The notes under the pieces were generated by a model that had not been told where the DNA came from, did not search any database, and saw only the letters and a list, made by a program, of their open reading frames with translations. A stretch of 64,000 bases of DNA from an uncultured Bacteroidales bacterium (GTDB taxonomy: Bacteria > Bacteroidota > Bacteroidia > Bacteroidales > F082). Where the stretch lies: assembly GCA_905234275.1 (NCBI GenBank), contig CAJOHD010000004.1, positions 186,001 to 250,000 of the forward strand, in the 5' to 3' direction. How positions within the stretch are numbered: position 1 is the first letter of the stretch; every line of letters starts with the position of its first letter. The translations under genes and the position numbers were made by a program. This document shows positions 1 to 64,000 of the stretch, piece after piece.

Positions 1-738
1 GACTACGCTAAGGCAATGGAGATGTACAATGATCGTTTCAAAGATCCTAACAACTTCACTTTCTACTTCGTAGGAAACATCGACGAAGAGACATTCAAGC
101 CATTGGTCGAGCAGTATCTCGCTTCTTTGAAGAAGAACAAACGCAAAGAGACTTGGAAAGACATCAACCTCAGCATCCCGGAGAACGACTACATCTGCAA
201 ATATGAGAAAGAGATGCAGAATCCGAAGGCCACAATCTATATGATTATCAACGGCACAATGGAATATAGCTATCATAACCAGTTGTACATGAGTGCTTTG
301 AGCGATGTGATGGATATCTACTACACACGCACCATCCGTGAGGAAGAAGGCGGCACATACGGCGTCGGCGTCATGGGTCAGATCAGTGACAAACCAAAGG
401 ATGCTTATCTGTTCCTCGTCGCTTTCGACACCAACAAAGAGATGCATGAGAAACTCATGAACAAAGTCTACGAAGGCCTCAACGACGTGGCTCAGAACGG
501 TCCTGCTCAGGAAGACTTGACAAAAGTTGTTGAAAACATGTACAAGAAACGTGCCGAACAGCTCGAAGAAAACAGCTTCTGGGCTGGCGCAATGGAGAAA
601 TTTGAGGAAGACAAGGTCAACATCGTGGCAGAATACGACGAGATCGTGAAGTCAATCACTCCTCAGACCATCGCCGACTTCGCTAAAGAAGTGCTGAAAG
701 GCTACAAGAAGGAGATCGTACAACTTCCTACTGAATAA
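1..738 (+). CDS. M16 (pitrilysin/insulinase-like) zinc peptidase, C-terminal part
   Basis: The frame is open from base 1, so the N-terminus and the zinc-binding HxxEH motif lie outside the window. The visible 245 residues look like the last domain of a large M16 peptidase: an alpha/beta repeat with the motif RTIREEEGGTYGVGV near residue 115, which in this family holds the conserved Arg/Tyr that contacts substrate in the non-catalytic half. Bacteroidales commonly secrete such proteins to the periplasm for peptide degradation, but no signal peptide can be checked here. It ends with TAA and is followed by a spacer of 7-nt repeats and then an MFS gene on the same strand. Confidence 0.85.
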   Translation, partial: DYAKAMEMYNDRFKDPNNFTFYFVGNIDEETFKPLVEQYLASLKKNKRKETWKDINLSIPENDYICKYEKEMQNPKATIYMIINGTMEYSYHNQLYMSALSDVMDIYYTRTIREEEGGTYGVGVMGQISDKPKDAYLFLVAFDTNKEMHEKLMNKVYEGLNDVAQNGPAQEDLTKVVENMYKKRAEQLEENSFWAGAMEKFEEDKVNIVAEYDEIVKSITPQTIADFAKEVLKGYKKEIVQLPTE

Positions 739-740
739 TA

Positions 741-811
741 GTTGAGAGTTTAGAGTGTAGAGTTTAGAGTAGTTTTAAAGTTGAAAGTATAAAGTTTAAA
801 AGTTTAAAAAT
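741..811. repeat. 7-nt periodic spacer repeat
   Basis: The whole spacer between the peptidase stop and the MFS start is built of imperfect heptads: GTTGAGA, GTTTAGA, GTGTAGA, GTTTAGA, then TTTTAAA, GTTGAAA, GTATAAA, GTTTAAA. No promoter box or hairpin is evident inside it. Similar period-7 spacers with other words occur elsewhere in the window. Confidence 0.8.
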
Positions 812-2431
812 ATGACAGAAAAACTTCAAACACTTCGCGACAACGCCGCCATGAGATGGACTGCGTTGCTGCTGTTGGCGCTCGCAATGTTCTGCGCCTA
901 CATCTTCATGGACATCTTGTCGCCTATCAAAGACTTGATGCAGACCGAGCGTGGTTGGGATAGCTTGGCATTCGGCACAATGCAGGGTTCCGAGACCTTC
1001 CTCAACGTCTTCGTGTTCTTCCTCATCTTCGCAGGTATCATCCTCGACAAGATGGGTGTTCGTTTCACAGCAGTGCTTTCAGGCGCCGTGATGCTCGTTG
1101 GCGGTTTGATTAAGTATTACGCCATCAGCGAAAGCTTCTTCGGTAGCGGTCTTGAGAGATGGTTCACAGAAAACCTCAACTACATCCCGATTTTTGAAGA
1201 ACTTGGCGTTTCTCCATTCTACAGAGGCATGCCAGCATCAGCAAAAATGGCAGCTGTAGGTTTCATGATCTTCGGCTGCGGTGCTGAGATGGCAGGTATC
1301 ACAGTCAGCCGTGGTATCGTGAAATGGTTCAAAGGTCGTGAAACAGCATTGGCAATGGGTTCTGAGATGGCATTGGCACGTCTCGGTGTCGCCACATGTA
1401 TGATCTTCTCACCTTATTTCGCAAAACTCGGTGGAACGATCAACGTGAGCCGCTCAGTGGCATTCGGCGTAGTACTTCTCTGCATCGCCCTCATGATGTT
1501 CGTGGTTTATTTCTTCATGGATAAGAAACTCGATAAACAGACTGGCGAAGCTGAAGAGTCAGACGAGCCATTCAAAGTCAGCGATATCGGCAAGATTTTG
1601 TCAAGCCTCGGTTTCTGGCTCGTGGCATTGCTCTGCGTGCTTTATTACTCAGCAATCTTCCCATTCCAGAAATATGCTGTCAACATGCTTCAGTGCAACC
1701 TTACACTCATTGAAGCCGACCCGACATCATTCTGGGGAGGCAGCTCAGTGACAATCGTACAGTATATCGTGATGCTGCTCGTTGCTATCTGCTCATTCGC
1801 AAGCAACTTCTCAAAGAAAAAGAGCCTGAAACTCGGTCTTATGGTTATCGCTGTCGTCGCCCTCGTAATTTACTGCTACATGGGTTACATGCGTGGCACC
1901 GCTGAGACCATCTTCGCAGTGTTCCCGCTCCTCGCAGTGGCTATCACTCCTATCCTTGGCAACTATGTCGACCACAAAGGTAAAGCTGCTTCAATGCTTA
2001 TGATCGGTTCTATCCTCTTGGTCATCTGCCACTTGACATTCGCCTTCATCCTGCCTATGTTCAAAGGCAACGCAGCAGGCGGCACCATCGTGGCTTACAT
2101 CACAATCTTGGTTTTAGGCGCCTCATTCTCATTGGTGCCTGCAGCATTGTGGCCAAGCGTTCCGAAGCTCGTCGACGAGAAGATCATCGGTTCAGCCTAC
2201 GCTCTTATCTTCTGGATTCAGAACATCGGTCTGTGGCTGTTCCCATTGCTCATCGGTAAGGTTCTTGAAAACACCAACCCTGTTGGAACAAATCCTGATG
2301 AACTCAACTACACATGGGCATTGATTATGCTCGCATGCCTCGGCATCGCAGCATTGCTCATCGGTCTCTACCTCAAGGTTGTCGACAAGAAGAAACACCT
2401 TGGCCTGGAAGAGCCTAACATCAAGGAATAA
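812..2431 (+). CDS. Major facilitator superfamily transporter
   Basis: This 539-residue protein is almost entirely hydrophobic helices, about twelve by eye, split by a polar loop near residues 235-255 (KKLDKQTGEAEESDEPFK) as expected between the two MFS halves. A short loop after the second helix (LDKMGVRF) matches the MFS motif-A region with its DxxGxR pattern. Substrate cannot be inferred; the length and the pairing of halves fit the broad organic-anion/nitrate-type MFS permeases common in Bacteroidales. It acts in the inner membrane. It lies 73 nt after the M16 gene on the same strand and is followed by a palindromic repeat and a strong terminator. Confidence 0.85.
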   Translation: MTEKLQTLRDNAAMRWTALLLLALAMFCAYIFMDILSPIKDLMQTERGWDSLAFGTMQGSETFLNVFVFFLIFAGIILDKMGVRFTAVLSGAVMLVGGLIKYYAISESFFGSGLERWFTENLNYIPIFEELGVSPFYRGMPASAKMAAVGFMIFGCGAEMAGITVSRGIVKWFKGRETALAMGSEMALARLGVATCMIFSPYFAKLGGTINVSRSVAFGVVLLCIALMMFVVYFFMDKKLDKQTGEAEESDEPFKVSDIGKILSSLGFWLVALLCVLYYSAIFPFQKYAVNMLQCNLTLIEADPTSFWGGSSVTIVQYIVMLLVAICSFASNFSKKKSLKLGLMVIAVVALVIYCYMGYMRGTAETIFAVFPLLAVAITPILGNYVDHKGKAASMLMIGSILLVICHLTFAFILPMFKGNAAGGTIVAYITILVLGASFSLVPAALWPSVPKLVDEKIIGSAYALIFWIQNIGLWLFPLLIGKVLENTNPVGTNPDELNYTWALIMLACLGIAALLIGLYLKVVDKKKHLGLEEPNIKE

Positions 2432-2564
2432 GCTTCCTCGCACCTTCGGTGCTCGGAATGACAAATAAAATGAATTAATCAGGCGCGGCTTGATGGCACC
2501 TGCAAATTTGCAGGTGCCATCGACTTTTTGTTTGTCATTCCGAGCCGTCAGGCGAGGAATCTTA
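2432..2564. repeat. Pair of interspersed palindromic elements (GTCATTCCGA family)
   Basis: Two inverted arms, 2432-2462 (ending in GGAATGAC) and 2534-2564 (starting GTCATTCCGAG, ending GAGGAATCTT), flank the MFS terminator. The first arm starts on the base after the MFS stop codon. The same arm sequence recurs at many places in this window. Confidence 0.8.
2492..2521 (+). terminator. Perfect 30-bp palindrome followed by a T-run
   Basis: The sequence is a perfect inverted repeat (GATGGCACCTGCAAA and its complement) followed by GACTTTTTG, a strong Rho-independent terminator for the MFS transcript. Confidence 0.85.
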
Positions 2565-2572
2565 TTTTTTTC

Positions 2573-2603
2573 TTGCTTTTTTTATTATTGTTTTGTAACT
2601 TTG
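2573..2603 (+). promoter_or_regulatory. Bacteroidota-type promoter for the secreted T9SS protein
   Basis: A -7 box TAACTTTG at 2596-2603 lies 20 nt upstream of the ATG at 2624, with a TTG element at 2573-2575 about 20 nt upstream, as in the TTTG-N19/21-TAnnTTTG consensus of this phylum. Confidence 0.7.
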
Positions 2604-2623
2604 CGAGGTTAAAACTCATTAAT

Positions 2624-4498
2624 ATGAAAAAATTATTCTTTACTATTATCGCTTTGGCAGTGGCATTTACTGTTAAGGCTCAGTGGGTCAACAACCCATC
2701 TACTAACACATTTATTGCCAACTCCTCGGCTGATGCCGGTGAGGTCTATCTATCCACCGACCCGGTTTCAGGTGACACCTACGTCCAGTGGGCGCAGTTT
2801 GGATCAAACAGCTGGTCGCCTACTCTGCAGCGTCTCAACGAAGCTGGCGAGCCACAGTGGGGCGATGCCGGCATTCATCCGAGCTACCACCAGATGACAA
2901 GCTGGTCGCAAGGTTTTGCTATGGCTTCAACAACCGACGGTGCAGTGGTGACATGTTTTGCAACTGAAGCAGGACATACAATAGCTATCAAAATCAACGC
3001 TGACGGCACCTACGCCTGGGGCGAGCAAGGTCTCACCCTCTTCGGTGGCGCAGGCGAATCACGCACCGAGCTCCTCGCAGGCGACGACGGCGGTGTGTGG
3101 GCTCTGGGCACCAGCGTCGATAACGGCAACCTCTATCTTTGCTACATCGAAGCCAACGGCACAATGAACCCGACAATAACCATAAGCGACGACAATGGTG
3201 CACTGTGCATGTTCGGACTTTTGGTTCCAGCACCAAATGACAATGTGTTTGTGGTTTATGAAAAAGAGCAATGGGCTTACACCTATTTCTATGAAAAAGA
3301 CATCCGCGTGGTGGGTTATAGCAAGGACGGCACTCAGATCTCTGACGACGTACAGCTGATGTCACCTGTGACAATCCCAGGTAGCTACATACATTATGTG
3401 GTGCCTGACGGACTCGGTGGCGGCTATGTTTACATCTGGCACGCAGGCGGTGTAGGAGGCAACTTCAACACCTACGTGTTCCACTTCAACCAAAACGGAG
3501 CATCAACCATCACCAATCTTAACGGAATCCCAGTACACTCAGAAGATCCGTACAATTATTACATCGATGCATACGCCACCGTTGATCCTGTGAGCCACGA
3601 TCTCATCATCGTTTACGTGCAAACCGACGCACAATTTCAACAAGAGTCAAGAGTTTACGCCAACCGCTTCAACACTATCGGCGACAGACTCTGGAACGAG
3701 GGCGTTCTTTTCGTCGAAGAAAACGGCAACGACCATTCCAGTCTGCGCATCGACGCTTTTGAATACGGCGGCGGATACGCATTCTTCTACAACGAAGGCG
3801 ACGGCTACAACAGTACCTTAAAAGCTATCGGTATTGACGATAGTGGTAACCCTATCTGGAATACCACCATGAGCTCTAACAGCTACCCTCGCACCATGTG
3901 CAGAAATACTTGCGGTTACCGCGCAGGTCAGAATATCATGGCATGGGTTAATAGCAACACCGGAGGCTTGTACGGACAGAATATCGGTCAGAACGGCGAG
4001 ATGGGCGTGATAACACCTCCTACCCCACCAACGCCATGCGATGCTCCTACCGATTTCGCAGGCGAAGCTTATTACAATCCTGAGACAGGCGTCGGCGCAG
4101 CTGTGCTTTCCTGGACAGCACCTGAGACCACACCTCTACACTACAACCTCTATTGCGATGCAACCAAGGAAATAATCGAGATAGACGCCGAATACGATTC
4201 TTACTATCTTGAAAGAGATCCAGGCGAGTATATCTTCAAACTCACAGCCGTCTACGAAGACTGCGAGTCGAACTATGCACTCACAGCAAACGGCGACAAC
4301 TACATCCTCATCAATATTCCTGACCACACATCTGTATCAGAAATCGAATACGAGGAAATCATCAACATCGTAGAGATTTATAACATCAACGGACAGATCA
4401 TCAAAGTCAACAGCATCGACGATCTGAGCCAGGGAATGTACCTTATCAAAGGCATGACACAAAGCGGAAAGACGGTTGTAAGAAAAATCGTCAAATAA
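2624..4498 (+). CDS. Secreted protein with FN3-like domain and T9SS sorting domain
   Basis: The start is set at 2624 because a signal peptide (MKKLFFTIIALAVAFTVKAQ) begins there, just downstream of a good promoter; an earlier in-frame ATG would start inside the palindromic repeat. The 624-residue protein has a long N-terminal region of beta-propeller-like repeats (phrases such as GGGYVYIWHAGG, VDPVSHDLIIVYVQ), then a proline linker (TPPTPPTPC) and a fibronectin III-like domain. It ends in a type A T9SS C-terminal domain (VEIYNINGQIIK ... GMYLIKG ... VVRKIVK). T9SS substrates cross the outer membrane and are usually released or anchored on the surface. The function of the propeller is unknown. 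Confidence 0.8.
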   Translation: MKKLFFTIIALAVAFTVKAQWVNNPSTNTFIANSSADAGEVYLSTDPVSGDTYVQWAQFGSNSWSPTLQRLNEAGEPQWGDAGIHPSYHQMTSWSQGFAMASTTDGAVVTCFATEAGHTIAIKINADGTYAWGEQGLTLFGGAGESRTELLAGDDGGVWALGTSVDNGNLYLCYIEANGTMNPTITISDDNGALCMFGLLVPAPNDNVFVVYEKEQWAYTYFYEKDIRVVGYSKDGTQISDDVQLMSPVTIPGSYIHYVVPDGLGGGYVYIWHAGGVGGNFNTYVFHFNQNGASTITNLNGIPVHSEDPYNYYIDAYATVDPVSHDLIIVYVQTDAQFQQESRVYANRFNTIGDRLWNEGVLFVEENGNDHSSLRIDAFEYGGGYAFFYNEGDGYNSTLKAIGIDDSGNPIWNTTMSSNSYPRTMCRNTCGYRAGQNIMAWVNSNTGGLYGQNIGQNGEMGVITPPTPPTPCDAPTDFAGEAYYNPETGVGAAVLSWTAPETTPLHYNLYCDATKEIIEIDAEYDSYYLERDPGEYIFKLTAVYEDCESNYALTANGDNYILINIPDHTSVSEIEYEEIINIVEIYNINGQIIKVNSIDDLSQGMYLIKGMTQSGKTVVRKIVK

Positions 4499-4522
4499 TA
4501 GAATCGTCAGCTAATAAAAACT

Positions 4523-4553
4523 GAGAAGGGATGCCGGGCGGCATCCCTTTCTC
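4523..4553. terminator. Bidirectional hairpin terminator
   Basis: GAGAAGGGATGCC and GGCATCCCTTTCTC form a long stem between two convergent genes, the T9SS gene ending at 4498 and the minus-strand gene ending at 4592. Confidence 0.8.
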
Positions 4554-4591
4554 ACAAACTACTTTTTAACTTTACTATTTATAACTATTCA

Positions 4592-4873
4592 CTAGTTCTT
4601 TTTTAATTTGCGTGTTGCAGCATAACCTGCACCAAGCACTGTCATTATCAGCAATCCGCTGCCGAGAGGTCCTGGATTTGGATCTTCACCCGCACCAAAG
4701 AGATTCCACGCCGGCAAGGCTACAATGAATTCCGAGTTGATTGGGTCGGAGGTTGTTCTGCCTCCTCCCCAATCATTGACAAAAGCGTCATTTCTCCCCT
4801 GTGCGCTGACGCTCGCGCACATCATCATTACGAGTAATATGGTTAATATGTTTTTTTTCATCGTTGTATTCAT
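4592..4873 (-). CDS. Small exported protein with a CTERM-like sorting tail
   Basis: This 93-residue protein has three parts: a signal peptide (MKKNILTILLVMMMCASVSAQ; the first or fifth Met could be the start), a short polar middle of about 40 residues, and a tail made of a Pro/Gly motif (NPGPLGSG), a hydrophobic helix (LLIMTVLGAGYAAT) and a basic end (RKLKKN). That tripartite tail resembles the PID-CTERM type signals handled by exosortase-like enzymes in Bacteroidota. I do not recognise the family. The gene starts 6 nt after the large T9SS protein gene and should be cotranscribed with it, which suggests a shared role at the cell surface. Confidence 0.65.
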   Translation of the reverse strand: MNTTMKKNILTILLVMMMCASVSAQGRNDAFVNDWGGGRTTSDPINSEFIVALPAWNLFGAGEDPNPGPLGSGLLIMTVLGAGYAATRKLKKN

Positions 4874-4879
4874 TTAAAA

Positions 4880-7393
4880 TTATTTGACAAAAAATTTCTG
4901 AGTCTTTCCATTCAATTTGAAGATGTAAATACCTTCCTGTAGAGACGATGTGCTCATCGTCTGGATACCATTGATATCCTGAGTCATCACTATGCGACCC
5001 ATCATGTCGAACACCTGCAACTTACCTTCGCCGTTAATAACGATATCGCTATCGTTTTGCCAAGCAAAGTTCTCGTTTTCAACGCCGCCTTCGTTACCTT
5101 CATAATCGAATTCCACGATGAAACGCTCAGCATTGTCATTAGTTGTACTGATGAATGAATATTCATCTTCAATAAGCATGTCAACGTCTTTGCCAGTCAG
5201 TCTGTCGATGAGGTGGAGATAGCTGAAATCGCCGTTGGCATTCAAATTGAGTGTATATTTTCCAAACTCATGGCTCTTGAAGCAGAGACCCACTGCCTTA
5301 ACACCAGTCTGCACATGTGCAGCAGCGAAATTTCCACCGTTGTAGTTGATATAAAGCATTGGAGCGCTTTCGTTGTAATGAGCCAGCTTTTTGAATCCTT
5401 CACCTTCATTAAACTTGATGCATGCAGCATCGGTGTATTCGTCGTTGTTAACCGTAAACCAAATGCTGTTGTCGCTTGATTTGCAATAAACCACTGGTGC
5501 TTCATCAGTATTGCTCATGGTGATGTCTACATCATCGTTACCCTCTTTTACAAGAACCATAAAAGCAGTACCTGAAGGAATAGCCTCGTCGTCGTTCTTA
5601 TAATCCCATGTTCCATCCGACTCCAAAACACAATAACCTTCTACGAGATCTGTGCTTGAGAATGCCACACCTTTATATATATTATGTGTATATGGATTGC
5701 CGAGAAGGTTAAATCCGTGATCGTTGGTGCGTGTCAAGCTGCACTTAACATCTTCTGCGTTGATTGAGCCTGAATATTTGATGTCGCCACCAAATGTTGT
5801 ACGATAAATGTATCCGCGGCCGTTTTCAAATGCATTAAATTCGTTGCTCGGATCTCTGTATTCCTCCCACATCGGGACGGTTTCATTATATCTGTAAATA
5901 TTATGTTTCTCACCTGATGTCAGTTCATCAACAGCTGCAAAAGCCTGACCATTGATAGGCGATGCTATTGTGTTCCAAGCATGCTTGCTCACCTCATCTG
6001 AAGGCAACACTGTTTTATAAACATCAGCTACGATAGAGTTGTCGCTGATAAACTGAGCGCCATCCATTATAGTGACTGAGCCTTTGCTGCTCACAATGAT
6101 ATCATTTACCTTTGCGTTGCAATCCTCTGGGATTGTGACATTTGCGGAAATCATAACATCACCGCCTGAAGGAATCAATCCATATTTCCAATTGGCTGCA
6201 TCGTTCCACATACCGTCCTTTTGAAGATCATAACGTTCAACAAATGTAGTGGTGTAAGAGTCATCTGAGTTGTCGTAAACATAATTGATACCATCGGCGC
6301 CACCTACTATATTATTATTATCTGTTTGGTATGTCCAACCATAAAATTTAATTTTGTTATCATTGATCAATTCAGCACCTGTGGCATAATAGTATTGATT
6401 ATCAAATGATAATTGTCTTGAAATAACACCTTCCGGAACGACTGACGGGGCCTGATCGCCTTGTTCCATCACTTCATCGTATGAATAGTCGTGTACATAG
6501 TATACATTGCCCTCATATTTCACATTCTTCTCGTCACCTGTTCTGTGGAAGTTAGCCATGCTGTTTTTCAAATTGTCGTCATTTGGCTTAACATCAATAT
6601 AACCGGCCATAATGCAATCATAATAAACCACTTTATTGTTGACCCATCCAATAAAGCCTGTGCATTTGTTAGCAGTTTTTACTTCTTTTGAGTCGGTGAT
6701 TGAACCGTCAAATATACATTGATAGAAATTCATCACACCTTTCTCGTTCTGACCGACAAGACCACCATGGGTGCAGTCATATCGTCTGTTGTTGCTACCA
6801 TTGGGAACAACATTGCCGTTGATGTCAATATATTCTTTAATGCCATCACAATGAATATTAACGCTGCTTATGCAATTAGCCAACCAATGTTGTGTCCCAG
6901 TGCCGGCACCAAACGCATATCCGATAAAACCACCGGCGAATTTATGATCAGTGACGATAGTGCCATCAACGTGAAGGTTTTGGATAGTTGCTCCATCTGT
7001 CACTCCGAAAAGAGCCGCATAGTCGTTTTCACGCACCAAATAAAGGTGGATAATGTGAAAATCACCGTCAAAAGAGCCGCTGAATGGGTGTTGTTTGTCT
7101 TTTCCGACCACTGTAGTGTAAGGGTTTACTGCATCACCTAGAGTAAGGTCGGCTGTAAGTTTGTAGAAGGCATGTCGGTCATCGTTTGTTCCTGTGTTGA
7201 TTTTTGTTGTGAATGTAGCCCAATCTTCTGATGAATTAATAAGATAAGGGTTTGCTTTTGTGCCTTCACCTGAGAGCTGTTGTGCCCAAGCGAATGTTGT
7301 TGTGAGTACTGCGAGGAGGGTCAACAATAACCTCCCCGCGAAAAAGTCTGTTGTCGTTTTCATTTTACTATTGCTTATATTTTTGCCTTTCAT
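4880..7393 (-). CDS. Large secreted protein with T9SS C-terminal domain
   Basis: The protein has 837 residues from the Met at 7393; a Met ten codons later (7363) gives a cleaner signal peptide (LLLTLLAVLTTTFAWAQ). After the signal peptide comes a region with repeated short strands (NCISSVNIHCDG, FYQCIFDGSITD, YYDCIMAGYIDV), typical of a right-handed beta-helix of the GLUG/pectate-lyase-like kind. A beta-rich region follows, and the end is a T9SS type A domain (LQVFDMMGRIVMTQ, EGIYIFKL, QKFFVK). It is probably a surface adhesin-like or structural protein; no catalytic motif is evident. Upstream lie a -7 box and three copies of a motif that may be the binding site of the neighbouring AraC-type regulator. 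Confidence 0.8.
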   Translation of the reverse strand: MKGKNISNSKMKTTTDFFAGRLLLTLLAVLTTTFAWAQQLSGEGTKANPYLINSSEDWATFTTKINTGTNDDRHAFYKLTADLTLGDAVNPYTTVVGKDKQHPFSGSFDGDFHIIHLYLVRENDYAALFGVTDGATIQNLHVDGTIVTDHKFAGGFIGYAFGAGTGTQHWLANCISSVNIHCDGIKEYIDINGNVVPNGSNNRRYDCTHGGLVGQNEKGVMNFYQCIFDGSITDSKEVKTANKCTGFIGWVNNKVVYYDCIMAGYIDVKPNDDNLKNSMANFHRTGDEKNVKYEGNVYYVHDYSYDEVMEQGDQAPSVVPEGVISRQLSFDNQYYYATGAELINDNKIKFYGWTYQTDNNNIVGGADGINYVYDNSDDSYTTTFVERYDLQKDGMWNDAANWKYGLIPSGGDVMISANVTIPEDCNAKVNDIIVSSKGSVTIMDGAQFISDNSIVADVYKTVLPSDEVSKHAWNTIASPINGQAFAAVDELTSGEKHNIYRYNETVPMWEEYRDPSNEFNAFENGRGYIYRTTFGGDIKYSGSINAEDVKCSLTRTNDHGFNLLGNPYTHNIYKGVAFSSTDLVEGYCVLESDGTWDYKNDDEAIPSGTAFMVLVKEGNDDVDITMSNTDEAPVVYCKSSDNSIWFTVNNDEYTDAACIKFNEGEGFKKLAHYNESAPMLYINYNGGNFAAAHVQTGVKAVGLCFKSHEFGKYTLNLNANGDFSYLHLIDRLTGKDVDMLIEDEYSFISTTNDNAERFIVEFDYEGNEGGVENENFAWQNDSDIVINGEGKLQVFDMMGRIVMTQDINGIQTMSTSSLQEGIYIFKLNGKTQKFFVK

Positions 7394-7413
7394 ATTGTCG
7401 TTGTTTGAAGGCG

Positions 7414-7421
7414 CAAAAATA
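7414..7421 (-). promoter_or_regulatory. -7 box for the T9SS protein operon
   Basis: On the minus strand this reads TATTTTTG, the TAnnTTTG consensus, 20 nt upstream of the Met at 7393. No good -33 TTTG lies at the right distance, which fits a promoter needing an activator. Confidence 0.6.
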
Positions 7422-7442
7422 TAGCAACATCACGACAAACGC

Positions 7443-7523
7443 TTTACTCTGCGTGTAAAACGTTTTATTTTAAAGCTAAATAATTTTATTCTGCGTGTAA
7501 AAATTTTACTCTGCGTGTATTTT
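7443..7523. promoter_or_regulatory. Three direct repeats, probable operator for the AraC-type regulator
   Basis: The motif TTTACTCTGCGTGTAAA occurs at 7443-7460, 7485-7503 and 7505-7523 with few changes (ACTCTGCGTGTAAA, ATTCTGCGTGTAAA, ACTCTGCGTGTATT). Start-to-start spacings are 42 and 20 nt, close to four and two helical turns, so the sites face the same side of the DNA. They lie upstream of the -7 box at 7414. The third copy overlaps the last codons and stop of the AraC gene. Confidence 0.65.
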
Positions 7524-8630
7524 AAGGATGTATTCCTTGGGTGAGACATCCATTATACGCTTAAACACCTGCGAGAAGGCACTTCCAGATGAGAATCCTG
7601 AGCTAAGGGCTATCTGCTCCAGCTTTGCAGTATTGTCGGCTTTTAGCATCTCGCAGGCATGCTCAATACGCATTGTGTTGATGAGTTTATAAAACGATTG
7701 GTATTTGCTGCGGGCTATCACCTCGCTGATATAATTTCTGTTGATATGCATAAGGTCGATGAGGTCATTCATCGTGATATGCTCCTCAAGATAAAGATTC
7801 TTACTACGGATGACATCAACGATCTTCTGCTCGGTTTCTTTGCAGTATTTTTCCGACAGTCTATACTTGCTCGAAGCGTCAGTTGTCTCAGTATCATCTT
7901 TCTTTTTTAAATCCAGCGGCAACTTCTTGGCGTTGCGATGCGGGTTCAATGTGTTGAATGCAAGCCAGATGTTCATCACGATTAAAATCAAATCGCGCAC
8001 AATCTTCGCAATAGGGAGACTGATAAGGAAACTCGCAATAAGCACCAGGCAAACAATAAGCGGATGCCACATTATGCTCTTTGCAAATTTTACAGGGAAG
8101 TCGCTATCATTTGAAAACTCATTTTCGTCAATCTCACGTATCTGACCCACCAGTTTCAACCTGCATCTGTCAAGCAAACTCATATACCATAAAACTACCA
8201 GCATTACCACAACACATGCAATCGTTCTAAACAATGGTGTGAATTCTATGATACCGAAAACCGGGAGCAATAAACCTAACCAGCATAGTGATGCAGGCAG
8301 TTGGAAAACACAAAGTTTGCGAGGCGTTGTGAAATCGAGGAAGAAATAACCTCTGATGAGAACCACCATATACGAAATGACAAACAACATCGAGGCGCCG
8401 TTCACGCAAAACAGCACTTCGGGCTTCCATATCCAAAAAACAAACGGCAGCTCGAGAACCTGCATCATGAACATGTTTGCCAATGTATTGTGAGCAGGAT
8501 ACAACTCTCCAAACACCTCTTTGTAGGCATCCGGCACATAAAAACTCTTCAGGAGCCCGCCGTAAAGACAGGTCGTGATATAAACCAGGTTGACCGAGTA
8601 CAGTATTATCGTTATTGTATCAATTTCCAT
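7506..8630 (-). CDS. Membrane-bound AraC-family transcriptional regulator
   Basis: The 374-residue protein starts with roughly seven hydrophobic helices (residues 5-235). A charged linker follows, then a C-terminal AraC DNA-binding domain from about residue 260: the first helix-turn-helix is ITMNDLIDLMHINRNYISEVI and the second is IALSSGFSSGSAFSQVFKR with the closing SPKEY. Such membrane-sensor AraC proteins are common in Bacteroidota and read an envelope or extracellular signal. The T9SS gene 112 nt downstream has three identical motifs in its promoter region and is the most likely target; autoregulation is less likely because the motifs lie at the gene's 3' end. Confidence 0.85.
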   Translation of the reverse strand: MEIDTITIILYSVNLVYITTCLYGGLLKSFYVPDAYKEVFGELYPAHNTLANMFMMQVLELPFVFWIWKPEVLFCVNGASMLFVISYMVVLIRGYFFLDFTTPRKLCVFQLPASLCWLGLLLPVFGIIEFTPLFRTIACVVVMLVVLWYMSLLDRCRLKLVGQIREIDENEFSNDSDFPVKFAKSIMWHPLIVCLVLIASFLISLPIAKIVRDLILIVMNIWLAFNTLNPHRNAKKLPLDLKKKDDTETTDASSKYRLSEKYCKETEQKIVDVIRSKNLYLEEHITMNDLIDLMHINRNYISEVIARSKYQSFYKLINTMRIEHACEMLKADNTAKLEQIALSSGFSSGSAFSQVFKRIMDVSPKEYILKIHAE

Positions 8631-8691
8631 AATTTATATTCTTCCTTAAATACAAAAAAAAAGAATCCTGTCATCCTCGACGGGATTCTCT

Positions 8692-8769
8692 TGGTGGAAA
8701 CTGCTGGGTTCGAACCAGCGACCTCCTGCTTGTAAGGCAGGCGCTCTGAACCAACTGAGCTAAGCTTCC
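8692..8769 (-). tRNA. tRNA-Val (anticodon TAC)
   Basis: The minus strand folds into a full cloverleaf: acceptor GGAAGCT with AGTTTCC, anticodon stem CCTGC/GCAGG with loop CTTACAA (anticodon TAC), and T-arm GCTGG-TTCGAAC-CCAGC. The discriminator A and the CCA end are encoded (8692-8695). Confidence 0.93.
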
Positions 8770-8791
8770 CTGCGCTTCATTTTTGCGAGTG

Positions 8792-8799
8792 CAAAAGTA
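8792..8799 (-). promoter_or_regulatory. -7 box for tRNA-Val
   Basis: The minus strand reads TACTTTTG, about 23 nt upstream of the mature tRNA-Val 5' end, so the two tRNAs appear to have separate promoters. Confidence 0.6.
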
Positions 8800-8844
8800 G
8801 TGCTTTTTTCAATACACCCGACAATTATTCTTAAAAAAATTTTG

Positions 8845-8917
8845 AGCGGATTACGGGTCTCGAACCCGCGACCTGCAGCTTGGGAAGCTGCCGCTCTACC
8901 AACTGAGCTAAATCCGC
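8845..8917 (-). tRNA. tRNA-Gly (anticodon CCC)
   Basis: The minus strand folds as acceptor GCGGATT with AATCCGC, D-arm GCTCAGTTGGTAGAGC, anticodon stem GCAGC/GCTGC with loop TTCCCAA (anticodon CCC), and T-arm GCGGG-TTCGAGA-CCCGT. The discriminator is T; a CCA end is not encoded (TCAA follows). Confidence 0.92.
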
Positions 8918-8932
8918 GATTTTTATAGGCTG

Positions 8933-8940
8933 CAAAAATA
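8933..8940 (-). promoter_or_regulatory. -7 box for tRNA-Gly
   Basis: The minus strand reads TATTTTTG, 15 nt upstream of the mature tRNA-Gly 5' end. Confidence 0.6.
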
Positions 8941-8978
8941 CAATTTTTTTTGATACTTTACGATTTTTAATAATTAAA

Positions 8979-9067
8979 AGATTTTTAATACCCTTTACAG
9001 AAATGCGACTAGAAATGCGACCTACCACCAGGTACTGTGAGTATTTCGAAAAGGGTATTAAAAATCT
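8979..9067. repeat. 18-bp perfect inverted repeat with internal direct repeats
   Basis: AGATTTTTAATACCCTTT (8979-8996) is repeated as its exact complement at 9050-9067. The 53-nt loop holds two copies of GAAATGCGAC (8999-9008 with one change, 9012-9021). It lies between tRNA-Gly and the LOG gene promoter and encodes no convincing protein. It could be a folded RNA, a small mobile-element remnant or a protein-binding site. Confidence 0.7.
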
Positions 9068-9087
9068 AAATCACTAATTATTTTTTG

Positions 9088-9095
9088 TATCTTTG
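9088..9095 (+). promoter_or_regulatory. -7 box for the LOG-family/sigma-54 activator operon
   Basis: TATCTTTG, 21 nt upstream of the ATG at 9117. A longer reading of the gene would start at a TTG inside this box, which argues against that start. Confidence 0.7.
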
Positions 9096-9116
9096 CAGAA
9101 AATAAATTTTACAACT

Positions 9117-9818
9117 ATGATTATAGACAAAATAAGAAAGGCAATTGAAACCAGAAATTGGACGGTCACCAAAGCAAACGACTCCTGGTCGGTGTTTAAA
9201 ATAATGTCGGAATTCGTCAACGGATATGAGACACTTTCACGAATCGGACCTTGCGTAGCCATCTTCGGCTCAGCCCGTATTAAAGACGACAATCCTTATT
9301 ATCTGAAAGCTGAAGAGACGGCGTCAAAGCTCGTTGAGAAAGGCTTCGGCGTCATCACAGGCGGCGGTCCGGGCATCATGGAGGCAGGCAACAAAGGCGC
9401 TCACGAAGCCGGCGGCAAGAGCGTGGGTCTCAACATAGTGCTGCCTCATGAACAACACTCCAACCCATATATCGACAGCGACAAATCGATCAACTTCGAT
9501 TATTTCTACATCCGTAAGACGATGTTCACCCGCTATGCACAAGGTTTCATAGCCTTCCCGGGCGGATTCGGCACCCTCGACGAGCTGTCGGAAGCTATAA
9601 CGCTCATCCAAACCCACAAGATATCAAACTTCCCTATCGTGATGTTCGGCTCACAGTTCTGGGCTCCATTAGTCGACTGGTTCCGCCAGACTCTACTCGA
9701 CAATAAGATGATCAAAGAAGAAGACTTCAGCCTCTTCCATATAGTTGACGACGTTGACGAGGCTGTGAATATTATCGACGAGTTCTATAAGAAATACGAA
9801 CTTAAACCTAACTTCTGA
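9117..9818 (+). CDS. LOG-family protein (TIGR00730-type Rossmann fold)
   Basis: The 233-residue protein carries the two LOG signature motifs: TGGGPGIMEAGNKGA (residues 81-95) and PGGFGTLDELSEA (148-160), with Arg133 before the second. Family members remove ribose 5-phosphate from nucleoside 5'-monophosphates such as AMP or cytokinin nucleotides; the true bacterial substrate is often unknown. The start is at the ATG of 9117, after the -7 box. Its stop TGA overlaps the ATG of the sigma-54 activator by one base, so the two are translationally coupled and probably work in one response. Confidence 0.88.
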   Translation: MIIDKIRKAIETRNWTVTKANDSWSVFKIMSEFVNGYETLSRIGPCVAIFGSARIKDDNPYYLKAEETASKLVEKGFGVITGGGPGIMEAGNKGAHEAGGKSVGLNIVLPHEQHSNPYIDSDKSINFDYFYIRKTMFTRYAQGFIAFPGGFGTLDELSEAITLIQTHKISNFPIVMFGSQFWAPLVDWFRQTLLDNKMIKEEDFSLFHIVDDVDEAVNIIDEFYKKYELKPNF

Positions 9819-10966
9819 TGTCAAGAGTTCTCATCATCGACGACGAGCCTGCCATCCGCAGAGCGATGCACGGCATATTGGAAAACGAAGGGTATACTAT
9901 CGCCGAGGCGGCGTCAGCCGTCGAGGCGATACCCATGCTTAACGACAACACCTTCGACGCCATATTCTGCGACATCAAAATGCCTCAGATGGACGGCATA
10001 GAGTTTCTCGAGAAAGCTAAAACGCTCACCGATACACCTATTATAATTATTTCCGGTCACGGAACAATAGACATTGCCGTCGATGCTATAAAAAAAGGCG
10101 CCTACGACTTCATCGAGAAGCCTATGGACCTCAACCGCATGCTCATCACGCTGCGTAACGCCTTGGATAAAAACCGACTCGTCAATGAGACGAAGAAACT
10201 TCGCAACGTGGTAAGCAAACAATATGAAATGGTAGGCACCTCCCCCGCTATGCAGGAACTCAACGACATGATTGAGCGCGTGGCTCCTACCAATGCCCGC
10301 GTGCTCATCCTCGGCGAAAACGGCACCGGCAAAGAACTCGTGGCCCGTCAGCTGCACGAAATGAGTCCACGCAACAACGGTCCATTTATCGAGGTCAACT
10401 GCGCCGCCATCCCATCAGAACTCATCGAGAGCCAGCTGTTCGGACACGAAAAAGGAGCTTTCACCTCAGCCATCAAACAGAAAAAAGGCGACTTCGAGCT
10501 TGCCGACAACGGCACATTGTTCCTTGACGAGATTGGCGACATGAGTCTCGCTGCCCAAGCCAAGGTGCTGCGCGCACTTCAGGAAAACAAGATAACCCGA
10601 GTGGGCGGCGAAGAAGAGATAAAAGTCGATGTCAGAGTGGTTGCGGCCACCAACAAAAACCTTCAGGACGAGATAGCCAAAGGCAACTTCCGTGAAGACC
10701 TCTACCACCGCATCAGCATGATAATAATGCGAGTGCCTCCACTGCGCGAACGACTCGACGACATACCTTTATTAATTAATAGCTTCGTGGTGAAATCTGC
10801 CAACGAGATGGGCAAGCCAATCCCGACATTCACTGACAAAGCCATCGAAGAACTGAAAAAACAGCAGTGGACGGGCAACATCCGCGAGTTGCAAAACGTC
10901 GTCGGACGTCTTGTAATACTCTGTGGCTCAACTATTTCCGAAGAAGATGTAAAAAAATACGTCTAA
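9818..10966 (+). CDS. NtrC-type response regulator lacking the DNA-binding domain
   Basis: The 382-residue protein has a receiver domain (residues 1-120, acidic pair D8/D9, phosphoacceptor D52, K101) and a sigma-54-type AAA+ domain (about 140-365) with Walker A GENGTGKE (167-174), Walker B LFLDEIGD and the arginine-finger region (FREDLYHRIS). The sigma-54 contact loop reads GAFTSA, not the usual GAFTGA. The protein stops about 17 residues after RELQNVVGRLVILCG, so the C-terminal Fis-type helix-turn-helix is missing. It may activate sigma-54 promoters from solution or regulate through protein contacts. No histidine kinase is adjacent. Its stop lies 3 nt from the end of the convergent TIR gene. 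Confidence 0.9.
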   Translation: MSRVLIIDDEPAIRRAMHGILENEGYTIAEAASAVEAIPMLNDNTFDAIFCDIKMPQMDGIEFLEKAKTLTDTPIIIISGHGTIDIAVDAIKKGAYDFIEKPMDLNRMLITLRNALDKNRLVNETKKLRNVVSKQYEMVGTSPAMQELNDMIERVAPTNARVLILGENGTGKELVARQLHEMSPRNNGPFIEVNCAAIPSELIESQLFGHEKGAFTSAIKQKKGDFELADNGTLFLDEIGDMSLAAQAKVLRALQENKITRVGGEEEIKVDVRVVAATNKNLQDEIAKGNFREDLYHRISMIIMRVPPLRERLDDIPLLINSFVVKSANEMGKPIPTFTDKAIEELKKQQWTGNIRELQNVVGRLVILCGSTISEEDVKKYV

Positions 10967-10969
10967 TCT

Positions 10970-12376
10970 TTAATCCATAACAAGCCTCAAGCCTGTTTCG
11001 TCACTTCTTATCATTTCATCGAGATATGAGCGGCTTGTCACCTTGCAATTTTCTGTTGAGCTAGCCCAACAACCACCTTTCACCACATGTTCGTAGCCTT
11101 TCTTGTCTCTGCACCACTCACTCACATTCCCTGTCATATCATACAATCCCAAGGCATTAGGTTCTTTGCTACCGACAAGATGCGTTCCACCATTGCTGTT
11201 ATCCTCATTCCAGCCCTGAGGGACTACGCCTCCTTTGGCACCTCCCTTGGCTGCATACTCCCACTCCGCCTCCGACGGCATTCGGAACTTCTTACCGGTT
11301 AACGAGTTCAGCTTCTTGATAAAGTCCTGACAATCATTCCAGTTGATATAATACATCGGCATATTATCACCCACGCCTCTCAGTTTGAACGATGGGTCGA
11401 GCTTATCACGCTGCTGCGAGATGGTAGTACCCATAACAGTTTTCCACAGCCCCTGCGTAACCTCAAATTTCCCGATAAGGAAATCACCTATCTTGCCGTT
11501 GCCTTTCACAGCTATCATTTCGAACGAGGCTCCGTTAACCTTAACCGTGATGTCTTTCAACTCTTTCTTTACAGGTTTCGCTTCAATCTTCTTCTCCTCA
11601 GGCTGCGTCACAACAGGCTCAACCTCCTCAACCACTGTATGAATCTCTTCCTCTGTAGCACTATTTCCGAAATTCATTACACTGATGACTACAGCGTATA
11701 CTAAAACCAATAACAAAACAGCTATAAGCCATCCGTTTTTCTTATTTGGTTTCGCTTGTAAATTAGCAGTTCCATCCTTTTTTTCATAACCGAGATGCTC
11801 AAGCAAACGCTCTTTCCTGTTTTTATCGAGCTTGCATATCTCTTTCTCTATACTGTTGATTTTGTCAACAGTCTCGTTACACTTTTCTTCCAATACCTTC
11901 TGTTCCGCCTCCAGCTTCTCAATCTTTTGCTTGTTAACAGCAACCGCTTCATGCTCAAGATATTGCTTAATGCTAGACACTAACCGTTTGAACGATTTAT
12001 CCTCGTTGTTATAAGCAATATAATCGAAATCCGAGATGTAAAAGTTTATCGAATCGTCGTACGGCGCGTCGTCATACTTAAATGGAATTATCTTTTTCTT
12101 ATACGATATCGCTGTCGCTATCTCCTTCCTCGTCCATTCCGATTTATTCGAGTTTTCTGACGACACAAAAATCAAAACCTTCGAATTTTTGATACTGTTT
12201 GCAATGAGATGAGCAAACTCGTCACCCGAATTGATGCCGTCCTCGTCAAACCAATAGCTGATACCGTTGTCCTTCAGCAGATTTTTGATTTTCTCAACAA
12301 TACTCCCTTTGATGACATTTCCTGATTCATCAACATAATCTTTACGGGAATAGCTTATAAATACATCGTATTGCAT
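10970..12376 (-). CDS. TIR domain - coiled coil - membrane helix - FGE-sulfatase-fold protein
   Basis: Residues 1-140 form a TIR domain (start YDVFISYSRKD; WFDEDGINSGDEF). The motif WTRKEIATAI at 81-90 closely matches the SARM1 catalytic helix, placing the NADase glutamate at E85. Residues 148-195 are a charged coiled coil. A single membrane helix (about 215-235) is preceded by NKKN, which favours a cytoplasmic N-terminus. Residues 275-468 have the FGE-sulfatase (SUMF1/C-type-lectin-like) fold: FEVTQGLWKTVMG, RMPSEAEWEYAAKGG, GLYDMTGNVSEWC, VVKGGCWASS, TGLRLV. The FGE active-site cysteine pair is not in its usual place, so this half may bind ligand instead of acting as an enzyme. It is the last gene of a five-gene operon, 6 nt after its neighbour. 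Confidence 0.85.
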   Translation of the reverse strand: MQYDVFISYSRKDYVDESGNVIKGSIVEKIKNLLKDNGISYWFDEDGINSGDEFAHLIANSIKNSKVLIFVSSENSNKSEWTRKEIATAISYKKKIIPFKYDDAPYDDSINFYISDFDYIAYNNEDKSFKRLVSSIKQYLEHEAVAVNKQKIEKLEAEQKVLEEKCNETVDKINSIEKEICKLDKNRKERLLEHLGYEKKDGTANLQAKPNKKNGWLIAVLLLVLVYAVVISVMNFGNSATEEEIHTVVEEVEPVVTQPEEKKIEAKPVKKELKDITVKVNGASFEMIAVKGNGKIGDFLIGKFEVTQGLWKTVMGTTISQQRDKLDPSFKLRGVGDNMPMYYINWNDCQDFIKKLNSLTGKKFRMPSEAEWEYAAKGGAKGGVVPQGWNEDNSNGGTHLVGSKEPNALGLYDMTGNVSEWCRDKKGYEHVVKGGCWASSTENCKVTSRSYLDEMIRSDETGLRLVMD

Positions 12377-12382
12377 AAAACG

Positions 12383-13672
12383 TTATTTTACTTGGTATTT
12401 ATACACCATCAACTTATAGTTTTCAATCGCGTTCCACATAAAACAATGCTCTTTCTGGTTCCATACCATATAATGCGGCGTCGTCACGCTTTCTATCTTC
12501 TTTCCATCGATAATAATGTACGGTGATTCGTTGTTGTACTCGAGTCTATGCTTGCCGTCGGGCGAGGTCACAACAAAACTCTTATTATTGTCGTTTAAGG
12601 TCGGATAATAGTAATTCTTAATGTTTTCGTTAAAATCTCTCGCCTGATAATCCAGTCCGTAGAAGAAACCTTTCTCGTTTTTAAAGATATAATTGAACAC
12701 CTGATCATCGTCAACAGTCAGCGACTTGACCTCAACGCCGTCGACAACAACATTTTCATTGAGATACACTTTCTCGCTAAAACCTTCACCATCAACAATA
12801 TACATATAATCACCATTATTATTGATATCCGCATTTTTGATAGCATCAGACAACCTCGTGACATACACTCCATCAACCATCACGTAATCCTGACCGGCTG
12901 CGATCCAATGTTCGCCGTTATGTGAGAATTTCAGATTCAGACTATTAATAACACCGTCGAGCTCATAACCTACACCATCCACAATCAGCAATGTGTTATT
13001 CATGGCTTTGTCGTTGTAAAGAATGTAATAATGTCCGTCATAACACTTAAAATACTTCACTTTTTCCTTTGGGACGAACTTTAAAAGCTTGTCATTGATT
13101 GAACACTGTACGAACTCACCTTCATACATGGAAGGTTCTAGAACACTATAATTGTTTATGCTAGAAAACTCATCGCCATATTCAACATAAGTATATACGT
13201 TTTTATTTTTATAAACAAAACCTTTGGTCAGAACTTCATTTATACCATCATATGGACCATAATTTTTATTACCTACTATTAAATTGTATTTAATGATATC
13301 GCCTTCCATACTTGATGTATTCGTTTTGGATATGTAGACACATTCGTCTGGTGTATATCCAGCACGAAGAATTTCGACAGGTAGATCAATCTTTTTAAAA
13401 TTCAAAACATAATTGTTCATCGCCACGAATTTCGGGTTATCATTCCTGTCTCTAACAATCACAAAAAACCTATAATTCAAAGTGTATTTACCTTGATCAA
13501 ATACCAAATCTTCAAAATCGACCACAAATTCTCCTTGCTTAACATTAGGATATGCATACAATCCTAAATCAATCTTGCCTATTTCCGCTTTTGAAAGTCT
13601 TTTGTCGTATTGTGCAAAAACCATCGAAACCGACAGTATCAGCAGACACAAAAATATAATAAGCTTCTTCAT
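12383..13672 (-). CDS. Exported protein of unknown function, possible beta-propeller
   Basis: The 429-residue protein begins with a signal peptide (MKKLIIFLCLLILSVSMVFAQ). The rest is beta-rich with recurring short blocks that pair a SxDG-like turn with a hydrophobic strand (FSHNGEHWIAAGQDYVMVDG, SPDGKHRLEYN, IIIDGKKIES), reminiscent of WD40/PD40 propeller blades, though this is weak. No catalytic motif is seen. It should be periplasmic or on the outer membrane. It lies 12 nt after the barrel gene and 6 nt before the TIR gene within the same operon, so it probably belongs to the same complex. Confidence 0.6.
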   Translation of the reverse strand: MKKLIIFLCLLILSVSMVFAQYDKRLSKAEIGKIDLGLYAYPNVKQGEFVVDFEDLVFDQGKYTLNYRFFVIVRDRNDNPKFVAMNNYVLNFKKIDLPVEILRAGYTPDECVYISKTNTSSMEGDIIKYNLIVGNKNYGPYDGINEVLTKGFVYKNKNVYTYVEYGDEFSSINNYSVLEPSMYEGEFVQCSINDKLLKFVPKEKVKYFKCYDGHYYILYNDKAMNNTLLIVDGVGYELDGVINSLNLKFSHNGEHWIAAGQDYVMVDGVYVTRLSDAIKNADINNNGDYMYIVDGEGFSEKVYLNENVVVDGVEVKSLTVDDDQVFNYIFKNEKGFFYGLDYQARDFNENIKNYYYPTLNDNNKSFVVTSPDGKHRLEYNNESPYIIIDGKKIESVTTPHYMVWNQKEHCFMWNAIENYKLMVYKYQVK

Positions 13673-13684
13673 CTGTTAATCTTT

Positions 13685-16414
13685 TTACCAGTTAAACAAT
13701 TCGCCAAAACTAAAACCGACTCCAAAGTCCACAGTCAGATATCTAGTATCTTTTTCCAACTCGCAGCATCGCATCATGATTGTCAGAGGTATACGCCACA
13801 CGTTCAAGACGAAGCCCGCTTCAGCTTGCACACCTTTTGTCTCGAAACTGCCATCACGCATCGACACCTGATAGCCACCTCCCATCATGACATCAATATA
13901 TCCAGGCATGATGTTAAATACAACACCCGCTGTAAGTCCAGGATTTATCTCGTCGATTGTCACAGTCTCAACGTTAGGATCCTCGCCTGTAATCGTATCA
14001 TATCTATACCACTCGCTCATCGCCTTGATATAATAGCGTAGATTATTCTTTCCGATGTCACTGAACATGAATCCATAGCCGTTTCTGCCAGGATTATACA
14101 TCAGATTCAGCGACCACCATCGTCTGCTTCGAGTTGCACAGTAGCCGTAGTTTTTGTCGTAATATCTGTTGAAATACATGCCCAAGCCAGCCGAGAAATC
14201 AACATATTGCTTGTCAAGACCTATATTATTGAATTGCAAACCGAGTGATACGAAGGCTCTCTTGTAGTAGAACATCAAGCCTGCCTCGCCTTCTATCGCC
14301 ACTTTCACGTCGCTCAACGGGTTTCTTTGGATAGATATATTCTCACTTTTTTCTTCAGTCCTTAATGTATCGTTCGAGAACATGACACCGAGACCGACGT
14401 ATGCCGACATCCATGGCATAATCTCGTAAGTCGGACCTAAAGACATGATATATAACGGGCTTTTAGTCGAGCTGCTTGACAATTCCCAGCTGTTAAGCCT
14501 CAGCTGGAAGTGGTTGTAGCCGCCCCATTTCTTAACTCCTATAAAACCGCTTCTGAGTCCGAAAGTCTCACTCGATATCGTGGCTTCCAGATATCTCATG
14601 CCAGTATTGAACTGTATGTTTTCTGCATGGCTGTTAAACAGATAGCTGCATTGCTCTCTACCCAACCTCACCATGCGCACTGAATCGTCGGCTGCGATGT
14701 TCAACGGAGTACGTCCCGCTTTTTTGCCATCGATATATACTAATGCCCACGATGGCTTGCTGTCGACAACGATGACGGGTGTCACCTCAACAATGCCTTT
14801 TTGCAACACATTGACTTTATACGTCTTAGTGTCGGTACTGATGATAAACGATCCTCTTCTGTCAGACGTCTCGTTGGCTGTACATTCCAGCAATACCGCA
14901 TCGCCAGAATGCGTCACGCTCAACCATTCGTCATTGCTCGTGCATGTCCACGCATCTGCATCGTTACCAACCGGAATAGCCATTGAACCTCCAAACGACT
15001 CAATGACGACATCTTCTTTCGGCGCCAAAAACCGCGACTCGTGCGATTTCTGCGTGATCTCAAAACTCGTTTTCTCATCAAACGCAGTGATATCGACTGT
15101 GCCGTATCTCGACACCGGCCAAGGGTTAGCCTCACAAATAACAACAAGCGAATCACCTATCTCATATGCACTGATCCACGAATCACTCGTCACTATATCC
15201 CAATTTGTCACGTTAGTCTCGATAATTCTTATCGCACTGTCCTGTCGTGCCTCAAATTCGATATTGTTTCTTATCGACTTCAAAACAGTCTTGCCCTCTT
15301 CCTGAAACACATGCAGCTTCTTGGTCAAATCACCTGTGTAAACCACAATATCGCCTTCCCTACTGCGATGAACACGGTTTTTCAGACATGTTACAGCAAG
15401 CACATTGTTTCGTTTATACACACTCAGCCAGTATGGCACATTCATGAAGTCCCACTCCAAACTGTTAGTAGTAATAAATATTGAGTCTGTCGACTGCTCC
15501 GATTCAAAAAACAGCGTGTCTTGACTTAATCGCAATGTTGGCTCAACAGCGATTCTGTTGCCCGAACGTGGCGACACAACACCATATGGTGCCAGATTCA
15601 CCTCAATATTTTTGGTTTCGCCGATAGTAATCTCAACATATTCGGCATAGTCATAATAACCGTTCAACTTAACCTCGATATTGTTCGCACCGCGTTTTAT
15701 CTTCTTCAGAAGATATGGTGTCGTTCCCGATCTTAAGCCATTAATAAAAACATCAGCACCTTCAGGCACAGAAGTCACCGTCAGATATCCGAACAACGGC
15801 TGCAGATCAATGGTCAGAGTTTCATTTTTATCAAGAATGATAGTTTTATTCTTCTCGGCAAGATAGTCATCACATTCAACCGAATAGTTATGTTCTCCCA
15901 TACTTAAGTTGACACTGGCAAAGCCGTTATGCCCCACCTCTTGTCCATCGACGAAAATCTTCGATTCGGCTGGTGTCGCCACTATAGTCAGATTCGCCGA
16001 ACGCATCACCAAATCAAGCTGATAAACACGATTCTTCGTCAACTGCATCGGCATCTGATATTCTAGCGTCGTACCTTGATATTTAAACACCAGCTTGCCT
16101 TTCACTCCCGACGATAGAATAATCTTATAGCTTCCGTCGTTAGCGTCAATACTGGCATTTCCGACCGTCAGCGTAGAGCTCGGTGAATAAAAGCTGATGT
16201 CATTTAGAATCTTACTGTCAAAGCCTTTAGCCACGATTTTCACCATAGCCCAAGGCTTGCCGTTATTGTCGGTCTTACGCATTCCGTCTGGTAAAATAAA
16301 CGTGTGTTCTGGCCCTAAAATACGGAAATCGTCAACACACAAAAACGAATCGCTGTTTTGCGCCTCAAGCGATAACGAAAGACAAATTATTAACCAAAGT
16401 AGAAATTTCCTCAT
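13685..16414 (-). CDS. Outer-membrane barrel protein with PEGA and BACON domains
   Basis: The 909-residue protein has a signal peptide (ending SLEAQ), then an N-terminal domain and two PEGA domains (IVATPAESKIFVDGQEVG about 150-220; TSVPEGADVFINGLRSG about 215-280). Three BACON-like repeats follow (WDFMNVPYWLSV, WDIVTSDSWISA, WTCTSNDEWLSV, each closing in a strand such as FEITQK or VNVLQKG), then another PEGA (DSKPSWALVYIDGKKAG). The last 300 residues alternate aromatic strands and turns and end in FGELFNW, as outer-membrane barrels do. PEGA and BACON domains usually bind glycans, peptidoglycan or partner proteins. It lies 1 nt after the upstream gene and may be the outer-membrane component of the operon's system. 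Confidence 0.75.
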   Translation of the reverse strand: MRKFLLWLIICLSLSLEAQNSDSFLCVDDFRILGPEHTFILPDGMRKTDNNGKPWAMVKIVAKGFDSKILNDISFYSPSSTLTVGNASIDANDGSYKIILSSGVKGKLVFKYQGTTLEYQMPMQLTKNRVYQLDLVMRSANLTIVATPAESKIFVDGQEVGHNGFASVNLSMGEHNYSVECDDYLAEKNKTIILDKNETLTIDLQPLFGYLTVTSVPEGADVFINGLRSGTTPYLLKKIKRGANNIEVKLNGYYDYAEYVEITIGETKNIEVNLAPYGVVSPRSGNRIAVEPTLRLSQDTLFFESEQSTDSIFITTNSLEWDFMNVPYWLSVYKRNNVLAVTCLKNRVHRSREGDIVVYTGDLTKKLHVFQEEGKTVLKSIRNNIEFEARQDSAIRIIETNVTNWDIVTSDSWISAYEIGDSLVVICEANPWPVSRYGTVDITAFDEKTSFEITQKSHESRFLAPKEDVVIESFGGSMAIPVGNDADAWTCTSNDEWLSVTHSGDAVLLECTANETSDRRGSFIISTDTKTYKVNVLQKGIVEVTPVIVVDSKPSWALVYIDGKKAGRTPLNIAADDSVRMVRLGREQCSYLFNSHAENIQFNTGMRYLEATISSETFGLRSGFIGVKKWGGYNHFQLRLNSWELSSSSTKSPLYIMSLGPTYEIMPWMSAYVGLGVMFSNDTLRTEEKSENISIQRNPLSDVKVAIEGEAGLMFYYKRAFVSLGLQFNNIGLDKQYVDFSAGLGMYFNRYYDKNYGYCATRSRRWWSLNLMYNPGRNGYGFMFSDIGKNNLRYYIKAMSEWYRYDTITGEDPNVETVTIDEINPGLTAGVVFNIMPGYIDVMMGGGYQVSMRDGSFETKGVQAEAGFVLNVWRIPLTIMMRCCELEKDTRYLTVDFGVGFSFGELFNW

Positions 16415-16415
16415 A

Positions 16416-17960
16416 TTAAATCATTTCAACAATAATATCATCAAAACCTATAGGATTGTCAGTTTTTTCAGGCTCCCACGTCCTTACATGAATCACAGGC
16501 AGATCCTCGCGCAAATCGACCATCAGGAATAGATATCCCACATCGCCATAGGTGCTTGACAGATACTCCTGCTTAACCTGAATGCCATAAAGCTCCAGTC
16601 CTGACTTATGTTGCGTAAAATCAGTATCCAAAAACCTGATATTGACGAACTCGTTCTTCCCGAACACTGTGTGCAACTTCTCTATATACTTGCCTTTACT
16701 CAAAGTGTCATACCTCACCTTGGTTTCCGTCGCCAGATGCATAATATCGCCTTTTTGCTTTTGTTTCAACACCGTTCCCACAACAATCAAAGCGTCATCC
16801 GAGAAAATCTTATCAAGATAATCAAGACGTTTCAAAGCATAGGCTGTCTGATAATCTTCCAAAAAATCAATCAAAATCATCCTCGACTCAGGATTCCACT
16901 GGTCCTTGCCCAAGATGTCAATCTCCGCCATATCTGACAGTCGGAACGCTATAGATACAACCTTCTTCGAATCTTTGTTGAAACGGAACACAACCTGTCT
17001 GATAAATCCCACATTGTTTTTGAAGTTAAACTGCATCGGGATGCTTCTGCAGATTACCAGATCTTTAAACTCGACAAACTTATACTCCGGCGTGCCCAAA
17101 ATATAATATCTGCCATTGTTCAGCAAAGTCTCAAACATCTCATAGCCCTCCGGGGTGAAACAACCTTTAGCCTCAGCCACATCTTTGTTCCTCACAGCTT
17201 TTTCAATGGTATTCATGGCTTTCAAGTACTCATCCATCTTATTCAACTCATTATCCTCGATAAGTCGCTCCGTCTCTGCCTTTTTCATAAGAATAGTGCT
17301 GTCATGGTATTCCGCAACATTCTCAGCCTCTTCTTGCACCTTCTTCACATCGATATTTTTCACTGCCGATGCGAAATAAATAGGCGATCCCACTTCTTCC
17401 ATGGCCTCAAAAACGTCTTTAGCGCGTGCCTCAGCATCCGCCTTATTCTCAATACACACAACAATATCCACTTTGTTGATGCCCTTGTCTATCAACTCCA
17501 CCGATGCCAAACCGCTTTCAACTGAGCTCTCGACAAAGCCGTTGCCGTTATTATACTCAAACTTCAGCCACGGTATCCTGTCGGAGCCATCCGTCACCAC
17601 CATCTCATAAGCAACACTGCTCTTATTCTTCATGATAGGCTTCTTCTTCGGAATAAACCTGATCTTTTGCAGAAGCATATCTATCCTGTCGTCAAGCCAA
17701 TCCTTGATGATTACATTCTGGCCCGTCTCAGGATCAGGAAAAGCCAGTGTCGAGCCCTGTGGATGCGTGTAACAAAGCACCAAGCTCCAGTAATAATACC
17801 TTAAAGCATCACCAATAGAGGCATTCTCTTTCTCGTTATTGTCAGCTTTAAGCCCCTGCAGATAATAATAGTAAATCTGCTGTTCCTTATCCTCACTATT
17901 ACTGCAATAACCAACTGCGACAAACAGTACAGCGATAAAAAGTAAAAATAACCGTTTCAT
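16416..17960 (-). CDS. Exported protein of unknown function, second gene of the TIR/RyR operon
   Basis: The 514-residue protein has a short signal peptide (MKRLFLLFIAVLFVAVGYCS); the Cys at its end could make it a lipoprotein. An N-terminal helical part mentions a YYYYLQGLKADN tract. The C-terminal half contains two alpha/beta stretches (MNTIEKAVRNKDVAEAKGCF and IDFLEDYQTAYALKRLDYLD, each followed by strands) that look like two NTF2-like domains. I cannot assign a family. It follows the channel-like gene by 5 nt and precedes the barrel gene by 1 nt, so its product is probably the periplasmic link between inner- and outer-membrane partners. Confidence 0.6.
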   Translation of the reverse strand: MKRLFLLFIAVLFVAVGYCSNSEDKEQQIYYYYLQGLKADNNEKENASIGDALRYYYWSLVLCYTHPQGSTLAFPDPETGQNVIIKDWLDDRIDMLLQKIRFIPKKKPIMKNKSSVAYEMVVTDGSDRIPWLKFEYNNGNGFVESSVESGLASVELIDKGINKVDIVVCIENKADAEARAKDVFEAMEEVGSPIYFASAVKNIDVKKVQEEAENVAEYHDSTILMKKAETERLIEDNELNKMDEYLKAMNTIEKAVRNKDVAEAKGCFTPEGYEMFETLLNNGRYYILGTPEYKFVEFKDLVICRSIPMQFNFKNNVGFIRQVVFRFNKDSKKVVSIAFRLSDMAEIDILGKDQWNPESRMILIDFLEDYQTAYALKRLDYLDKIFSDDALIVVGTVLKQKQKGDIMHLATETKVRYDTLSKGKYIEKLHTVFGKNEFVNIRFLDTDFTQHKSGLELYGIQVKQEYLSSTYGDVGYLFLMVDLREDLPVIHVRTWEPEKTDNPIGFDDIIVEMI

Positions 17961-17965
17961 CTTTT

Positions 17966-19996
17966 CTACTCTCCATTTTTAACAACATCAAACATTCCCT
18001 CAACAACGCCCACATCAAAACGCCTCACATTGAATCCTGTCTCATCATTGCAAAGCTCGTCATACGGACGAATGTCATAGTGAATATTCCTGTTTTTATA
18101 ATATTTCTTAAGCTTTTTATTACTCTTTTGATCAATGTCATCTTTAATCTTGGCAGTCTCTTCCTCGTTAGTCGGACGATAACCGCACAACAACCGCTCA
18201 ACATTCCATCTGTTATGCTCCACCCTCGCAAGCAACTCAATCTCATCATCTTTCAGCGCACGCCATACGTTTTTATCCTGATAATCCATACCTACACTGC
18301 GCATCTTTCCAGGAATAGTAAGCACATTATACATGCTCGACCATTTATCCGACACACTCAAATCATTCCACATCATATCAATCTTATCCTTGGGATAATC
18401 CGTCGGAATCTTATTATTATCATAATAATACGAATACAGATAATTGATATTTTTAGCCCAATTTTCTATCCTCTCACCAACTTCATAACCGTCGTTATTC
18501 ATTCCGAAAGGCCTGATGTTTCTATACTTTACATACTCTCCTGGTCTTTGGTCACTTGCCGACGGGTCAATCCTCACAAGATTCAACAATTCGCCTGATG
18601 TGTTTTGCTTTACGAGCAACATAATTTCATTTTCATAAACCTTATCAGGCATATACAAAGCCGTGGCAATATTGCGTGCTGACTTCTGGAAACACACCGC
18701 TATCGTCAGTATCTGCTCTTTGTCGTCAGCCCAATCCGACAACTTCTGACGCATCATATCGTCAGCCACATTGCTCTGAATGAATTCAAACTCAATGTCA
18801 AGGAAACTTCCTGTCGGAGTTATCGACTTAAATCTCTCCTCAAAACCCACCTTGCCTTTCTCTATCTCCATATATGTGTAGTCGCACTGATCAAAAAAAC
18901 TGTTAAAACAGCTCGTCATGAAATCCATCTCCCTGCGAGCCTCAATATCTACAAGCGTTATTTTGGTTTTCTTACCTTTCGTTATAAAATTCGGATAATG
19001 TGCCACATGCGCGGCCTCCAACGCCAACATCAACCCCATAGGTGTCATACCCAATATCACAAGATGCACATATTTCTCGCTATCTCCAGCAATTCCTTCA
19101 CGATCAAGAGGCGTGTACGTAACACCGTTTATCTCACTCTTGCCCGTCACAAGCACTTTACGAGCCCACACTTCATCAAAATTGAATGGAATAAACTCTA
19201 TCCTCTCTTTTATATCCTTAGTAATATCAGCAGTTTGGAAAAACACAAACGACGACTGGTTTTGCAACAATGTCACACATTGCAGTCTGTCCGTACGATT
19301 ATGCTTTGCGCAAATATCTGCAATCTTTTTCAAACAATTGATACTGATGGCATCTCGATCCACATCCTCATCCTCACCCAAAATATAAACCTTCCTCGCC
19401 TTATGCACAACAATATCAGTCAACGCTTCCTCCGAGTCACGTTGATTGTTAATTATCACAATATTTCGCTCTTCTTTCTCATCCAGCTTGGTATAAAGCT
19501 TAGTTCTTACATTTTCAACATCAAGAGTTGTCTGTATAGCGATATCGCATTTCGGATAAAGCTTCACAAGCTGCTTCACAATATCAGGAACCATATCGTT
19601 ATATCCTAGAATAACTACATGTTTATCAAAGGAATATTTCACATGACCTTTCCTGAAATCATTGACTTTTCCCTGCATGATGTTGGCAAAAAACGAAATC
19701 AGCAAGCCATTGAAAATAATAGCCCCTATTATCACAACCAGATATCCGAAATACACATTGCCATTATCGGCGAGATAATTCGAATCCTGACCAAAAAACA
19801 AACCGATGATATCCCACTCATCAAATCGTGAATCAGAAGGATACATCCTGTTTACTACAATGAAAAGGCCACCAAATATTAAGAAAAACGACAAAAGCCA
19901 CAATATCTGTTTGCCCCAGGAACCAGATATCGATCTGTCAAACCCTAATTTTACTCGCTTCCAAAACCTACTCAACACCTTATTAATATTAATCAA
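17966..19996 (-). CDS. CASTOR/POLLUX-like channel protein with RCK domains and a C-terminal RyR-like domain
   Basis: Membrane helices lie at about residues 30-50 and 83-108. Between them is LADNGNVYFG (75-84), like the ADAGNHA filter of plant CASTOR/POLLUX ion channels. The second helix runs into NGLLISFFANIMQGKVNDF and then two RCK/TrkA-N-like Rossmann domains (KHVVILGYNDM at 125; VHLVILGMTPMG near 310). Residues 585-655 resemble the RyR repeat (LLARVEHNRWNVERLLCGYR ... HYDIRPYDEL). It should be an inner-membrane ion channel gated by a cytoplasmic ligand. No ATG is available: TTG at 19996 sits 4 nt after the -7 box, and GTG at 19978 is the alternative. First gene of the operon. Confidence 0.75.
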   Translation of the reverse strand: MININKVLSRFWKRVKLGFDRSISGSWGKQILWLLSFFLIFGGLFIVVNRMYPSDSRFDEWDIIGLFFGQDSNYLADNGNVYFGYLVVIIGAIIFNGLLISFFANIMQGKVNDFRKGHVKYSFDKHVVILGYNDMVPDIVKQLVKLYPKCDIAIQTTLDVENVRTKLYTKLDEKEERNIVIINNQRDSEEALTDIVVHKARKVYILGEDEDVDRDAISINCLKKIADICAKHNRTDRLQCVTLLQNQSSFVFFQTADITKDIKERIEFIPFNFDEVWARKVLVTGKSEINGVTYTPLDREGIAGDSEKYVHLVILGMTPMGLMLALEAAHVAHYPNFITKGKKTKITLVDIEARREMDFMTSCFNSFFDQCDYTYMEIEKGKVGFEERFKSITPTGSFLDIEFEFIQSNVADDMMRQKLSDWADDKEQILTIAVCFQKSARNIATALYMPDKVYENEIMLLVKQNTSGELLNLVRIDPSASDQRPGEYVKYRNIRPFGMNNDGYEVGERIENWAKNINYLYSYYYDNNKIPTDYPKDKIDMMWNDLSVSDKWSSMYNVLTIPGKMRSVGMDYQDKNVWRALKDDEIELLARVEHNRWNVERLLCGYRPTNEEETAKIKDDIDQKSNKKLKKYYKNRNIHYDIRPYDELCNDETGFNVRRFDVGVVEGMFDVVKNGE

Positions 19997-20000
19997 AGCG

Positions 20001-20008
20001 CAAAGATA
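20001..20008 (-). promoter_or_regulatory. -7 box for the five-gene TIR/RyR operon
   Basis: The minus strand reads TATCTTTG immediately upstream of the first gene. Its spacing would place the transcript start at or next to the TTG at 19996, giving a leaderless or very short 5' end. Confidence 0.65.
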
Positions 20009-20102
20009 CTATAAAAAATTTTAATTTCCTAATAATCAATAAAAAATCTTCTATTTTCTGAATAAGATGTTAAAAAAAAACATTTATTTCGGAAAATTTT
20101 AC

Positions 20103-20110
20103 TACTTTTG
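20103..20110 (+). promoter_or_regulatory. -7 box for tmRNA
   Basis: TACTTTTG, 35 nt upstream of the mature tmRNA 5' end, leaving a short leader for RNase P to remove. Confidence 0.65.
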
Positions 20111-20145
20111 CACGCTTTTTGATGGAAATATCACGCATAACATCT

Positions 20146-20543
20146 GGGGCTGACCGGTTTTGACAGCTTGTAGAAGGGTTATGTAAGCATACCGAGCCTC
20201 GCAGTGACGCTCGTAAATCTTGACTGCAAAAAATTAATTGGCGAAAATACTTACGCTCTCGCTGCTTAATCGAAGTACAGTAGATTGAAGCTTCATCCTT
20301 TCACAAGGTGAGAGGACGAGACATCTCGCGGATGGAGCCTCCCGATTCCGGTCCGGCTACGAGGTGCTCAGCAATTTCGGGATAGCGACGCGGAAGCTCC
20401 GGCAACGTCGTGAAACTCAAGGAGATAAGGTCAGGATTAGGATGTCTGTTTCCTTGCCTGACACGAAAACCAACAACAGAATAAGTATGTAGAAAGCATA
20501 ATTGTTCCTTGTTTGGACGAGGGTTCGACTCCCTCCAGCTCCA
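20146..20543 (+). ncRNA. ssrA: Transfer-messenger RNA (tmRNA)
   Basis: The 5' end GGGGCTGACCGGTTTTGACAG and the 3' end GGTTCGACTCCCTCCAGCTCC form the tRNA-like domain (acceptor GGGGCTG with CAGCTCC); discriminator A, CCA not encoded. An internal frame ends in GCT GCT TAA and reads GENTYALAA, the tag motif expected for Bacteroidota (GENNYALAA/GETNYALAA types). tmRNA rescues ribosomes stalled on broken mRNAs and marks the peptides for proteolysis, together with SmpB. Confidence 0.95.
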
Positions 20544-20546
20544 CAA

Positions 20547-20622
20547 AAAGACCTTAGTCATTAGACCTTAGACCTTAGTAATTATTGCTAAAGTCTAAAG
20601 TCTAAGGTCTAAAGTCTAAAAT
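20547..20622. repeat. 7-nt periodic inverted repeat between tmRNA and tRNA-Arg
   Basis: One side has GACCTTA-type heptads, the other AAGTCTA-type heptads (GTCTAAA, GTCTAAG, GTCTAAA), so the spacer can fold on itself. It might act as a processing or termination structure between the two RNAs. Confidence 0.75.
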
Positions 20623-20694
20623 GGTCCCGTAGTCTAATGGATAGAATTAAGGATTCCGGTTCCTTCGGTCCGGGTTCGAATCCCGGCGGGATCA
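20623..20694 (+). tRNA. tRNA-Arg (anticodon CCG)
   Basis: Acceptor GGTCCCG pairs with CGGGATC (one G-T), the anticodon stem AAGGA/TCCTT closes loop TTCCGGT (anticodon CCG), and the T-arm is CCGGG-TTCGAAT-CCCGG. Discriminator A; CCA not encoded. The last three bases overlap the stop codon of the convergent Smr gene. Confidence 0.92.
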
Positions 20695-21771
20695 CTTTTC
20701 TTTTATCATCACATCTATAGCCCCGACGCCAAATCTCGAAATAGACGCCATCCTATTAGATGTGTTATCGTAATGCTTCAGCTCCTCAATTATCGCATTC
20801 TTCAAAACACCATTGCCGACACCATGGATAAACGTCACCTTCGAATAGTCGTTTTCAATAGCACTGTCAAGCATTTTCTTGAAATAATTGATCTGAACTC
20901 TGAAGATATCGTTGCTCGACATTCCTAAAATATTGTCAACCAACTCACCGATGTGCAAATCAACAATCGCCTCGCCGGGCTGAGTCTGATGTTTGTCGAT
21001 GTCGGCAACCTTTTTCACGATGTCTTTATTCGCTTTCGGCTGCATCACTCCGTCTTTCATCAATTTGGTGAAATCAGTCTCAGAGCCTTTCAGCGCTACC
21101 GTTGTCGAGAGGCAAATCATCAAGGCTTTCTCACCCAGCAGTCCCGACTCGACAAAACTTCCGTCTTTAAAGAAACGGCTGGTTCTCAATGAGAACGGCG
21201 CATGCAATGGATGATAAACGAAGTCTATGTCGTCTTGGCAAAGCACCACTTGAATCACGCCCTCACACCAATGCTCTATGTCATCGCGAGAGATGGCTTC
21301 AACAACAACTTTTGAAAATGGAGCAATGCTTCCATAGTCAATATTCGCATATTTCTCTTCTTCTTTCAGATTGAAGCTATACAAAGCGTCAGCAGGAGTA
21401 TTGTTCACCACCGCAACGTCAATCAATCCGGTCAGCAGCCACTGCTGGTCGTGCGGAATAAATGCGAGGTATATGCCTTCTTCCTCAGAGTTTCTTGCGA
21501 ATCTTCTCAACTCGCTCCTACGAGCCTCATTCTTTGATTCTTCCTCAATAATCTGCTGGTTTTTAATCTCTTTCTGCACGTTGTCAACCATCTGCTGTTG
21601 TCTTGTCGGCTGTGCTCTGAAGTCGAGAACCAGATCGCTCATCAGCACCGGCACATTAAATCCGTCTTCAATCTCCACTTCTGCCATTCTGGTGTCGATA
21701 ATCTTTTTTATAACTCCTCCGCCCTTGTCATTCAAGAAGTTAACTCTGTCGCCTACTTTAAAAGTTTCCAT
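20692..21771 (-). CDS. DUF2027 and Smr domain protein
   Basis: The 359-residue protein opens with a small SH3-like segment (FKVGDRVNFLNDKGGGVI) that marks DUF2027 proteins, then a charged helix and a beta-rich middle. It ends in an Smr domain (VDLHIGELVDN near residue 265; FIHGVGNGVLKNAIIEEL near 317). Smr domains are nicking endonucleases in MutS2 and in ribosome-rescue proteins; the DLH and HGxGxG motifs are intact, so nuclease activity is plausible. DUF2027-Smr is largely a Bacteroidota architecture. Its stop overlaps the 3' end of tRNA-Arg. Confidence 0.85.
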   Translation of the reverse strand: METFKVGDRVNFLNDKGGGVIKKIIDTRMAEVEIEDGFNVPVLMSDLVLDFRAQPTRQQQMVDNVQKEIKNQQIIEEESKNEARRSELRRFARNSEEEGIYLAFIPHDQQWLLTGLIDVAVVNNTPADALYSFNLKEEEKYANIDYGSIAPFSKVVVEAISRDDIEHWCEGVIQVVLCQDDIDFVYHPLHAPFSLRTSRFFKDGSFVESGLLGEKALMICLSTTVALKGSETDFTKLMKDGVMQPKANKDIVKKVADIDKHQTQPGEAIVDLHIGELVDNILGMSSNDIFRVQINYFKKMLDSAIENDYSKVTFIHGVGNGVLKNAIIEELKHYDNTSNRMASISRFGVGAIDVMIKEK

Positions 21772-21787
21772 TTTTCCAAAATTTTTG

Positions 21788-21795
21788 CAAAAATA
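21788..21795 (-). promoter_or_regulatory. -7 box for the DUF2027-Smr gene
   Basis: The minus strand reads TATTTTTG, 16 nt upstream of the start at 21771. Confidence 0.6.
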
Positions 21796-21804
21796 CTAAA
21801 AATT

Positions 21805-21834
21805 GTCATTCCGAACGCAGCGAGGAACCTCATT
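21805..21834. repeat. Single arm of the GTCATTCCGA element
   Basis: GTCATTCCGAACGCAGCGAG, ending GAACCTCATT, a single arm of the interspersed palindromic family. Confidence 0.75.
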
Positions 21835-21868
21835 AACTGACTAACTGAACAACTGATTAACTGTTAAC
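21834..21868. repeat. Period-8 then period-7 spacer repeat (TAACTG words)
   Basis: TTAACTGA, CTAACTGA, ACAACTGA, TTAACTG, TTAACTA in tandem, directly after the palindromic arm and before the promoter of the radical SAM gene. Confidence 0.65.
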
Positions 21869-21879
21869 TAAAAAAATCG

Positions 21880-21887
21880 TATCTTTG
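21880..21887 (+). promoter_or_regulatory. -7 box for the radical SAM gene
   Basis: TATCTTTG, 16 nt upstream of the ATG at 21904. Confidence 0.65.
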
Positions 21888-21903
21888 CAAAAAAATTACA
21901 ATC

Positions 21904-22866
21904 ATGTTTCCTTGGGGTGACAACCGGCGTTTCAACTCTTACTCGTCGTACTTCGCGCGTGAGTTTGGCGGTCGAGTACAGAAAATTAGCATCGACGCAG
22001 GGTTTTCATGCCCCAATCGTGACGGCAAGATAAGCACCGGAGGCTGCACCTTCTGCCGCAACGACGCCTTCAACCCATCGTACTGCCGGCCCGAAAAAAG
22101 TGTGCGCCAACAAATTGAAGAAGGTATCGAATTCCACCAGCGCCGCTATCGTCGCGCAAAGTCGTATCTCGCTTATTTTCAAGCATATAGCAACACCTAC
22201 AAACCCGTCGACGAGCTTGAGCGCCTCTATCGCGAAGCTCTATCAGTCCCCGGCATTATCGGCATCATCATCGGCACCCGTCCCGACTGCATAACCTCCG
22301 AAATATTGGAAATGCTGAAAACTCTATCTTATCAGCGAAGCGCTTATCCAATAATAATAGAGCTTGGCGTCGAATCCGTCTACGATTCCACTCTGCAACG
22401 AGTCAACCGCGGCCACGACTTCGCCACCGCGAAACGAGCCATCGAGCTCACTCACAGCTACGGTTTTCACTGCGGCGGACATTTCATTTTCGGGCTTCCA
22501 GGCGAAACCCGTGATATGATGCTACATACAGCAGATATCATCTCTGATCTGCCTCTAACAACAGTGAAATTTCATCAACTGCAGATATTCAAAGACACCA
22601 AGATGGCTGAAGAATATCTCGCTAATCCTGCTGATTTTCATTTGTTTTCGCTTGATGATTACATCGAATTTGTCATCGATTTCATCGAGCGCCTCAACCC
22701 AAACATCGTCATCGAGCGCTTCGCCGGCGAAGTACCGCCACGTTATCTTGTTTCAAAACCCTGGCTCAACCTCCGCTACGACCAAGTGCTTGCCCTCATC
22801 GAAAAACGCCTCGAAGAAAGAAACACTTTCCAAGGGAAAAAATACTTATCCTCCTTATCCTATTAA
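21904..22866 (+). CDS. Radical SAM protein, TIGR01212/YhcC family
   Basis: The 320-residue protein has the family's iron-sulfur motif as C36-x11-C48-x2-C51 (GFSCPNRDG then GGCTFC), the glycine-rich SAM-binding stretch (FIFGLPGETRDMM) and a typical C-terminal PPRYLVSKPW block. Family members are cytosolic and of unsettled function, often linked to RNA or translation. The C-terminal codons (KKYLSSLSY) are formed by the same CTTATCCTCCTTATCC word seen at 29823-29858. The SpoU methyltransferase starts 2 nt after its stop. Confidence 0.88.
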   Translation: MFPWGDNRRFNSYSSYFAREFGGRVQKISIDAGFSCPNRDGKISTGGCTFCRNDAFNPSYCRPEKSVRQQIEEGIEFHQRRYRRAKSYLAYFQAYSNTYKPVDELERLYREALSVPGIIGIIIGTRPDCITSEILEMLKTLSYQRSAYPIIIELGVESVYDSTLQRVNRGHDFATAKRAIELTHSYGFHCGGHFIFGLPGETRDMMLHTADIISDLPLTTVKFHQLQIFKDTKMAEEYLANPADFHLFSLDDYIEFVIDFIERLNPNIVIERFAGEVPPRYLVSKPWLNLRYDQVLALIEKRLEERNTFQGKKYLSSLSY

Positions 22867-22868
22867 TC

Positions 22869-23387
22869 ATGTACCTCAAATCCAATAATCTGTTCTCAAC
22901 AATAAACCCCGAATCTCTTTATGACTCAGTTCCCCGCCCCATCATTCTCGCTGACAATCTCCTCACTCCGGACAACATGGGCTCAATGATTCGTCTTTCA
23001 GACAATATAGGTGCCTCGGAGATGATATTTCTCGGTATTGAACCGACACACAGTCTCGGAAGAGTAAGAAAATGCGCCGCTTCGAGCCGCGATAACATAA
23101 AATGGTATTTCACTGAGGAAAACGACCTTCGCAAACTCATTCCAGCAAATAAAAAAATCGTCGCAATCGAAACTGCAACGAACGCTACAAACATATACGA
23201 GACCGAGCTTCCAGCTGACGCTGCCTTCATTGTAGGCAACGAGAGCCATGGCATCCGTGAAGAAATCCTAAGCCAATGCGACATGGTGGTTTACATCCCC
23301 ATCCCTGGTCCCACCCGCTCTCTCAATGTCTCTCACGCCGCCTCCGTTGCCCTCTTCGAATGGTATCGCCAGCACTCTCAACTCTAA
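22869..23387 (+). CDS. SpoU/TrmH-family RNA 2'-O-methyltransferase
   Basis: The 172-residue protein is a bare SPOUT domain with the three family motifs: DNMGSMIRLSDNIGA (residues 38-52), VGNESHGIREEIL (near 122-134) and IPIPGPTRSLNVSHAASVALFEW at the end, which form the trefoil-knot SAM site. It methylates ribose in tRNA or rRNA; the exact target cannot be read. It forms a two-gene unit with the upstream radical SAM gene, which fits an RNA-modification role for both. Confidence 0.88.
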   Translation: MYLKSNNLFSTINPESLYDSVPRPIILADNLLTPDNMGSMIRLSDNIGASEMIFLGIEPTHSLGRVRKCAASSRDNIKWYFTEENDLRKLIPANKKIVAIETATNATNIYETELPADAAFIVGNESHGIREEILSQCDMVVYIPIPGPTRSLNVSHAASVALFEWYRQHSQL

Positions 23388-23393
23388 ACTAAA

Positions 23394-23426
23394 AAAGAAA
23401 GGGCTCCGTTTAGGAGTCCTTTCTTT
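23394..23426. terminator. Bidirectional hairpin terminator
   Basis: AAAGAAAGGGCTCC and GGAGTCCTTTCTTT form a stem with loop GTTTA between the SpoU gene and the convergent T9SS gene. Confidence 0.8.
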
Positions 23427-23452
23427 TTCTGCTCGTTTGTTAAATCTCAACC

Positions 23453-25219
23453 TTACTTAACAACAACTCTCTGGATTGTTGTGTTGTTAGCGTTGTCGAT
23501 GATGTTGAAGAAGTAAACACCTGCACCGAATGCGCTCATGTCAACTTTGTTGTCGCGAACGACATTGATGAGCTGACCAGCTGCGCTGTAGATAGCGATA
23601 GCGTTGATGTTTTCACCTTCAACTGTAATCATACCTGTTGTTGGGTTAGGATATACTTTGAATGCGTTTGCTGATGTTTCAATAACGCCAACCTCACCAA
23701 CATGGAGTGTCACAGGAATCTGAACCTCTTCGAGGTCTTCATCATTTGTTCTGACGAACAATGTTGCCTCATAAGTGCTGTTGTTGTTCAGACCGATTGA
23801 GTTCAATGTAAGAACAACTGTCTCTGTTGCGCCACCAGCGACTGAACCTTCGATTGCGCTGAGTGATGCCCATGAACCTGGGATAAGTGAACCCTGGCAT
23901 TCAACTGTGATCAACCATGCACCACCGAAGCTACCTGCTGAATAGCAGTGATCGAATGAACCACCCTGTGTGCTGAGCCAGTTACCATCAGCTTCCTCAC
24001 CGTATTCACCACCGTCCATTGTTAATGGATATTCACCTGCGTTCTGCATCAAACCGACTGTTGCCCACATTGTCTGACCTGTCATGTAGACGTCTTCTGT
24101 GAATGTTGCTTCAAGCCATGTGCCTAATGCTGATGATGTAATTGATGTTTCTGCGAGTTTCTCACCTGGCTGGTTGTAGAAACCTTCACCGTAGATACGG
24201 AATACGTATGTGTTGTCAGCTGAAGTATATTGTGCACTGGTTAAGAATTTCATCTTTGTAACCTTCATACCCATTGCTGATGAGCCGTAAGCTGAACCTG
24301 GCAAACGGATAGCCATCTCACGTGTGTAAGGACCACCTGATGAACCGATGCCGCTGTAAGCTTCACCATCGTGATATTTGAGTTCAGCTGTCTGTGAACC
24401 TGCGCCACCTTCGCCGAAGTCAACCCATGCGTGCCAGTCACCCATTGCTGTACCTGTGTTAGCAATTGTGATGTCAACTGTTGTAGCATCGTCTTCTTCA
24501 ACTGTCTCTTCAACTGCATCTGGTGCAATTGCCAAATGTGGAACTGAAACACCACCGATAAGAGTCAATTTAATATTGTCAACATAGTACTCTGACACTG
24601 CTGCGCTTGATGGTGGATAGAAGTCAATAGCATCCAATTTACGCTGACCAGCGCCACCGCTAGCCTGCAAGCTGAACTGCCATGTTACGATTTCTGTACC
24701 ATCAACAAAGAATGTTGCTACGTCAGAATCGAGGTCGATGTCATACTTAACGGTGAACCATGTGTCGAATGGGAATGTGAAGGTGTGATCAACACCACCA
24801 ACCTGGATCTTTGTGCCGTTTGTTGAGTGGTTGAAGTAAACCTCTGTTGCCCACTGGCTACCTGAACCATTGAAAATGTGGAGAAGGTTGTTGTATGCAT
24901 CCTTGCCTGTTGGAACATACATGTCAAGCTCAACCTCATAGTGGCTTGATTCCATACCGCCAAGCAACAAAACCTGGTCATTGCCATATGTCATATGACC
25001 GCATTTTGTTCCTGCTAATTCTGCGACAACACCGTCTTCAGCACCACCTGGAGCGTTGCTCCATGTTGTCCAGTAGTCGTTGCCAGCTGCCTGAGCTTCA
25101 GCAGCGATCTTGTTACCCACTGTGTAGGCTTCCATGTCATCATCGATGAGCACAGTCTGTGCGAATACGTTGCCTGCTAAGAAGGCAAACATCGCGAAAA
25201 GTAAAGATAATCTTTTCAT
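23453..25219 (-). CDS. Secreted T9SS protein with LamG-like domain
   Basis: The 588-residue protein has a signal peptide (MKRLSLLFAMFAFLAGNVFAQ), an N-terminal LamG/concanavalin-like jelly roll (GSGSQWATEVYFNHST ... VDGTEIVTWQF, about 25-215), a beta-sandwich with PEPTIDASE-M30-type strands and an Ig-like region (VVLTLNSIGLNNNSTYEATL). It ends in a classic type A T9SS domain (FKVYPNPTTGMITVEGE, IAIYSAAGQLI, VYFFNI, QRVVVK). It is probably a surface adhesin or carbohydrate-binding protein; no enzyme motif is visible. A promoter lies 70 nt upstream. Confidence 0.85.
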   Translation of the reverse strand: MKRLSLLFAMFAFLAGNVFAQTVLIDDDMEAYTVGNKIAAEAQAAGNDYWTTWSNAPGGAEDGVVAELAGTKCGHMTYGNDQVLLLGGMESSHYEVELDMYVPTGKDAYNNLLHIFNGSGSQWATEVYFNHSTNGTKIQVGGVDHTFTFPFDTWFTVKYDIDLDSDVATFFVDGTEIVTWQFSLQASGGAGQRKLDAIDFYPPSSAAVSEYYVDNIKLTLIGGVSVPHLAIAPDAVEETVEEDDATTVDITIANTGTAMGDWHAWVDFGEGGAGSQTAELKYHDGEAYSGIGSSGGPYTREMAIRLPGSAYGSSAMGMKVTKMKFLTSAQYTSADNTYVFRIYGEGFYNQPGEKLAETSITSSALGTWLEATFTEDVYMTGQTMWATVGLMQNAGEYPLTMDGGEYGEEADGNWLSTQGGSFDHCYSAGSFGGAWLITVECQGSLIPGSWASLSAIEGSVAGGATETVVLTLNSIGLNNNSTYEATLFVRTNDEDLEEVQIPVTLHVGEVGVIETSANAFKVYPNPTTGMITVEGENINAIAIYSAAGQLINVVRDNKVDMSAFGAGVYFFNIIDNANNTTIQRVVVK

Positions 25220-25288
25220 GTGATTTAAATTTAGTTAAACATTAATTTTCTAATAGAATTTCCTAATTTGTTATTCTTTTTGAACCTG

Positions 25289-25296
25289 CAAATATA
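25289..25296 (-). promoter_or_regulatory. -7 box for the LamG/T9SS gene
   Basis: The minus strand reads TATATTTG, leaving a 5' leader of about 65 nt before the start at 25219. Confidence 0.6.
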
Positions 25297-25335
25297 ACAA
25301 TATTTTTTAAATCGTGCTAATATTTTTTATTTTTT

Positions 25336-26025
25336 TTACTTCAAATATGCCAAAACTGATACCTGTCCGGTGATGTCATCACCCATTTCCACTTGAATAT
25401 CAGCGTCAATCGGCAAGAAGAAATCAACACGCGAACCGAATTTTATCATGCCAAATTCTTTTCCAACCTCAGCCTTGTCGCCTTCTTTAATGTTACAGAC
25501 AATCCTTCGAGCCATAACACCAGCAACCTGTCTGAACAGCACTTCCCTACCCTTCTCGTCCTTGACAACCACTGAGTTACGCTCATTCAACTCCGATGAT
25601 TTCGGATTTATGGCAAACAACTTCTTGCCCGGATGATACTTCACATAACTCACCACACCGTTAATCGGGAACCAGTTGACATGCACATCGTAAGCCGACA
25701 TGAATACCGAAACCTGAATCCTCTTGTCGTGAAAATATTCCTTTTCCTCCACTTCCTCGATGGCAACAATTTCACCGTCGGCGGAAGATACAACAGCGTT
25801 TTCCTCATGAGTTATTTTTCTCTTCGTAGGTACCCTGAAAAACGTTATCGACCATACAAAAATAATCACACCTATAATAATAACTCCCGCAAGTATGGTC
25901 CAATGCGTAGTCTCCAGAATCGCGTTAAGCAACATCATCAAACCTACGGTGATCAATACCAACACCGTAAACACCGTCGCAATAACACCATATCCTTTTT
26001 TGTGTATATACATGATTTTATGCAA
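25336..26025 (-). CDS. psd: Phosphatidylserine decarboxylase, short type
   Basis: Phosphatidylserine decarboxylase makes phosphatidylethanolamine and self-cleaves to form a pyruvoyl group. The 229-residue protein has two N-terminal membrane helices (GVIATVFTVLVLITVGLMML; TILAGVIIIGVIIFVWSI). The catalytic core follows with SSADGEIVAIEEVEE and VFMSAYDVHVNWFPINGVV. The cleavage site is KFGSRVDFFLP near the end (Gly-Ser; the serine becomes the pyruvoyl). This short form is typical of Bacteroidota. Its start overlaps the end of cdsA by 8 nt, so the two steps of phospholipid synthesis are made together. Confidence 0.92.
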   Translation of the reverse strand: MHKIMYIHKKGYGVIATVFTVLVLITVGLMMLLNAILETTHWTILAGVIIIGVIIFVWSITFFRVPTKRKITHEENAVVSSADGEIVAIEEVEEKEYFHDKRIQVSVFMSAYDVHVNWFPINGVVSYVKYHPGKKLFAINPKSSELNERNSVVVKDEKGREVLFRQVAGVMARRIVCNIKEGDKAEVGKEFGMIKFGSRVDFFLPIDADIQVEMGDDITGQVSVLAYLK

Positions 26026-26821
26026 TAAGTATCAAATAACAATAAACAAACGGCACAGCCAAAAACGTAGCGTCGAACCTGTCTAAAATGCCACCATGGC
26101 CAGGAATCACATTGCCCGAGTCCTTCACTCCCGCCTGACGCTTCATCATCGACTCGCAGAGATCACCCAGACTACCGAAAACCACAACAACCATTGCCAT
26201 TCCCATCATCTTCCAGTCGCTCATAACATGTAACCAGTAATGATTTACCAAAAACGCCGTCAATATCGTCATCACCAAACCGCCCAAGCTGCCTTCTATC
26301 GTCTTCTTCGGCGAAATTCTTTCAAACAACTTGTGCTTCCCAATAGCCATTCCGGTCAAATATGCGAAAATATCGTTTATCCAAATCAAGCAGAACAATA
26401 TGATAATGAAATACCTGCCTTCAAAACACAATGCCGTAGCTTTATAAAACTCCATCAGCAACAAACATGGCAAAGCCACAAAAAATATAGCCGTCCAGCA
26501 ACTGACTGTAATCTTTTCAAATGAATATTTCTTCGAGAACAACGCTATCAATATAGGTGTAAGTATCATCACCACTTGTATGATGTTCGAAACCTGACCA
26601 AAAACAGCATTCAGCACAAAAAATAGCGTCGCCACAATGACCGCCATGAGTTTCAATGCGCGATTGTCTTCTTTCGCCATCAACTTGCTAACTTCCTGAG
26701 AACCAATGAATACAGTCACAAGCATCACAGCGAAGAAAACCCAATAATTCAAAAGAATGCTTCCGATCACAACGATCACAAACAAACTCCCGAACACCGT
26801 TCTTTTCGCCAAATTACTCAT
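26018..26821 (-). CDS. cdsA: Phosphatidate cytidylyltransferase
   Basis: CdsA makes CDP-diacylglycerol from phosphatidate and CTP in the inner membrane. The 267-residue protein has about eight hydrophobic helices and, near the C-terminus, the family signature MKRQAGVKDSGNVIPGHGGILDRFD, with the catalytic Asp residues. It is the first gene of a cdsA-psd operon that leads from phosphatidate towards phosphatidylethanolamine (the phosphatidylserine synthase gene is not in the window). Confidence 0.93.
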   Translation of the reverse strand: MSNLAKRTVFGSLFVIVVIGSILLNYWVFFAVMLVTVFIGSQEVSKLMAKEDNRALKLMAVIVATLFFVLNAVFGQVSNIIQVVMILTPILIALFSKKYSFEKITVSCWTAIFFVALPCLLLMEFYKATALCFEGRYFIIILFCLIWINDIFAYLTGMAIGKHKLFERISPKKTIEGSLGGLVMTILTAFLVNHYWLHVMSDWKMMGMAMVVVVFGSLGDLCESMMKRQAGVKDSGNVIPGHGGILDRFDATFLAVPFVYCYLILIA

Positions 26822-26842
26822 TTTTTACATCATTTTAATCTG

Positions 26843-26850
26843 CAAATATA
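26843..26850 (-). promoter_or_regulatory. -7 box for cdsA-psd
   Basis: The minus strand reads TATATTTG, 21 nt upstream of the cdsA start. Confidence 0.65.
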
Positions 26851-26879
26851 CAAAAAAATAATACAACTGCAAAAAATAA

Positions 26880-26957
26880 TGAGATTCCTCACACTTCGTG
26901 TTCGGAATGACAATGTATAATCACACTTGTCATTCCGAGCGCAGCGAGGAATCTCAT
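26880..26957. repeat. Paired palindromic element of the GTCATTCCGA family
   Basis: Arm one (TGAGATTCCTCACACTTCGT to GGAATGAC at 26911) and arm two (GTCATTCCGAGC at 26929 to GAATCTCAT at 26957) are inverted around an 18-nt loop. The end of arm two supplies the stop codon of mazG (26954-26956). Confidence 0.8.
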
Positions 26958-27727
26958 TCGGCCTGTTTTGCCTCATCCCACAGCGCCTCCATTTCATCAA
27001 GCGTCATATCAGCTACACTTTTACCAAGTTCTCTCGCCTTCTCCTCGATATATGTAAACCGCTTTTTAAACTTGGCATTTGCATGCTCCAGCGCCGTGTC
27101 GGCATTCACTTTTATGAACCTTGAATAGTTCACGAGAGCAAACAAAAGGTCACCAAATTCCTCGTCTTTCCGCTCTATCGGACCGTCGTTTTTCACCTCT
27201 TCCTGAAGCTCGTTCATCTCCTCCAAGACCTTCTCCCAGCATTCCTCCTTGTTAGGCCAGTCAAAACCCACTCCAGATGCTTTGTCGGTCATGCGATATG
27301 CTTTTAAAAGTGGCGGCAAACCTGCAGGAACACCGCCTAAAACGCTCTTGTTTCCTTCTTTCTTAATCTTAATCTTTTCCCAGTTTTCTAGCACTTCTTC
27401 GGCCGATTCCACCTTCACGTCGCCGTAAATATGCGGATGGCGTACGATAAGCTTGTCGCAAATACTGTTTATCACATCAGAGATATCAAACAAACCACGC
27501 TCATCAGCAATTCTTGCATAAAACACGATGTGCATTATCAAATCGCCAAGCTCTTTCTTAACATCTTGATAATCAGAAGCTAAAATCGCCTCACTCAACT
27601 CGTATGTCTCCTCAATGGTCAGATGACGCAAACTCTCAATAGTCTGTTTTTTATCCCAAGGACAGCCTTTTCTGAGGTCGTCCATAATGTCCAAAAGTCT
27701 CTTAAAAGCCTCTAATCGTTTATCCAT
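26954..27727 (-). CDS. mazG: Nucleoside triphosphate pyrophosphohydrolase MazG
   Basis: MazG hydrolyses NTPs and dNTPs to the monophosphate and pyrophosphate. The 257-residue protein carries two MazG domains: GCPWDKKQTIESLRHLTIEETYEL with EAIL and the ELGDLIMHIVFYA motif (residues 20-75) in the first, and EEVKNDGPIERKDEEFGDLLFALVNYSRF in the second, with the ExxE and ExxD metal sites. Its stop codon sits inside a palindromic repeat, so the last residues (EALWDEAKQAE) may be partly repeat-derived. Confidence 0.92.
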   Translation of the reverse strand: MDKRLEAFKRLLDIMDDLRKGCPWDKKQTIESLRHLTIEETYELSEAILASDYQDVKKELGDLIMHIVFYARIADERGLFDISDVINSICDKLIVRHPHIYGDVKVESAEEVLENWEKIKIKKEGNKSVLGGVPAGLPPLLKAYRMTDKASGVGFDWPNKEECWEKVLEEMNELQEEVKNDGPIERKDEEFGDLLFALVNYSRFIKVNADTALEHANAKFKKRFTYIEEKARELGKSVADMTLDEMEALWDEAKQAE

Positions 27728-27741
27728 ATCAAAAATTTTTG

Positions 27742-27749
27742 CAAAGTTA
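27742..27749 (-). promoter_or_regulatory. -7 box for mazG
   Basis: The minus strand reads TAACTTTG, 14 nt upstream of the mazG start, giving a very short leader. Confidence 0.6.
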
Positions 27750-27780
27750 CAAAATAGTTTTTAATAATTGCTTTTTTTAA

Positions 27781-27867
27781 AGATTTCTCCATTTCGCTCC
27801 GCTCCAGTCGAAATGACGCGCACACACTACGTCATTTCGAGCGAAACGAAGTGGAGTCGAGAAATCT
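27781..27867. repeat. Paired palindromic element, GTCATTTCGA variant
   Basis: Arms AGATTTCTCCATTTCGCTCC...GAAATGAC and GTCATTTCGAGCGAAACGAA...GAGAAATCT are inverted around a short loop, between mazG and the acyloxyacyl hydrolase-like gene. Confidence 0.8.
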
Positions 27868-27891
27868 TCAACTTTATATTTATTTTTTTCA

Positions 27892-27899
27892 TATTTTTG
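27892..27899 (+). promoter_or_regulatory. -7 box placed directly before a GTG start
   Basis: TATTTTTG ends 4 nt before the GTG at 27904, so a transcript from this box would be leaderless. Confidence 0.55.
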
Positions 27900-27903
27900 C
27901 AAT

Positions 27904-29034
27904 GTGAAAAAGATTTTTGGACATACGGTTTTATTATTATGTTTTTTGTTGATAATCAATACATTATCAGCAAAAACCAACGATACTATCATCGAACCGA
28001 ATCTTCAAATCGAGTTTCGCGCAAGTCACGGATTCATCATCTGCCACCATCCCGAGATGAAGGTGTTCAGTGCTCACTTCCCGCTTTTCGAATTGAGTGT
28101 CGACCAAGTCACTTTCGGCAGGAAATCGTGGCAGTCAAAATCGAATTACCCAACCGTCGGCGTAAGCTTTCTTTACACCGGAATCGGCGAACAGCCTGAG
28201 TTGGGAAGAGCTTTTGCCATTATACCTCGCATGACTTTCAACTGTTTGAAAAGTGAAAGACACCAGATAAATTTCAAACTCGGAATCGGTATCGGCTACC
28301 TCACGCAAAAATACGATGTCGTCGACAATCCTAAAAACACCTTCATCGGCTCGCATTTTAACGCCGCAATCGACATTGCCGTCGACTATAGCTACATGAT
28401 TACCAATCGTTTAGGTGCTTCTGCTTTCTTAGGTTTCACACATTTTTCCAATGGCTCTAGTAGAACTCCAAACAACGGCATCAACATAGCGCACGCTGGC
28501 ATTGGGGTTAAGTATTTTCTCAGCGAACCAAAACAGCGTCTCCCACGACAAATATCTGATAATCAACAATATAAGAGCTGGGAAAAGAAAAATCTATCAT
28601 TCACATTTGCATTATCTTATTCTCTGAAAGATATCGATGAATATCTGGGATACGGGAAATCTTGGTCGGTTTACAACATACAGATCAACGCATTGAAACG
28701 TCTCACCGAGATGAGCAAAATCGGCGTGGGATGTGATCTGGTTTACGACAACACCGACAAAGAGGTGCTCCGTCAGAAAGGTATAGGTTTTACTGATATT
28801 GAGATACTTAAACCTGGCATCAGCGCAGCCTACGAACTGGCTTTTGGCAACACTTCGTTTATTTTCAATTTCGGATGCCACATCGCAGGAAAAGACTTAT
28901 GCGAAGGTCGTGTTTACCAGAAATTAGGCATGATGCAGAATATAGGGAAAGGTGTTTTCGCCACAATTTCACTCACCACTCATTATGGCTGGGCAGACTA
29001 TATAGGTTTCGGAATTGGTTACAGAATTCATTAG
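27904..29034 (+). CDS. PagL-type acyloxyacyl hydrolase (lipid A deacylase-like) outer-membrane protein
   Basis: The gene begins at GTG, since the signal peptide (KKIFGHTVLLLCFLLIINTLSA) starts there and no ATG exists upstream in frame. The 376-residue protein has alternating barrel strands; FLGFTHFSNGSSRTPNNGIN (about residues 178-197) fits the PagL catalytic His-x-Ser motif with the following Asn. PagL enzymes remove the 3-O-acyl chain from lipid A in the outer membrane. At 376 residues it is longer than PagL itself (about 170) because of a second barrel-like half after residue 225. A DUF2807 lipoprotein gene starts 2 nt after the stop. Confidence 0.75.
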   Translation: MKKIFGHTVLLLCFLLIINTLSAKTNDTIIEPNLQIEFRASHGFIICHHPEMKVFSAHFPLFELSVDQVTFGRKSWQSKSNYPTVGVSFLYTGIGEQPELGRAFAIIPRMTFNCLKSERHQINFKLGIGIGYLTQKYDVVDNPKNTFIGSHFNAAIDIAVDYSYMITNRLGASAFLGFTHFSNGSSRTPNNGINIAHAGIGVKYFLSEPKQRLPRQISDNQQYKSWEKKNLSFTFALSYSLKDIDEYLGYGKSWSVYNIQINALKRLTEMSKIGVGCDLVYDNTDKEVLRQKGIGFTDIEILKPGISAAYELAFGNTSFIFNFGCHIAGKDLCEGRVYQKLGMMQNIGKGVFATISLTTHYGWADYIGFGIGYRIH

Positions 29035-29036
29035 AA

Positions 29037-29789
29037 ATGAGACATAAATTATTGATTATATTGACATTATGTTTTCTTGCATCATTTTCTTCCTGCAAGA
29101 AAGCCCCGCTTACTGTCGGCTCAATCGTCACAGAAATTCGCGAACTCCCAGACTTCACTGAGGTACACGTCAACGATAATATCAATATTTCATTGGTGCG
29201 ATCCGACACCTGCTACATCGAAATCACAACAGGAAAAAACATCATCGACAACATCACCACAGAAGTCAACTACGGAGTACTATCTATTTGTAACACAACA
29301 ACTTGCAACTGGCTAAGACCTTACGACTACACTCTTAATGTGACGCTATATTTCAAAGACATAACAAATTTCATATTTGCCTCATCAGGCACTTTGGATA
29401 CTCAAAACAATTACACCGGACTGGTAGTTTCACCTAATTACTATCGTTTTGAAATACATGGCGGCTCTGGTGACGTTGATCTTAATGTCAACAACTGCAA
29501 CGACTTACGCATTGTTTATCAACACGGCAGCAGCCATCTCAACCTCCACGGCGAAGATAATCATAACCTGGTTATTTATAAAAGGAGTTATGGCATTATT
29601 GAAGCGCAAAACTATGATGCTGAAATAGTTCATGTAACTACTGATTCAGCAAGCGACTGCTACATAAGCGCCAGCGAGAGCATTGATGCCACCATCAACA
29701 ACCTCGGCAATATATATTATAAAGGTGACCCAGAAAACATCCAGGTCACCTATGGGGAATTTGCGAAAGGACAACTACTCCCGCTTTAA
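29037..29789 (+). CDS. DUF2807 (GIN-domain) lipoprotein
   Basis: Starting at 29037, a lipoprotein signal peptide (LLIILTLCFLASFSSC) gives a 250-residue product. An upstream in-frame ATG (28875) lies inside the preceding gene and would add a non-signal leader. The body is a regular beta-helix-like repeat (IRELPDFTEVHVNDNINISL; EIHGGSGDVDLNVNNCNDL) as in the head domain of bacterial auto-transporter-like adhesins of this phylum. It is probably cotranscribed with the lipid A-acting enzyme, 2 nt apart; function unknown. Confidence 0.75.
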   Translation: MRHKLLIILTLCFLASFSSCKKAPLTVGSIVTEIRELPDFTEVHVNDNINISLVRSDTCYIEITTGKNIIDNITTEVNYGVLSICNTTTCNWLRPYDYTLNVTLYFKDITNFIFASSGTLDTQNNYTGLVVSPNYYRFEIHGGSGDVDLNVNNCNDLRIVYQHGSSHLNLHGEDNHNLVIYKRSYGIIEAQNYDAEIVHVTTDSASDCYISASESIDATINNLGNIYYKGDPENIQVTYGEFAKGQLLPL

Positions 29790-29792
29790 AAA

Positions 29793-29858
29793 GATAAGAA
29801 GGATAAGCGCTTTGCTGATAAACTTATCCCTCTTATCCTCCTTATCCTTCTTATCCTA
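29793..29858. repeat. 9-nt periodic inverted spacer between convergent genes
   Basis: Four CTTATCC(NN) nonamers in tandem (29823-29858) face a complementary GATAAGAAGGATAAG block (29795-29809). The structure can fold as a hairpin between the convergent DUF2807 and proS genes and may terminate both. Confidence 0.7.
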
Positions 29859-31331
29859 TTAATACGCTTTAGCGAATATCACTCTTCTCTTCGAAGGTTT
29901 TCCAGAGAATACGTCGACTCCATCTTCGTAATCGTCGTCAAGCGGGATGCAGCGCAATGTAGCCTTTGTCTCTTCCTTGATGGCGAGCTCTGTCTCTGTT
30001 GTGCCATCCCAGTGTGCATAGGCGAATCCGCCGTTCTCAATAACCTGCTTGAACTCATCCCAAGTATCGACGCGATGTGTGTTAGCCTTGCGATATTCAA
30101 GAGCTCTGTTGTACAAGCTATCCTGAATCTCGTCGAGCAAACCGAGGATGTGGTCTTCCATCTCAGCCTCTGAAATCGACTGTTTTGTCAAGGTGTCGCG
30201 GCGAGCGATCTCCACTGTCTGGTTCTCAACGTCGCGTGGACCTGCTGCGAGACGTACCGGCACGCCCTTCATCTCCCATTCAGCGAACTTGAATCCTGGT
30301 TTCTGAGTGTCGCGGTCGTCGAATTTCACTCTAAGTCCCTTAGCCTCAAGACGTTGCTTCATCTGAGAGCAGTAATCGAGAACAGCCTGCTGCTGGTCGT
30401 CGGTCTTGTAGATAGGAACGATAACAACCTCGATTGGAGCTACCTTTGGAGGCAGCACGAGACCGTTATCATCAGAATGAGCCATGATCAAAGCACCCAT
30501 CAAACGTGTTGAAACGCCCCATGATGTTGCCCAAACGTACTCGAGTTTATTTTCCTTATTAAGATATTTCACGTCGAAAGCCTTCGCGAAGTTCTGACCG
30601 AGGAAGTGTGATGTACCAGCCTGCAAAGCCTTGCCGTCCTGCATCATAGCCTCAATACAGAATGTCTCGACAGCGCCTGCGAAACGCTCATTAGCTGATT
30701 TTATACCGCGGATGACCGGAACAGCCATATATTTCTCGGCGAAGTCAGCGTAAACGCCCAGCATTTTCTCGGCTTCAGCCATAGCTTCCTCGCGTGTTGC
30801 GTGAGCGGTATGACCCTCTTGCCACAGGAACTCAGCTGTGCGGAGGAACAAGCGTGTACGCATCTCCCAGCGCACCACGTTAGCCCACTGGTTGCACAAA
30901 ATCGGGAGGTCACGATAGCTCTTGATCCAGTTTCGATAAGTATCCCAAATGATTGTCTCTGAAGTAGGACGTACTATCAACTCTTCTTCAAGTTTTGCTT
31001 CAGGATCGACGACAACGCCTGGTCCGTCAGGGTTTTTCATCAAGCGGTAATGCGTAACAACGGCGCATTCCTTAGCGAAGCCTTCAACGTGGCTTGCTTC
31101 CTTGCTGAAGAAACTTTTTGGAATGAAAAGCGGGAAATAAGCATTGACGTGACCTGTGTCCTTAAACATCTTGTCGAGAGCGTCATGCATGAACTCCCAG
31201 ATAGCATATCCGTAAGGCTTAATAACCATACAACCTCTCACTGCGGAACCCTCCGCCAACTCGGCTTTATTCACGATGTCATTATACCATTGTGAATAAT
31301 TTTCTTGACGTGTTGTAATTTCTTTTGCCAT
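29859..31331 (-). CDS. proS: Prolyl-tRNA synthetase
   Basis: ProS charges tRNA-Pro. I take the start at 31331 because the protein then begins [20 protein letters not shown], the usual start of the short (type 3, archaeal/eukaryote-like) class, giving 490 residues; the longer frame adds 55 hydrophobic residues with no homology. Motif 2 ([31 protein letters not shown]) and motif 3 ([24 protein letters not shown]) are intact, with the C-terminal anticodon-binding domain after residue 295 ([24 protein letters not shown]). Confidence 0.93.
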
Positions 31332-31372
31332 TTTTAAAAGTTTGGTACGATTTTTGTTAGTATTTGAGTGTG

Positions 31373-31380
31373 CAAAATTA
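31373..31380 (-). promoter_or_regulatory. -7 box for proS
   Basis: The minus strand reads TAATTTTG, about 41 nt upstream of the start at 31331. Confidence 0.55.
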
Positions 31381-31419
31381 CAAAATTTTTTGCAATGTAC
31401 TAATAAAAAGTGAATTATT

Positions 31420-32523
31420 ATGAAAAGGAGTTTCTTCATCATCGCAGCCGCAACAATGTTGTTAACTGCTTGTGCGTCAAGCAACAACGTCATCAACGAC
31501 GATGCGTATTATTCACCATACGACAGCGATTCACAGGGCGACAAGTCTCTCGTAACCTCAAATTATGGCTATTTCGACAACAGTTCTGTGAAGGCGGAAA
31601 AGAGTAACTACAACGATCAGACGAGCAAAATCTACAAAGATTACGCCGTTACGGACAGCATCGACAGAGTTGTAGATACGGTTTACATCGTTGATGAGTC
31701 TCCAGAAACACGTGTAACTGTTGACTTTGGAGTTGGTTTCGGTGTAGGATTCGGAGTTGGATACGGCTATTGGGACCCGTTCTGGGATCCATTCTGGTAT
31801 CCGGCATATAGACCTTATTGGGGTTACAGCCCGTATTACTGGGGCTATGCATGGGATCCTTACTGGGGATGGGGCGGATATTACCCGTATTATCCTCCAT
31901 ACAACCCATATCACCCGTACTATCCACCAGGACCTGGACATTACAACTATTATAATCACAGTCATCACGGGACACATCATGGTGGTATAAACACCTATAA
32001 TAATGGTGGTCGCAGAGCAGCTGATCACAACAACGGCAAGAACAGCGCTGTAAGCGAAAGAAGAAGCGCCGAACGTCATAACAATGAAGCAGTAAGCAGC
32101 CGCGAAGCTTCAAGACGTTCATCAGAAAACGTCTCACGCCCAGCAAGCAGCAATGCCAGAAGATCGAGTCAGTCAACTGAACGACCAAGCTCAGCTAACA
32201 GACCGAGTCAATCGGCTAATAGACCAAATCAGTCAGCTAATAGACCGAGCCAGTCGACGACGAGACCGTCTTCACAGAACAAGACGTATACTCCGGCAAA
32301 CAGCAATCGTCAGTCACGATCAAGTTCGGAATATGTCAGACCACAGAGAAACAACAATAACACGACGACAACAAGACCAACCAGCACCATCAGAAGCAAC
32401 ACCAGCGCTCCGAGAAGCAGCGGCAGCTTCAACTCCGGTTCACGCGGTGGCAGCGTTGGAGGTGGTGGAATCCGTGGCGGCGGCGGAGGCGGTGGCGTCC
32501 GCGCTGGAGGAGGAAGAAGATAA
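31420..32523 (+). CDS. Lipoprotein rich in Trp/Tyr/Pro and then Ser/Gly
   Basis: The 367-residue protein has a lipoprotein signal peptide ([18 protein letters not shown]). After a polar stretch come glycine-phenylalanine repeats ([15 protein letters not shown]), then a strikingly aromatic region ([35 protein letters not shown]) of about 65 residues. A Ser-Arg-Asn-Pro repeat ([20 protein letters not shown]) and a final glycine tract ([11 protein letters not shown]) follow. Low complexity of this kind suggests a surface-exposed flexible or self-associating protein, perhaps an extracellular matrix or sheath component. I do not recognise the family. It is followed by a spacer of pure heptads and a FadL-like porin gene. 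Confidence 0.7.
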
Positions 32524-32556
32524 CAGAGAACAGAGAACAGATAACAGAGAATAGAG
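32521..32556. repeat. Intercistronic spacer of exact 7-nt repeats
   Basis: From the stop codon of the upstream gene to the ATG of the next, the sequence reads TAACAGA, GAACAGA, GAACAGA, TAACAGA, GAATAGA, GATG. Any change in unit number would move the spacing by 7 nt. Confidence 0.85.
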
Positions 32557-34041
32557 ATGAAAAAGACATTATTGATTATCACGATATTAGCGCCGATGTT
32601 CATGATGGCGCAAAGCGACAGCGACATGTTCAACTTCTCCTCGGTTTATTATCAGGGAACAGCAAAAAGCGCGGCAATGGGCAATGCTATGGGCGCCGTC
32701 GGCTCCGACTTTTCAGCAATCACGATAAACCCTGCAGGATTGGGACTATTCCGCAAATCGACATTCGTGTTCACACCTGAGTTTTACTCAATCTCGACAG
32801 AGTCGGAATACAAAGGCAGCAATGGCTCCGACAGAGCTTTCAAACTGCCGATGAACAATATCGGTCTCACATGGACACAGAACATCAACAGCAACTCTCT
32901 TAAATCAGTGAGTTTCGCTATTGGCATCAATAAGTTGAACAACTACACATATCAATCATACGTAAACGGCAACAACCCGAACACCTCGTTAATCGACGCG
33001 TATATTGATCAATTGTACCAAAACAATATATTCAACGACTACGCTTTGGAGGACTATTCTCCAAACGGCATATTCCCATTATGGGAGACCTATCTTATTG
33101 ATTTTTATGATGATGATATCATCGACAGCCAAGTTCCTCAAGGTGGTTTGAATCAGCAGTATGGCGTAAGCCAACGTGGCTCATCACGTGAATTCAGCTT
33201 AGCGGCAGGATTTAATTTCAACGAAAAGGTTTTCTTGGGTGCATCTGTCAACATCCCGTATTTCGATAAAACAGTAACCCAAGAGTATAAAGAAACGAAC
33301 CTCAACTCTGGCGATAACTTCAGAAATTGGGATCAGGAAGTAATAGTGAAAAACTCAGGAGTCGGTATCAACGCCAAAATTGGAGCTATCCTCTACCCTG
33401 TGAAATGGTTACGAGTCGGAGCAGCCTTCCACACACCTACTATATATGCTGTTGATGAAAGCTGGGGCACCGAGACATGGTCATCGTTCAATGACGCGAC
33501 ACATCACTACATTACACCTACAGGAGTCTATTCCTACACTGTGACCACGCCTTATCGTCTGAACGCCAGCGCAGCCTTCATTTTCGGCAACTACGGAATG
33601 ATTACAGCAGATTACGAATTCATCGATTACAGCAAGATGCGCGCATCAAGCTACGATTATAACTTCTCAAGTTTCAACGAGCACCTCCGCAAGACGTTCA
33701 ACACCACATCGAACGTCAGATTGGGTACCGAATGGCGTTGGCAAACGATGGCTTTCAGAGCCGGTTACGCCTTCTACGGAAGTCCTCTCGGAATAAATAA
33801 GTCAGACTATAGAATGGATTCATATTCTTGCGGTTTTGGCTTTACATATCACGTTTTTACGCTTGATTTAGCTTACGTTTTCAGTCAGCGCCACGATTCG
33901 TACCAACTGTATGAGCAATACTCGGAATATCCAGCATATTACCAGAATCAGAGTGGCGAATGGCTTACTGACGACACAAAAGTAAAAGAGACGACCAACA
34001 TCAATCAGGTGGTCATCTCTTTCAAGTTCAGATTAGACTGA
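32557..34041 (+). CDS. FadL/OmpP1-type outer-membrane transport protein
   Basis: The 494-residue protein has a signal peptide (MKKTLLIITILAPMFMMAQ) and an N-terminal plug region with the signature GTAKSAAMGNAMGAVGSDFSAITINPAGLGLFRKS, typical of the OMPP1/FadL/TodX family. Alternating barrel strands follow to the C-terminus (INQVVISFKFRLD). Family members carry fatty acids or other hydrophobic compounds across the outer membrane. It is probably cotranscribed with the aromatic-rich lipoprotein upstream, separated only by heptad repeats. Confidence 0.85.
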   Translation: MKKTLLIITILAPMFMMAQSDSDMFNFSSVYYQGTAKSAAMGNAMGAVGSDFSAITINPAGLGLFRKSTFVFTPEFYSISTESEYKGSNGSDRAFKLPMNNIGLTWTQNINSNSLKSVSFAIGINKLNNYTYQSYVNGNNPNTSLIDAYIDQLYQNNIFNDYALEDYSPNGIFPLWETYLIDFYDDDIIDSQVPQGGLNQQYGVSQRGSSREFSLAAGFNFNEKVFLGASVNIPYFDKTVTQEYKETNLNSGDNFRNWDQEVIVKNSGVGINAKIGAILYPVKWLRVGAAFHTPTIYAVDESWGTETWSSFNDATHHYITPTGVYSYTVTTPYRLNASAAFIFGNYGMITADYEFIDYSKMRASSYDYNFSSFNEHLRKTFNTTSNVRLGTEWRWQTMAFRAGYAFYGSPLGINKSDYRMDSYSCGFGFTYHVFTLDLAYVFSQRHDSYQLYEQYSEYPAYYQNQSGEWLTDDTKVKETTNINQVVISFKFRLD

Positions 34042-34046
34042 TAGAA

Positions 34047-34835
34047 TCAGTTCTTTGCGTTGTACTGGTCGATGATGTCTTGGTCAACCAAGATACGGCC
34101 GCAGTATTCGCACACGATAATCTTCTTGTGGATACGGATATCGAGCTGGTGTTGTGGTGGGATCTTGTTGAAACATCCGCCGCAGGCATCACGCTCGATT
34201 TTCACGACTGCCAAACCGTTACGGGCACCTTTTCTGATGCGTTTGTAAGCGGCGAGCAGACGATCTTCGATCAAAGCTTCGCTTTCCTTTGATTTCTCGA
34301 CGAGTTCCTCTTCCTCTTTTTCAGTCTCTTCAACGATTGAGTTGAGTTCTGACTGTTTCACCACGAGGTCGTTTTTACGCTCGGCAAGTTTCTTTTCTGT
34401 AGCCTCAAGATTTGTCTTGATATCTTCGATTTTGATTGTCGCATCTTTGATTCTCTTTTCGCAGAGCTGAATCTCAAGTGATTGATACTCAGTTTCTTTT
34501 GTCAAAGAATCATATTCACGGCTGTTACGGACGTTGTTCTGCTGTTCCTCATATTTCTTAATCAAAGCCTGTGTCTCTTTGATCTTGATTTTGTAGTTTG
34601 TGACGTCTGTGTTGAATTTCTTCAGGTCGGTGTTGTAATTCTCGATACGAGTCTCGAGACCAGCTACTTCGTCCTCAAGATCCTGCACTGCTTCCGGCAA
34701 CTCGCCGCGCACGATGCGGATTCTATCAATCTTGGAATCAATCTGTTGCAGAGTGTAAAGTGCAACCAACTTTCTTTCAACGGTAACTTCAATCTGTTCT
34801 TCCTCGTTGAGTTTAATTTCTTGATTATCAGCCAT
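34047..34835 (-). CDS. C4-type zinc ribbon coiled-coil protein
   Basis: Residues 1-190 are a long antiparallel coiled coil rich in Glu and Lys; residues about 215-250 form the zinc ribbon (CGGCFNKIPPQHQ and CEYCGRILVD, four cysteines). This matches the PF02591-type family (HP0958/FlgZ, CdsZ), which acts as a chaperone or RNA-binding regulator. The specific role in Bacteroidales is unknown. The Nif3-like gene lies upstream in the same direction (18 nt between them), so the two probably form one unit. Confidence 0.85.
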   Translation of the reverse strand: MADNQEIKLNEEEQIEVTVERKLVALYTLQQIDSKIDRIRIVRGELPEAVQDLEDEVAGLETRIENYNTDLKKFNTDVTNYKIKIKETQALIKKYEEQQNNVRNSREYDSLTKETEYQSLEIQLCEKRIKDATIKIEDIKTNLEATEKKLAERKNDLVVKQSELNSIVEETEKEEEELVEKSKESEALIEDRLLAAYKRIRKGARNGLAVVKIERDACGGCFNKIPPQHQLDIRIHKKIIVCEYCGRILVDQDIIDQYNAKN

Positions 34836-34853
34836 TTATGTTAAATTTTATAT

Positions 34854-35648
34854 TTATACAAAATAGTTTATCGAGTTAGTTTTCACGCTCGAAATTGAAA
34901 CTGCAAAGTTACAAAATTTTTTAATAATAGCATCAGCAATTAATTCTTTTGTAAATTGTTCTGTTTCATAATGTCCGGCGTCGACCAAAAGCAGCTTGCC
35001 GTCGGCTTCGAAAAAGTCGTGATATTTTACATCTCCGGTGATGTAAGCGTCTGCATTACAACGTTTTACGTTATCGAGCAAGAAAAATCCCGAGCCGCCA
35101 CAAACCGCCACTTTTTTTATTTTTTTGCCTAAAAAATCGGAATGGCGCAGAGCTTTTGCGTTGAGATTTTTTTTCACCAGAGTCAAAAATTCAGTCTCAT
35201 CAAGAGCTTTATCCAACTCCCCTACCATGCCGCCGCCGGTCAAAATATCATCATCGGTCTTAATCGGTTCCAAAATCTCGAGGTTTTTCAGTCCGATTTT
35301 ATCTGCAAGCCATTTACTCACACCGAGATAGCTGTTGTCGAGGTTAGTGTGCATGCAAGCGATGGCAATATCATTCTTAATCGCCTTGATGATTGTTCTT
35401 TCGATAGTATTTTCAGGTAAAATATGCTTCAGCGGACGATAAATCAGCGGATGATGGCTTATCACGAGATGAAAACCTTTTTCTATCGCATCATCAATGA
35501 CGGCTTCGGTTACATCAAGAGTTATTAAAGCCTTGTCTATCAGCATATTAGCATCACCCACCAGCAACCCGGCATTATCCCACGACTCCTGCCATTTGAG
35601 TGGAGCTATATCAGTAATACATCCAACTATTTCACTAACTTTATTCAT
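34854..35648 (-). CDS. Nif3-like dinuclear metal protein
   Basis: I set the start at 35648 (MNKVSEIVGCITDIAP), giving 264 residues, because the longer ORF adds a non-homologous leader that overlaps the divergent lpxK gene. Metal-site motifs are present: ESWDNAGLLVGD, VISHHPLIYRP, HTNLDNS and DAGHYETEQF near the end. Family members form metal-binding hexamers and are sometimes called GTP cyclohydrolase 1 type 2, although the substrate is unclear. This is the short form without the PII-like insertion. Confidence 0.85.
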   Translation of the reverse strand: MNKVSEIVGCITDIAPLKWQESWDNAGLLVGDANMLIDKALITLDVTEAVIDDAIEKGFHLVISHHPLIYRPLKHILPENTIERTIIKAIKNDIAIACMHTNLDNSYLGVSKWLADKIGLKNLEILEPIKTDDDILTGGGMVGELDKALDETEFLTLVKKNLNAKALRHSDFLGKKIKKVAVCGGSGFFLLDNVKRCNADAYITGDVKYHDFFEADGKLLLVDAGHYETEQFTKELIADAIIKKFCNFAVSISSVKTNSINYFV

Positions 35649-35692
35649 TTCAAAAATTTTCGCTAAAATAATAAAAATTATAACGCGCGAAT

Positions 35693-35713
35693 CAAAAATA
35701 ATTTGTATATTTG
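35693..35713. promoter_or_regulatory. Divergent -7 boxes for the Nif3 and lpxK genes
   Basis: On the minus strand 35693-35700 reads TATTTTTG, and on the plus strand 35706-35713 reads TATATTTG, 5 nt apart. The plus box lies 24 nt before the lpxK ATG at 35738; transcription of the two genes may compete. Confidence 0.6.
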
Positions 35714-35737
35714 TACGTTTATATTCAAAATTGACTG

Positions 35738-36787
35738 ATGAATAGATTGTTAGCTCCATTATCATGGCTTTACGCGATTGTTTTGTACATTCGCCACTGG
35801 CTTTATGACAATGGATTATTGAAATCGAAAAGTTTCAATTTGCCGACAATTTGCATCGGAAATCTCGCATTGGGCGGAACCGGCAAGACTCCCCACACCG
35901 AATATCTCATCAGATTGCTGAAAGACAAGGCGAATGTGGCTATTTTAAGCAGAGGTTACGGAAGGACAACGGAAGGTTTTATTCTTGCAAACGAGGACTC
36001 TTCTTCAGAGCAGATCGGAGATGAGCCACTTCAATATCGATTGAAATTCAAAGACATAACAGTTGCAGTCGACGAAGACAGATGCGATGGCGTTTATAAT
36101 CTGATGCGTCAGGAAAACGCACCGGATGTCATACTTCTCGATGACGCTTATCAACACAGGAAAATCAAACCGGGGCTCAACATTCTGCTTACCGAATATT
36201 ACAATTTGTACAAGAAAGATATGCTTGTCCCGGCAGGCAAACTTCGCGATATAAAATGCGCCGCGAAACGTGCTGATATCATTATAGTTACGAAATCGCC
36301 AAGAGTTTTGCTGCCTTACGACAAGCGCGACGTGGTTAATACCATCGATGCCAAGCCATATCAGAAAGTTTTCTTTACTTATATTGATTTTAAAGGAATT
36401 ACGCCCGTCACCAATACTGCAAAAGAGACGGTTTTGCAAGACATGAAATCGGTGTATATGTTTTGCGGAATAGCCAATCCTTATCCTCTTGAAGATTATC
36501 TGAAAAGAAAATATAACACAGTGATTACCAAGTACTTCGACGACCATCACCGTTATAATGACAACGATATTGATTTGGTTTTGGATGGTTTCAACAGTGT
36601 TATTGGCAAAAATAAAATCATTGTGACGACCGAAAAAGATTTAATGAGATTAACAAACTCTTCATATATCAAAAGATTTGAGAATGTGCCGCTATTCATC
36701 ATCCCGATTGAGGTGCGTTTCAACGATGAAATAGAAGAGGATATATTTAATAATTTGATACTGAATTATGTTGGAAAAAATTCTTGA
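35738..36787 (+). CDS. lpxK: Tetraacyldisaccharide 4'-kinase
   Basis: LpxK phosphorylates the 4' position of the lipid A disaccharide at the inner membrane. The 349-residue protein starts with an N-terminal membrane anchor (LSWLYAIVLYIRHWLY) and holds the P-loop NLALGGTGKTPHTEYLI (residues 42-58) and the catalytic pair region LDDAYQHRKIKPGLNILL. It is the first gene of an lpxK-PNP-lpxH operon and overlaps the PNP gene by 20 nt. The window also carries lpxH and a PagL-like enzyme, so several lipid A genes lie nearby. Confidence 0.92.
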   Translation: MNRLLAPLSWLYAIVLYIRHWLYDNGLLKSKSFNLPTICIGNLALGGTGKTPHTEYLIRLLKDKANVAILSRGYGRTTEGFILANEDSSSEQIGDEPLQYRLKFKDITVAVDEDRCDGVYNLMRQENAPDVILLDDAYQHRKIKPGLNILLTEYYNLYKKDMLVPAGKLRDIKCAAKRADIIIVTKSPRVLLPYDKRDVVNTIDAKPYQKVFFTYIDFKGITPVTNTAKETVLQDMKSVYMFCGIANPYPLEDYLKRKYNTVITKYFDDHHRYNDNDIDLVLDGFNSVIGKNKIIVTTEKDLMRLTNSSYIKRFENVPLFIIPIEVRFNDEIEEDIFNNLILNYVGKNS

Positions 36788-37595
36788 AACAGTAGATTTT
36801 ATCAAATCGAAGACAAATGGTTTTGAGCCGGAGGTTGGAATTGTTTTAGGCTCAGGTTTAGGTGGATTGGTGAATGTTATTGACACTCAATATTCTATAT
36901 CATACAAAGACATCCCGAATTTCCCGGTTTCGACGGTAGCTGGCCATCAAGGAAAACTCATTATGGGAGCTTTGAGTGGCAGAAAAGTCATTGCTATGCA
37001 GGGCCGTTTCCACTATTATGAAGGCTACAGCACAAAAGAAGTCACATTCCCAATTAGAGTGCTTAAATATCTGGGAATCAAGTTGTTAGTGCTTTCAAAC
37101 GCCAGCGGTGGCATCAACCCTGACTTCAGAGTGAGCGACATCATGTTCATCACCGACCACATCAACCTGTTGCCTAACCCGTTGATTGGCAAGAACGACG
37201 ACAGAATAGGCACTCGTTTCCCGGAAATGAGCGAGGCATACAACAAGAACGTGCTTGCATTTGCTGATAAGATCGCTCACGAGCTGAAGATCCAGGTACA
37301 GCACGGCGTTTACGTTGGCGACACAGGTCCAGCTTATGAGACTCCGGCAGAATACAATTATTATCGTGTTATCGGAGGTGACTGCGTTGGAATGTCAACA
37401 GTTCCTGAGGTTATCGTGGCTCGCCATTGCGGTTTGCCAGTGTTTGCCGTTTCAGTCATCACTGACCTTGGCGGCAAAGACATTGTCACACAGGTTACAC
37501 ACGAAGAAGTCATCAATGCTGCGAACGTGGCAGAGCCTAAGATGACTGCCATCTTAAAAGAGATGTTAAAACGTTTGGATGAGATAAAGTTTTGA
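36768..37595 (+). CDS. Purine nucleoside phosphorylase
   Basis: The enzyme splits purine nucleosides with phosphate into base and ribose 1-phosphate. The 275-residue protein shows the family motifs: GIVLGSGLGGL, AGHQGKLIMG, MQGRFHYYEGYS (phosphate and ribose contacts), LSNASGGINPDF, YVGDTGPAYETPAE and MSTVPEVIVARHCG. It fits the trimeric PNP class I. It overlaps lpxK by 20 nt and precedes lpxH by 9 nt, an operon mixing nucleotide salvage and lipid A synthesis. Confidence 0.93.
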   Translation: MLEKILETVDFIKSKTNGFEPEVGIVLGSGLGGLVNVIDTQYSISYKDIPNFPVSTVAGHQGKLIMGALSGRKVIAMQGRFHYYEGYSTKEVTFPIRVLKYLGIKLLVLSNASGGINPDFRVSDIMFITDHINLLPNPLIGKNDDRIGTRFPEMSEAYNKNVLAFADKIAHELKIQVQHGVYVGDTGPAYETPAEYNYYRVIGGDCVGMSTVPEVIVARHCGLPVFAVSVITDLGGKDIVTQVTHEEVINAANVAEPKMTAILKEMLKRLDEIKF

Positions 37596-37604
37596 TAATC
37601 AGTC

Positions 37605-38366
37605 ATGAAGAAGATATATTTCGCCACAGATTTTCATCTCGGAGTGCCGACTTTGGAGGACAGCCAGAGACGCGAGAAGATGCTTCTCGAGTTTTTGAAT
37701 TCCATCAAAGACGACTGCGAGGAGCTGTTTCTGATGGGTGATTTGTTCGACTTCTGGTATGAGTATAAAACGGTAGTCCCGAAAGGACATGTGCGACTGC
37801 TTGGTAAGCTCGCCGATTTCATCGACAGCGGCATCCCGGTTCATCTTTTTGCCGGCAACCATGACCTCTGGACGTTCTCGTATCTACAGGAAGAGATTGG
37901 CATTCAGGTACATAGAGACCCTGAAGTGATTATGCTGAGAGGCAAAAAATTCTTCATGGTTCATGGCGACGGACGTGGCAAAGGCGACAACGGATACAAA
38001 TTTTTGAAGAGTGTGTTTGAAAATCGGTTTTTGCAGTGGTGTTTCCGTCATGTACACCCGGATTTCGGCATCAGAGTGGCATTGAAATGGTCTCATAATC
38101 ATAGAGTTAAAAAGTTAAAGAGAGAAGCCGAAGGCAATTTCTACAAGGACGTGGAAAACACACGGCTTTACAAATATGCTTTGGATGAGGTGCAGAAAGA
38201 CCCTACTATCGACTTCTTTGTTTTCGGTCACCAGCACAAGCCGATGCAATACAAAACCGGCGAACATGCAGTGACGACAGTGGTTGGAAACTGGATTTGG
38301 GATTATACGTATGCGGTTTTTGATGGCGAAACGATGACACTCAAAGAATGGCGTAAACCATCATGA
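37605..38366 (+). CDS. lpxH: UDP-2,3-diacylglucosamine diphosphatase (LpxH type)
   Basis: LpxH cleaves UDP-2,3-diacylglucosamine to lipid X and UMP. The 253-residue calcineurin-like phosphoesterase shows all metal motifs: DFHLG, MGDLFDFWYE, FAGNHDLWTF, MVHGDGRGKGDNG and VFGHQHKP. It is the third gene of the lpxK operon. Its stop TGA is the first TGA of a palindromic element that starts there. Confidence 0.9.
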   Translation: MKKIYFATDFHLGVPTLEDSQRREKMLLEFLNSIKDDCEELFLMGDLFDFWYEYKTVVPKGHVRLLGKLADFIDSGIPVHLFAGNHDLWTFSYLQEEIGIQVHRDPEVIMLRGKKFFMVHGDGRGKGDNGYKFLKSVFENRFLQWCFRHVHPDFGIRVALKWSHNHRVKKLKREAEGNFYKDVENTRLYKYALDEVQKDPTIDFFVFGHQHKPMQYKTGEHAVTTVVGNWIWDYTYAVFDGETMTLKEWRKPS

Positions 38367-38455
38367 GGTTCCTCACCCCTAACGGGGTTCGGAATGACAG
38401 CAGAACTATAAATGAAACCGTTGTCATTCCGAGCACGGAGTGCGAGGAGACTCAT
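38363..38455. repeat. Paired palindromic element of the GTCATTCCGA family
   Basis: Arm one (ATGAGGTTCCTCACCCCTAA...GGAATGAC) begins on the lpxH stop codon; arm two (GTCATTCCGAGCACGGAGTG...GACTCAT) is inverted. The 5' part also has a short CCCCTAACGGGG hairpin. Confidence 0.8.
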
Positions 38456-38489
38456 AAAAAGAAGTAAAATCAATTAAATTATTAGTATC

Positions 38490-39851
38490 ATGAATAAAAT
38501 TCAAAGTTACATCAAAGAAAACGAACAGCGTTTTTTGGACGAGTTGTTCGGATTGATTAGAATTCCGTCGATTAGCTCGGAATCGGCGCATAAGCCGGAT
38601 ATGATCAAGGCTGCAGAATATTGGAGAGACAGCATTTTGAAGGCTGGTGCCGACAAGGCTGAAGTGATGCCGACAGAAGGCAACCCGATAGTTTACGGTG
38701 AGAAGATCATCGACCCTAAGAAGCCGACAGTGTTGGTTTACGGTCACTACGATGTGATGCCGGTTGACCCGATTGAGTTGTGGCACACCGACCCATTTGA
38801 GCCAGTCATCAAAGACGGAAAGATCTGGGCTCGCGGCGCTGACGACGATAAAGGTCAGGCTTTCATGCATGCCAAAGCATTCGAGACAATGATGCAAACC
38901 GGCACTCTCCCCTGCAATGTGAAGTTTATGCTTGAAGGCGAGGAAGAGATCGGCTCAGGCAGCCTCTCGAAATGGATTGAGGAATACAAAGACTTGGTAA
39001 AAGCCGATGTCATATTGGTTTCAGATACAAGTATGATTAATCACGACACGCCTTCAATTACAACAGGTCTGCGCGGTTTGGCATATTGGGAAGTTGAAGT
39101 TACAGGTCCTAATGCCGACCTGCATTCAGGATTGTTCGGCGGCGCCGTTGCCAACCCGTTGAACACCTTGTGCGAGATGGTGGCAGGCGTGATGGACAAG
39201 AACAGCCACATCACCATCCCTCATTTCTATGATGACGTCGTTGAATCATCAGAAAGAGAGCGCGAGATGCTCAATAAAGCCCCTTATAACGAGGAAGAAT
39301 TCAAGAAATCGTTGGGTGTGAAGGCATTACGCGGCGAGAAGGGATACACTAAGATTGAGCGCGTCGGTATCCGTCCGACCTTCGATTTATGCGGAATCTG
39401 GGGCGGTTACACTGGTGAAGGCTCGAAGACGGTGCTTCCGTCGAAGGCTTACGCCAAGATTTCGTGCCGTTTGGTGCCTAACCAAGACCACGAGAAGATC
39501 GGCAAGCTGTTTAAGGAATATTTCGAGAGCATAGCTCCTGATTATGTGACAGTTAAGGTTACTACGTTGCATGGCGGCGAGGCCTACGGCTGCCCAATTG
39601 AGCTTCCGGCATACAAAGCAGCGGAGCAGGCTTATTTCGACACATACGGCAAGCTTCCTATCCCAATGCGCAGCGGCGGTTCAATTCCGATTATCGCTCG
39701 TTTTGAGAAAGTGCTGGGAATCAAGTCAATCTTGATGGGATTCGGTTTAGGCGAAGACGCCATCCACTCACCTAACGAGAACTACAGACTCGATCATTTC
39801 TTCAAAGGAATTGAGACGATAGTGCAGTTCTATCAGCATTTTGCGAAGTAA
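38490..39851 (+). CDS. M20-family dipeptidase
   Basis: The 453-residue metallopeptidase has the M20 zinc sites: YGHYDVMPVDPIELW (near residues 82-97), RGADDDKGQAF, EGEEEIGSGS and a dimerisation domain in the middle (GLRGLAYWEVEVTG). Asp, Glu and His ligands are in place. Family members cut dipeptides or modified amino acids in the cytoplasm, which suits a peptide-fermenting anaerobe. Its stop is followed by a heptad spacer and a terminator. Confidence 0.88.
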   Translation: MNKIQSYIKENEQRFLDELFGLIRIPSISSESAHKPDMIKAAEYWRDSILKAGADKAEVMPTEGNPIVYGEKIIDPKKPTVLVYGHYDVMPVDPIELWHTDPFEPVIKDGKIWARGADDDKGQAFMHAKAFETMMQTGTLPCNVKFMLEGEEEIGSGSLSKWIEEYKDLVKADVILVSDTSMINHDTPSITTGLRGLAYWEVEVTGPNADLHSGLFGGAVANPLNTLCEMVAGVMDKNSHITIPHFYDDVVESSEREREMLNKAPYNEEEFKKSLGVKALRGEKGYTKIERVGIRPTFDLCGIWGGYTGEGSKTVLPSKAYAKISCRLVPNQDHEKIGKLFKEYFESIAPDYVTVKVTTLHGGEAYGCPIELPAYKAAEQAYFDTYGKLPIPMRSGGSIPIIARFEKVLGIKSILMGFGLGEDAIHSPNENYRLDHFFKGIETIVQFYQHFAK

Positions 39852-39915
39852 TGGTTATTGGTTAAAGGTTATTGGTTATTGAGAAAAGAGACGAGGTTGG
39901 AACCTCGTCTCTTTT
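39852..39915. terminator. Heptad spacer and bidirectional terminator
   Basis: The first part is built of TTATTGG-like heptads (TTATTGG, TTAAAGG, TTATTGG, TTATTGA). The second part, 39884-39915, is the stem AAAAGAGACGAGGTT with AACCTCGTCTCTTTT and a T-run, shared by the M20 gene and the convergent FN3 lipoprotein gene. Confidence 0.8.
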
Positions 39916-40584
39916 TTATTCTGATAAAGTTATGAAAACACGATCTTCGCCGTAGGCAACTCCATCAGCATTAATTGCGTATGCACGCGCATAATAGGTC
40001 GTATTGGGAATCAAGGAATTCATGACGCTTTCAAATGTGCCTAAACCACTGCCTTCATAAGAATAAGAGCCTTCATCAATTGACGGTTTTGGATGAAAAC
40101 ACCAACAGATGCCTCTCTGAGTTACGGTCAAATTACCATCAGATATGACCTCACCACTGCAAACTGCAGAAGTAGCTGTTATATTGGTCACTTCTCCTGT
40201 CACAACCATTGGAACATCATCTTTAAACAAGGTGGTAAAACTTTGGATATCTGAGGTTATGTAATTGATTCCGCTGTAAAACTTAAACTGATAATAATAC
40301 AATGTCTTAGGTTTGAGATTATCCAAAATGACGTGGATATTACCATTGGAATAATCAGCTTCTTTCGACTCCGGATTATTTAATTCTGCATCTTTAGAAT
40401 ATATCAACTCCACAGATTTCAATTCATAATTATATGAATATGAAGCATTTATAATGGCATTATCAATTCCAACACTCACATTCTCGTCAGTGACAGTGAC
40501 AAGATTTTCTTCAAGTTTTTCAACTTTTCGGCATCCTATGATTGCAATAAGCAAAACAGATATTATAAGGATTAGCTTTTTCAT
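39916..40584 (-). CDS. Lipoprotein with FN3-like domains
   Basis: The 222-residue protein has a lipobox (LLIAIIGC) and two fibronectin III-like segments (KSVELIYSKDAELNNPESKE to KTLYYYQFKFYSG; VTNITATSAVCSGEVISDG to NTTYYARAYAINADG). The second segment carries the phrase ARAYAINADGVAYGEDRVF typical of Bacteroidales surface repeat proteins. It is probably an outer-membrane or periplasmic lipoprotein with a binding role. It follows the small barrel gene by 10 nt and the two probably share the dsbD transcript. Confidence 0.65.
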   Translation of the reverse strand: MKKLILIISVLLIAIIGCRKVEKLEENLVTVTDENVSVGIDNAIINASYSYNYELKSVELIYSKDAELNNPESKEADYSNGNIHVILDNLKPKTLYYYQFKFYSGINYITSDIQSFTTLFKDDVPMVVTGEVTNITATSAVCSGEVISDGNLTVTQRGICWCFHPKPSIDEGSYSYEGSGLGTFESVMNSLIPNTTYYARAYAINADGVAYGEDRVFITLSE

Positions 40585-40594
40585 ATCAAATCAT

Positions 40595-41200
40595 TTAAAA
40601 CCGGAAACCGATGCCAAATTTTCCTTCAAGCATATCAAAATCCGTTGCCACCGCTTCAGCTGAAAGCACCAATTTCTTAATGTCACATTGCAATCCAAGC
40701 GACACATCGAGTCCTCGCTTGCTGTATTTCTTATCCAAAAACCAAGTGTTTTCCGGGCCTTCGTAGCAAAGTTCATTGACGCCGTATCCGACACCAAGCT
40801 TCAACGCTAAAGGTTTAGCTATCTTCATCAAGCCACCGACCATCAACGACAAACGCGTGTTGGAGTATTTTGAATCGCCATACAAAAACGGCATTGTGGA
40901 CGTTGTTTCATCCCTATCAAATTCTCCATCGGTGTTAAAAGAATGGAACTCTGTGCCAGTCATCACGCTGACAAACCAGCCGAAGCGGTGCATCATTCCG
41001 AAAGTGAGTCCAAACGACATGGAAGGCTTCGCACCATACGCGAAATTGGCGATTATGAAAGTCTCCTTGTCATAACTGGTTGGATTACCACCAAAATCAG
41101 CGCAGTCATAAAACTGTGAACTGTATTTGTGCTTGTTGTTTTGAGCAGAGCACGCTAACGGCAATATGAAAAGCAATACGATTATCAGAAATCGTTTCAT
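40595..41200 (-). CDS. Small outer-membrane beta-barrel protein
   Basis: The 201-residue protein has a signal peptide (MKRFLIIVLLFILPLACS) and amphipathic strands with aromatic belts (FGLTFGMMHRFGWFVSVMTG; LALKLGVGYGVNELCYEG; LDVSLGLQCDIKKLVLSAEA), ending in GFRF, the barrel end motif. It fits the porin-like PorT/OprF-type 8-strand barrel class, but the function is unknown. It lies 8 nt after dsbD. Confidence 0.65.
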   Translation of the reverse strand: MKRFLIIVLLFILPLACSAQNNKHKYSSQFYDCADFGGNPTSYDKETFIIANFAYGAKPSMSFGLTFGMMHRFGWFVSVMTGTEFHSFNTDGEFDRDETTSTMPFLYGDSKYSNTRLSLMVGGLMKIAKPLALKLGVGYGVNELCYEGPENTWFLDKKYSKRGLDVSLGLQCDIKKLVLSAEAVATDFDMLEGKFGIGFRF

Positions 41201-41208
41201 AGCATTCG

Positions 41209-43251
41209 CTACTCATTGATATTCCTCACCGATACTCCGTTTTTGAAATTGTCGAGACCTTCTTGGAGGAACTGGACGAAGCCGTCTTTGTCGAGATTGT
41301 AGGCACGAGGCTCGTGGAGAAGCTCACCATTGTGGCCCATGAGGCAGTAATAAGGCTGGGCGTTGGTGCCGAACTTGGTGATTTGGAAGTCGGCATATTT
41401 GCGACCGATGGTCTTCTTCATCTTGCCATCGCCACCCATAACCCATTCTTCCTTAGGGAGTTTGGTCTTGTCATCAACATAAAGTGCTACAATGATGAAG
41501 TCTTCACGCAACATCTTCAAGACGCGCGGATCGCTCCAGACGTTGGCCTCCATCTCACGGCAGTTGACACATCCGTGACCGGTGAAGTCGACGTAAAGCG
41601 GCTTGTTCTGTGCCTTAGCGCAAGCCAAAGCCTGCTCGTAATCGAAGTAACCCTTCAATCCGTGAGGCAGATGGAAGATGTCGTTGAAACGAGGCTCTTC
41701 ACAAAGCTCAGCAGTCGGTTTGGCATGTTGTTGCTCTGTCTGACCGGCAGGGATAGCCTTCATATTCTGCTGTATAAACTCAATAACCTTATCAGCATTT
41801 TCCTGATTGATTCGTTTGAGGTCGAAATCGAGGGTCTGTTGTGGTGGCAGATAGCCCGAGAGAGCCTTCAAAGGAGCGCCCCACATGCCAGGAATCATAT
41901 AGACGACAAACGTAAAGGTGATGATACTCAATATCAAACGACCGACACCGATAGACTCGACTGGGTCGTCGTTTTTGAATCTGATCTTGCCAAGGAGGTA
42001 GAAACCGAGCATGGCAAAGCACACGATCCATATGCCGAGATAAACCTCGCGGTCGAGCAAGTGCCAGTGGTATGTCTGGTCGGCGACGCTCAAGAACTTG
42101 AAGCCGAGTGCAACCTCGATGAAACCGAGGATGACCTTCACCGTGTTGAGCCAGCCACCGCTCTTAGGCAAGTTTTTCAGCATTGACGGGAACAATGCGA
42201 AGAGTGCGAACGGCAACGCGAATGTGCAGGCGTAGCAGAACATGGTGAGGATTGGGGTCCAGAACTCACCTGATGTCGACTTGATGAGCACGGTACCAAC
42301 GATAGGTCCTGTGCAAGCAAATGACACCAACACAAGGGTCAATGCCATGAAGAACACGCCAGCCAGACCTTTCTTCTCGGAATTGGCATCCGATTTGTTG
42401 ACCAAGCTGCTTGGGAGCACGATCTCGAAAGCTCCGAAGAATGATGCAGCAAACACCATAAACACCAGGAAGAAGATGATATTCGGGAGCCAGTGTGTTG
42501 ATAGCCAGTTGAAGATATCGCCTGTGACGCTGTCGCCACCGAAGATCCATGTCACCATGATGATTATTGCGATCGGCAGGGTGTAAAGCAACACTATGAA
42601 AATGAAGTACATAATGGCTTTGAAGCGTCCAGCTGCTTTGTTTTCGCTTCCGTGGAGGAAGAATGACACCGTCATAGGAATCATCGGGAAGACGCAAGGG
42701 GTAAGCAATGCCGCCAAGCCCCAGAGGATTGCCTGAAGTATCATTGAAAGCAAGCTGTCGCCTTCTGTAGCATCAGCGTTTGCTAATGTTCCGCCATCAA
42801 GGTTTATGTCAAACTCCACCGCTGTCGGAGGCAGGCACATACCGTCGTTGCAGACCATAAACTCCAGCTCACCTTTCACCGCGACCGGTTCTTTTCCAAG
42901 GACTCTCACCTTTTGGGTAAAAACGGCTTCTTTCTCAAAATAGCGAAGCTCCATATCAAAAACAGGATCGATAAGCGTTATGGACGGGCTTTCTTCAACA
43001 ATGCCTTCTCTCTCATAATCGGTAGCCTCGGCAAAATAAAATGCTGTTGGAATAGGTCCGCCGTCAGCGATATTCTGCGAATATACATGCCATCCGGCCT
43101 CAATATTAGCCTTGAAGATGACGTTGTATTCGTTGTTACCCAACGACTCTGTCGAGAAGCTCCACTGCACCGGGTCATAGATCTGGCCAAATGATGTAAA
43201 TGGCACTATTAAGGCAAACAATAATGCGAAAAATAAATTAAGTTTCTTCAT
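41209..43251 (-). CDS. dsbD: Protein-disulfide reductase DsbD
   Basis: DsbD carries electrons from cytoplasmic thioredoxin across the inner membrane to periplasmic partners. The 680-residue protein has a signal peptide, an N-terminal DsbC/D-alpha domain (VYSQNIADGGPIPTAFYF; cysteines in MVCNDGMCLPPTA near residues 130-142) and a membrane region of about eight helices whose cysteines lie in ALLTPCVFPMIPM and SFACTGPIVG. The C-terminal thioredoxin domain has CVNC at 561-564. All three domains and cysteine pairs are present, so it should be active. The two small envelope genes downstream are probably cotranscribed. Confidence 0.9.
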   Translation of the reverse strand: MKKLNLFFALLFALIVPFTSFGQIYDPVQWSFSTESLGNNEYNVIFKANIEAGWHVYSQNIADGGPIPTAFYFAEATDYEREGIVEESPSITLIDPVFDMELRYFEKEAVFTQKVRVLGKEPVAVKGELEFMVCNDGMCLPPTAVEFDINLDGGTLANADATEGDSLLSMILQAILWGLAALLTPCVFPMIPMTVSFFLHGSENKAAGRFKAIMYFIFIVLLYTLPIAIIIMVTWIFGGDSVTGDIFNWLSTHWLPNIIFFLVFMVFAASFFGAFEIVLPSSLVNKSDANSEKKGLAGVFFMALTLVLVSFACTGPIVGTVLIKSTSGEFWTPILTMFCYACTFALPFALFALFPSMLKNLPKSGGWLNTVKVILGFIEVALGFKFLSVADQTYHWHLLDREVYLGIWIVCFAMLGFYLLGKIRFKNDDPVESIGVGRLILSIITFTFVVYMIPGMWGAPLKALSGYLPPQQTLDFDLKRINQENADKVIEFIQQNMKAIPAGQTEQQHAKPTAELCEEPRFNDIFHLPHGLKGYFDYEQALACAKAQNKPLYVDFTGHGCVNCREMEANVWSDPRVLKMLREDFIIVALYVDDKTKLPKEEWVMGGDGKMKKTIGRKYADFQITKFGTNAQPYYCLMGHNGELLHEPRAYNLDKDGFVQFLQEGLDNFKNGVSVRNINE

Positions 43252-43306
43252 AGTTAATTGATAATCAATATATTATAATTTAAACTCGTTATTTTTATAT
43301 GTTTTG

Positions 43307-43314
43307 CAAAGATA
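43307..43314 (-). promoter_or_regulatory. -7 box for dsbD
   Basis: The minus strand reads TATCTTTG, leaving a leader of about 50 nt before the dsbD start at 43251. Confidence 0.65.
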
Positions 43315-43324
43315 TAAAAACTTT

Positions 43325-44815
43325 TCAATTTTCGAGTTTAATTTGATAAATTGTTTTGGTTTTTTCTGAAATCTTGAATCTGTCGTCGATTCGATAACCG
43401 ACAATCCACACAATTCGGTCGTCGGCATCAGTTAAAACAAGGGTCGTTTTCTTTTGGAATGCGGTGAAATTCAAGTCGTTAAAGAAATCTGAGACAAGTT
43501 TGGTGCCGCGCATACCGAGAGGATGAAAACGATCGCCCTGCTGCCAAGTGCGGGTTTTCAAAGGAAGGTGAAGGGTGTCGTAATCCAACTGAGCAAGATT
43601 ATCGTTATCCTTTATCAGTAGGGACAAGGCATGCCTTGTCCGTACAGGTTGAATAGTATATTGCAATGACAAGGCATTATTCATTTTATTTAAATAAAGC
43701 GGGAAGACATCAATTGTTTCTTTCTCAATAACTAATTGATATTCATCAGAATAAAACTCTTTTCCTGGTTCACCATCGAGGGCTGCAAAAATCGATTCGC
43801 ATTGAGAGAAAGAAAAACCATAATCTCTAATCCATTCAAAAAGCAGCTGTATCCTACCACCGTCATTCCGAGTGTAGCGCAGCGAAATCGAGGAATCTCC
43901 TGCAAATGGAGATGCCTCTGTGTGCAGGAGATTTCTCCGCTCCACTCTCCTTTCTGTCGAGTTCCGGTCGAAATGACGTTTAGGAATTGAGTGCAAAACG
44001 CCATTTACTGTTTCAATTTGAGAAATTTTTTCCTTTAAAAGATCTCTATATAATTGATTTTCAGCAGCTAAATGATTAACAGACTCAAGGATTTTTTCTC
44101 TCGATTCAGGTTTGATGCCGTCGAAAACAGGCATCAGGTCGTGACGGATTTTATTGCGAAGATAAACTGTGTCGTTGTTGGTGCTGTCCTCGCGCCATTG
44201 GATGCCGTTTTCAATCGCAAAACTCTTGATATCTTCACGTGATGCCCACAGTAAAGGTCTGATATACATGCCGTTACAAGGCTGCATTGCTTTTAGGCCT
44301 TTGATGCCGGAACCTCGGAGAAGGTTGATGAAAAATGTCTCAATTTGATCGTCGGCATGGTGTGCCAAGGCTAATTTGTCGAAACGGAGATTTCTCCACT
44401 CGCTGCGATTGCATGATTCCTTATCTAAAAGGATTTCTCGACTACGCTCCGCTTCGCTCGAAATGACGTGGTGGTTTGCGTTGATCAAATCATCAAACCA
44501 GGCGTAGCGTAGCTCGCGAGCTGCCATTTCGACGGAAACCTTATTGTTCTCAACAAAATCCAAGGTGTCGAACTGGCGAACGAAAAGCTTCACTCCTACC
44601 CTTTCAGCGTATTCACGGACAAACTGCTCGTCGCCGTATGATTCTTTGCCGCGAAGATGAAAATTGCAGTGTGCGAAGGCTATGTCATAGCCGCCCCGCC
44701 TAAATAATTCCGCCAATACCATCGAGTCGACGCCTCCGCTTAGGGCAACGAGAATGCGGTCACCTTTATTAATAAGGTGATTATCAGAGATGTATTTGCG
44801 GAATTTTTCAATCAT
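43325..44815 (-). CDS. tilS: tRNA(Ile)-lysidine synthetase with repeat-derived insertions
   Basis: TilS converts the wobble C of tRNA-Ile2 (CAU) to lysidine with ATP and lysine, an essential step. The 496-residue protein shows the P-loop SGGVDS (residues 26-31) and AHHADDQIETFFINLLRG (151-168). Typical TilS proteins have about 430-450 residues; the excess matches three in-frame insertions from palindromic repeats: residues about 115-145 (43 nt before the AHHADD motif), about 280-318, and about 391-399. These regions read as charged, low-conservation peptides (e.g. SSEAERSREILLD). The frame stays open, so the gene is probably functional. It is transcribed separately from dsbD. Confidence 0.88.
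   Translation of the reverse strand: MIEKFRKYISDNHLINKGDRILVALSGGVDSMVLAELFRRGGYDIAFAHCNFHLRGKESYGDEQFVREYAERVGVKLFVRQFDTLDFVENNKVSVEMAARELRYAWFDDLINANHHVISSEAERSREILLDKESCNRSEWRNLRFDKLALAHHADDQIETFFINLLRGSGIKGLKAMQPCNGMYIRPLLWASREDIKSFAIENGIQWREDSTNNDTVYLRNKIRHDLMPVFDGIKPESREKILESVNHLAAENQLYRDLLKEKISQIETVNGVLHSIPKRHFDRNSTERRVERRNLLHTEASPFAGDSSISLRYTRNDGGRIQLLFEWIRDYGFSFSQCESIFAALDGEPGKEFYSDEYQLVIEKETIDVFPLYLNKMNNALSLQYTIQPVRTRHALSLLIKDNDNLAQLDYDTLHLPLKTRTWQQGDRFHPLGMRGTKLVSDFFNDLNFTAFQKKTTLVLTDADDRIVWIVGYRIDDRFKISEKTKTIYQIKLEN
43622..43641. repeat. 20-bp perfect palindrome inside tilS
   Basis: GGACAAGGCATGCCTTGTCC is a perfect palindrome within the C-terminal part of tilS, where the protein reads RTRHALSLLI. 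It resembles the GTAGGGACAAGGC...GTCCCTAC type of interspersed palindromes. Confidence 0.6.
43862..43977. repeat. Full palindromic element inserted in tilS
   Basis: It runs from GTCATTCCGAG at one end to CGAAATGAC at the other, with internal inverted arms GAGGAATCTCCTGCA and TGCAGGAGATTTCTC. It encodes about 38 residues (280-318) in the tilS frame without a stop. Confidence 0.8.
44386..44467. repeat. Palindromic element arm inserted in tilS
   Basis: GGAGATTTCTCCACTCGC...GGATTTCTCGACTACG...TCGAAATGAC lies in the tilS coding region just before the AHHADDQ motif, encoding about 28 residues (117-144) in frame. Confidence 0.8.
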
Positions 44816-44835
44816 TTACGTTATCGTTAATCATT

Positions 44836-44875
44836 ATGAGATTCCTCGACTTCACTTCGTTTCGCTCGGAATGAC
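44836..44875. repeat. Single arm of the GTCATTCCGA element upstream of tilS
   Basis: ATGAGATTCCTCGACTTCAC to GGAATGAC, in the intergenic region 21 nt before the tilS start. Confidence 0.7.
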
Positions 44876-44883
44876 AGGCGTGG

Positions 44884-45501
44884 TTAAAAATAAAGATAAA
44901 CCAATAAAAAACCGATGCCGAGGCCGACGACAGTGCAGATGGCATACCACATCAGTTTTTTCCAAGGCGATGCGTCGGGTTCGAGCGATTGTTCAATCTT
45001 TTTCTTCGGGATGATATCACCGACAAAAATCTCGTCTTTCCCAGTATTTTCTATGGATTCAGTAAGCATCGGCTCAAAGAAAACAAGCTCCGAATCTTTG
45101 ATTTTATGTGCCTTGCCATGAAAATAATACTCAGCACAATAGTTGTTTTCCAACAGGATAATCACACCGGTATTGTCGTCTTCAGTGCCTTTTGCCACAA
45201 TCTTCGCGCGACGGCCATAATTCTGCTTCAAAAGAATCTCGTTGTCATCAACGGTAAGATACGCAGCCACTGGTTCAACATCCTGTGCGTCTTTCACCGC
45301 CGAAGTCAAATATATGACCAAAAGGCTCACCGCCAAAGTGCTCAAATCGTCATGCAAGCCAATAATCACCTGATCATCAGCGAGTTGATAAAACCAAAAA
45401 TTCACTTCTGGATTGAAAGAATGTGGATATAGCTTGATCCATTCTTTCACCAGACCGATAACCTCGTCTTTTTGTAGGCCTTTAACTTTGATATAATCCA
45501 T
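44884..45501 (-). CDS. Protein of unknown function with a C-terminal membrane helix
   Basis: The 205-residue protein begins with a globular alpha/beta part with phrases such as EVNFWFYQLADDQVIIGLHDD and ends in a membrane anchor (WYAICTVVGLGIGFLLVYLYF), so it is a tail-anchored inner-membrane protein facing the cytoplasm. I do not recognise a family. It precedes tilS (with a repeat arm between) and follows the flavin reductase-like gene by 6 nt on the same strand. Confidence 0.6.
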   Translation of the reverse strand: MDYIKVKGLQKDEVIGLVKEWIKLYPHSFNPEVNFWFYQLADDQVIIGLHDDLSTLAVSLLVIYLTSAVKDAQDVEPVAAYLTVDDNEILLKQNYGRRAKIVAKGTEDDNTGVIILLENNYCAEYYFHGKAHKIKDSELVFFEPMLTESIENTGKDEIFVGDIIPKKKIEQSLEPDASPWKKLMWYAICTVVGLGIGFLLVYLYF

Positions 45502-45507
45502 TTTCGT

Positions 45508-46143
45508 TTATTTTTTAGGAGATTTCTCCACTACGCTTCGCTCCGGTCGAAATGACGTGTTGGAAGTTTTCCGTTTATGTTGAATTTTCTCGACGGAGAA
45601 GCCGAATTTGCCGATTTTTTGGCCTAAAGCGTAATATTTTCCGTGCGAATATGTTATCAAATCCGCCTGATTGAGTTGGAAAAGTCCAGTGCTCGGGTCG
45701 AAATATTTTTCATCACCGTGAACGGCAACGATTTCCGCCATAAACATATCGTGGGAGCCTAATTCTATGATTTCCATAACCTTACACTCGATATTGACAG
45801 GCGACTCCGCAATCATAGGAGCTTTAACCACCTCGGCCTGCTCAGGCGTGAGATGCATCTCCTTGAATTTGTTGTAGTCTCTTCCAGACCTTACTCCGCA
45901 CCAGTCGGTGGCTTTTGCCAAGGCTTCAGTAGTGAGATTGATCACAAATTCCTTATTTTTCGAGATAATTGCATGCGAATGGCGCTCTTTTCTGACCGAG
46001 ATATAGCACATCGGAGGGTCGGAGCACAAAATCCCTGTCCATGCCACCGTGATGATGTTGTAGTTTTCGGGGCTGTCGCCGCATGAGACCATCACCACAG
46101 GCAGTGGATAAAGCATCGTTCCGGGTTTAAAACTTCTTTTCAT
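45508..46143 (-). CDS. Flavin reductase-like (FMN-binding) domain protein with a repeat-derived C-terminus
   Basis: The 211-residue protein matches the DIM6/NTAB-like flavin reductase fold: PGTMLYPLPVVMVSCGD, NIITVAWTGILCSDPPMCYISVRKERHS (FMN and substrate site), NLTTEALAKATDWCGVRSG, HDMFMAEIVAVHGDE. It probably binds FMN and reduces it with NAD(P)H. Family members end near VEKIQHKRK; here a palindromic element adds about 16 residues (TSNTSFRPERSVVEKSPKK), so the C-terminus may be non-native. Its -7 box lies only 4 nt upstream of the ATG. Confidence 0.75.
   Translation of the reverse strand: MKRSFKPGTMLYPLPVVMVSCGDSPENYNIITVAWTGILCSDPPMCYISVRKERHSHAIISKNKEFVINLTTEALAKATDWCGVRSGRDYNKFKEMHLTPEQAEVVKAPMIAESPVNIECKVMEIIELGSHDMFMAEIVAVHGDEKYFDPSTGLFQLNQADLITYSHGKYYALGQKIGKFGFSVEKIQHKRKTSNTSFRPERSVVEKSPKK
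45518..45556. repeat. Palindromic element arm forming the C-terminus of the flavin reductase-like gene
   Basis: GGAGATTTCTCCACTACGCT to TCGAAATGAC, with the gene's stop a few codons beyond it. Confidence 0.75.
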
Positions 46144-46147
46144 ACTG

Positions 46148-46155
46148 CAAAAATA
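46148..46155 (-). promoter_or_regulatory. -7 box directly before the flavin reductase-like ATG
   Basis: The minus strand reads TATTTTTG and ends 4 nt before the ATG at 46143, predicting a leaderless transcript. Confidence 0.55.
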
Positions 46156-46187
46156 AAAAAAATCCCGTCATGAAGGCGGGATTTTTT
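46153..46187 (-). terminator. Hairpin terminator of the korAB transcript
   Basis: The minus strand reads AATCCCGCC-TTCAT-GACGGGATT followed by a run of T, just beyond korB and before the flavin reductase-like gene. Confidence 0.8.
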
Positions 46188-46199
46188 CATTTTTTATTG

Positions 46200-46219
46200 A
46201 GACGTACGGCCGTACGTCT
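46200..46219. repeat. 20-bp perfect palindrome after korB
   Basis: AGACGTACGGCCGTACGTCT, 5 nt after the korB stop codon and 13 nt before the terminator hairpin. Its form (AGACG...CGTCT) recalls the palindromic words seen elsewhere in this window. Confidence 0.75.
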
Positions 46220-46224
46220 TTACA

Positions 46225-47259
46225 CTACTTGATATCCCAAGTTGTGCCGCTGTTCAGCAGGTCGTCGACAGTCTTGATGTTCGACTTGGCTGATTCGCGC
46301 TCGATGACGTCGGTGAGGCAGTCGTCGTATGTTGGAGCTTCCACGTTGCGGATAACGCCGATAGCGACTGGGAACGCTGGAGGCATCATGTGAGCGAGCA
46401 TCATGTGGATACCCGTGTTCTCTTCTTTCTCGTCGTGAACGAGGATATCCTTTTCAGTGATGCCGTTTTCGCCGATTGTGACGACTTCAAGCTTGTTGCC
46501 GTTGAGGCGCAGACCTTTATTTCTCTCCTTACCGAAGATGAGAGGTTTGCCGTGTTCGCACTTCACCTGCATATCGTCGCGGACGTCCTTGCCTGTGATG
46601 TTTTCATGAACACCGTTCGAGAAAATCATACAGTTCTGGAGCACCTCGATGACTGACATACCGTCGTGATTCTTAGCTCTCAAGCAGATATCGGTGAGTT
46701 CCTTAGTGTTGACATCAACGCCACGGGCGAAGAACTTGCCGCCAGCGCCGATGACGAGTTCACCAACGTTGAATGGATCCTCGTAAGTACCTTGTGGAGA
46801 TGTCTTTGTGACTGTGCCACGGAATGTACATGGTGAGAACTGGCCTTTTGTCATACCGTAGATACGGTTGTTGAACAGAAGGAGGTTCATGTCCATGTTA
46901 CGGCGGACAGCGTGGATGAAGTGGTTACCACCGATAGCTGTGCAGTCGCCGTCACCTGTGATGACCCAAACTGAGAGGTTAGGATTTGCGAGCTTCACGC
47001 CTGTTGCGATAGCGCAAGCGCGGCCGTGGATGCTGTGGAATCCGTAGGTGTTCATATAGTGCGGGAAACGTGATGAGCAGCCGATACCAGAGACGACGCA
47101 GATGTCTTCTTTTCTCTTACCGAGCTGTGGGAACACGTCCTGTAAAACCTTCAAAATAGCGTGGTCACCGCAACCTGGGCACCATTTCACTATCTGATCG
47201 CAAACGAAATCTTCTTTAGTAAGATTAACAACCTGATTATTTAAATTTGTGTTTTCCAT
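46225..47259 (-). CDS. korB: 2-oxoacid:ferredoxin oxidoreductase, beta subunit (KorB)
   Basis: The beta subunit binds thiamine diphosphate and the iron-sulfur cluster. The 344-residue protein shows WCPGCGDHAILK, VSGIGCSSRFPHYMN, VITGDGDCTAIGGNHFIHAVRRN (TPP motif with GDG) and LLLFNNRIYGMTKGQFSP. Together with KorA it probably oxidises 2-oxoglutarate (or a related 2-oxoacid) and passes electrons to ferredoxin, in an anaerobic pathway. It starts 7 nt after korA. Confidence 0.9.
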   Translation of the reverse strand: MENTNLNNQVVNLTKEDFVCDQIVKWCPGCGDHAILKVLQDVFPQLGKRKEDICVVSGIGCSSRFPHYMNTYGFHSIHGRACAIATGVKLANPNLSVWVITGDGDCTAIGGNHFIHAVRRNMDMNLLLFNNRIYGMTKGQFSPCTFRGTVTKTSPQGTYEDPFNVGELVIGAGGKFFARGVDVNTKELTDICLRAKNHDGMSVIEVLQNCMIFSNGVHENITGKDVRDDMQVKCEHGKPLIFGKERNKGLRLNGNKLEVVTIGENGITEKDILVHDEKEENTGIHMMLAHMMPPAFPVAIGVIRNVEAPTYDDCLTDVIERESAKSNIKTVDDLLNSGTTWDIK

Positions 47260-47266
47260 GGTACTC

Positions 47267-49108
47267 TTATTTTAAAAGGTCATTAAACTTATTTTCTAAC
47301 TCTGCTGTGAGGAATGGGAGACCCTGAATCTTGTTGAATTGCTCATACTTGAAGTCAGGCATCTTCTCTCTGAGGTAGTTCACAAACTGACCGTTGTTGT
47401 TCTCACAGACGACGATTTTCTTGTGACCGCTCAACACCTTTGCTGTGTTCTTTGGCAGAGGCATGATATGGCGGAAGTGTGCGTGAGCGACTGACTTGCC
47501 TTCTTCGAGCATCTTCTCGACGACTGAGAGGACAACGCCGTATGTGCCGCCCCAGCTCACCACGAGGAGGTCAGCGTTAGGGTCACCGACGATCTCCTGT
47601 TCAGGGATGTAGTTAGCGACGCGCTGTACTTTCTCTTCACGAAGCTCTGTCATGAGCTGGTGGTTCTTCGGGTCGAGTGAGAGGTTACCTGAGCCGTTAG
47701 CCTTCTCAAGACCGCTGATGCGGTGACGGAGACCTTCTGTTCCAGGGATAGCCCACATTCTGCTGAGTTTCTTTTCGTCACGTTTGTATGGCTCGTAGCC
47801 AGGCTCGTTATCTTTTGCGATTGGCGGAACGATAGCTGGGAGGTCAGCGACTCTTGGGATGCGGAGGATCTCAGAACCGTTGCCGAGAGCACCTTCTGTG
47901 AGGAGGATGACAGGTGTCATGTGCTCCATAGCGAGCTTAGCGGCTTCGTATGCTGAGTAGAAGCAGTCTGATGAGCTGCGTGCTGCCAAGACGATAAGAG
48001 GAGCGTCACCGTTACGGCCGTAGAGAGCCTGCATGAGGTCGCTCTGTTCCGACTTGGTTGGGAGACCTGTTGAAGGACCGCCACGCTGTACGTCGACGAC
48101 GACGAGTGGGAGCTCTGTCATCACTGCGAGGCCGAGAGCCTCAGACTTCAGTGAAAGACCAGGACCTGATGTTGTGGTCACTGCCAAGCAGCCAGCGAAT
48201 GATGCGCCGAGTGATGAGCAGATACCTGCAATCTCATCTTCAGCCTGGAAAGCCTTAACCTTTAAGTTCTTATATTTCACCAACTCTGCGAGGATATCTG
48301 TAGCAGGAGTGATAGGATATGATCCGCAGAAAATCTGACGGCCTGAACGCTCTGCTGCTGCCATCAAACCCCATGCTGTAGCGACGTTACCGGTGATGTC
48401 ACGGTATTTGCCTTTAGCGAGGTTAGCCGGCTCGATACGATATGTGTTGGCGAAGATTTCCATTGTGTCAGCGTAGCTGTAACCTGCTGCAACAACAGTC
48501 TGGTTAGCCTTGATGACTTCTGGTTTGTTTTTGAATTTTGTATTGAAATATCCGTTCAACATTGTGATGTCGCGGTTGAAGAGGTACATCACGATGCCGA
48601 GAGCGAACATGTTCTTTGACTTGAGCATAGCCTTGCGGTCCCAACCGAAGTCTTTCAAAGCCTCGAGTGTCATTGATGTGATAGGGGCTTTGACGACTTT
48701 GTACTGGCTGAGGGTGTCATCCTGTGTCGGGTCTGATGTGTAACCGGCTTTTTCGAGAGCTTTGTCATTCATCGAGTCGACATCGAAGATGATTGTTGTG
48801 CCAGGCTTGAGCCAGCGCATGTTAGCCTTAATTGAGGCTGGGTTCATTGCGACGAGGACATCGCAAAGGTCACCTGTGGTGTGGACTGGTTTATGTCCGA
48901 AATGGACTTGGAATCCAGAAACGCCTGACACAGTACCTTGTGGTGGGCGGATTTCTCCTGGATAGTCTGGGAAGGTGGCAAAATCATTGCCTGCTAAAGC
49001 TGTTGAATCAGAAAACAGGTTTCCTGTCAGCTGCATACCGTCGCCAGAGTCACCCGCAAAACGGATAACTACGTGTTCAAGTTCTACAACTTTTGTTCTG
49101 TTAGCCAT
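47267..49108 (-). CDS. korA: 2-oxoacid:ferredoxin oxidoreductase, fused gamma-alpha subunit (KorA)
   Basis: The 613-residue protein fuses the gamma domain (residues 1-190: VIRFAGDSGDGMQLTGNLF ... GEIRPPQGTVSGVSGFQVHFG) to the alpha domain (from about residue 205: GRQIFCGSYPITPATDILAEL, EDEIAGICSSLGASFAG, TTTSGPGLSLKSEALGLAV, DVQRGGPSTGLPTKSEQSDL). This two-subunit arrangement fits 2-oxoglutarate:ferredoxin oxidoreductase of Bacteroidota. Transcribed with korB from a -7 box about 80 nt upstream; divergent from the ferredoxin gene that is its likely electron acceptor. Confidence 0.92.
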   Translation of the reverse strand: MANRTKVVELEHVVIRFAGDSGDGMQLTGNLFSDSTALAGNDFATFPDYPGEIRPPQGTVSGVSGFQVHFGHKPVHTTGDLCDVLVAMNPASIKANMRWLKPGTTIIFDVDSMNDKALEKAGYTSDPTQDDTLSQYKVVKAPITSMTLEALKDFGWDRKAMLKSKNMFALGIVMYLFNRDITMLNGYFNTKFKNKPEVIKANQTVVAAGYSYADTMEIFANTYRIEPANLAKGKYRDITGNVATAWGLMAAAERSGRQIFCGSYPITPATDILAELVKYKNLKVKAFQAEDEIAGICSSLGASFAGCLAVTTTSGPGLSLKSEALGLAVMTELPLVVVDVQRGGPSTGLPTKSEQSDLMQALYGRNGDAPLIVLAARSSSDCFYSAYEAAKLAMEHMTPVILLTEGALGNGSEILRIPRVADLPAIVPPIAKDNEPGYEPYKRDEKKLSRMWAIPGTEGLRHRISGLEKANGSGNLSLDPKNHQLMTELREEKVQRVANYIPEQEIVGDPNADLLVVSWGGTYGVVLSVVEKMLEEGKSVAHAHFRHIMPLPKNTAKVLSGHKKIVVCENNNGQFVNYLREKMPDFKYEQFNKIQGLPFLTAELENKFNDLLK

Positions 49109-49188
49109 AAGAAATTGAATTTAATTTATTGTATTTGAATAACTTAGAATATTTTTCCTCTTGTCAGGGATGATTCCCAATTTTTCTG

Positions 49189-49196
49189 CAAAGGTA
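49189..49196 (-). promoter_or_regulatory. -7 box for korAB
   Basis: The minus strand reads TACCTTTG, giving a leader of about 75 nt. Confidence 0.65.
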
Positions 49197-49286
49197 CGCA
49201 TATATTTTATATAAAAAAATAAATTAAGTGAAATTTTTTCTAAAAAAATATTTTCGAAAAATGTTGTGGTGTATTGGAAAAACACA

Positions 49287-49294
49287 TATCTTTG
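49287..49294 (+). promoter_or_regulatory. -7 box for the ferredoxin gene
   Basis: TATCTTTG with a TTG at 49264-49266, 20 nt upstream, and the ATG 28 nt downstream. Confidence 0.7.
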
Positions 49295-49321
49295 CAAAAA
49301 TTTTCTAAACTAATTAAAATT

Positions 49322-49489
49322 ATGGCATACAAAATTTTAGACAGCTGTGTAGCTTGCGGTACTTGCATCGATGAGTGCCCAGTCGGCGCTATTTCAGAAG
49401 GTAGCATCTATTCAATCAACGCTGATAACTGCGTTTCATGCGGCACATGCGCAAGCGTTTGCCCGAACGAAGCTATCGTTGAGGACTAA
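49322..49489 (+). CDS. 2[4Fe-4S] ferredoxin
   Basis: The 55-residue protein (start at 49322, the first Met after the promoter) holds two clusters, CVACGTCIDECP and CVSCGTCASVCP, in the clostridial ferredoxin pattern. It is probably the electron acceptor of KorAB, whose genes are divergent and start 214 nt away. The earlier in-frame ATG at 49274 would add 16 residues without similarity. Confidence 0.95.
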   Translation: MAYKILDSCVACGTCIDECPVGAISEGSIYSINADNCVSCGTCASVCPNEAIVED

Positions 49490-49509
49490 TACACACAGTG
49501 TGTTAATGC

Positions 49510-49541
49510 AAAAAATGGTCGGCGAATGCCGACCATTTTTT
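49510..49541. terminator. Bidirectional hairpin terminator
   Basis: AAAAAATGGTCGGC and GCCGACCATTTTTT form a stem with GAAT loop after the ferredoxin; it also overlaps the end of the convergent GH2 gene. Confidence 0.85.
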
Positions 49542-51366
49542 ATTTCTTGAAATAATTTGAAATCTTCAGGTTTATTTCCCTTAATCGTTCCTCATTTAGT
49601 TTCACTACTTCCCTATCGTATGTCATCAGACCATTGAGCTCGACTTCGCAGTCGGTTGTTTGGGTATAAACCGCTGCTGAAAACCCGCGCGGAATCAGAT
49701 CCAGAAGCTTGTTAGCGTATTCCACGTATGTGTCAGTGACTTTTTCTTCGGTATCATATTCCACATAGCCCCAGCCTTGTTCAGGAATCCAGGTGTGACC
49801 CTCGATTTTTCTGCCGATTCCGCCATACTCGCCGAGGACATTGACGCGTGATGCATCATAGAAATACATCTCAGGGTCAGGATAGTTGTGAATGTCGAGG
49901 ATGTCGCCCACAGGATAGTGGTTGCCGCCAGATGCAGGATTCACTAGGCGTGACGGGTCGTAACTCTTGGTCCATTCAACGATTTCAGGGGTTTTGAACT
50001 GTCCCCACGACTCGTTAAACGGCACCCAAACGCCGATTGAAGGCACCGAATAGAGATAATCGATGATTTCTTTCCATTCTTTCTTGTATGTTGCTTCGGA
50101 TTCAGGTGTTCTGCGACTCAACGGACCGTCGAAGTAATGGTCTGTCACCCAGCCTGGACCGCGACCGCCCGATGGCATATCCTGCCACACTATGATGCCG
50201 AGACGGTCGCACCAGTAGTACCAACGTGCTGGCTCCACTTTCACATGTTTGCGAATCATGTTATAGCCAAAATCTTTTGTCTTCTCAATGTCGTACCTCA
50301 AAGCTTCGTCGCACGGAGCGGTGTAGAGACCGTCGCACCACCAGCCCTGGTCGAGCGGACCGAACATGAAAACAGGTTCGTTGTTGAGCATCAGGCGCAC
50401 TATGCCGGTCTCGTCTTTCTCGGTGCCGAATTTGCGCATCGCGAAGTAACTTGTCACTTGGTCAACAACTTTATCGCCATGATACAGAGTGACCCGCATA
50501 TTATAAAGGAACGGGTCTTCTGGAGTCCAAAGACGTACCCAATCAGGCATTCCAACACCAACCTCGATAGATTCCTCGTTGATTGACCACGAATGGATAC
50601 ATATATCTCCAAATTCTTTCCATGGACTGATTTCTATACCAACCATATTGTCAGAAGATTGATTGGCAATTACAGGTGTCACAGTAACTATCTGATTATC
50701 AATATCTGGCACTATTTTCAAATCAACGATATGATTATCATTTACGGGCTCGAGCCACACAGTTTGCCAGATTCCAGTTACAGGAGTGTACCAAATGCCA
50801 TGCGGTTTCACGTGTTGTTTGCCACAAGGCTGTTCGCCTTGGTCGGTCGGGTCCCAAACACGTACCTCGATTTTGTTGCCTTTTTTGTACAATGCTTGGG
50901 TAATATCCATTGAAAACGGAGTGTAGCCTCCAGTATGTGAGCCCACTTTTATGCCATTTACCCAAACATCACATTTCCAATCGACAGCACCGAAATGAAG
51001 TATCACACGTTTACCTTTCCAAGATTTCGGGACCTCAAATTCCCGCTGATACCAGAGCACATTATCTTTCCCAACGTATTTCTGGACTCCAGACAGGGAG
51101 GATTCGACACAGAAAGGTACTAAGATCTTGCCATCATAATTACCAATAATATTATTGCCTTTCGGACGGATGGCATAATCCCATAATCCATTCAGGTTTA
51201 ACCATTCTTCACGCACCATCTGCGGACGCGGATACTCTTGCCAAACGTTTTCAGGAGTGATTTCAGAAGCCCAGCGGGTCTTCAAACTGTCGCCTGCAGG
51301 AGCATATTGAGCCATTGCCAAGTGACTGACAATCAGGCAAATAAGAATAAATAAAGCTTTTTTCAT
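49540..51366 (-). CDS. Secreted glycoside hydrolase, family 2 (beta-galactosidase/glucuronidase-like)
   Basis: The 608-residue protein has a signal peptide (MKKALFILICLIVSHLAMAQ). An N-terminal sugar-binding domain (WYQREFEVPKSWKGKRVILHFGAVDWKCDVWVNG) and an Ig-like domain precede the TIM barrel. Catalytic motifs: acid/base in VPFNESWGQF and nucleophile in NVLGEYGGIG, with FGYNMIRKHVKVEPARWYYWCDRLG before them. The substrate is a beta-linked sugar but cannot be specified. It is the last gene of the long operon that begins with the SPT-like gene, 3 nt after the DUF2490 gene. Confidence 0.88.
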   Translation of the reverse strand: MKKALFILICLIVSHLAMAQYAPAGDSLKTRWASEITPENVWQEYPRPQMVREEWLNLNGLWDYAIRPKGNNIIGNYDGKILVPFCVESSLSGVQKYVGKDNVLWYQREFEVPKSWKGKRVILHFGAVDWKCDVWVNGIKVGSHTGGYTPFSMDITQALYKKGNKIEVRVWDPTDQGEQPCGKQHVKPHGIWYTPVTGIWQTVWLEPVNDNHIVDLKIVPDIDNQIVTVTPVIANQSSDNMVGIEISPWKEFGDICIHSWSINEESIEVGVGMPDWVRLWTPEDPFLYNMRVTLYHGDKVVDQVTSYFAMRKFGTEKDETGIVRLMLNNEPVFMFGPLDQGWWCDGLYTAPCDEALRYDIEKTKDFGYNMIRKHVKVEPARWYYWCDRLGIIVWQDMPSGGRGPGWVTDHYFDGPLSRRTPESEATYKKEWKEIIDYLYSVPSIGVWVPFNESWGQFKTPEIVEWTKSYDPSRLVNPASGGNHYPVGDILDIHNYPDPEMYFYDASRVNVLGEYGGIGRKIEGHTWIPEQGWGYVEYDTEEKVTDTYVEYANKLLDLIPRGFSAAVYTQTTDCEVELNGLMTYDREVVKLNEERLREINLKISNYFKK

Positions 51367-51369
51367 ATT

Positions 51370-52083
51370 TTAAAAATGTTTTAATTTCCAACCGATACCG
51401 AAATATATCGTCCTTATCTGGTCGGATTCAATATAAATATCTCTGTAATCTCTGATAAAAGCTGACAGATACTGCCTTCTCGTCAAGCGATATTCAACAT
51501 CACCCTCAAACATCAAATTATCGAGTTGTAATTGCCTGTCTTTATTGATTTCAGAATACAATTCGCCTGACAATGAGTATTTGAACCTGCTGAAACGACG
51601 CTGGTACGTCACTTGCAGCCTGTTTCGCCAATAATAGTAAAATGCATTGTTGTAATAACCGGCCTCTTCATCATTCTGCATAATCAAAAACCTTGTCCGA
51701 TAGCCAAATTCCCAATTTCGGTATTCATATTTGTACGAGGCATTGACAAAATAGCGGTATCTGTTACGATAAATATGCTTTCCCGTGTATTTTATGATAT
51801 ATTCACCTCCAATGCCGAATTTCAAACCATATCTGGGCAATTTATAATCAAATCCCAAAGAGAATTTAGAACGGGAAAATTGCGAAATATCATTGTTAAA
51901 ACGGAGGTCTTCCTTAGCCGCAAGCGACCAGTTATCATTTAACTCTTCAACATCTTCCAGTCTTATAATGGCGCCAAAATCCGTAGTGTTCTGGGCGGTG
52001 GCAACATTTGGAATAAGAACACAGCACATCGTCAAAAAACAATGCGCAATTAATAATTTCAATATTCCAAATCTATATCTCAT
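51370..52083 (-). CDS. DUF2490 outer-membrane protein
   Basis: The 237-residue protein has a signal peptide and regularly spaced amphipathic strands (SKFSLGFDYKLPRYGLKFGIGG, NWEFGYRTRFLIM, RFSRFKYSLSGELY) ending in GIGWKLKHF, as in DUF2490 proteins, which are predicted outer-membrane barrels in this phylum. It overlaps the DUF4956 gene by 4 nt; in Bacteroidetes DUF2490, DUF4956 and a VTC domain protein commonly occur as a set. Confidence 0.75.
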   Translation of the reverse strand: MRYRFGILKLLIAHCFLTMCCVLIPNVATAQNTTDFGAIIRLEDVEELNDNWSLAAKEDLRFNNDISQFSRSKFSLGFDYKLPRYGLKFGIGGEYIIKYTGKHIYRNRYRYFVNASYKYEYRNWEFGYRTRFLIMQNDEEAGYYNNAFYYYWRNRLQVTYQRRFSRFKYSLSGELYSEINKDRQLQLDNLMFEGDVEYRLTRRQYLSAFIRDYRDIYIESDQIRTIYFGIGWKLKHF

Positions 52084-52808
52084 TGAAAATCTTTGAGTTT
52101 GGTTATATTATTGATTGTGTTTTGCGTATTTGCAAACGGCTTGTACGTCACCTTCACAAACGCCACATCACGCAGATAATCAATATGTCCGACTTCAACT
52201 TCTATGATGTCGAGACCTGTTCTCTCCTTCAAATCGGCGATAAGTTCTGTCTCGCGACCATGTTTCACATTCTCAATCTTATCGTAAAGAATGATTTTCG
52301 TCTCGGTGCGTTTAGCGGTGATGATGTGGTACTCAAACAACCATATCGCTATGATAAACAAGAGGTTAGTGACGCCAAGTTCAAGATAGCTGACCGTCAG
52401 CGCCAGACCGTTGATGATTGAGATTCCGATGATTATGAAAAGATACGTCATCTCCCTGATTTTCAACGTCTCCGTTCGATATCGAATCATCCCGAAAATG
52501 GCAAAAAGTCCCAACGCGAAGCTTATCGCCATCTTCATGTTTTCCATCTGGATTATGAGCAGGAAAATCGTGATTGCAAAGAGCATGAAGGTGAAATAAT
52601 AGTCGTTTCTGCGGCTTTTCGGGTAATAGAAGCAGCGGACGATTATCCAGCAAACCAGAAAATGGAATGCGAAACGCACCAAAAGTGTCCACAGACTGGT
52701 CATATCGTAAAGCGGTACGCCCAAAAAACCGGTTTCAAAAGCCGCTTCTCCGAACTCGCGAGCTATATCAGGGTCAAATTCCTGCTGAATCAGTTGAAGT
52801 AATAGCAT
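52080..52808 (-). CDS. DUF4956 membrane protein
   Basis: The 242-residue protein has several membrane helices (LWTLLVRFAFHFLVCWIIV; YYFTFMLFAITIFLLIIQM; ISFALGLFAIFGMIRYRTE; YLFIIIGISIINGLALTV; LFIIAIWLFEYHII) and a soluble C-terminal part (GLDIIEVEVGHIDYLRDVAF). DUF4956 proteins are usually encoded next to a VTC-domain polyphosphate polymerase-like protein and are thought to form the membrane part of that system. Its 5' end overlaps the VTC gene by 35 nt. Confidence 0.8.
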   Translation of the reverse strand: MLLLQLIQQEFDPDIAREFGEAAFETGFLGVPLYDMTSLWTLLVRFAFHFLVCWIIVRCFYYPKSRRNDYYFTFMLFAITIFLLIIQMENMKMAISFALGLFAIFGMIRYRTETLKIREMTYLFIIIGISIINGLALTVSYLELGVTNLLFIIAIWLFEYHIITAKRTETKIILYDKIENVKHGRETELIADLKERTGLDIIEVEVGHIDYLRDVAFVKVTYKPFANTQNTINNITKLKDFQ

Positions 52809-53580
52809 ATTCTCTTAATTTTTTTAATTTTTCCAGTTTTATAATCTTTTTTTTGAAACGATTCTGTTTCAATGTCTTGTCAGTCAACGCCCTGCCAATG
52901 CAATATTTACTGATACTCAATGGTTTGACTCTCAATTCAAAGAGCGTTTTCTGAAAAAACGACTCACATTGTCCGTCACGTTTCAGCTCCATGATCACGA
53001 GTGGAGCAATACCGTTGTCGTTACCGTTTTCAAAGTTATGAAACCGCACGTTGAAATCAATCGTTATCCGTTCGGTTTTGCCTTTGTTCACTACTGTTAT
53101 GCGCTCAAACGACGTTGACATTTTCTTTACAAAACCGTCAAAATCATAGTCTGGAAGTTCTTTTTCGACAAATTCACGCGTTTTTTCGTCACATTTCAGG
53201 TCGTGAAAGACATTCTCCCCTACTTCAACACGTTTTTTCTTCGTGCGCCCGTGGTTGTTTTTATGCTTCACCTCACAAAAATAGGTGCCGGTGTCGACAT
53301 AATTTCTAACCCTGAGCTTGTCGCGTTTCAGTTTTTTATCCTGATGAATGATATACATGTGATTGTCAACGGTATCGTAATAAATGCTGTCGTATTCAGC
53401 AACCCGTTTCCCGTCAATCTCCTGCACATAATAATCATCTTTTATCAATGAAAACAGCTTCGTAACGGTCAGATCATCAGCGACATATTTCGTATCGATG
53501 CGGTTCATCAGCTTCACGGCGCTCATCTCGTCAAGGCTGATTGGAGTCATCTCATGCAATATATCGTTGATAGCCAACAT
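52774..53580 (-). CDS. VTC-domain protein (polyphosphate polymerase-like)
   Basis: The 268-residue protein matches the VTC tunnel fold: MNRIDTKYVADDLT, AEYDSIYYDTVDNHMYIIHQ, KLKRDKLRVRNYVDTG, CEVKHKNNHGRTKKKRVEVG and VIMELKRDGQ, carrying the basic and acidic residues that line the tunnel in polyphosphate polymerases. In yeast this domain makes polyphosphate from ATP; bacterial relatives are mostly unproven. Paired here with DUF4956 and, unusually, with a sphingolipid-type operon. It shares one base with the gene before it. Confidence 0.85.
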   Translation of the reverse strand: MLAINDILHEMTPISLDEMSAVKLMNRIDTKYVADDLTVTKLFSLIKDDYYVQEIDGKRVAEYDSIYYDTVDNHMYIIHQDKKLKRDKLRVRNYVDTGTYFCEVKHKNNHGRTKKKRVEVGENVFHDLKCDEKTREFVEKELPDYDFDGFVKKMSTSFERITVVNKGKTERITIDFNVRFHNFENGNDNGIAPLVIMELKRDGQCESFFQKTLFELRVKPLSISKYCIGRALTDKTLKQNRFKKKIIKLEKLKKLREYAITSTDSAGI

Positions 53581-54008
53581 TATCTGTAAATCAATTCAAA
53601 TTCCTTCACCGACTCAAGCTTTCCGTTGGGATAATAGTTGTACTGCCGTTTTTTAGTACCGTCATCGTTATATTCGTATTTTTTGATACGCGTCACCTTG
53701 TCGCGGTCGTTATATTCAATCTCACGAAGCACTTTCGATGCCGGGTCAAGCGGGTCGACGTATTCGCAGACCACACGTGATTTCTGACCATACGATGCAT
53801 ATTCTATCTCCTCGATTTTTCTTCCGAGCGAGTCGTATGTCGTGACATGGTCCAAAAATGCCTGTTTTGAGCCTGAAGCAGTATTCCACTCCTTGATTGT
53901 CAAGCCTTTACGCTTCTGACGTTTTATCAATGTCTCAGGAGTAACCTGTTGTGAAAAAGCGGGGATGACTAATGCTAACAAAAACGAGAATATCAGTAAT
54001 CTTTTCAT
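53580..54008 (-). CDS. Small exported protein with YD-like repeats
   Basis: The 142-residue protein has a signal peptide (MKRLLIFSFLLALVIPAFSQQ) and short repeated turns (TYDSLGRKIEEIEYASYG, EYNDRDKVTRIKKYEYNDDG, NYYPNGKLESVKEFE), as in toxin-antitoxin-like YD/MORN-type repeat proteins. It probably binds or scaffolds something in the periplasm. Function unknown; it lies inside the nine-gene SPT operon. Confidence 0.6.
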   Translation of the reverse strand: MKRLLIFSFLLALVIPAFSQQVTPETLIKRQKRKGLTIKEWNTASGSKQAFLDHVTTYDSLGRKIEEIEYASYGQKSRVVCEYVDPLDPASKVLREIEYNDRDKVTRIKKYEYNDDGTKKRQYNYYPNGKLESVKEFELIYR

Positions 54009-54031
54009 GTTTCGATGTAATTTATTGATTA

Positions 54032-54745
54032 TCAGACTTGTATTCTAACAACAAATGTTGTATCCGGTTCCATTTCAATGATTTCGCCAATATTCTCGAC
54101 TGATATAGTCTCAATCAGTGGTGACGGCACTTCAGCGGAGTTCTCCGTGAACGTAAACACCTCATAATTACCGGGTTGCAGTTTCTGGAAAGCGAAAACG
54201 CCGTCCAAGCCTACGCGCACGTCATCAAAATGATAAGGATCGCCTTCTTTTCTGATATAAACGCGATGTTCGTAAGCCCAGCCCTGACCACGATAAGTGT
54301 CGTTATGGAAATACATTGCATAAACCTTGCCTGTCACAATCGAAGTGCCATAAGCCTTTCCTTGATGGACATAGATTGTCGGGACGTTGCCAGTCTCACC
54401 TTTACCTATTGATATTGAAGCTGTTACAGGCACTTTATCACCCGAAGCCAATGTAGAATAAGCAAAAACGGTATAATCACCAGGTGTCAGATATTTGAAT
54501 TTGTAAAAGCCTTTGTCATCGGTTTCCACATCATCGCCATAAAAGTCCGAGTTACCGTAAACGATGAAAACGTCGGTTTTTGCCGCGACAATAGTATCGG
54601 CAGGCAGAGTGTAATTATCGTCAGGATGGTTGATGAGCATCACATAGCCCTGTACGGTGCCAGTTCCGCCTTCTCCTTCACTTCTTTTGCATGAAACGGA
54701 TAAAAGCGTAACTATGCACAATAATCCGATTAGTCTGATTTTCAT
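54032..54745 (-). CDS. Lipoprotein with carboxypeptidase-regulatory-like domains
   Basis: The 237-residue protein has a lipobox (LLCIVTLLSVSC) and two beta-sandwich stretches: VQGYVMLINHPDDNYTLP ... ETDDKGFYKFKYLTPGDYTVFAYS (near residues 30-100), and VTGKVYAMYFHN ... VRVGLDGVFAFQKLQPGNYEVFTFTE (130-205). These match the peptidase-associated domain of TonB-linked proteins (a carboxypeptidase-regulatory-like fold). It probably anchors in the outer membrane. The gene lies between MarR and the YD-like gene in one operon. Confidence 0.7.
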   Translation of the reverse strand: MKIRLIGLLCIVTLLSVSCKRSEGEGGTGTVQGYVMLINHPDDNYTLPADTIVAAKTDVFIVYGNSDFYGDDVETDDKGFYKFKYLTPGDYTVFAYSTLASGDKVPVTASISIGKGETGNVPTIYVHQGKAYGTSIVTGKVYAMYFHNDTYRGQGWAYEHRVYIRKEGDPYHFDDVRVGLDGVFAFQKLQPGNYEVFTFTENSAEVPSPLIETISVENIGEIIEMEPDTTFVVRIQV

Positions 54746-54750
54746 AATTA

Positions 54751-55179
54751 TTATCCTTCAAGATTGTTTTTCAATTGTCTCATCACATTAACGAAAGTGT
54801 CAAGGTCTTTAGTATCAATATCCTTCACAACATCATTCATAAAATTGATTGCCACTTCCGTTGTGATTTTTTCCAACGCGAAGGCCTCTTCCGTCAGTTC
54901 GATTTTGTTGATACGGCGGTCGTTTTTATCCATCACACGCATCACTAAATTCTTTTTCTCAAGAGAATCGATGATTTTGGTGACTGAATTCTTGTCTTTC
55001 TGAATGATATCGGCGATATTCTGTTGAGAGAGAGACTGTTTCTCCCACAAAATATCCAGCACGAGATATTGTTCCGGAGTGATATTAATACCATTCTCCT
55101 GAAGCTTGTCGAAAAAACATTTTTTAATCCTCGAATTGAGAATGTTAACGTTTACGGCAATTTCCTTGATGAGCATCAT
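54751..55179 (-). CDS. MarR-family transcriptional regulator
   Basis: The 142-residue winged-helix protein has the MarR core QYLVLDILWEKQSLSQQNIADIIQKDKNSVTKIIDSLEKKNLVMRVMDKNDRRINKIELTEE with the wing's DRR motif. It is inside the operon and is likely to regulate it or a related lipid/envelope stress response. It lies 5 nt after the SDR gene and 5 nt before the lipoprotein gene. Confidence 0.9.
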   Translation of the reverse strand: MMLIKEIAVNVNILNSRIKKCFFDKLQENGINITPEQYLVLDILWEKQSLSQQNIADIIQKDKNSVTKIIDSLEKKNLVMRVMDKNDRRINKIELTEEAFALEKITTEVAINFMNDVVKDIDTKDLDTFVNVMRQLKNNLEG

Positions 55180-55184
55180 AAGCT

Positions 55185-56018
55185 TTAATGTTTTTTATTT
55201 CTATTTATTGGACTTTCAGGCTCTTTAGCCATCATTTTGTATTCACACCATTCCACAAATTTCGGCAGTGCGAAGGTGAAGAATTTCGTTATTTTTCCAA
55301 CTGGAGTCAGCAGTATCTCATTCTTACGAACTCTCAGTCCATATTCCATCCTTCGCGCCACACGCTCGGCAGTCATCATATTTTCCTCATTGCGAGGTGT
55401 CATGCCTTGAGGCGAGCCGTCAGCCAGAAGTGCCACATTTCTGATGTTAGATGCTGTAAAACCTGGGGCAAACACCATTACATGAAGTCCGTCATAGCGA
55501 TGCTCTACACGCAAAGTGTTAAGAAATCCCCTGATGGCAAACTTCGAGGCGGAATAGCCTGTTCTGCCTGGCAATCCGAGATATCCAGCGGTTGAGATAA
55601 CGCCCACCACGCTGCCTTTCGACTCGAGAAGATATGGCAACGCATATTTTGTGCAATAGATGGTGCCCCAGAAGTTGGTGTCCATGAGTCTTTTTATGAC
55701 ATCGAGGTCAAGGTCAAGGAACATCGCGCGCATGGAGATGCCGGCGTTGTTGATGAGGATATCGATATGACCGAATGTTTTAACGGTTTCTTCAATAAGG
55801 TTTTTGCAGTCATCCTCCACTGAGACATCAGTCTTGACACACAGCACGTTAGCAGGATTGGGCATCTCTGCTTTAATCTGTTCCAATTTCTCGATGGAAC
55901 GTGCTGCCATCACCACTTTTGCCTCCAACGAGGCGAATAATTTAGCTGTAGCCAGCCCGATACCCGAGCTGGCTCCAGTCACAATAATCACTTTATCCTT
56001 AAAATATTTTACTCTCAT
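55185..56018 (-). CDS. SDR oxidoreductase, candidate 3-ketosphinganine reductase
   Basis: I start at 56018 (MRVKYFKDKVIIVTGASSGIG); the longer frame overlaps the SPT-like gene. The 277-residue protein is a classical SDR: TGASSGIGLATAKLF (NADP site), NNAGIS, catalytic GYSASK, and a C-terminal extension (ITKFFTFALPKFVEWCEY) that could associate with the membrane. In sphingolipid-making bacteria a reductase of this type acts on 3-ketosphinganine right after serine palmitoyltransferase. The gene is 1 nt after the SPT-like gene, which supports this role, but the substrate is not shown by sequence alone. Confidence 0.75.
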   Translation of the reverse strand: MRVKYFKDKVIIVTGASSGIGLATAKLFASLEAKVVMAARSIEKLEQIKAEMPNPANVLCVKTDVSVEDDCKNLIEETVKTFGHIDILINNAGISMRAMFLDLDLDVIKRLMDTNFWGTIYCTKYALPYLLESKGSVVGVISTAGYLGLPGRTGYSASKFAIRGFLNTLRVEHRYDGLHVMVFAPGFTASNIRNVALLADGSPQGMTPRNEENMMTAERVARRMEYGLRVRKNEILLTPVGKITKFFTFALPKFVEWCEYKMMAKEPESPINRNKKH

Positions 56019-56019
56019 T

Positions 56020-57279
56020 TTAAAGAATAGCCATCTGTGGCATTTCAGGGTTGTCGTACTCGCCTGCTGCAAGTTTTTCTTTGATTTCCTTGAATGCGTT
56101 GAGTGTATATTCCACGTCTTCGAGCGAGTGTGCTGCTGTAGGGATGATTCTGAAGATGATCATGCCTCTCGGAATGACAGGATATGTCACGATTGAGCAG
56201 AAGATCTTGTAGTTGGTGCGGAGGTCGCGTGCGATCCATGCAGCCTGCACTTCGTTGCCAGGAAGGAAGATAGGTGTGACGCATGCCTCTGCTGGTCCGA
56301 TCTCGAATCCGAGGTCACGGAAGCCCTTCTGAAGGGTACGTGTGACAGTCCAGAGTTTCTTACGGAGCTCGTCGCCTTCTTTGCTGCGGATGATTTCAAG
56401 ACGTTTCAAGCAGCCTTCGACGATAGGCATCGGCAATGACTTGGCATACATCTGTGAACGCATGTTGTATCTCAGGTAATCGATGATGACCTTCGGACCT
56501 GCCACGAAGCCGCCGATGATAGCCATTGACTTGGCATATGCGCCGATGTAGAGGTCGATGTCGTCCATCACGCCGAAATGCTCTGATGTGCCGCGGCCTG
56601 TAGGACCCATGCAGCCGAATCCGTGAGCGTCGTCGATGAGGATACGGAACTGATATTTCTTTTTGAGAGCCACGATCTGGTCGAGGATACCGAGAGCGCC
56701 TGTCATTCCGAACACGCCTTCAGTGATGAGAAGGATACCGCCGCCGGTCTTCTTCACCACCTCGGTGGCACGCTGTAACATCTTCTCGCAGCTGACGATG
56801 TCGTTGTGTTTGAAGTGGAACGACTGACCCATGTGGAGACGTTTACCGTCGATGAGGCAGGCATGAGCTTCAGCGTCGAAAACGATGACGTCATTACGGG
56901 TGCAGAGGGCGTCGATAGTTGAGACGATGCCCTGATAGCCGAAGTTGAACTCGTATGCATCCTCTTTGTGCTCGAAGTCAGCGAGTTCGCGTTCGAGACG
57001 TTCGTGCAGACGGGTGTTTCCACTCATCATACGGGCGCCCATAGGGTAAGCGAGCCCCCAGCGAGCAGCAGCCTCAGCGTCAACTTTTCTCACCTCCGGA
57101 TGGTTGGCTAAACCGAGGTAATTGTTCAAACTCCAGCACAACACGTCAACACCGTTGAAACGCATGTGTGGTCCCAGTTCGCCTTCCAAACGCGGGAATG
57201 CAAAATATCCGTGAATGCGGTCCATGTACTGTCCGATCGGACCACCAGAATCGTGAGCTATTCTTTCAAAAATTTCCAT
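56020..57279 (-). CDS. Alpha-oxoamine synthase, probable serine palmitoyltransferase
   Basis: I start at 57279 (MEIFERIAHDSGG). The 419-residue PLP enzyme has the family features: PLP-stacking His139 in AEAHACLID, Asp217 and His219 in LIDDAHGFG, and the Schiff-base Lys250 in GAYAKSMAIIGG. Alpha-oxoamine synthases join an acyl-CoA and an amino acid; the candidates are serine palmitoyltransferase, 2-amino-3-ketobutyrate CoA ligase and AONS. The neighbour (an SDR resembling 3-ketosphinganine reductase) favours serine palmitoyltransferase, and sphingolipids are common in Bacteroidales. It heads the operon, with a promoter about 25 nt upstream. Confidence 0.75.
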   Translation of the reverse strand: MEIFERIAHDSGGPIGQYMDRIHGYFAFPRLEGELGPHMRFNGVDVLCWSLNNYLGLANHPEVRKVDAEAAARWGLAYPMGARMMSGNTRLHERLERELADFEHKEDAYEFNFGYQGIVSTIDALCTRNDVIVFDAEAHACLIDGKRLHMGQSFHFKHNDIVSCEKMLQRATEVVKKTGGGILLITEGVFGMTGALGILDQIVALKKKYQFRILIDDAHGFGCMGPTGRGTSEHFGVMDDIDLYIGAYAKSMAIIGGFVAGPKVIIDYLRYNMRSQMYAKSLPMPIVEGCLKRLEIIRSKEGDELRKKLWTVTRTLQKGFRDLGFEIGPAEACVTPIFLPGNEVQAAWIARDLRTNYKIFCSIVTYPVIPRGMIIFRIIPTAAHSLEDVEYTLNAFKEIKEKLAAGEYDNPEMPQMAIL

Positions 57280-57303
57280 TTTATTATAATTTGATTTACT
57301 TCG

Positions 57304-57311
57304 CAAAATTA
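57304..57311 (-). promoter_or_regulatory. -7 box for the SPT-like operon
   Basis: The minus strand reads TAATTTTG, 25 nt upstream of the SPT start. Confidence 0.6.
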
Positions 57312-57406
57312 GTAAAAATCTTTACAGTATGCACATAATTCTATTTTTTTATTTTTATTTTTATGTTAAAATAATCCGAAAAACACCAGGGATAAGCTTT
57401 TTTTTG

Positions 57407-57414
57407 TATTTTTG
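57407..57414 (+). promoter_or_regulatory. -7 box for the SDR-VOC unit
   Basis: TATTTTTG, 18 nt upstream of the ATG at 57432. A GTG at 57414 overlaps its last base and is therefore not used as the start. Confidence 0.6.
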
Positions 57415-57431
57415 TGGGCTATTTTAAAGAT

Positions 57432-58223
57432 ATGATAGACTTAAAGAATAAAAACGCTCTTGTGACAGGTGCCAGCTCTGGAATCGGGGCAGCGATAGCA
57501 CGTCGCCTCGCCAAGGAAAAATGCAATCTTTTTCTGACTGGACTTGGTGAAACGCAGCTTCAGGAGACAAAGGAAATTTGTGAGAAGGAAGGCGTCAAGG
57601 TTTATTTTAAAGAATGTAATTTCGCCGAGTTCGCCTCCATCGACGAGCTTGTTAAAGAGATAAAATCCATCGGTTTTCATATCGACTTATATGTTTTGAA
57701 TGCTGGAATATCGCAGCGTGACCGCGGGCTGGAGACAGATTTCGCCATCGACCAGAAAATCATGCAAGTCAACTATTGGAGCAGTGTATATCTCGTGAAG
57801 CAGTTCAAAGACGAGATTTTGGCATCAGAGCACGTGAATATGTCCGTAACCACCTCATTGGCAGGGCTTTTCGGTTTTCCGTTAAGGACATCCTACTGCG
57901 CGTCAAAACATGCTTTGTTCGGATTTTTCGAGTCGTTGGATCTTGAATATCCCAATATCCGTGTCACCTTCCTGATTCCGGGGCGCATCAACACTCCTAT
58001 CAGCAAGAGCGCCTTGAAAGGCAATGGCGAGCAATACGCGAAAATGGACGCTGGTCAGGCGAAAGGCCTCGACGTCGACAAAGCGGCAAAACGCGCTGTG
58101 AAAGCCATCAGAAAAGAAAGACACCGCAAGCTCATCGGCAAAGGCGAGCTGCTCATGGCATATATTAATAGGTATATCCCTTGGCTTTATTACAAAATCG
58201 CAAACAAAATATCTCCAACATAA
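57432..58223 (+). CDS. SDR oxidoreductase (DHRS7-like)
   Basis: The 263-residue protein starts at 57432, after the promoter. NADP motif TGASSGIGAAIARRL, NAGIS, and the catalytic SYCASKHALFGF (Tyr-Cys-Ala-Ser-Lys) are all intact; the C-terminus (LLMAYINRYIPWLYYKIANK) could associate with the membrane. It resembles the DHRS7-type SDRs that act on hydrophobic ketones. It lies divergent from the SPT-like gene and is followed, with overlapping TAATG, by a VOC gene; a second lipid reductase is possible. Confidence 0.8.
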   Translation: MIDLKNKNALVTGASSGIGAAIARRLAKEKCNLFLTGLGETQLQETKEICEKEGVKVYFKECNFAEFASIDELVKEIKSIGFHIDLYVLNAGISQRDRGLETDFAIDQKIMQVNYWSSVYLVKQFKDEILASEHVNMSVTTSLAGLFGFPLRTSYCASKHALFGFFESLDLEYPNIRVTFLIPGRINTPISKSALKGNGEQYAKMDAGQAKGLDVDKAAKRAVKAIRKERHRKLIGKGELLMAYINRYIPWLYYKIANKISPT

Positions 58224-59293
58224 TGAATACAGAAAAAGAGAAAGTCATCTGCGGCATCCAGCAGGTAGGCATCGGAGTTGAAGACCTCCAGACAGCATGG
58301 AAATGGTACAATAAGCACCTGAACATCCAGATTCCAATTGTTGACGACGAAGGTGTCGCTGAGCGCATGCTTCCATACACAGGCGGCAAACCTCAGCCAC
58401 GTCATGCCATCCTTGCCATCTCACAACGCGGTGGCGGTGGCTTCGAGATTTGGCAACCTCAAGGACGTAAGGTGGTTTACCCGAAAGAGCCGTTACGTCT
58501 GGGCGACCTCGGAATCAACATCTGCAAGGTCAAGGCAAAAGACGTTAAAAGAGCATATAACTACTTCAAAGACAATAACATAACTATCCTCAGCGATATC
58601 AATGTATCACCTCTTGGCATCGAGCATTTCTACATGCAGGACCCATGGGGCAATGTCTTTGAGATTGAAAAAGACGATTATTGCTTCATCAATGTCGACC
58701 AGCACACTGGCGGTTCAAACGGCGTGGTGATTGGCGTGTCGGACATGGACAAATCTATTGAGTTTTATAAAAAACTCCTTGATTATGATATAGTTGCATT
58801 CGATAAAACCGATATCTTCGATGATTTCAGTAATCTCCTCGGCGGAAAATGCAAGATACGCCGTGTGGAGCTGCAACGTTCAAAACCAGTCTGCGGCCCG
58901 CTCAGCGAGCTCATGGGCAACTCACATCTTGAATTGGTTCAAAACCTTGATATTGAGCCACGTAAGACTCTCGAAGGACGCTGGTGGGGCGACCCTGGAT
59001 TCATCCATCTCTGCTTCGATGTGCGTAATATGAACAAGGTGCACGAAGCAGCGCTGGCTCTCGGTCACGACTTTGTGTGCGACAGCGGCGACAACTTCGA
59101 CATGGGCGACGCAAACGGCCACTTCACCTACGTGGAAGACCCCGACGGCACACTCATCGAGTTTGTGGAAACATTCAAGATTCCGGTAATCAGAAAACTG
59201 GGAATTTCAATTAACCTCAAGAAAAGAGATGACTACAAACCGTTGCCGAGGATTATCACTAAGGCGTTGCGGTTCATGAAAGTGGAGTTTTAG
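58223..59293 (+). CDS. Two-domain VOC (glyoxalase-fold) protein
   Basis: I start at 58223 (MNTEKEKVICGIQQVGIGVED), since the stop of the SDR gene (TAATG) overlaps the ATG. The 356-residue protein has two VOC domains: first IQQVGIGVEDLQTAWKWYNKHL ... GIEHFYMQDPWGNVFEIEKD, second VVIGVSDMDKSIEFYKKLLDYD ... HFTYVEDPDGTLIEFVETFK. This layout resembles 4-hydroxyphenylpyruvate dioxygenase-type or glyoxalase-type metalloenzymes; the metal-ligand residues are partly present (H in HLELV, E in IEFVE). The substrate is unknown. Coupling to an SDR beside the sphingolipid genes suggests a lipid or ketone substrate. Confidence 0.75.
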   Translation: MNTEKEKVICGIQQVGIGVEDLQTAWKWYNKHLNIQIPIVDDEGVAERMLPYTGGKPQPRHAILAISQRGGGGFEIWQPQGRKVVYPKEPLRLGDLGINICKVKAKDVKRAYNYFKDNNITILSDINVSPLGIEHFYMQDPWGNVFEIEKDDYCFINVDQHTGGSNGVVIGVSDMDKSIEFYKKLLDYDIVAFDKTDIFDDFSNLLGGKCKIRRVELQRSKPVCGPLSELMGNSHLELVQNLDIEPRKTLEGRWWGDPGFIHLCFDVRNMNKVHEAALALGHDFVCDSGDNFDMGDANGHFTYVEDPDGTLIEFVETFKIPVIRKLGISINLKKRDDYKPLPRIITKALRFMKVEF

Positions 59294-59315
59294 TTTACCG
59301 ATTACTGTTGACAAT

Positions 59316-59346
59316 AAAAAAAAGCGAGAGTTTCTCGCTTTTTTTT
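59316..59346. terminator. Bidirectional hairpin terminator
   Basis: AAAAAAAAGCGAGA and TCTCGCTTTTTTTT form a stem between the VOC gene and the convergent OmpH gene. Confidence 0.8.
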
Positions 59347-59351
59347 ATTAT

Positions 59352-59383
59352 CTGTAAACTGTAAACCGTAAACGGTAAACTAT
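59352..59383. repeat. 7-nt periodic spacer (CTGTAAA words)
   Basis: CTGTAAA, CTGTAAA, CCGTAAA, CGGTAAA in tandem between the terminator and the OmpH stop codon. Confidence 0.8.
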
Positions 59384-59892
59384 CAAAGACCAAGTTTCGC
59401 TTTAACATCCGGAGTGACGTCGATAGCGCTGTCACCAATCGAGAGGATGACGGTCTTCTCGAACACGTATGCCAGACCTTTAGCTTTCACAACAGCGTCG
59501 ATAGCTGCTTTGATCTTGTCGAGCATAGGCTTTGAAAGCTCTTCCTGTTTTGCTGCGAGGTCGCTTTCAGCGTTTGCCTGGAACTCCTGGATTCTGCCCT
59601 GAAGGTCAACGATTTCTTTTTCTTTTGACTGACGAAGGATGTTTGACATTGTTGCTGAGTTAGCTTCATAGTCTCTCATCTTGGTCTGATATTCATTAGC
59701 CATTGCCTGTAATTCAGCCTGAAGCTCGCCGTAATAAGCCTGCAAATCCTGCTGGATCTTAGCGCTTTCCGGCATCATGTCGATGATGACTTGTGAATCA
59801 ACATAACCGATTTTCTGTCCCTGTGCGTTAGCTCCGAAACCAATACCAAGTGCTAACACCATTAAAACCAAAACTTTAGTTAACTTTTTCAT
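59383..59892 (-). CDS. OmpH/Skp-family periplasmic chaperone
   Basis: The 169-residue protein has a signal peptide (MKKLTKVLVLMVLALGIGFGANAQ), the family start (KIGYVDSQVIIDMMPESAKI), a long helical coiled coil (YYGELQAELQAMANEYQTKM) and a C-terminal beta part (GLAYVFEKTVILSI). Skp-type chaperones hold unfolded outer-membrane proteins in the periplasm and pass them to BamA. It is the last gene of the uppS-bamA-ompH-ompH cluster, but a -7 box lies just upstream, so it can be transcribed alone. Confidence 0.9.
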   Translation of the reverse strand: MKKLTKVLVLMVLALGIGFGANAQGQKIGYVDSQVIIDMMPESAKIQQDLQAYYGELQAELQAMANEYQTKMRDYEANSATMSNILRQSKEKEIVDLQGRIQEFQANAESDLAAKQEELSKPMLDKIKAAIDAVVKAKGLAYVFEKTVILSIGDSAIDVTPDVKAKLGL

Positions 59893-59926
59893 CTTATTAA
59901 AAATTTAATTATTATCTAATTTTCTG

Positions 59927-59934
59927 CAAAAATA
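59927..59934 (-). promoter_or_regulatory. -7 box for the second ompH gene
   Basis: The minus strand reads TATTTTTG, 34 nt upstream of the start at 59892. Confidence 0.6.
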
Positions 59935-59985
59935 CGACTTTTTTGTTTATTACCAAGTATTTTTACAATGTTTATTCACGATTTA

Positions 59986-60603
59986 TTATTTCTTGCCACC
60001 GTCGGCATTGCCTTTAGAGCCAGTGCTGCCTGTGCTTCCCGAACGTTTTCTGTCCTGACGGCGCACGGTCTGCATCACGTTGCCGATCTCATCGAGAACG
60101 TCATCGCTGATATCAAGTTTTTCGTTGCAATACAACAATGTGGTTCCTGCTGATTTGTCGAATACGAAAGCATAGTTTTTAACCTGCGCCACCTGGTTGA
60201 TGGCATTGTAAATCTTCTCTTGGATAGGCTGGATCAGCTCGATACGTTTTGAGAACAGCTCGCCATCCGGTCCGAAATACTGCATCTGAAGGGCTGCCAG
60301 CTCCTGTTCTTTGGCTGCTATCGCCGCTTCTTTCTTGTTTTTCATGTCATCTGAAAGAAGTATCGCCTCTGTCTGATAGTCGCGTTTCATCTGATCGAGC
60401 TTGTCGCGCAGATTTTTCAGTTCCTTCTGCCAACCCACCGACATCTGGTTGATTTCCTCCTGAGCGTCACCATATTCAGGGATATTTTGGAGGATATATT
60501 CAGTATCAACATATGCGAACTTCTGATTTCCCTGGGCTTTCACCGTTGAAACACCCAAAAACATGCATATAATTAACAATAAAACTGATGTTCTTTTTTT
60601 CAT
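59986..60603 (-). CDS. OmpH/Skp-family periplasmic chaperone
   Basis: I start at 60603 (MKKRTSVLLLIICMFLGVSTVKAQ). The 205-residue protein has the Skp core (KFAYVDTEYILQNIPEYGDAQ; LRDKLDQMKRDYQTEAILLS; NYAFVFDKSAGTTLLY) and a Ser/Gly-rich C-terminus (RSGSTGSTGSKGNADGG). It chaperones outer-membrane proteins for BamA, encoded just upstream. Confidence 0.9.
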   Translation of the reverse strand: MKKRTSVLLLIICMFLGVSTVKAQGNQKFAYVDTEYILQNIPEYGDAQEEINQMSVGWQKELKNLRDKLDQMKRDYQTEAILLSDDMKNKKEAAIAAKEQELAALQMQYFGPDGELFSKRIELIQPIQEKIYNAINQVAQVKNYAFVFDKSAGTTLLYCNEKLDISDDVLDEIGNVMQTVRRQDRKRSGSTGSTGSKGNADGGKK

Positions 60604-60648
60604 ATCAAAACACATTTTTTTCAAATTTTAACATATTTCTACACATAT

Positions 60649-63306
60649 TTAATCAATAGAACCTCCGATTGAGAAGTGGAATTGGCTTCCGTTGGCGTCA
60701 GGAGCGCCTGGCACCTCATCGAAGCCGTAGCCCCAGTCGAGACCGAGCATACCGAACATCGGCAGGTAGATTCGCATACCCAAACCGGCTGAACGATACA
60801 AATCGAACGGATTGAACTTATCGAAGCCAAGCCAGCAGTTACCGGCTTCCACGAAGGTGAGGGCGTAAATCGTAGCTGAAGGATTCAACGTCAAAGGATA
60901 ACGCAACTCCATCGTATATTTTGCGAAAATATTACCGCCTTCCATGTTGCCAGTCACGTAACCAGGAGTCAAAGAGTTGTTGGCATAACCTCTCATGCCT
61001 ATCAACTCGCGACCGTCGAAGTTATATGAGCCCGTCAGACCATCGCCGCCAAGGCAGAAACGCTGGAACGGAGTGATTCCGATATCAGGGTTATAATAAC
61101 CGAGCAAACCGAATCTTGCGCGCGTCATGACGACAAGTTTCTCAGCGACTTCTGTATACATCACCGCTTTAAACTTCCATTTATGGAACTCAACCCAGTG
61201 ATACATAGCATCTTCCCTCTCTGCGACATCCGAATATTCCTTTTCATAATCAACAGGATTGAAAATAGAATATGGAGGCGTAACTTCAAGAGAAAGAATG
61301 AATTCAGAGCCATAACGAGGATAAATCGGGTTACTTGTAGAGTTACGTCCGAAGGTGATGTTATATCCGATAAGGTTAAAATCACCGTTACCGGTACCGA
61401 AGTCAAAGATATTCTGATAGTTAAACAAAGTATAACGGATAAGGTTGATACCATTGTACAATGTGAAATAGTCGTCAGGCCATTTAAGACGTGTGCCTAT
61501 ACCCACCGACATACCTGTCTGCATAAAAACGCCTGCAGGATCGGTGTATGTGTTTTTATACTTTGAATGAAACACCGAGACAGTTAAGGCGTTTGGCTTC
61601 TTGCCGCCAAGCCAAGGCTCGGTGAATGAAACACCATAATTAATATATGTGGTACCGTATGTCTGGACTCTGAACGACAACTTTTGTCCGTCGCCAGCAG
61701 GAATCGGGCGCCATGCGTCTTTTTTGAAGAAGTTTCTCAACGACACATTATTAAGGTTCAAGCCCAAAGACAGCATCAGACGGTTGTAACCCCATCCTGC
61801 GGAAAGCTCGACCTGGTCGTTTGGAGTCTCCTCGACCACATAATTGATGTCAACAGTACCATCTGCCGGGTCAGGTTGGATATCCGGAAGGAGTTTCTGG
61901 TCATCGAAATACTGCAATGCTGACAACTCGCGCATGGTTCTCATGATGTCGCTACGGCTGTAAAGCTGTCCCGGACGAGTATACATCTCACGGATGATGA
62001 TTTTGTCGTTGGTCTTAGTATTTCCTTTCACCGTCACGCGTTTGATCGTCGCCTGATCGCCTTCGCTCATTCTCATCTCGAGGTCGATGGTGTCATTTTC
62101 AACTCTAATCTCAACAGGATCAACGCGGAAGAAGAGATATCCGTCATCCATGTACAACGACGACACGTCGTAACCGCCCTCGCTGTAGGTCAGGTTTTTC
62201 TCCAAAAGCTCCTGATTATACACATCGCCTTTATGGATAGCGAGCACTTTATTCAGAACTGTCGTATCATACTTGGTGTTTCCAACCCAAGTAATATTAC
62301 CGAAATAATATTGATGGCCTTCGTAGACATCAATAGCAATGCCTATATTCTTATCATCCATCACATAGATCGAATCTTTGATGATTTTGGCGTCACGATA
62401 GCCTTTTTCATTGTATTTCCTGATGATAAGCTGCTTGTCGGCTTCAAAATCATCTTCATCATAACGGGAAGACTTGAAGATTCTCGGGCGGATGTTTTCT
62501 GTGAGATACCAAGCCACCTCATCTTCTGCAGCAACCGGTCGGAATGTGATAAGATCCCACACCGTGTTGACAAACGAGGCTCCTAGTGGACGAAGCGGGT
62601 CAAACTTACCTCTACGTTTGGTTTCTTTCATCGCCGAACGAATCTGACTATCGGTGAGCACTTCGTTGTTGTTGACCACAATCTCACCAATCTTCACCTT
62701 ATGTTTTTTATCAACATTTATTATGACCGTCACGTAGTTTTCCATAGTGGTATCCGGCACAGGAGTCAGCTTCACCTCTGCGTTCAGATAACCTTTGTCG
62801 GCATAATAATTACGTATGATTCCGGTTGTTTTGTTGTAGGTATGTTCTGTCGCGACATCACCTCTTGTAATGTTGATTTTCTTTCTAAGTTCTTCAGCTT
62901 CGGACTTTTTCACGCCTTTAAACGAATATTTACTGATTCTCGGGCGTTCCTTCATATCTATATTCAGGAAAATCTTTCCTCCAACTTTTTGAGTCTGAGT
63001 GATTTGAATATCTTCAAAGAGTCCTTGTTCCCATAAGTTTTTGATTGCTTGAGTGATCTTATCTCCCGGGACTTTCACTGTCATACCAACGCGCAAGCCT
63101 GAAAGCATCACAACCACGGCAGGGTCAACATATTGGACGCCAGTCACCGTGATGCCGCCGATTTCATATTCGCGAGGAAGCGAATAGTCGATCTCCGACA
63201 AATCGTTTCCAACTTGAATCTGAGCATTCGCGACAAAGCCTGTCATGAGGAATACCCAGCATAACAAAGCAATTGCAAATATTTCAAACCTTTTCACAAA
63301 AGTCAT
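60649..63306 (-). CDS. bamA: Outer-membrane protein assembly factor BamA
   Basis: BamA inserts barrel proteins into the outer membrane. I start at 63306 (MTFVKRFEIFAIALLCW), which gives a signal peptide; the longer frame runs into the uppS 3' end. The 885-residue protein has POTRA domains (IGGITVTGVQYVDPAVVVMLSGLRVG, ISKYSFKGVKKSEAEELRKKI, VKIGEIVVNNNEVLTDSQI, YYFGNITWVGNTKYDTTVL, IKRVTVKGNTKTNDKIIIREM) and a C-terminal barrel with VELSAGWGYNRLMLS and the Bam signature FCLGGDGLTGSYNFDGRELIGMRGY, closing LGLDWGYGFDEV...FHFSIGGSID. It follows uppS by 4 nt. Confidence 0.92.
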   Translation of the reverse strand: MTFVKRFEIFAIALLCWVFLMTGFVANAQIQVGNDLSEIDYSLPREYEIGGITVTGVQYVDPAVVVMLSGLRVGMTVKVPGDKITQAIKNLWEQGLFEDIQITQTQKVGGKIFLNIDMKERPRISKYSFKGVKKSEAEELRKKINITRGDVATEHTYNKTTGIIRNYYADKGYLNAEVKLTPVPDTTMENYVTVIINVDKKHKVKIGEIVVNNNEVLTDSQIRSAMKETKRRGKFDPLRPLGASFVNTVWDLITFRPVAAEDEVAWYLTENIRPRIFKSSRYDEDDFEADKQLIIRKYNEKGYRDAKIIKDSIYVMDDKNIGIAIDVYEGHQYYFGNITWVGNTKYDTTVLNKVLAIHKGDVYNQELLEKNLTYSEGGYDVSSLYMDDGYLFFRVDPVEIRVENDTIDLEMRMSEGDQATIKRVTVKGNTKTNDKIIIREMYTRPGQLYSRSDIMRTMRELSALQYFDDQKLLPDIQPDPADGTVDINYVVEETPNDQVELSAGWGYNRLMLSLGLNLNNVSLRNFFKKDAWRPIPAGDGQKLSFRVQTYGTTYINYGVSFTEPWLGGKKPNALTVSVFHSKYKNTYTDPAGVFMQTGMSVGIGTRLKWPDDYFTLYNGINLIRYTLFNYQNIFDFGTGNGDFNLIGYNITFGRNSTSNPIYPRYGSEFILSLEVTPPYSIFNPVDYEKEYSDVAEREDAMYHWVEFHKWKFKAVMYTEVAEKLVVMTRARFGLLGYYNPDIGITPFQRFCLGGDGLTGSYNFDGRELIGMRGYANNSLTPGYVTGNMEGGNIFAKYTMELRYPLTLNPSATIYALTFVEAGNCWLGFDKFNPFDLYRSAGLGMRIYLPMFGMLGLDWGYGFDEVPGAPDANGSQFHFSIGGSID

Positions 63307-63310
63307 TTCC

Positions 63311-64000
63311 CTACTTATTAATCTGTTCACTCGTCTTTCCAAACCTGCGTTCACGATTCTGATAGTCAACGATAGCCTCGTACAAGTCCTCTTTTGAGAA
63401 ATCAGGCCAGTATTTCTTGGTGAAATAAAGCTCTGAATAAGCTATCTGCCACAGCAGATAATTGCTGATTCTCTCCTCCCCGCTCGTACGAATCAGAAGA
63501 TCGGGATCAGGCATGCCAGCAGTTGCTAAGTGGTTGTTTATCAGAGCTTCATCAATCTGTTCCGGATCAATCTTACCTTCTTTCACTTCTGTTGCTATAT
63601 CTTTCACCATCTTTGTCAATTCCCAGCGGCTCGAGTAGCTCAAGCAGAGCGTCAGCGTCATGCGGGTATTGTTTTTAGTGCTGTCGATGGCATACATCAG
63701 TGCATCGTACTGTGATTTCGGAAGACGTTTCAAGTCACCTATTGCATTAAGACGTATATTGTTGTCGTTCAATGTTTTAAGTTCATTTTTCAAAGCAGTG
63801 GTGAGCAACGACATCAATGCATCGACCTCCAAAGAGGAACGGTTCCAGTTTTCTGTTGAGAAAGCGTAAAGTGTAAGATATTTGACACCAAGTTCCGCGC
63901 AAGCCTCTGTGGTGTTACGCACGGCGTCGACGCCATGCTGATGACCGAAGATGCGCATTTTTCCTTGTTGCTTTGCCCAGCGGCCGTTGCCATCCATAAT
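63311..64000 (-). CDS. uppS: Isoprenyl (undecaprenyl) diphosphate synthase, 5' end outside the window
   Basis: The frame is open to base 64000, so the N-terminus is missing by a few residues. It begins within the family signature [23 protein letters not shown], with the catalytic Asp, and includes [14 protein letters not shown] and [22 protein letters not shown]. It condenses isopentenyl diphosphate onto farnesyl diphosphate to make undecaprenyl diphosphate, the lipid carrier for peptidoglycan. The cluster uppS-bamA-ompH-ompH is conserved in Bacteroidetes. Confidence 0.92.

Follow-up and report, generated by a model that had tools for sequence, protein, structure and literature searches.

In-frame palindromic repeats of the CGTC type in tilS of a rumen Bacteroidales genome and its relatives

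How does the gene for tRNA(Ile)-lysidine synthetase come to carry palindromic repeats within an open reading frame? The question arises in the window analyzed here, a stretch of 64,000 nucleotides from a rumen Bacteroidales MAG of 2.58 Mb (G000), in which tilS (43325-44815, minus strand) codes for 496 residues and stays open through all of its inserts. Lysidine synthetase is known in general as an essential enzyme and is presumably essential in this organism too. An earlier note on this DNA had reported palindromic elements in frame in an open tilS, and we confirmed its reading of the DNA. Element A (43861-43978), a CGTC-tagged REP dimer of 118 bp, has two oppositely oriented REP arms, with CGTC at each outer end, and codes for residues ~280-319 in the interdomain linker (hotspot H2). 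Element B (44386-44468, minus strand) codes for residues ~115-142 in the loop ahead of the HHADDQxET motif of TilS (hotspot H1), and element C (43622-43641), a perfect 20-bp palindrome (GGACAAGGCATGCCTTGTCC), for residues ~391-399 (hotspot H3). All are in frame, as the note had it, but its description as three palindromic repeats needs amending, as B comprises two REP units arranged head to tail, of which the second is truncated, and C belongs to a different repeat family than A and B, found at 13 places in G000 within 2 mismatches.

The identity of the host protein was supported by profile and structure matches. The 496-residue ORF scored 166 bits against TIGR02432, the TilS N-terminal equivalog (cut-off, 93.6), and TIGR02433 and PF11734 both detected the C-terminal domain, TilS_C, above their cut-offs. 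Its AlphaFold model, with a mean pLDDT of 84.8, matched the solved TilS structures 2e89 (Z, 29.5; 300 residues; 2.4 Å) and 3a2k (Z, 26.0; 423 residues; 7.4 Å). The stretches with a pLDDT under 50 (residues 115-136, 298-316, and 379-383) lay within or next to the three inserts, which are predicted to form disordered loops. In the four species having insert A in common, the pN/pS ratio of the insert was 0.93, against 0.11 to 0.25 in its flanks. No purifying selection was detectable on the insert A peptide, while the enzyme is under such selection, and we infer that the inserts are translated and neutral. One gene with three inserts might also be a tilS copy in decay, the inserts lying in a pseudogene. 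We rejected this reading as extremely improbable, since the frame is open and keeps the residues invariant in 50 TilS proteins, the gene is the sole full copy in a genome reported to be 100% complete, and purifying selection on the flanks is strong.

We then compared TilS across genomes of the same genus and named records, the relatives including records named Candidatus Limimorpha. Sister species without an insert lacked the DNA and the peptide together, and in the species examined REP-type peptides occurred at H1 and H2 only where repeat DNA, intact or degenerate, was present. Insert B was absent from L017, L016, L015, L005, and L018, where the aligned stretch has 18 or 19 residues versus 48, and was present in a degenerate form in L003 and L004. 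The insert A dimer was common to L063, L064, and L065 and absent from L003, L004, L015, L069, L070, and L073. Some "empty" sites (KRHFDR in L003, L015, and L070) retained 10 to 12 bases matching the REP end, which could mean either that an insert was once present and has been lost or that the target itself resembles that end. Element C occupied H3 in L001, L003, L015, and others; in sisters without it, H3 has a different sequence of nearly equal length, so element C replaced sequence rather than simply lengthening the protein. Repeats thus stand in frame at three TilS loops, each of them absent in some sister species. The protein is longer than usual, but the excess of ~50 to 60 residues over a typical TilS given by the earlier note is to be corrected, relatives without A and B having mostly ~426 to 455 residues versus 496.

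Repeats are known to cause misassembly, and every genome of the genus seems to be a MAG, so a short-read metagenome assembly could have misjoined repeats into tilS. This too was rejected, and we regard it as scarcely credible: MAGs from different studies (L063, L064, and L065) share the inserts with several percent divergence, the net length keeps the frame in every relative examined save possibly one contig (L021, two frames), and the inserts measure only about 30 to 120 bp.

The abundance of the repeat in the genome was determined against a reversed control. The REP arm was found at 315 places versus 30 for the control when up to 3 mismatches were allowed, and at 227 places versus 1 in G000 with at most 1 mismatch, and its abundance is therefore far above chance. 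The genome total of ~230 to 315 arms comprises single copies as well as dimers whose outer ends carry CGTC; of 14 close pairs, 13 had CGTC at both outer ends. The consensus of 64 distinct arms (cGTCATTTCGAccGaAgCGaAGcGaAgTgGAGaaatc) carries the CGTC tag, after which the stem opens with complementary A-T (ATTTC...GAAAT and ATTCC...GGAAT). For the short form, a 5-bp stem plus a 2-bp inner stem across a GA/GA inner loop is predicted, with a 3-base loop and a TCTC/CTCC tail; the longer arm, when one copy is folded to minimum energy, pairs in a different way. Selection of the arms for open frames was considered and rejected, the excess of arms open in frame over shuffles being only modest (0.67 versus 0.58), with one frame mostly closed.

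Several further copies lie in the window. The arm sequence had been described as scattered, with 26880-26957 as an example, and a copy was indeed found there, its arm at 26928. Copies of the ATTCCGAGCGCAGCGAGGAAT type are located at 26917-26958 (plus strand), at the 3' end of the ORF 26954-27727, and in intergenic DNA at 21793-21834 (plus strand). Two adjacent back-to-back copies occupy 27772-27870, with arm starts at 27818 (minus) and 27830 (plus), and an intergenic copy (44830-44876, minus strand) lies just upstream of the tilS start codon. A copy at 45511-45557 (minus strand) gives the C terminus SFRPERSVVEKSPKK of a flavin reductase ORF (45508-46143), whose last ~16 residues are REP sequence; REP-made C termini were likewise seen in L050, a BspA-type LRR protein, and in L042.

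Where does such a repeat belong? Bacteroidetes are among the bacteria for which the CGTC-REP superfamily has been described (Di Nocera, De Gregorio and Rocco 2013; PMC3733652), and RPE-4 and RPE-6 of Rickettsia belong to it; its members carry a tag, CGTC or TGTC/CCTC, at one end. Its four described families, CGTC-1 to CGTC-4, have a stem of 8 to 9 bp, a loop of 4 to 5 bases, and a tail that is mostly CCA. The repeat in G000 shares with the superfamily the CGTC/TGTC tag and, next to it, a palindrome that begins with AT, a dispersed occurrence in hundreds of copies, mostly intergenic, as singles and inverted dimers, and the presence of some copies inside genes, DNA-repair and tRNA-modification genes among them. 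In both cases a dedicated transposase is wanting, and the lack of an intact Y1 enzyme described below agrees with this. Unlike CGTC-1 to CGTC-4 as characterized there, the present repeat has a stem of 5 bp plus a short inner stem (or a longer, imperfect one) and the tail TCTC/CTCC, and none of the four families fits it in stem, loop, and tail. It is best called, on these sequence features, a further CGTC-type REP that is not a member of the four described families. The suggestion of a possibly undescribed family is right only in part, as the tag places the repeat in the superfamily. Our literature search found no description of this repeat in Bacteroidales, which given the limited coverage of the search is weak evidence.

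In-frame palindromes in genes are an event of a known kind. The palindromic elements of Rickettsia (RPEs; Ogata et al. 2000, 2002), ~150 bp long in the first description as reviewed in PMC10969869, are likewise translated in frame in unrelated genes at positions compatible with the fold. They belong to another lineage, and the likeness is one at the level of the superfamily, the comparison being by mode of action only. Within these bounds the parallel with RPEs drawn in the earlier note is well supported, both by the empty sites in sister species and by in-frame copies in other genes, and it extends a phenomenon best known from Rickettsia to gut Bacteroidales.

These other genes were sought in a sample comprising contig C4 and 30 REP loci of G000, with gene identity assigned by Pfam. 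Pfam-supported genes with a REP in frame coded for MutS2 (a dimer at residues 336-372, just before the Walker A strand), PcrA/UvrD (residues 698-711, in a linker), a RecD-like AAA_30/UvrD_C_2 helicase (residues 225-238), a class-V aminotransferase resembling SufS (residues 141-155), CobW (residues 260-274, interdomain), TatD (residues 38-51), and Lnt (residues 170-183). Relatives were compared at two of these loci, mutS2 and uvrD. The MutS2 site was empty (GENNRILVISG or similar) in G014, G025, G034, and G009 and held the dimer in G000, G016, and G005, while the UvrD linker contained REP-derived peptides in some sisters and none in others. About 10 of 67 sampled arms (~15%) lay inside Pfam-supported genes, whereas 88% of contig C4 lies in ORFs of at least 150 residues; insertion into genes therefore looks strongly selected against, yet it occurs. 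In an ORF named HtpG-like from its sequence (G000:C4:154161-156278), the predicted N-terminal part overlaps a REP pair, and the start codon probably lies further downstream.

The reading we favor, with a probability of roughly 0.8, is that a mobile CGTC-tagged palindromic repeat gave rise to elements A and B, copies of it that were inserted in frame and are tolerated as disordered charged loops. New REP copies would land widely in the genome, and most of those entering genes would be removed by selection, as the ratio of ~15% of arms in genes to ~88% ORF suggests. The copies that survive would be those situated in a flexible loop, with a net length divisible by three and an open frame, and their translation would yield disordered, charged peptides in loops where the enzyme tolerates them. 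In this way, selfish-looking repeat DNA would be read as protein and would add loops to enzymes of rumen and gut bacteria that are normal in other respects.

The occupancy of H2 across the genus was then examined. In L006, L008, and L009, the linker holds GTCATTGCGAGG-type elements unrelated to the REP of G000, and in L014, L022, L026, and L027, it holds CCTGAGCCTGTCGAAGG-type elements. An element of the latter type stands in reverse orientation at H2 in L013, and in L012 one repeat copy is nested inside another, which is best explained as a DNA insertion; the reversed and nested copies both speak against a conserved peptide motif. A CCTGAGCYTGTCGAARGG family is present at H2 in G003, G020, G023, G027, G032, and G017, and copies of TCCCTGAGCYTGTCGAARGG numbered 47 to 166 in these six genomes versus 0 to 4 in G000, G008, G019, G022, and G033. 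A TCATTGCGAGGAGCG family occupies H2 in G008, G019, and G033, with 23 to 28 copies per genome versus 0 in G000. The family occupying H2 was thus abundant in its own genome wherever copies were counted. When the hotspot columns were left out of the alignment for a TilS tree, that tree required at least 21 state changes at H2, or 12 for presence and absence alone, counts that are rough because tilS is a mosaic between species. The mosaic structure was observed over the whole gene in L063 and L066, where identical or nearly identical stretches adjoin others that differ by 25%, a sign of recombination. In L019 (G009), in-frame repeats of yet another class, the LQDYKTTRLQDY type, occur at two further TilS loops, one in the N-terminal domain and one near H3.

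A loop of one protein filled by several unrelated repeat families across a genus looks new, as we found no earlier description of it; the portions of PMC3733652 drawn on here contain no such hotspot, save for REPs that lie at roughly one site of recB in Xanthomonas. The hotspot amounts to a natural experiment, in which one loop has been filled, emptied, and refilled by unrelated families in dozens of related species, with empty-site relatives present. It also bears on whether the inserts are adaptive, charged loops that alter tRNA binding or the regulation of TilS and of repair proteins being kept for that reason. The H2 dimer does stay in frame in four diverged species, and mutS2, uvrD, and the RecD-like helicase are among the genes hit, echoing the excess in repair genes reported in PMC3733652. 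We nevertheless hold adaptation to be quite improbable, as the insert has a pN/pS of 0.93 and is predicted to be disordered, unrelated families in both orientations occupy the same place in other species, and many close sisters do without the inserts.

Arms and spacers of the tolerated insertions were next compared at the DNA level. In insert A of tilS, the arms of clearly diverged pairs differed by 8 to 10% (0.08 to 0.10) and the spacers by 31 to 46%; in the close pair L063 and L064, both were nearly identical. In the mutS2 dimer, the arms differed by 2.5 to 3.8% and the spacer by 13 to 50%, third positions of the whole gene differing by 26 to 37%. The contrast reached, for example, 0.04 versus 0.50 in mutS2, with P values down to 7.6e-8. 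In both genes, then, the spacer diverges like neutral DNA while the arms stay alike, and the arms of element C, which co-vary between species (AAGGC/GCCTT versus AACGC/GCGTT), follow the same theme. This contrast inside genes also looks new, with no earlier description found. Odd arm features and a downstream GGTG, common to L001, L063, and L065, make it less likely that one subfamily inserted repeatedly at one place. What most likely keeps the arms alike is conversion, either between the two of them or from copies elsewhere in the genome; selection acting on the nucleic acid is the other reading of the contrast.

The latter would make the repeats RNA or DNA signals within the gene, either mRNA hairpins that tune translation or protein-binding sites, with translation as a side effect. 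It is consistent with the conserved arms and drifting spacers of tilS and mutS2, with the strong predicted hairpins (-46 to -58 kcal/mol), and with the co-varying arms of element C. It seems unlikely to us all the same, as the same gene manages without the element in close sisters, the repeats vary in position and family from one species to another, and conversion from genomic copies would account for the conservation of the arms without any local function. More tentatively, and with somewhat less than even confidence, we propose that arms in essential genes are still being rewritten, with other genomic copies or the opposite arm as the template. Selfish DNA would then dictate part of the TilS and MutS2 sequences, and CGTC repeats would spread without a Y1 transposase.

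As for the enzyme that moves the repeats, no intact Y1/RAYT transposase was found in G000, the one Y1 match being a truncated ORF of 118 residues that has a different repeat, rather than CGTC REPs, on its flanks. Among eight REP-rich genomes, Y1 was absent from G005, G014, G016, G031, G034, and G062, truncated in G000, and single in G025; it was thus absent or broken in 7 of 8, compared with a Y1 match in 26 of 32 REP-poor genomes. The difference (Fisher P = 6e-4) is overstated, since the REP-rich genomes are closely related and, in several cases, incomplete, and the rank correlation by itself was weak (P = 0.10). A RAYT as the mover was rejected on the grounds of the truncated match without flanking REPs and the rarity of Y1 in REP-rich genomes, and these sequence comparisons speak against a resident RAYT. 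The dimers of REPs in opposite orientation resemble the REPIN/RAYT system (PMC3116915, PMC2817692), where such dimers act as small mobile units. That system involves GTAG REPs moved by Y1, unlike the CGTC-tagged repeats described here, for which an intact Y1 is missing in 7 of 8 REP-rich genomes. The question in the REP field of what moves CGTC-tagged REPs is sharpened by the fact that the usual candidate enzyme is missing from the genomes in which they are most abundant. No target-site duplication was seen by eye at mutS2 or tilS; at the few sites available, targets that resemble the REP end were seen (GATTTCGA at H1 and H2 and AATGAC at mutS2), and insertion may prefer such targets. A truncated Y1/RAYT-like ORF with a foreign tail, likely a remnant, was noted at L062:1459-1815, near a different repeat of the GGGGCAACGCCCC type.

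The hotspots also show how repeat DNA turns into protein sequence and can seed longer repeat tracts. At H1 of the L064 TilS, tandem copies of a PVISTESHAH unit derive from the REP insert. At H3 of L083 and of L099 (Candidatus Limimorpha caballi), a unit of ~12 residues (SGAIPETSSEST) is repeated in tandem behind a REP insert (GTCATTGCGACCGGAGCGCAGCGG...), the stretch having 95 to 119 residues (119 in L099) versus 38 in related species; here the repeat insert seems to have seeded the longer tract.
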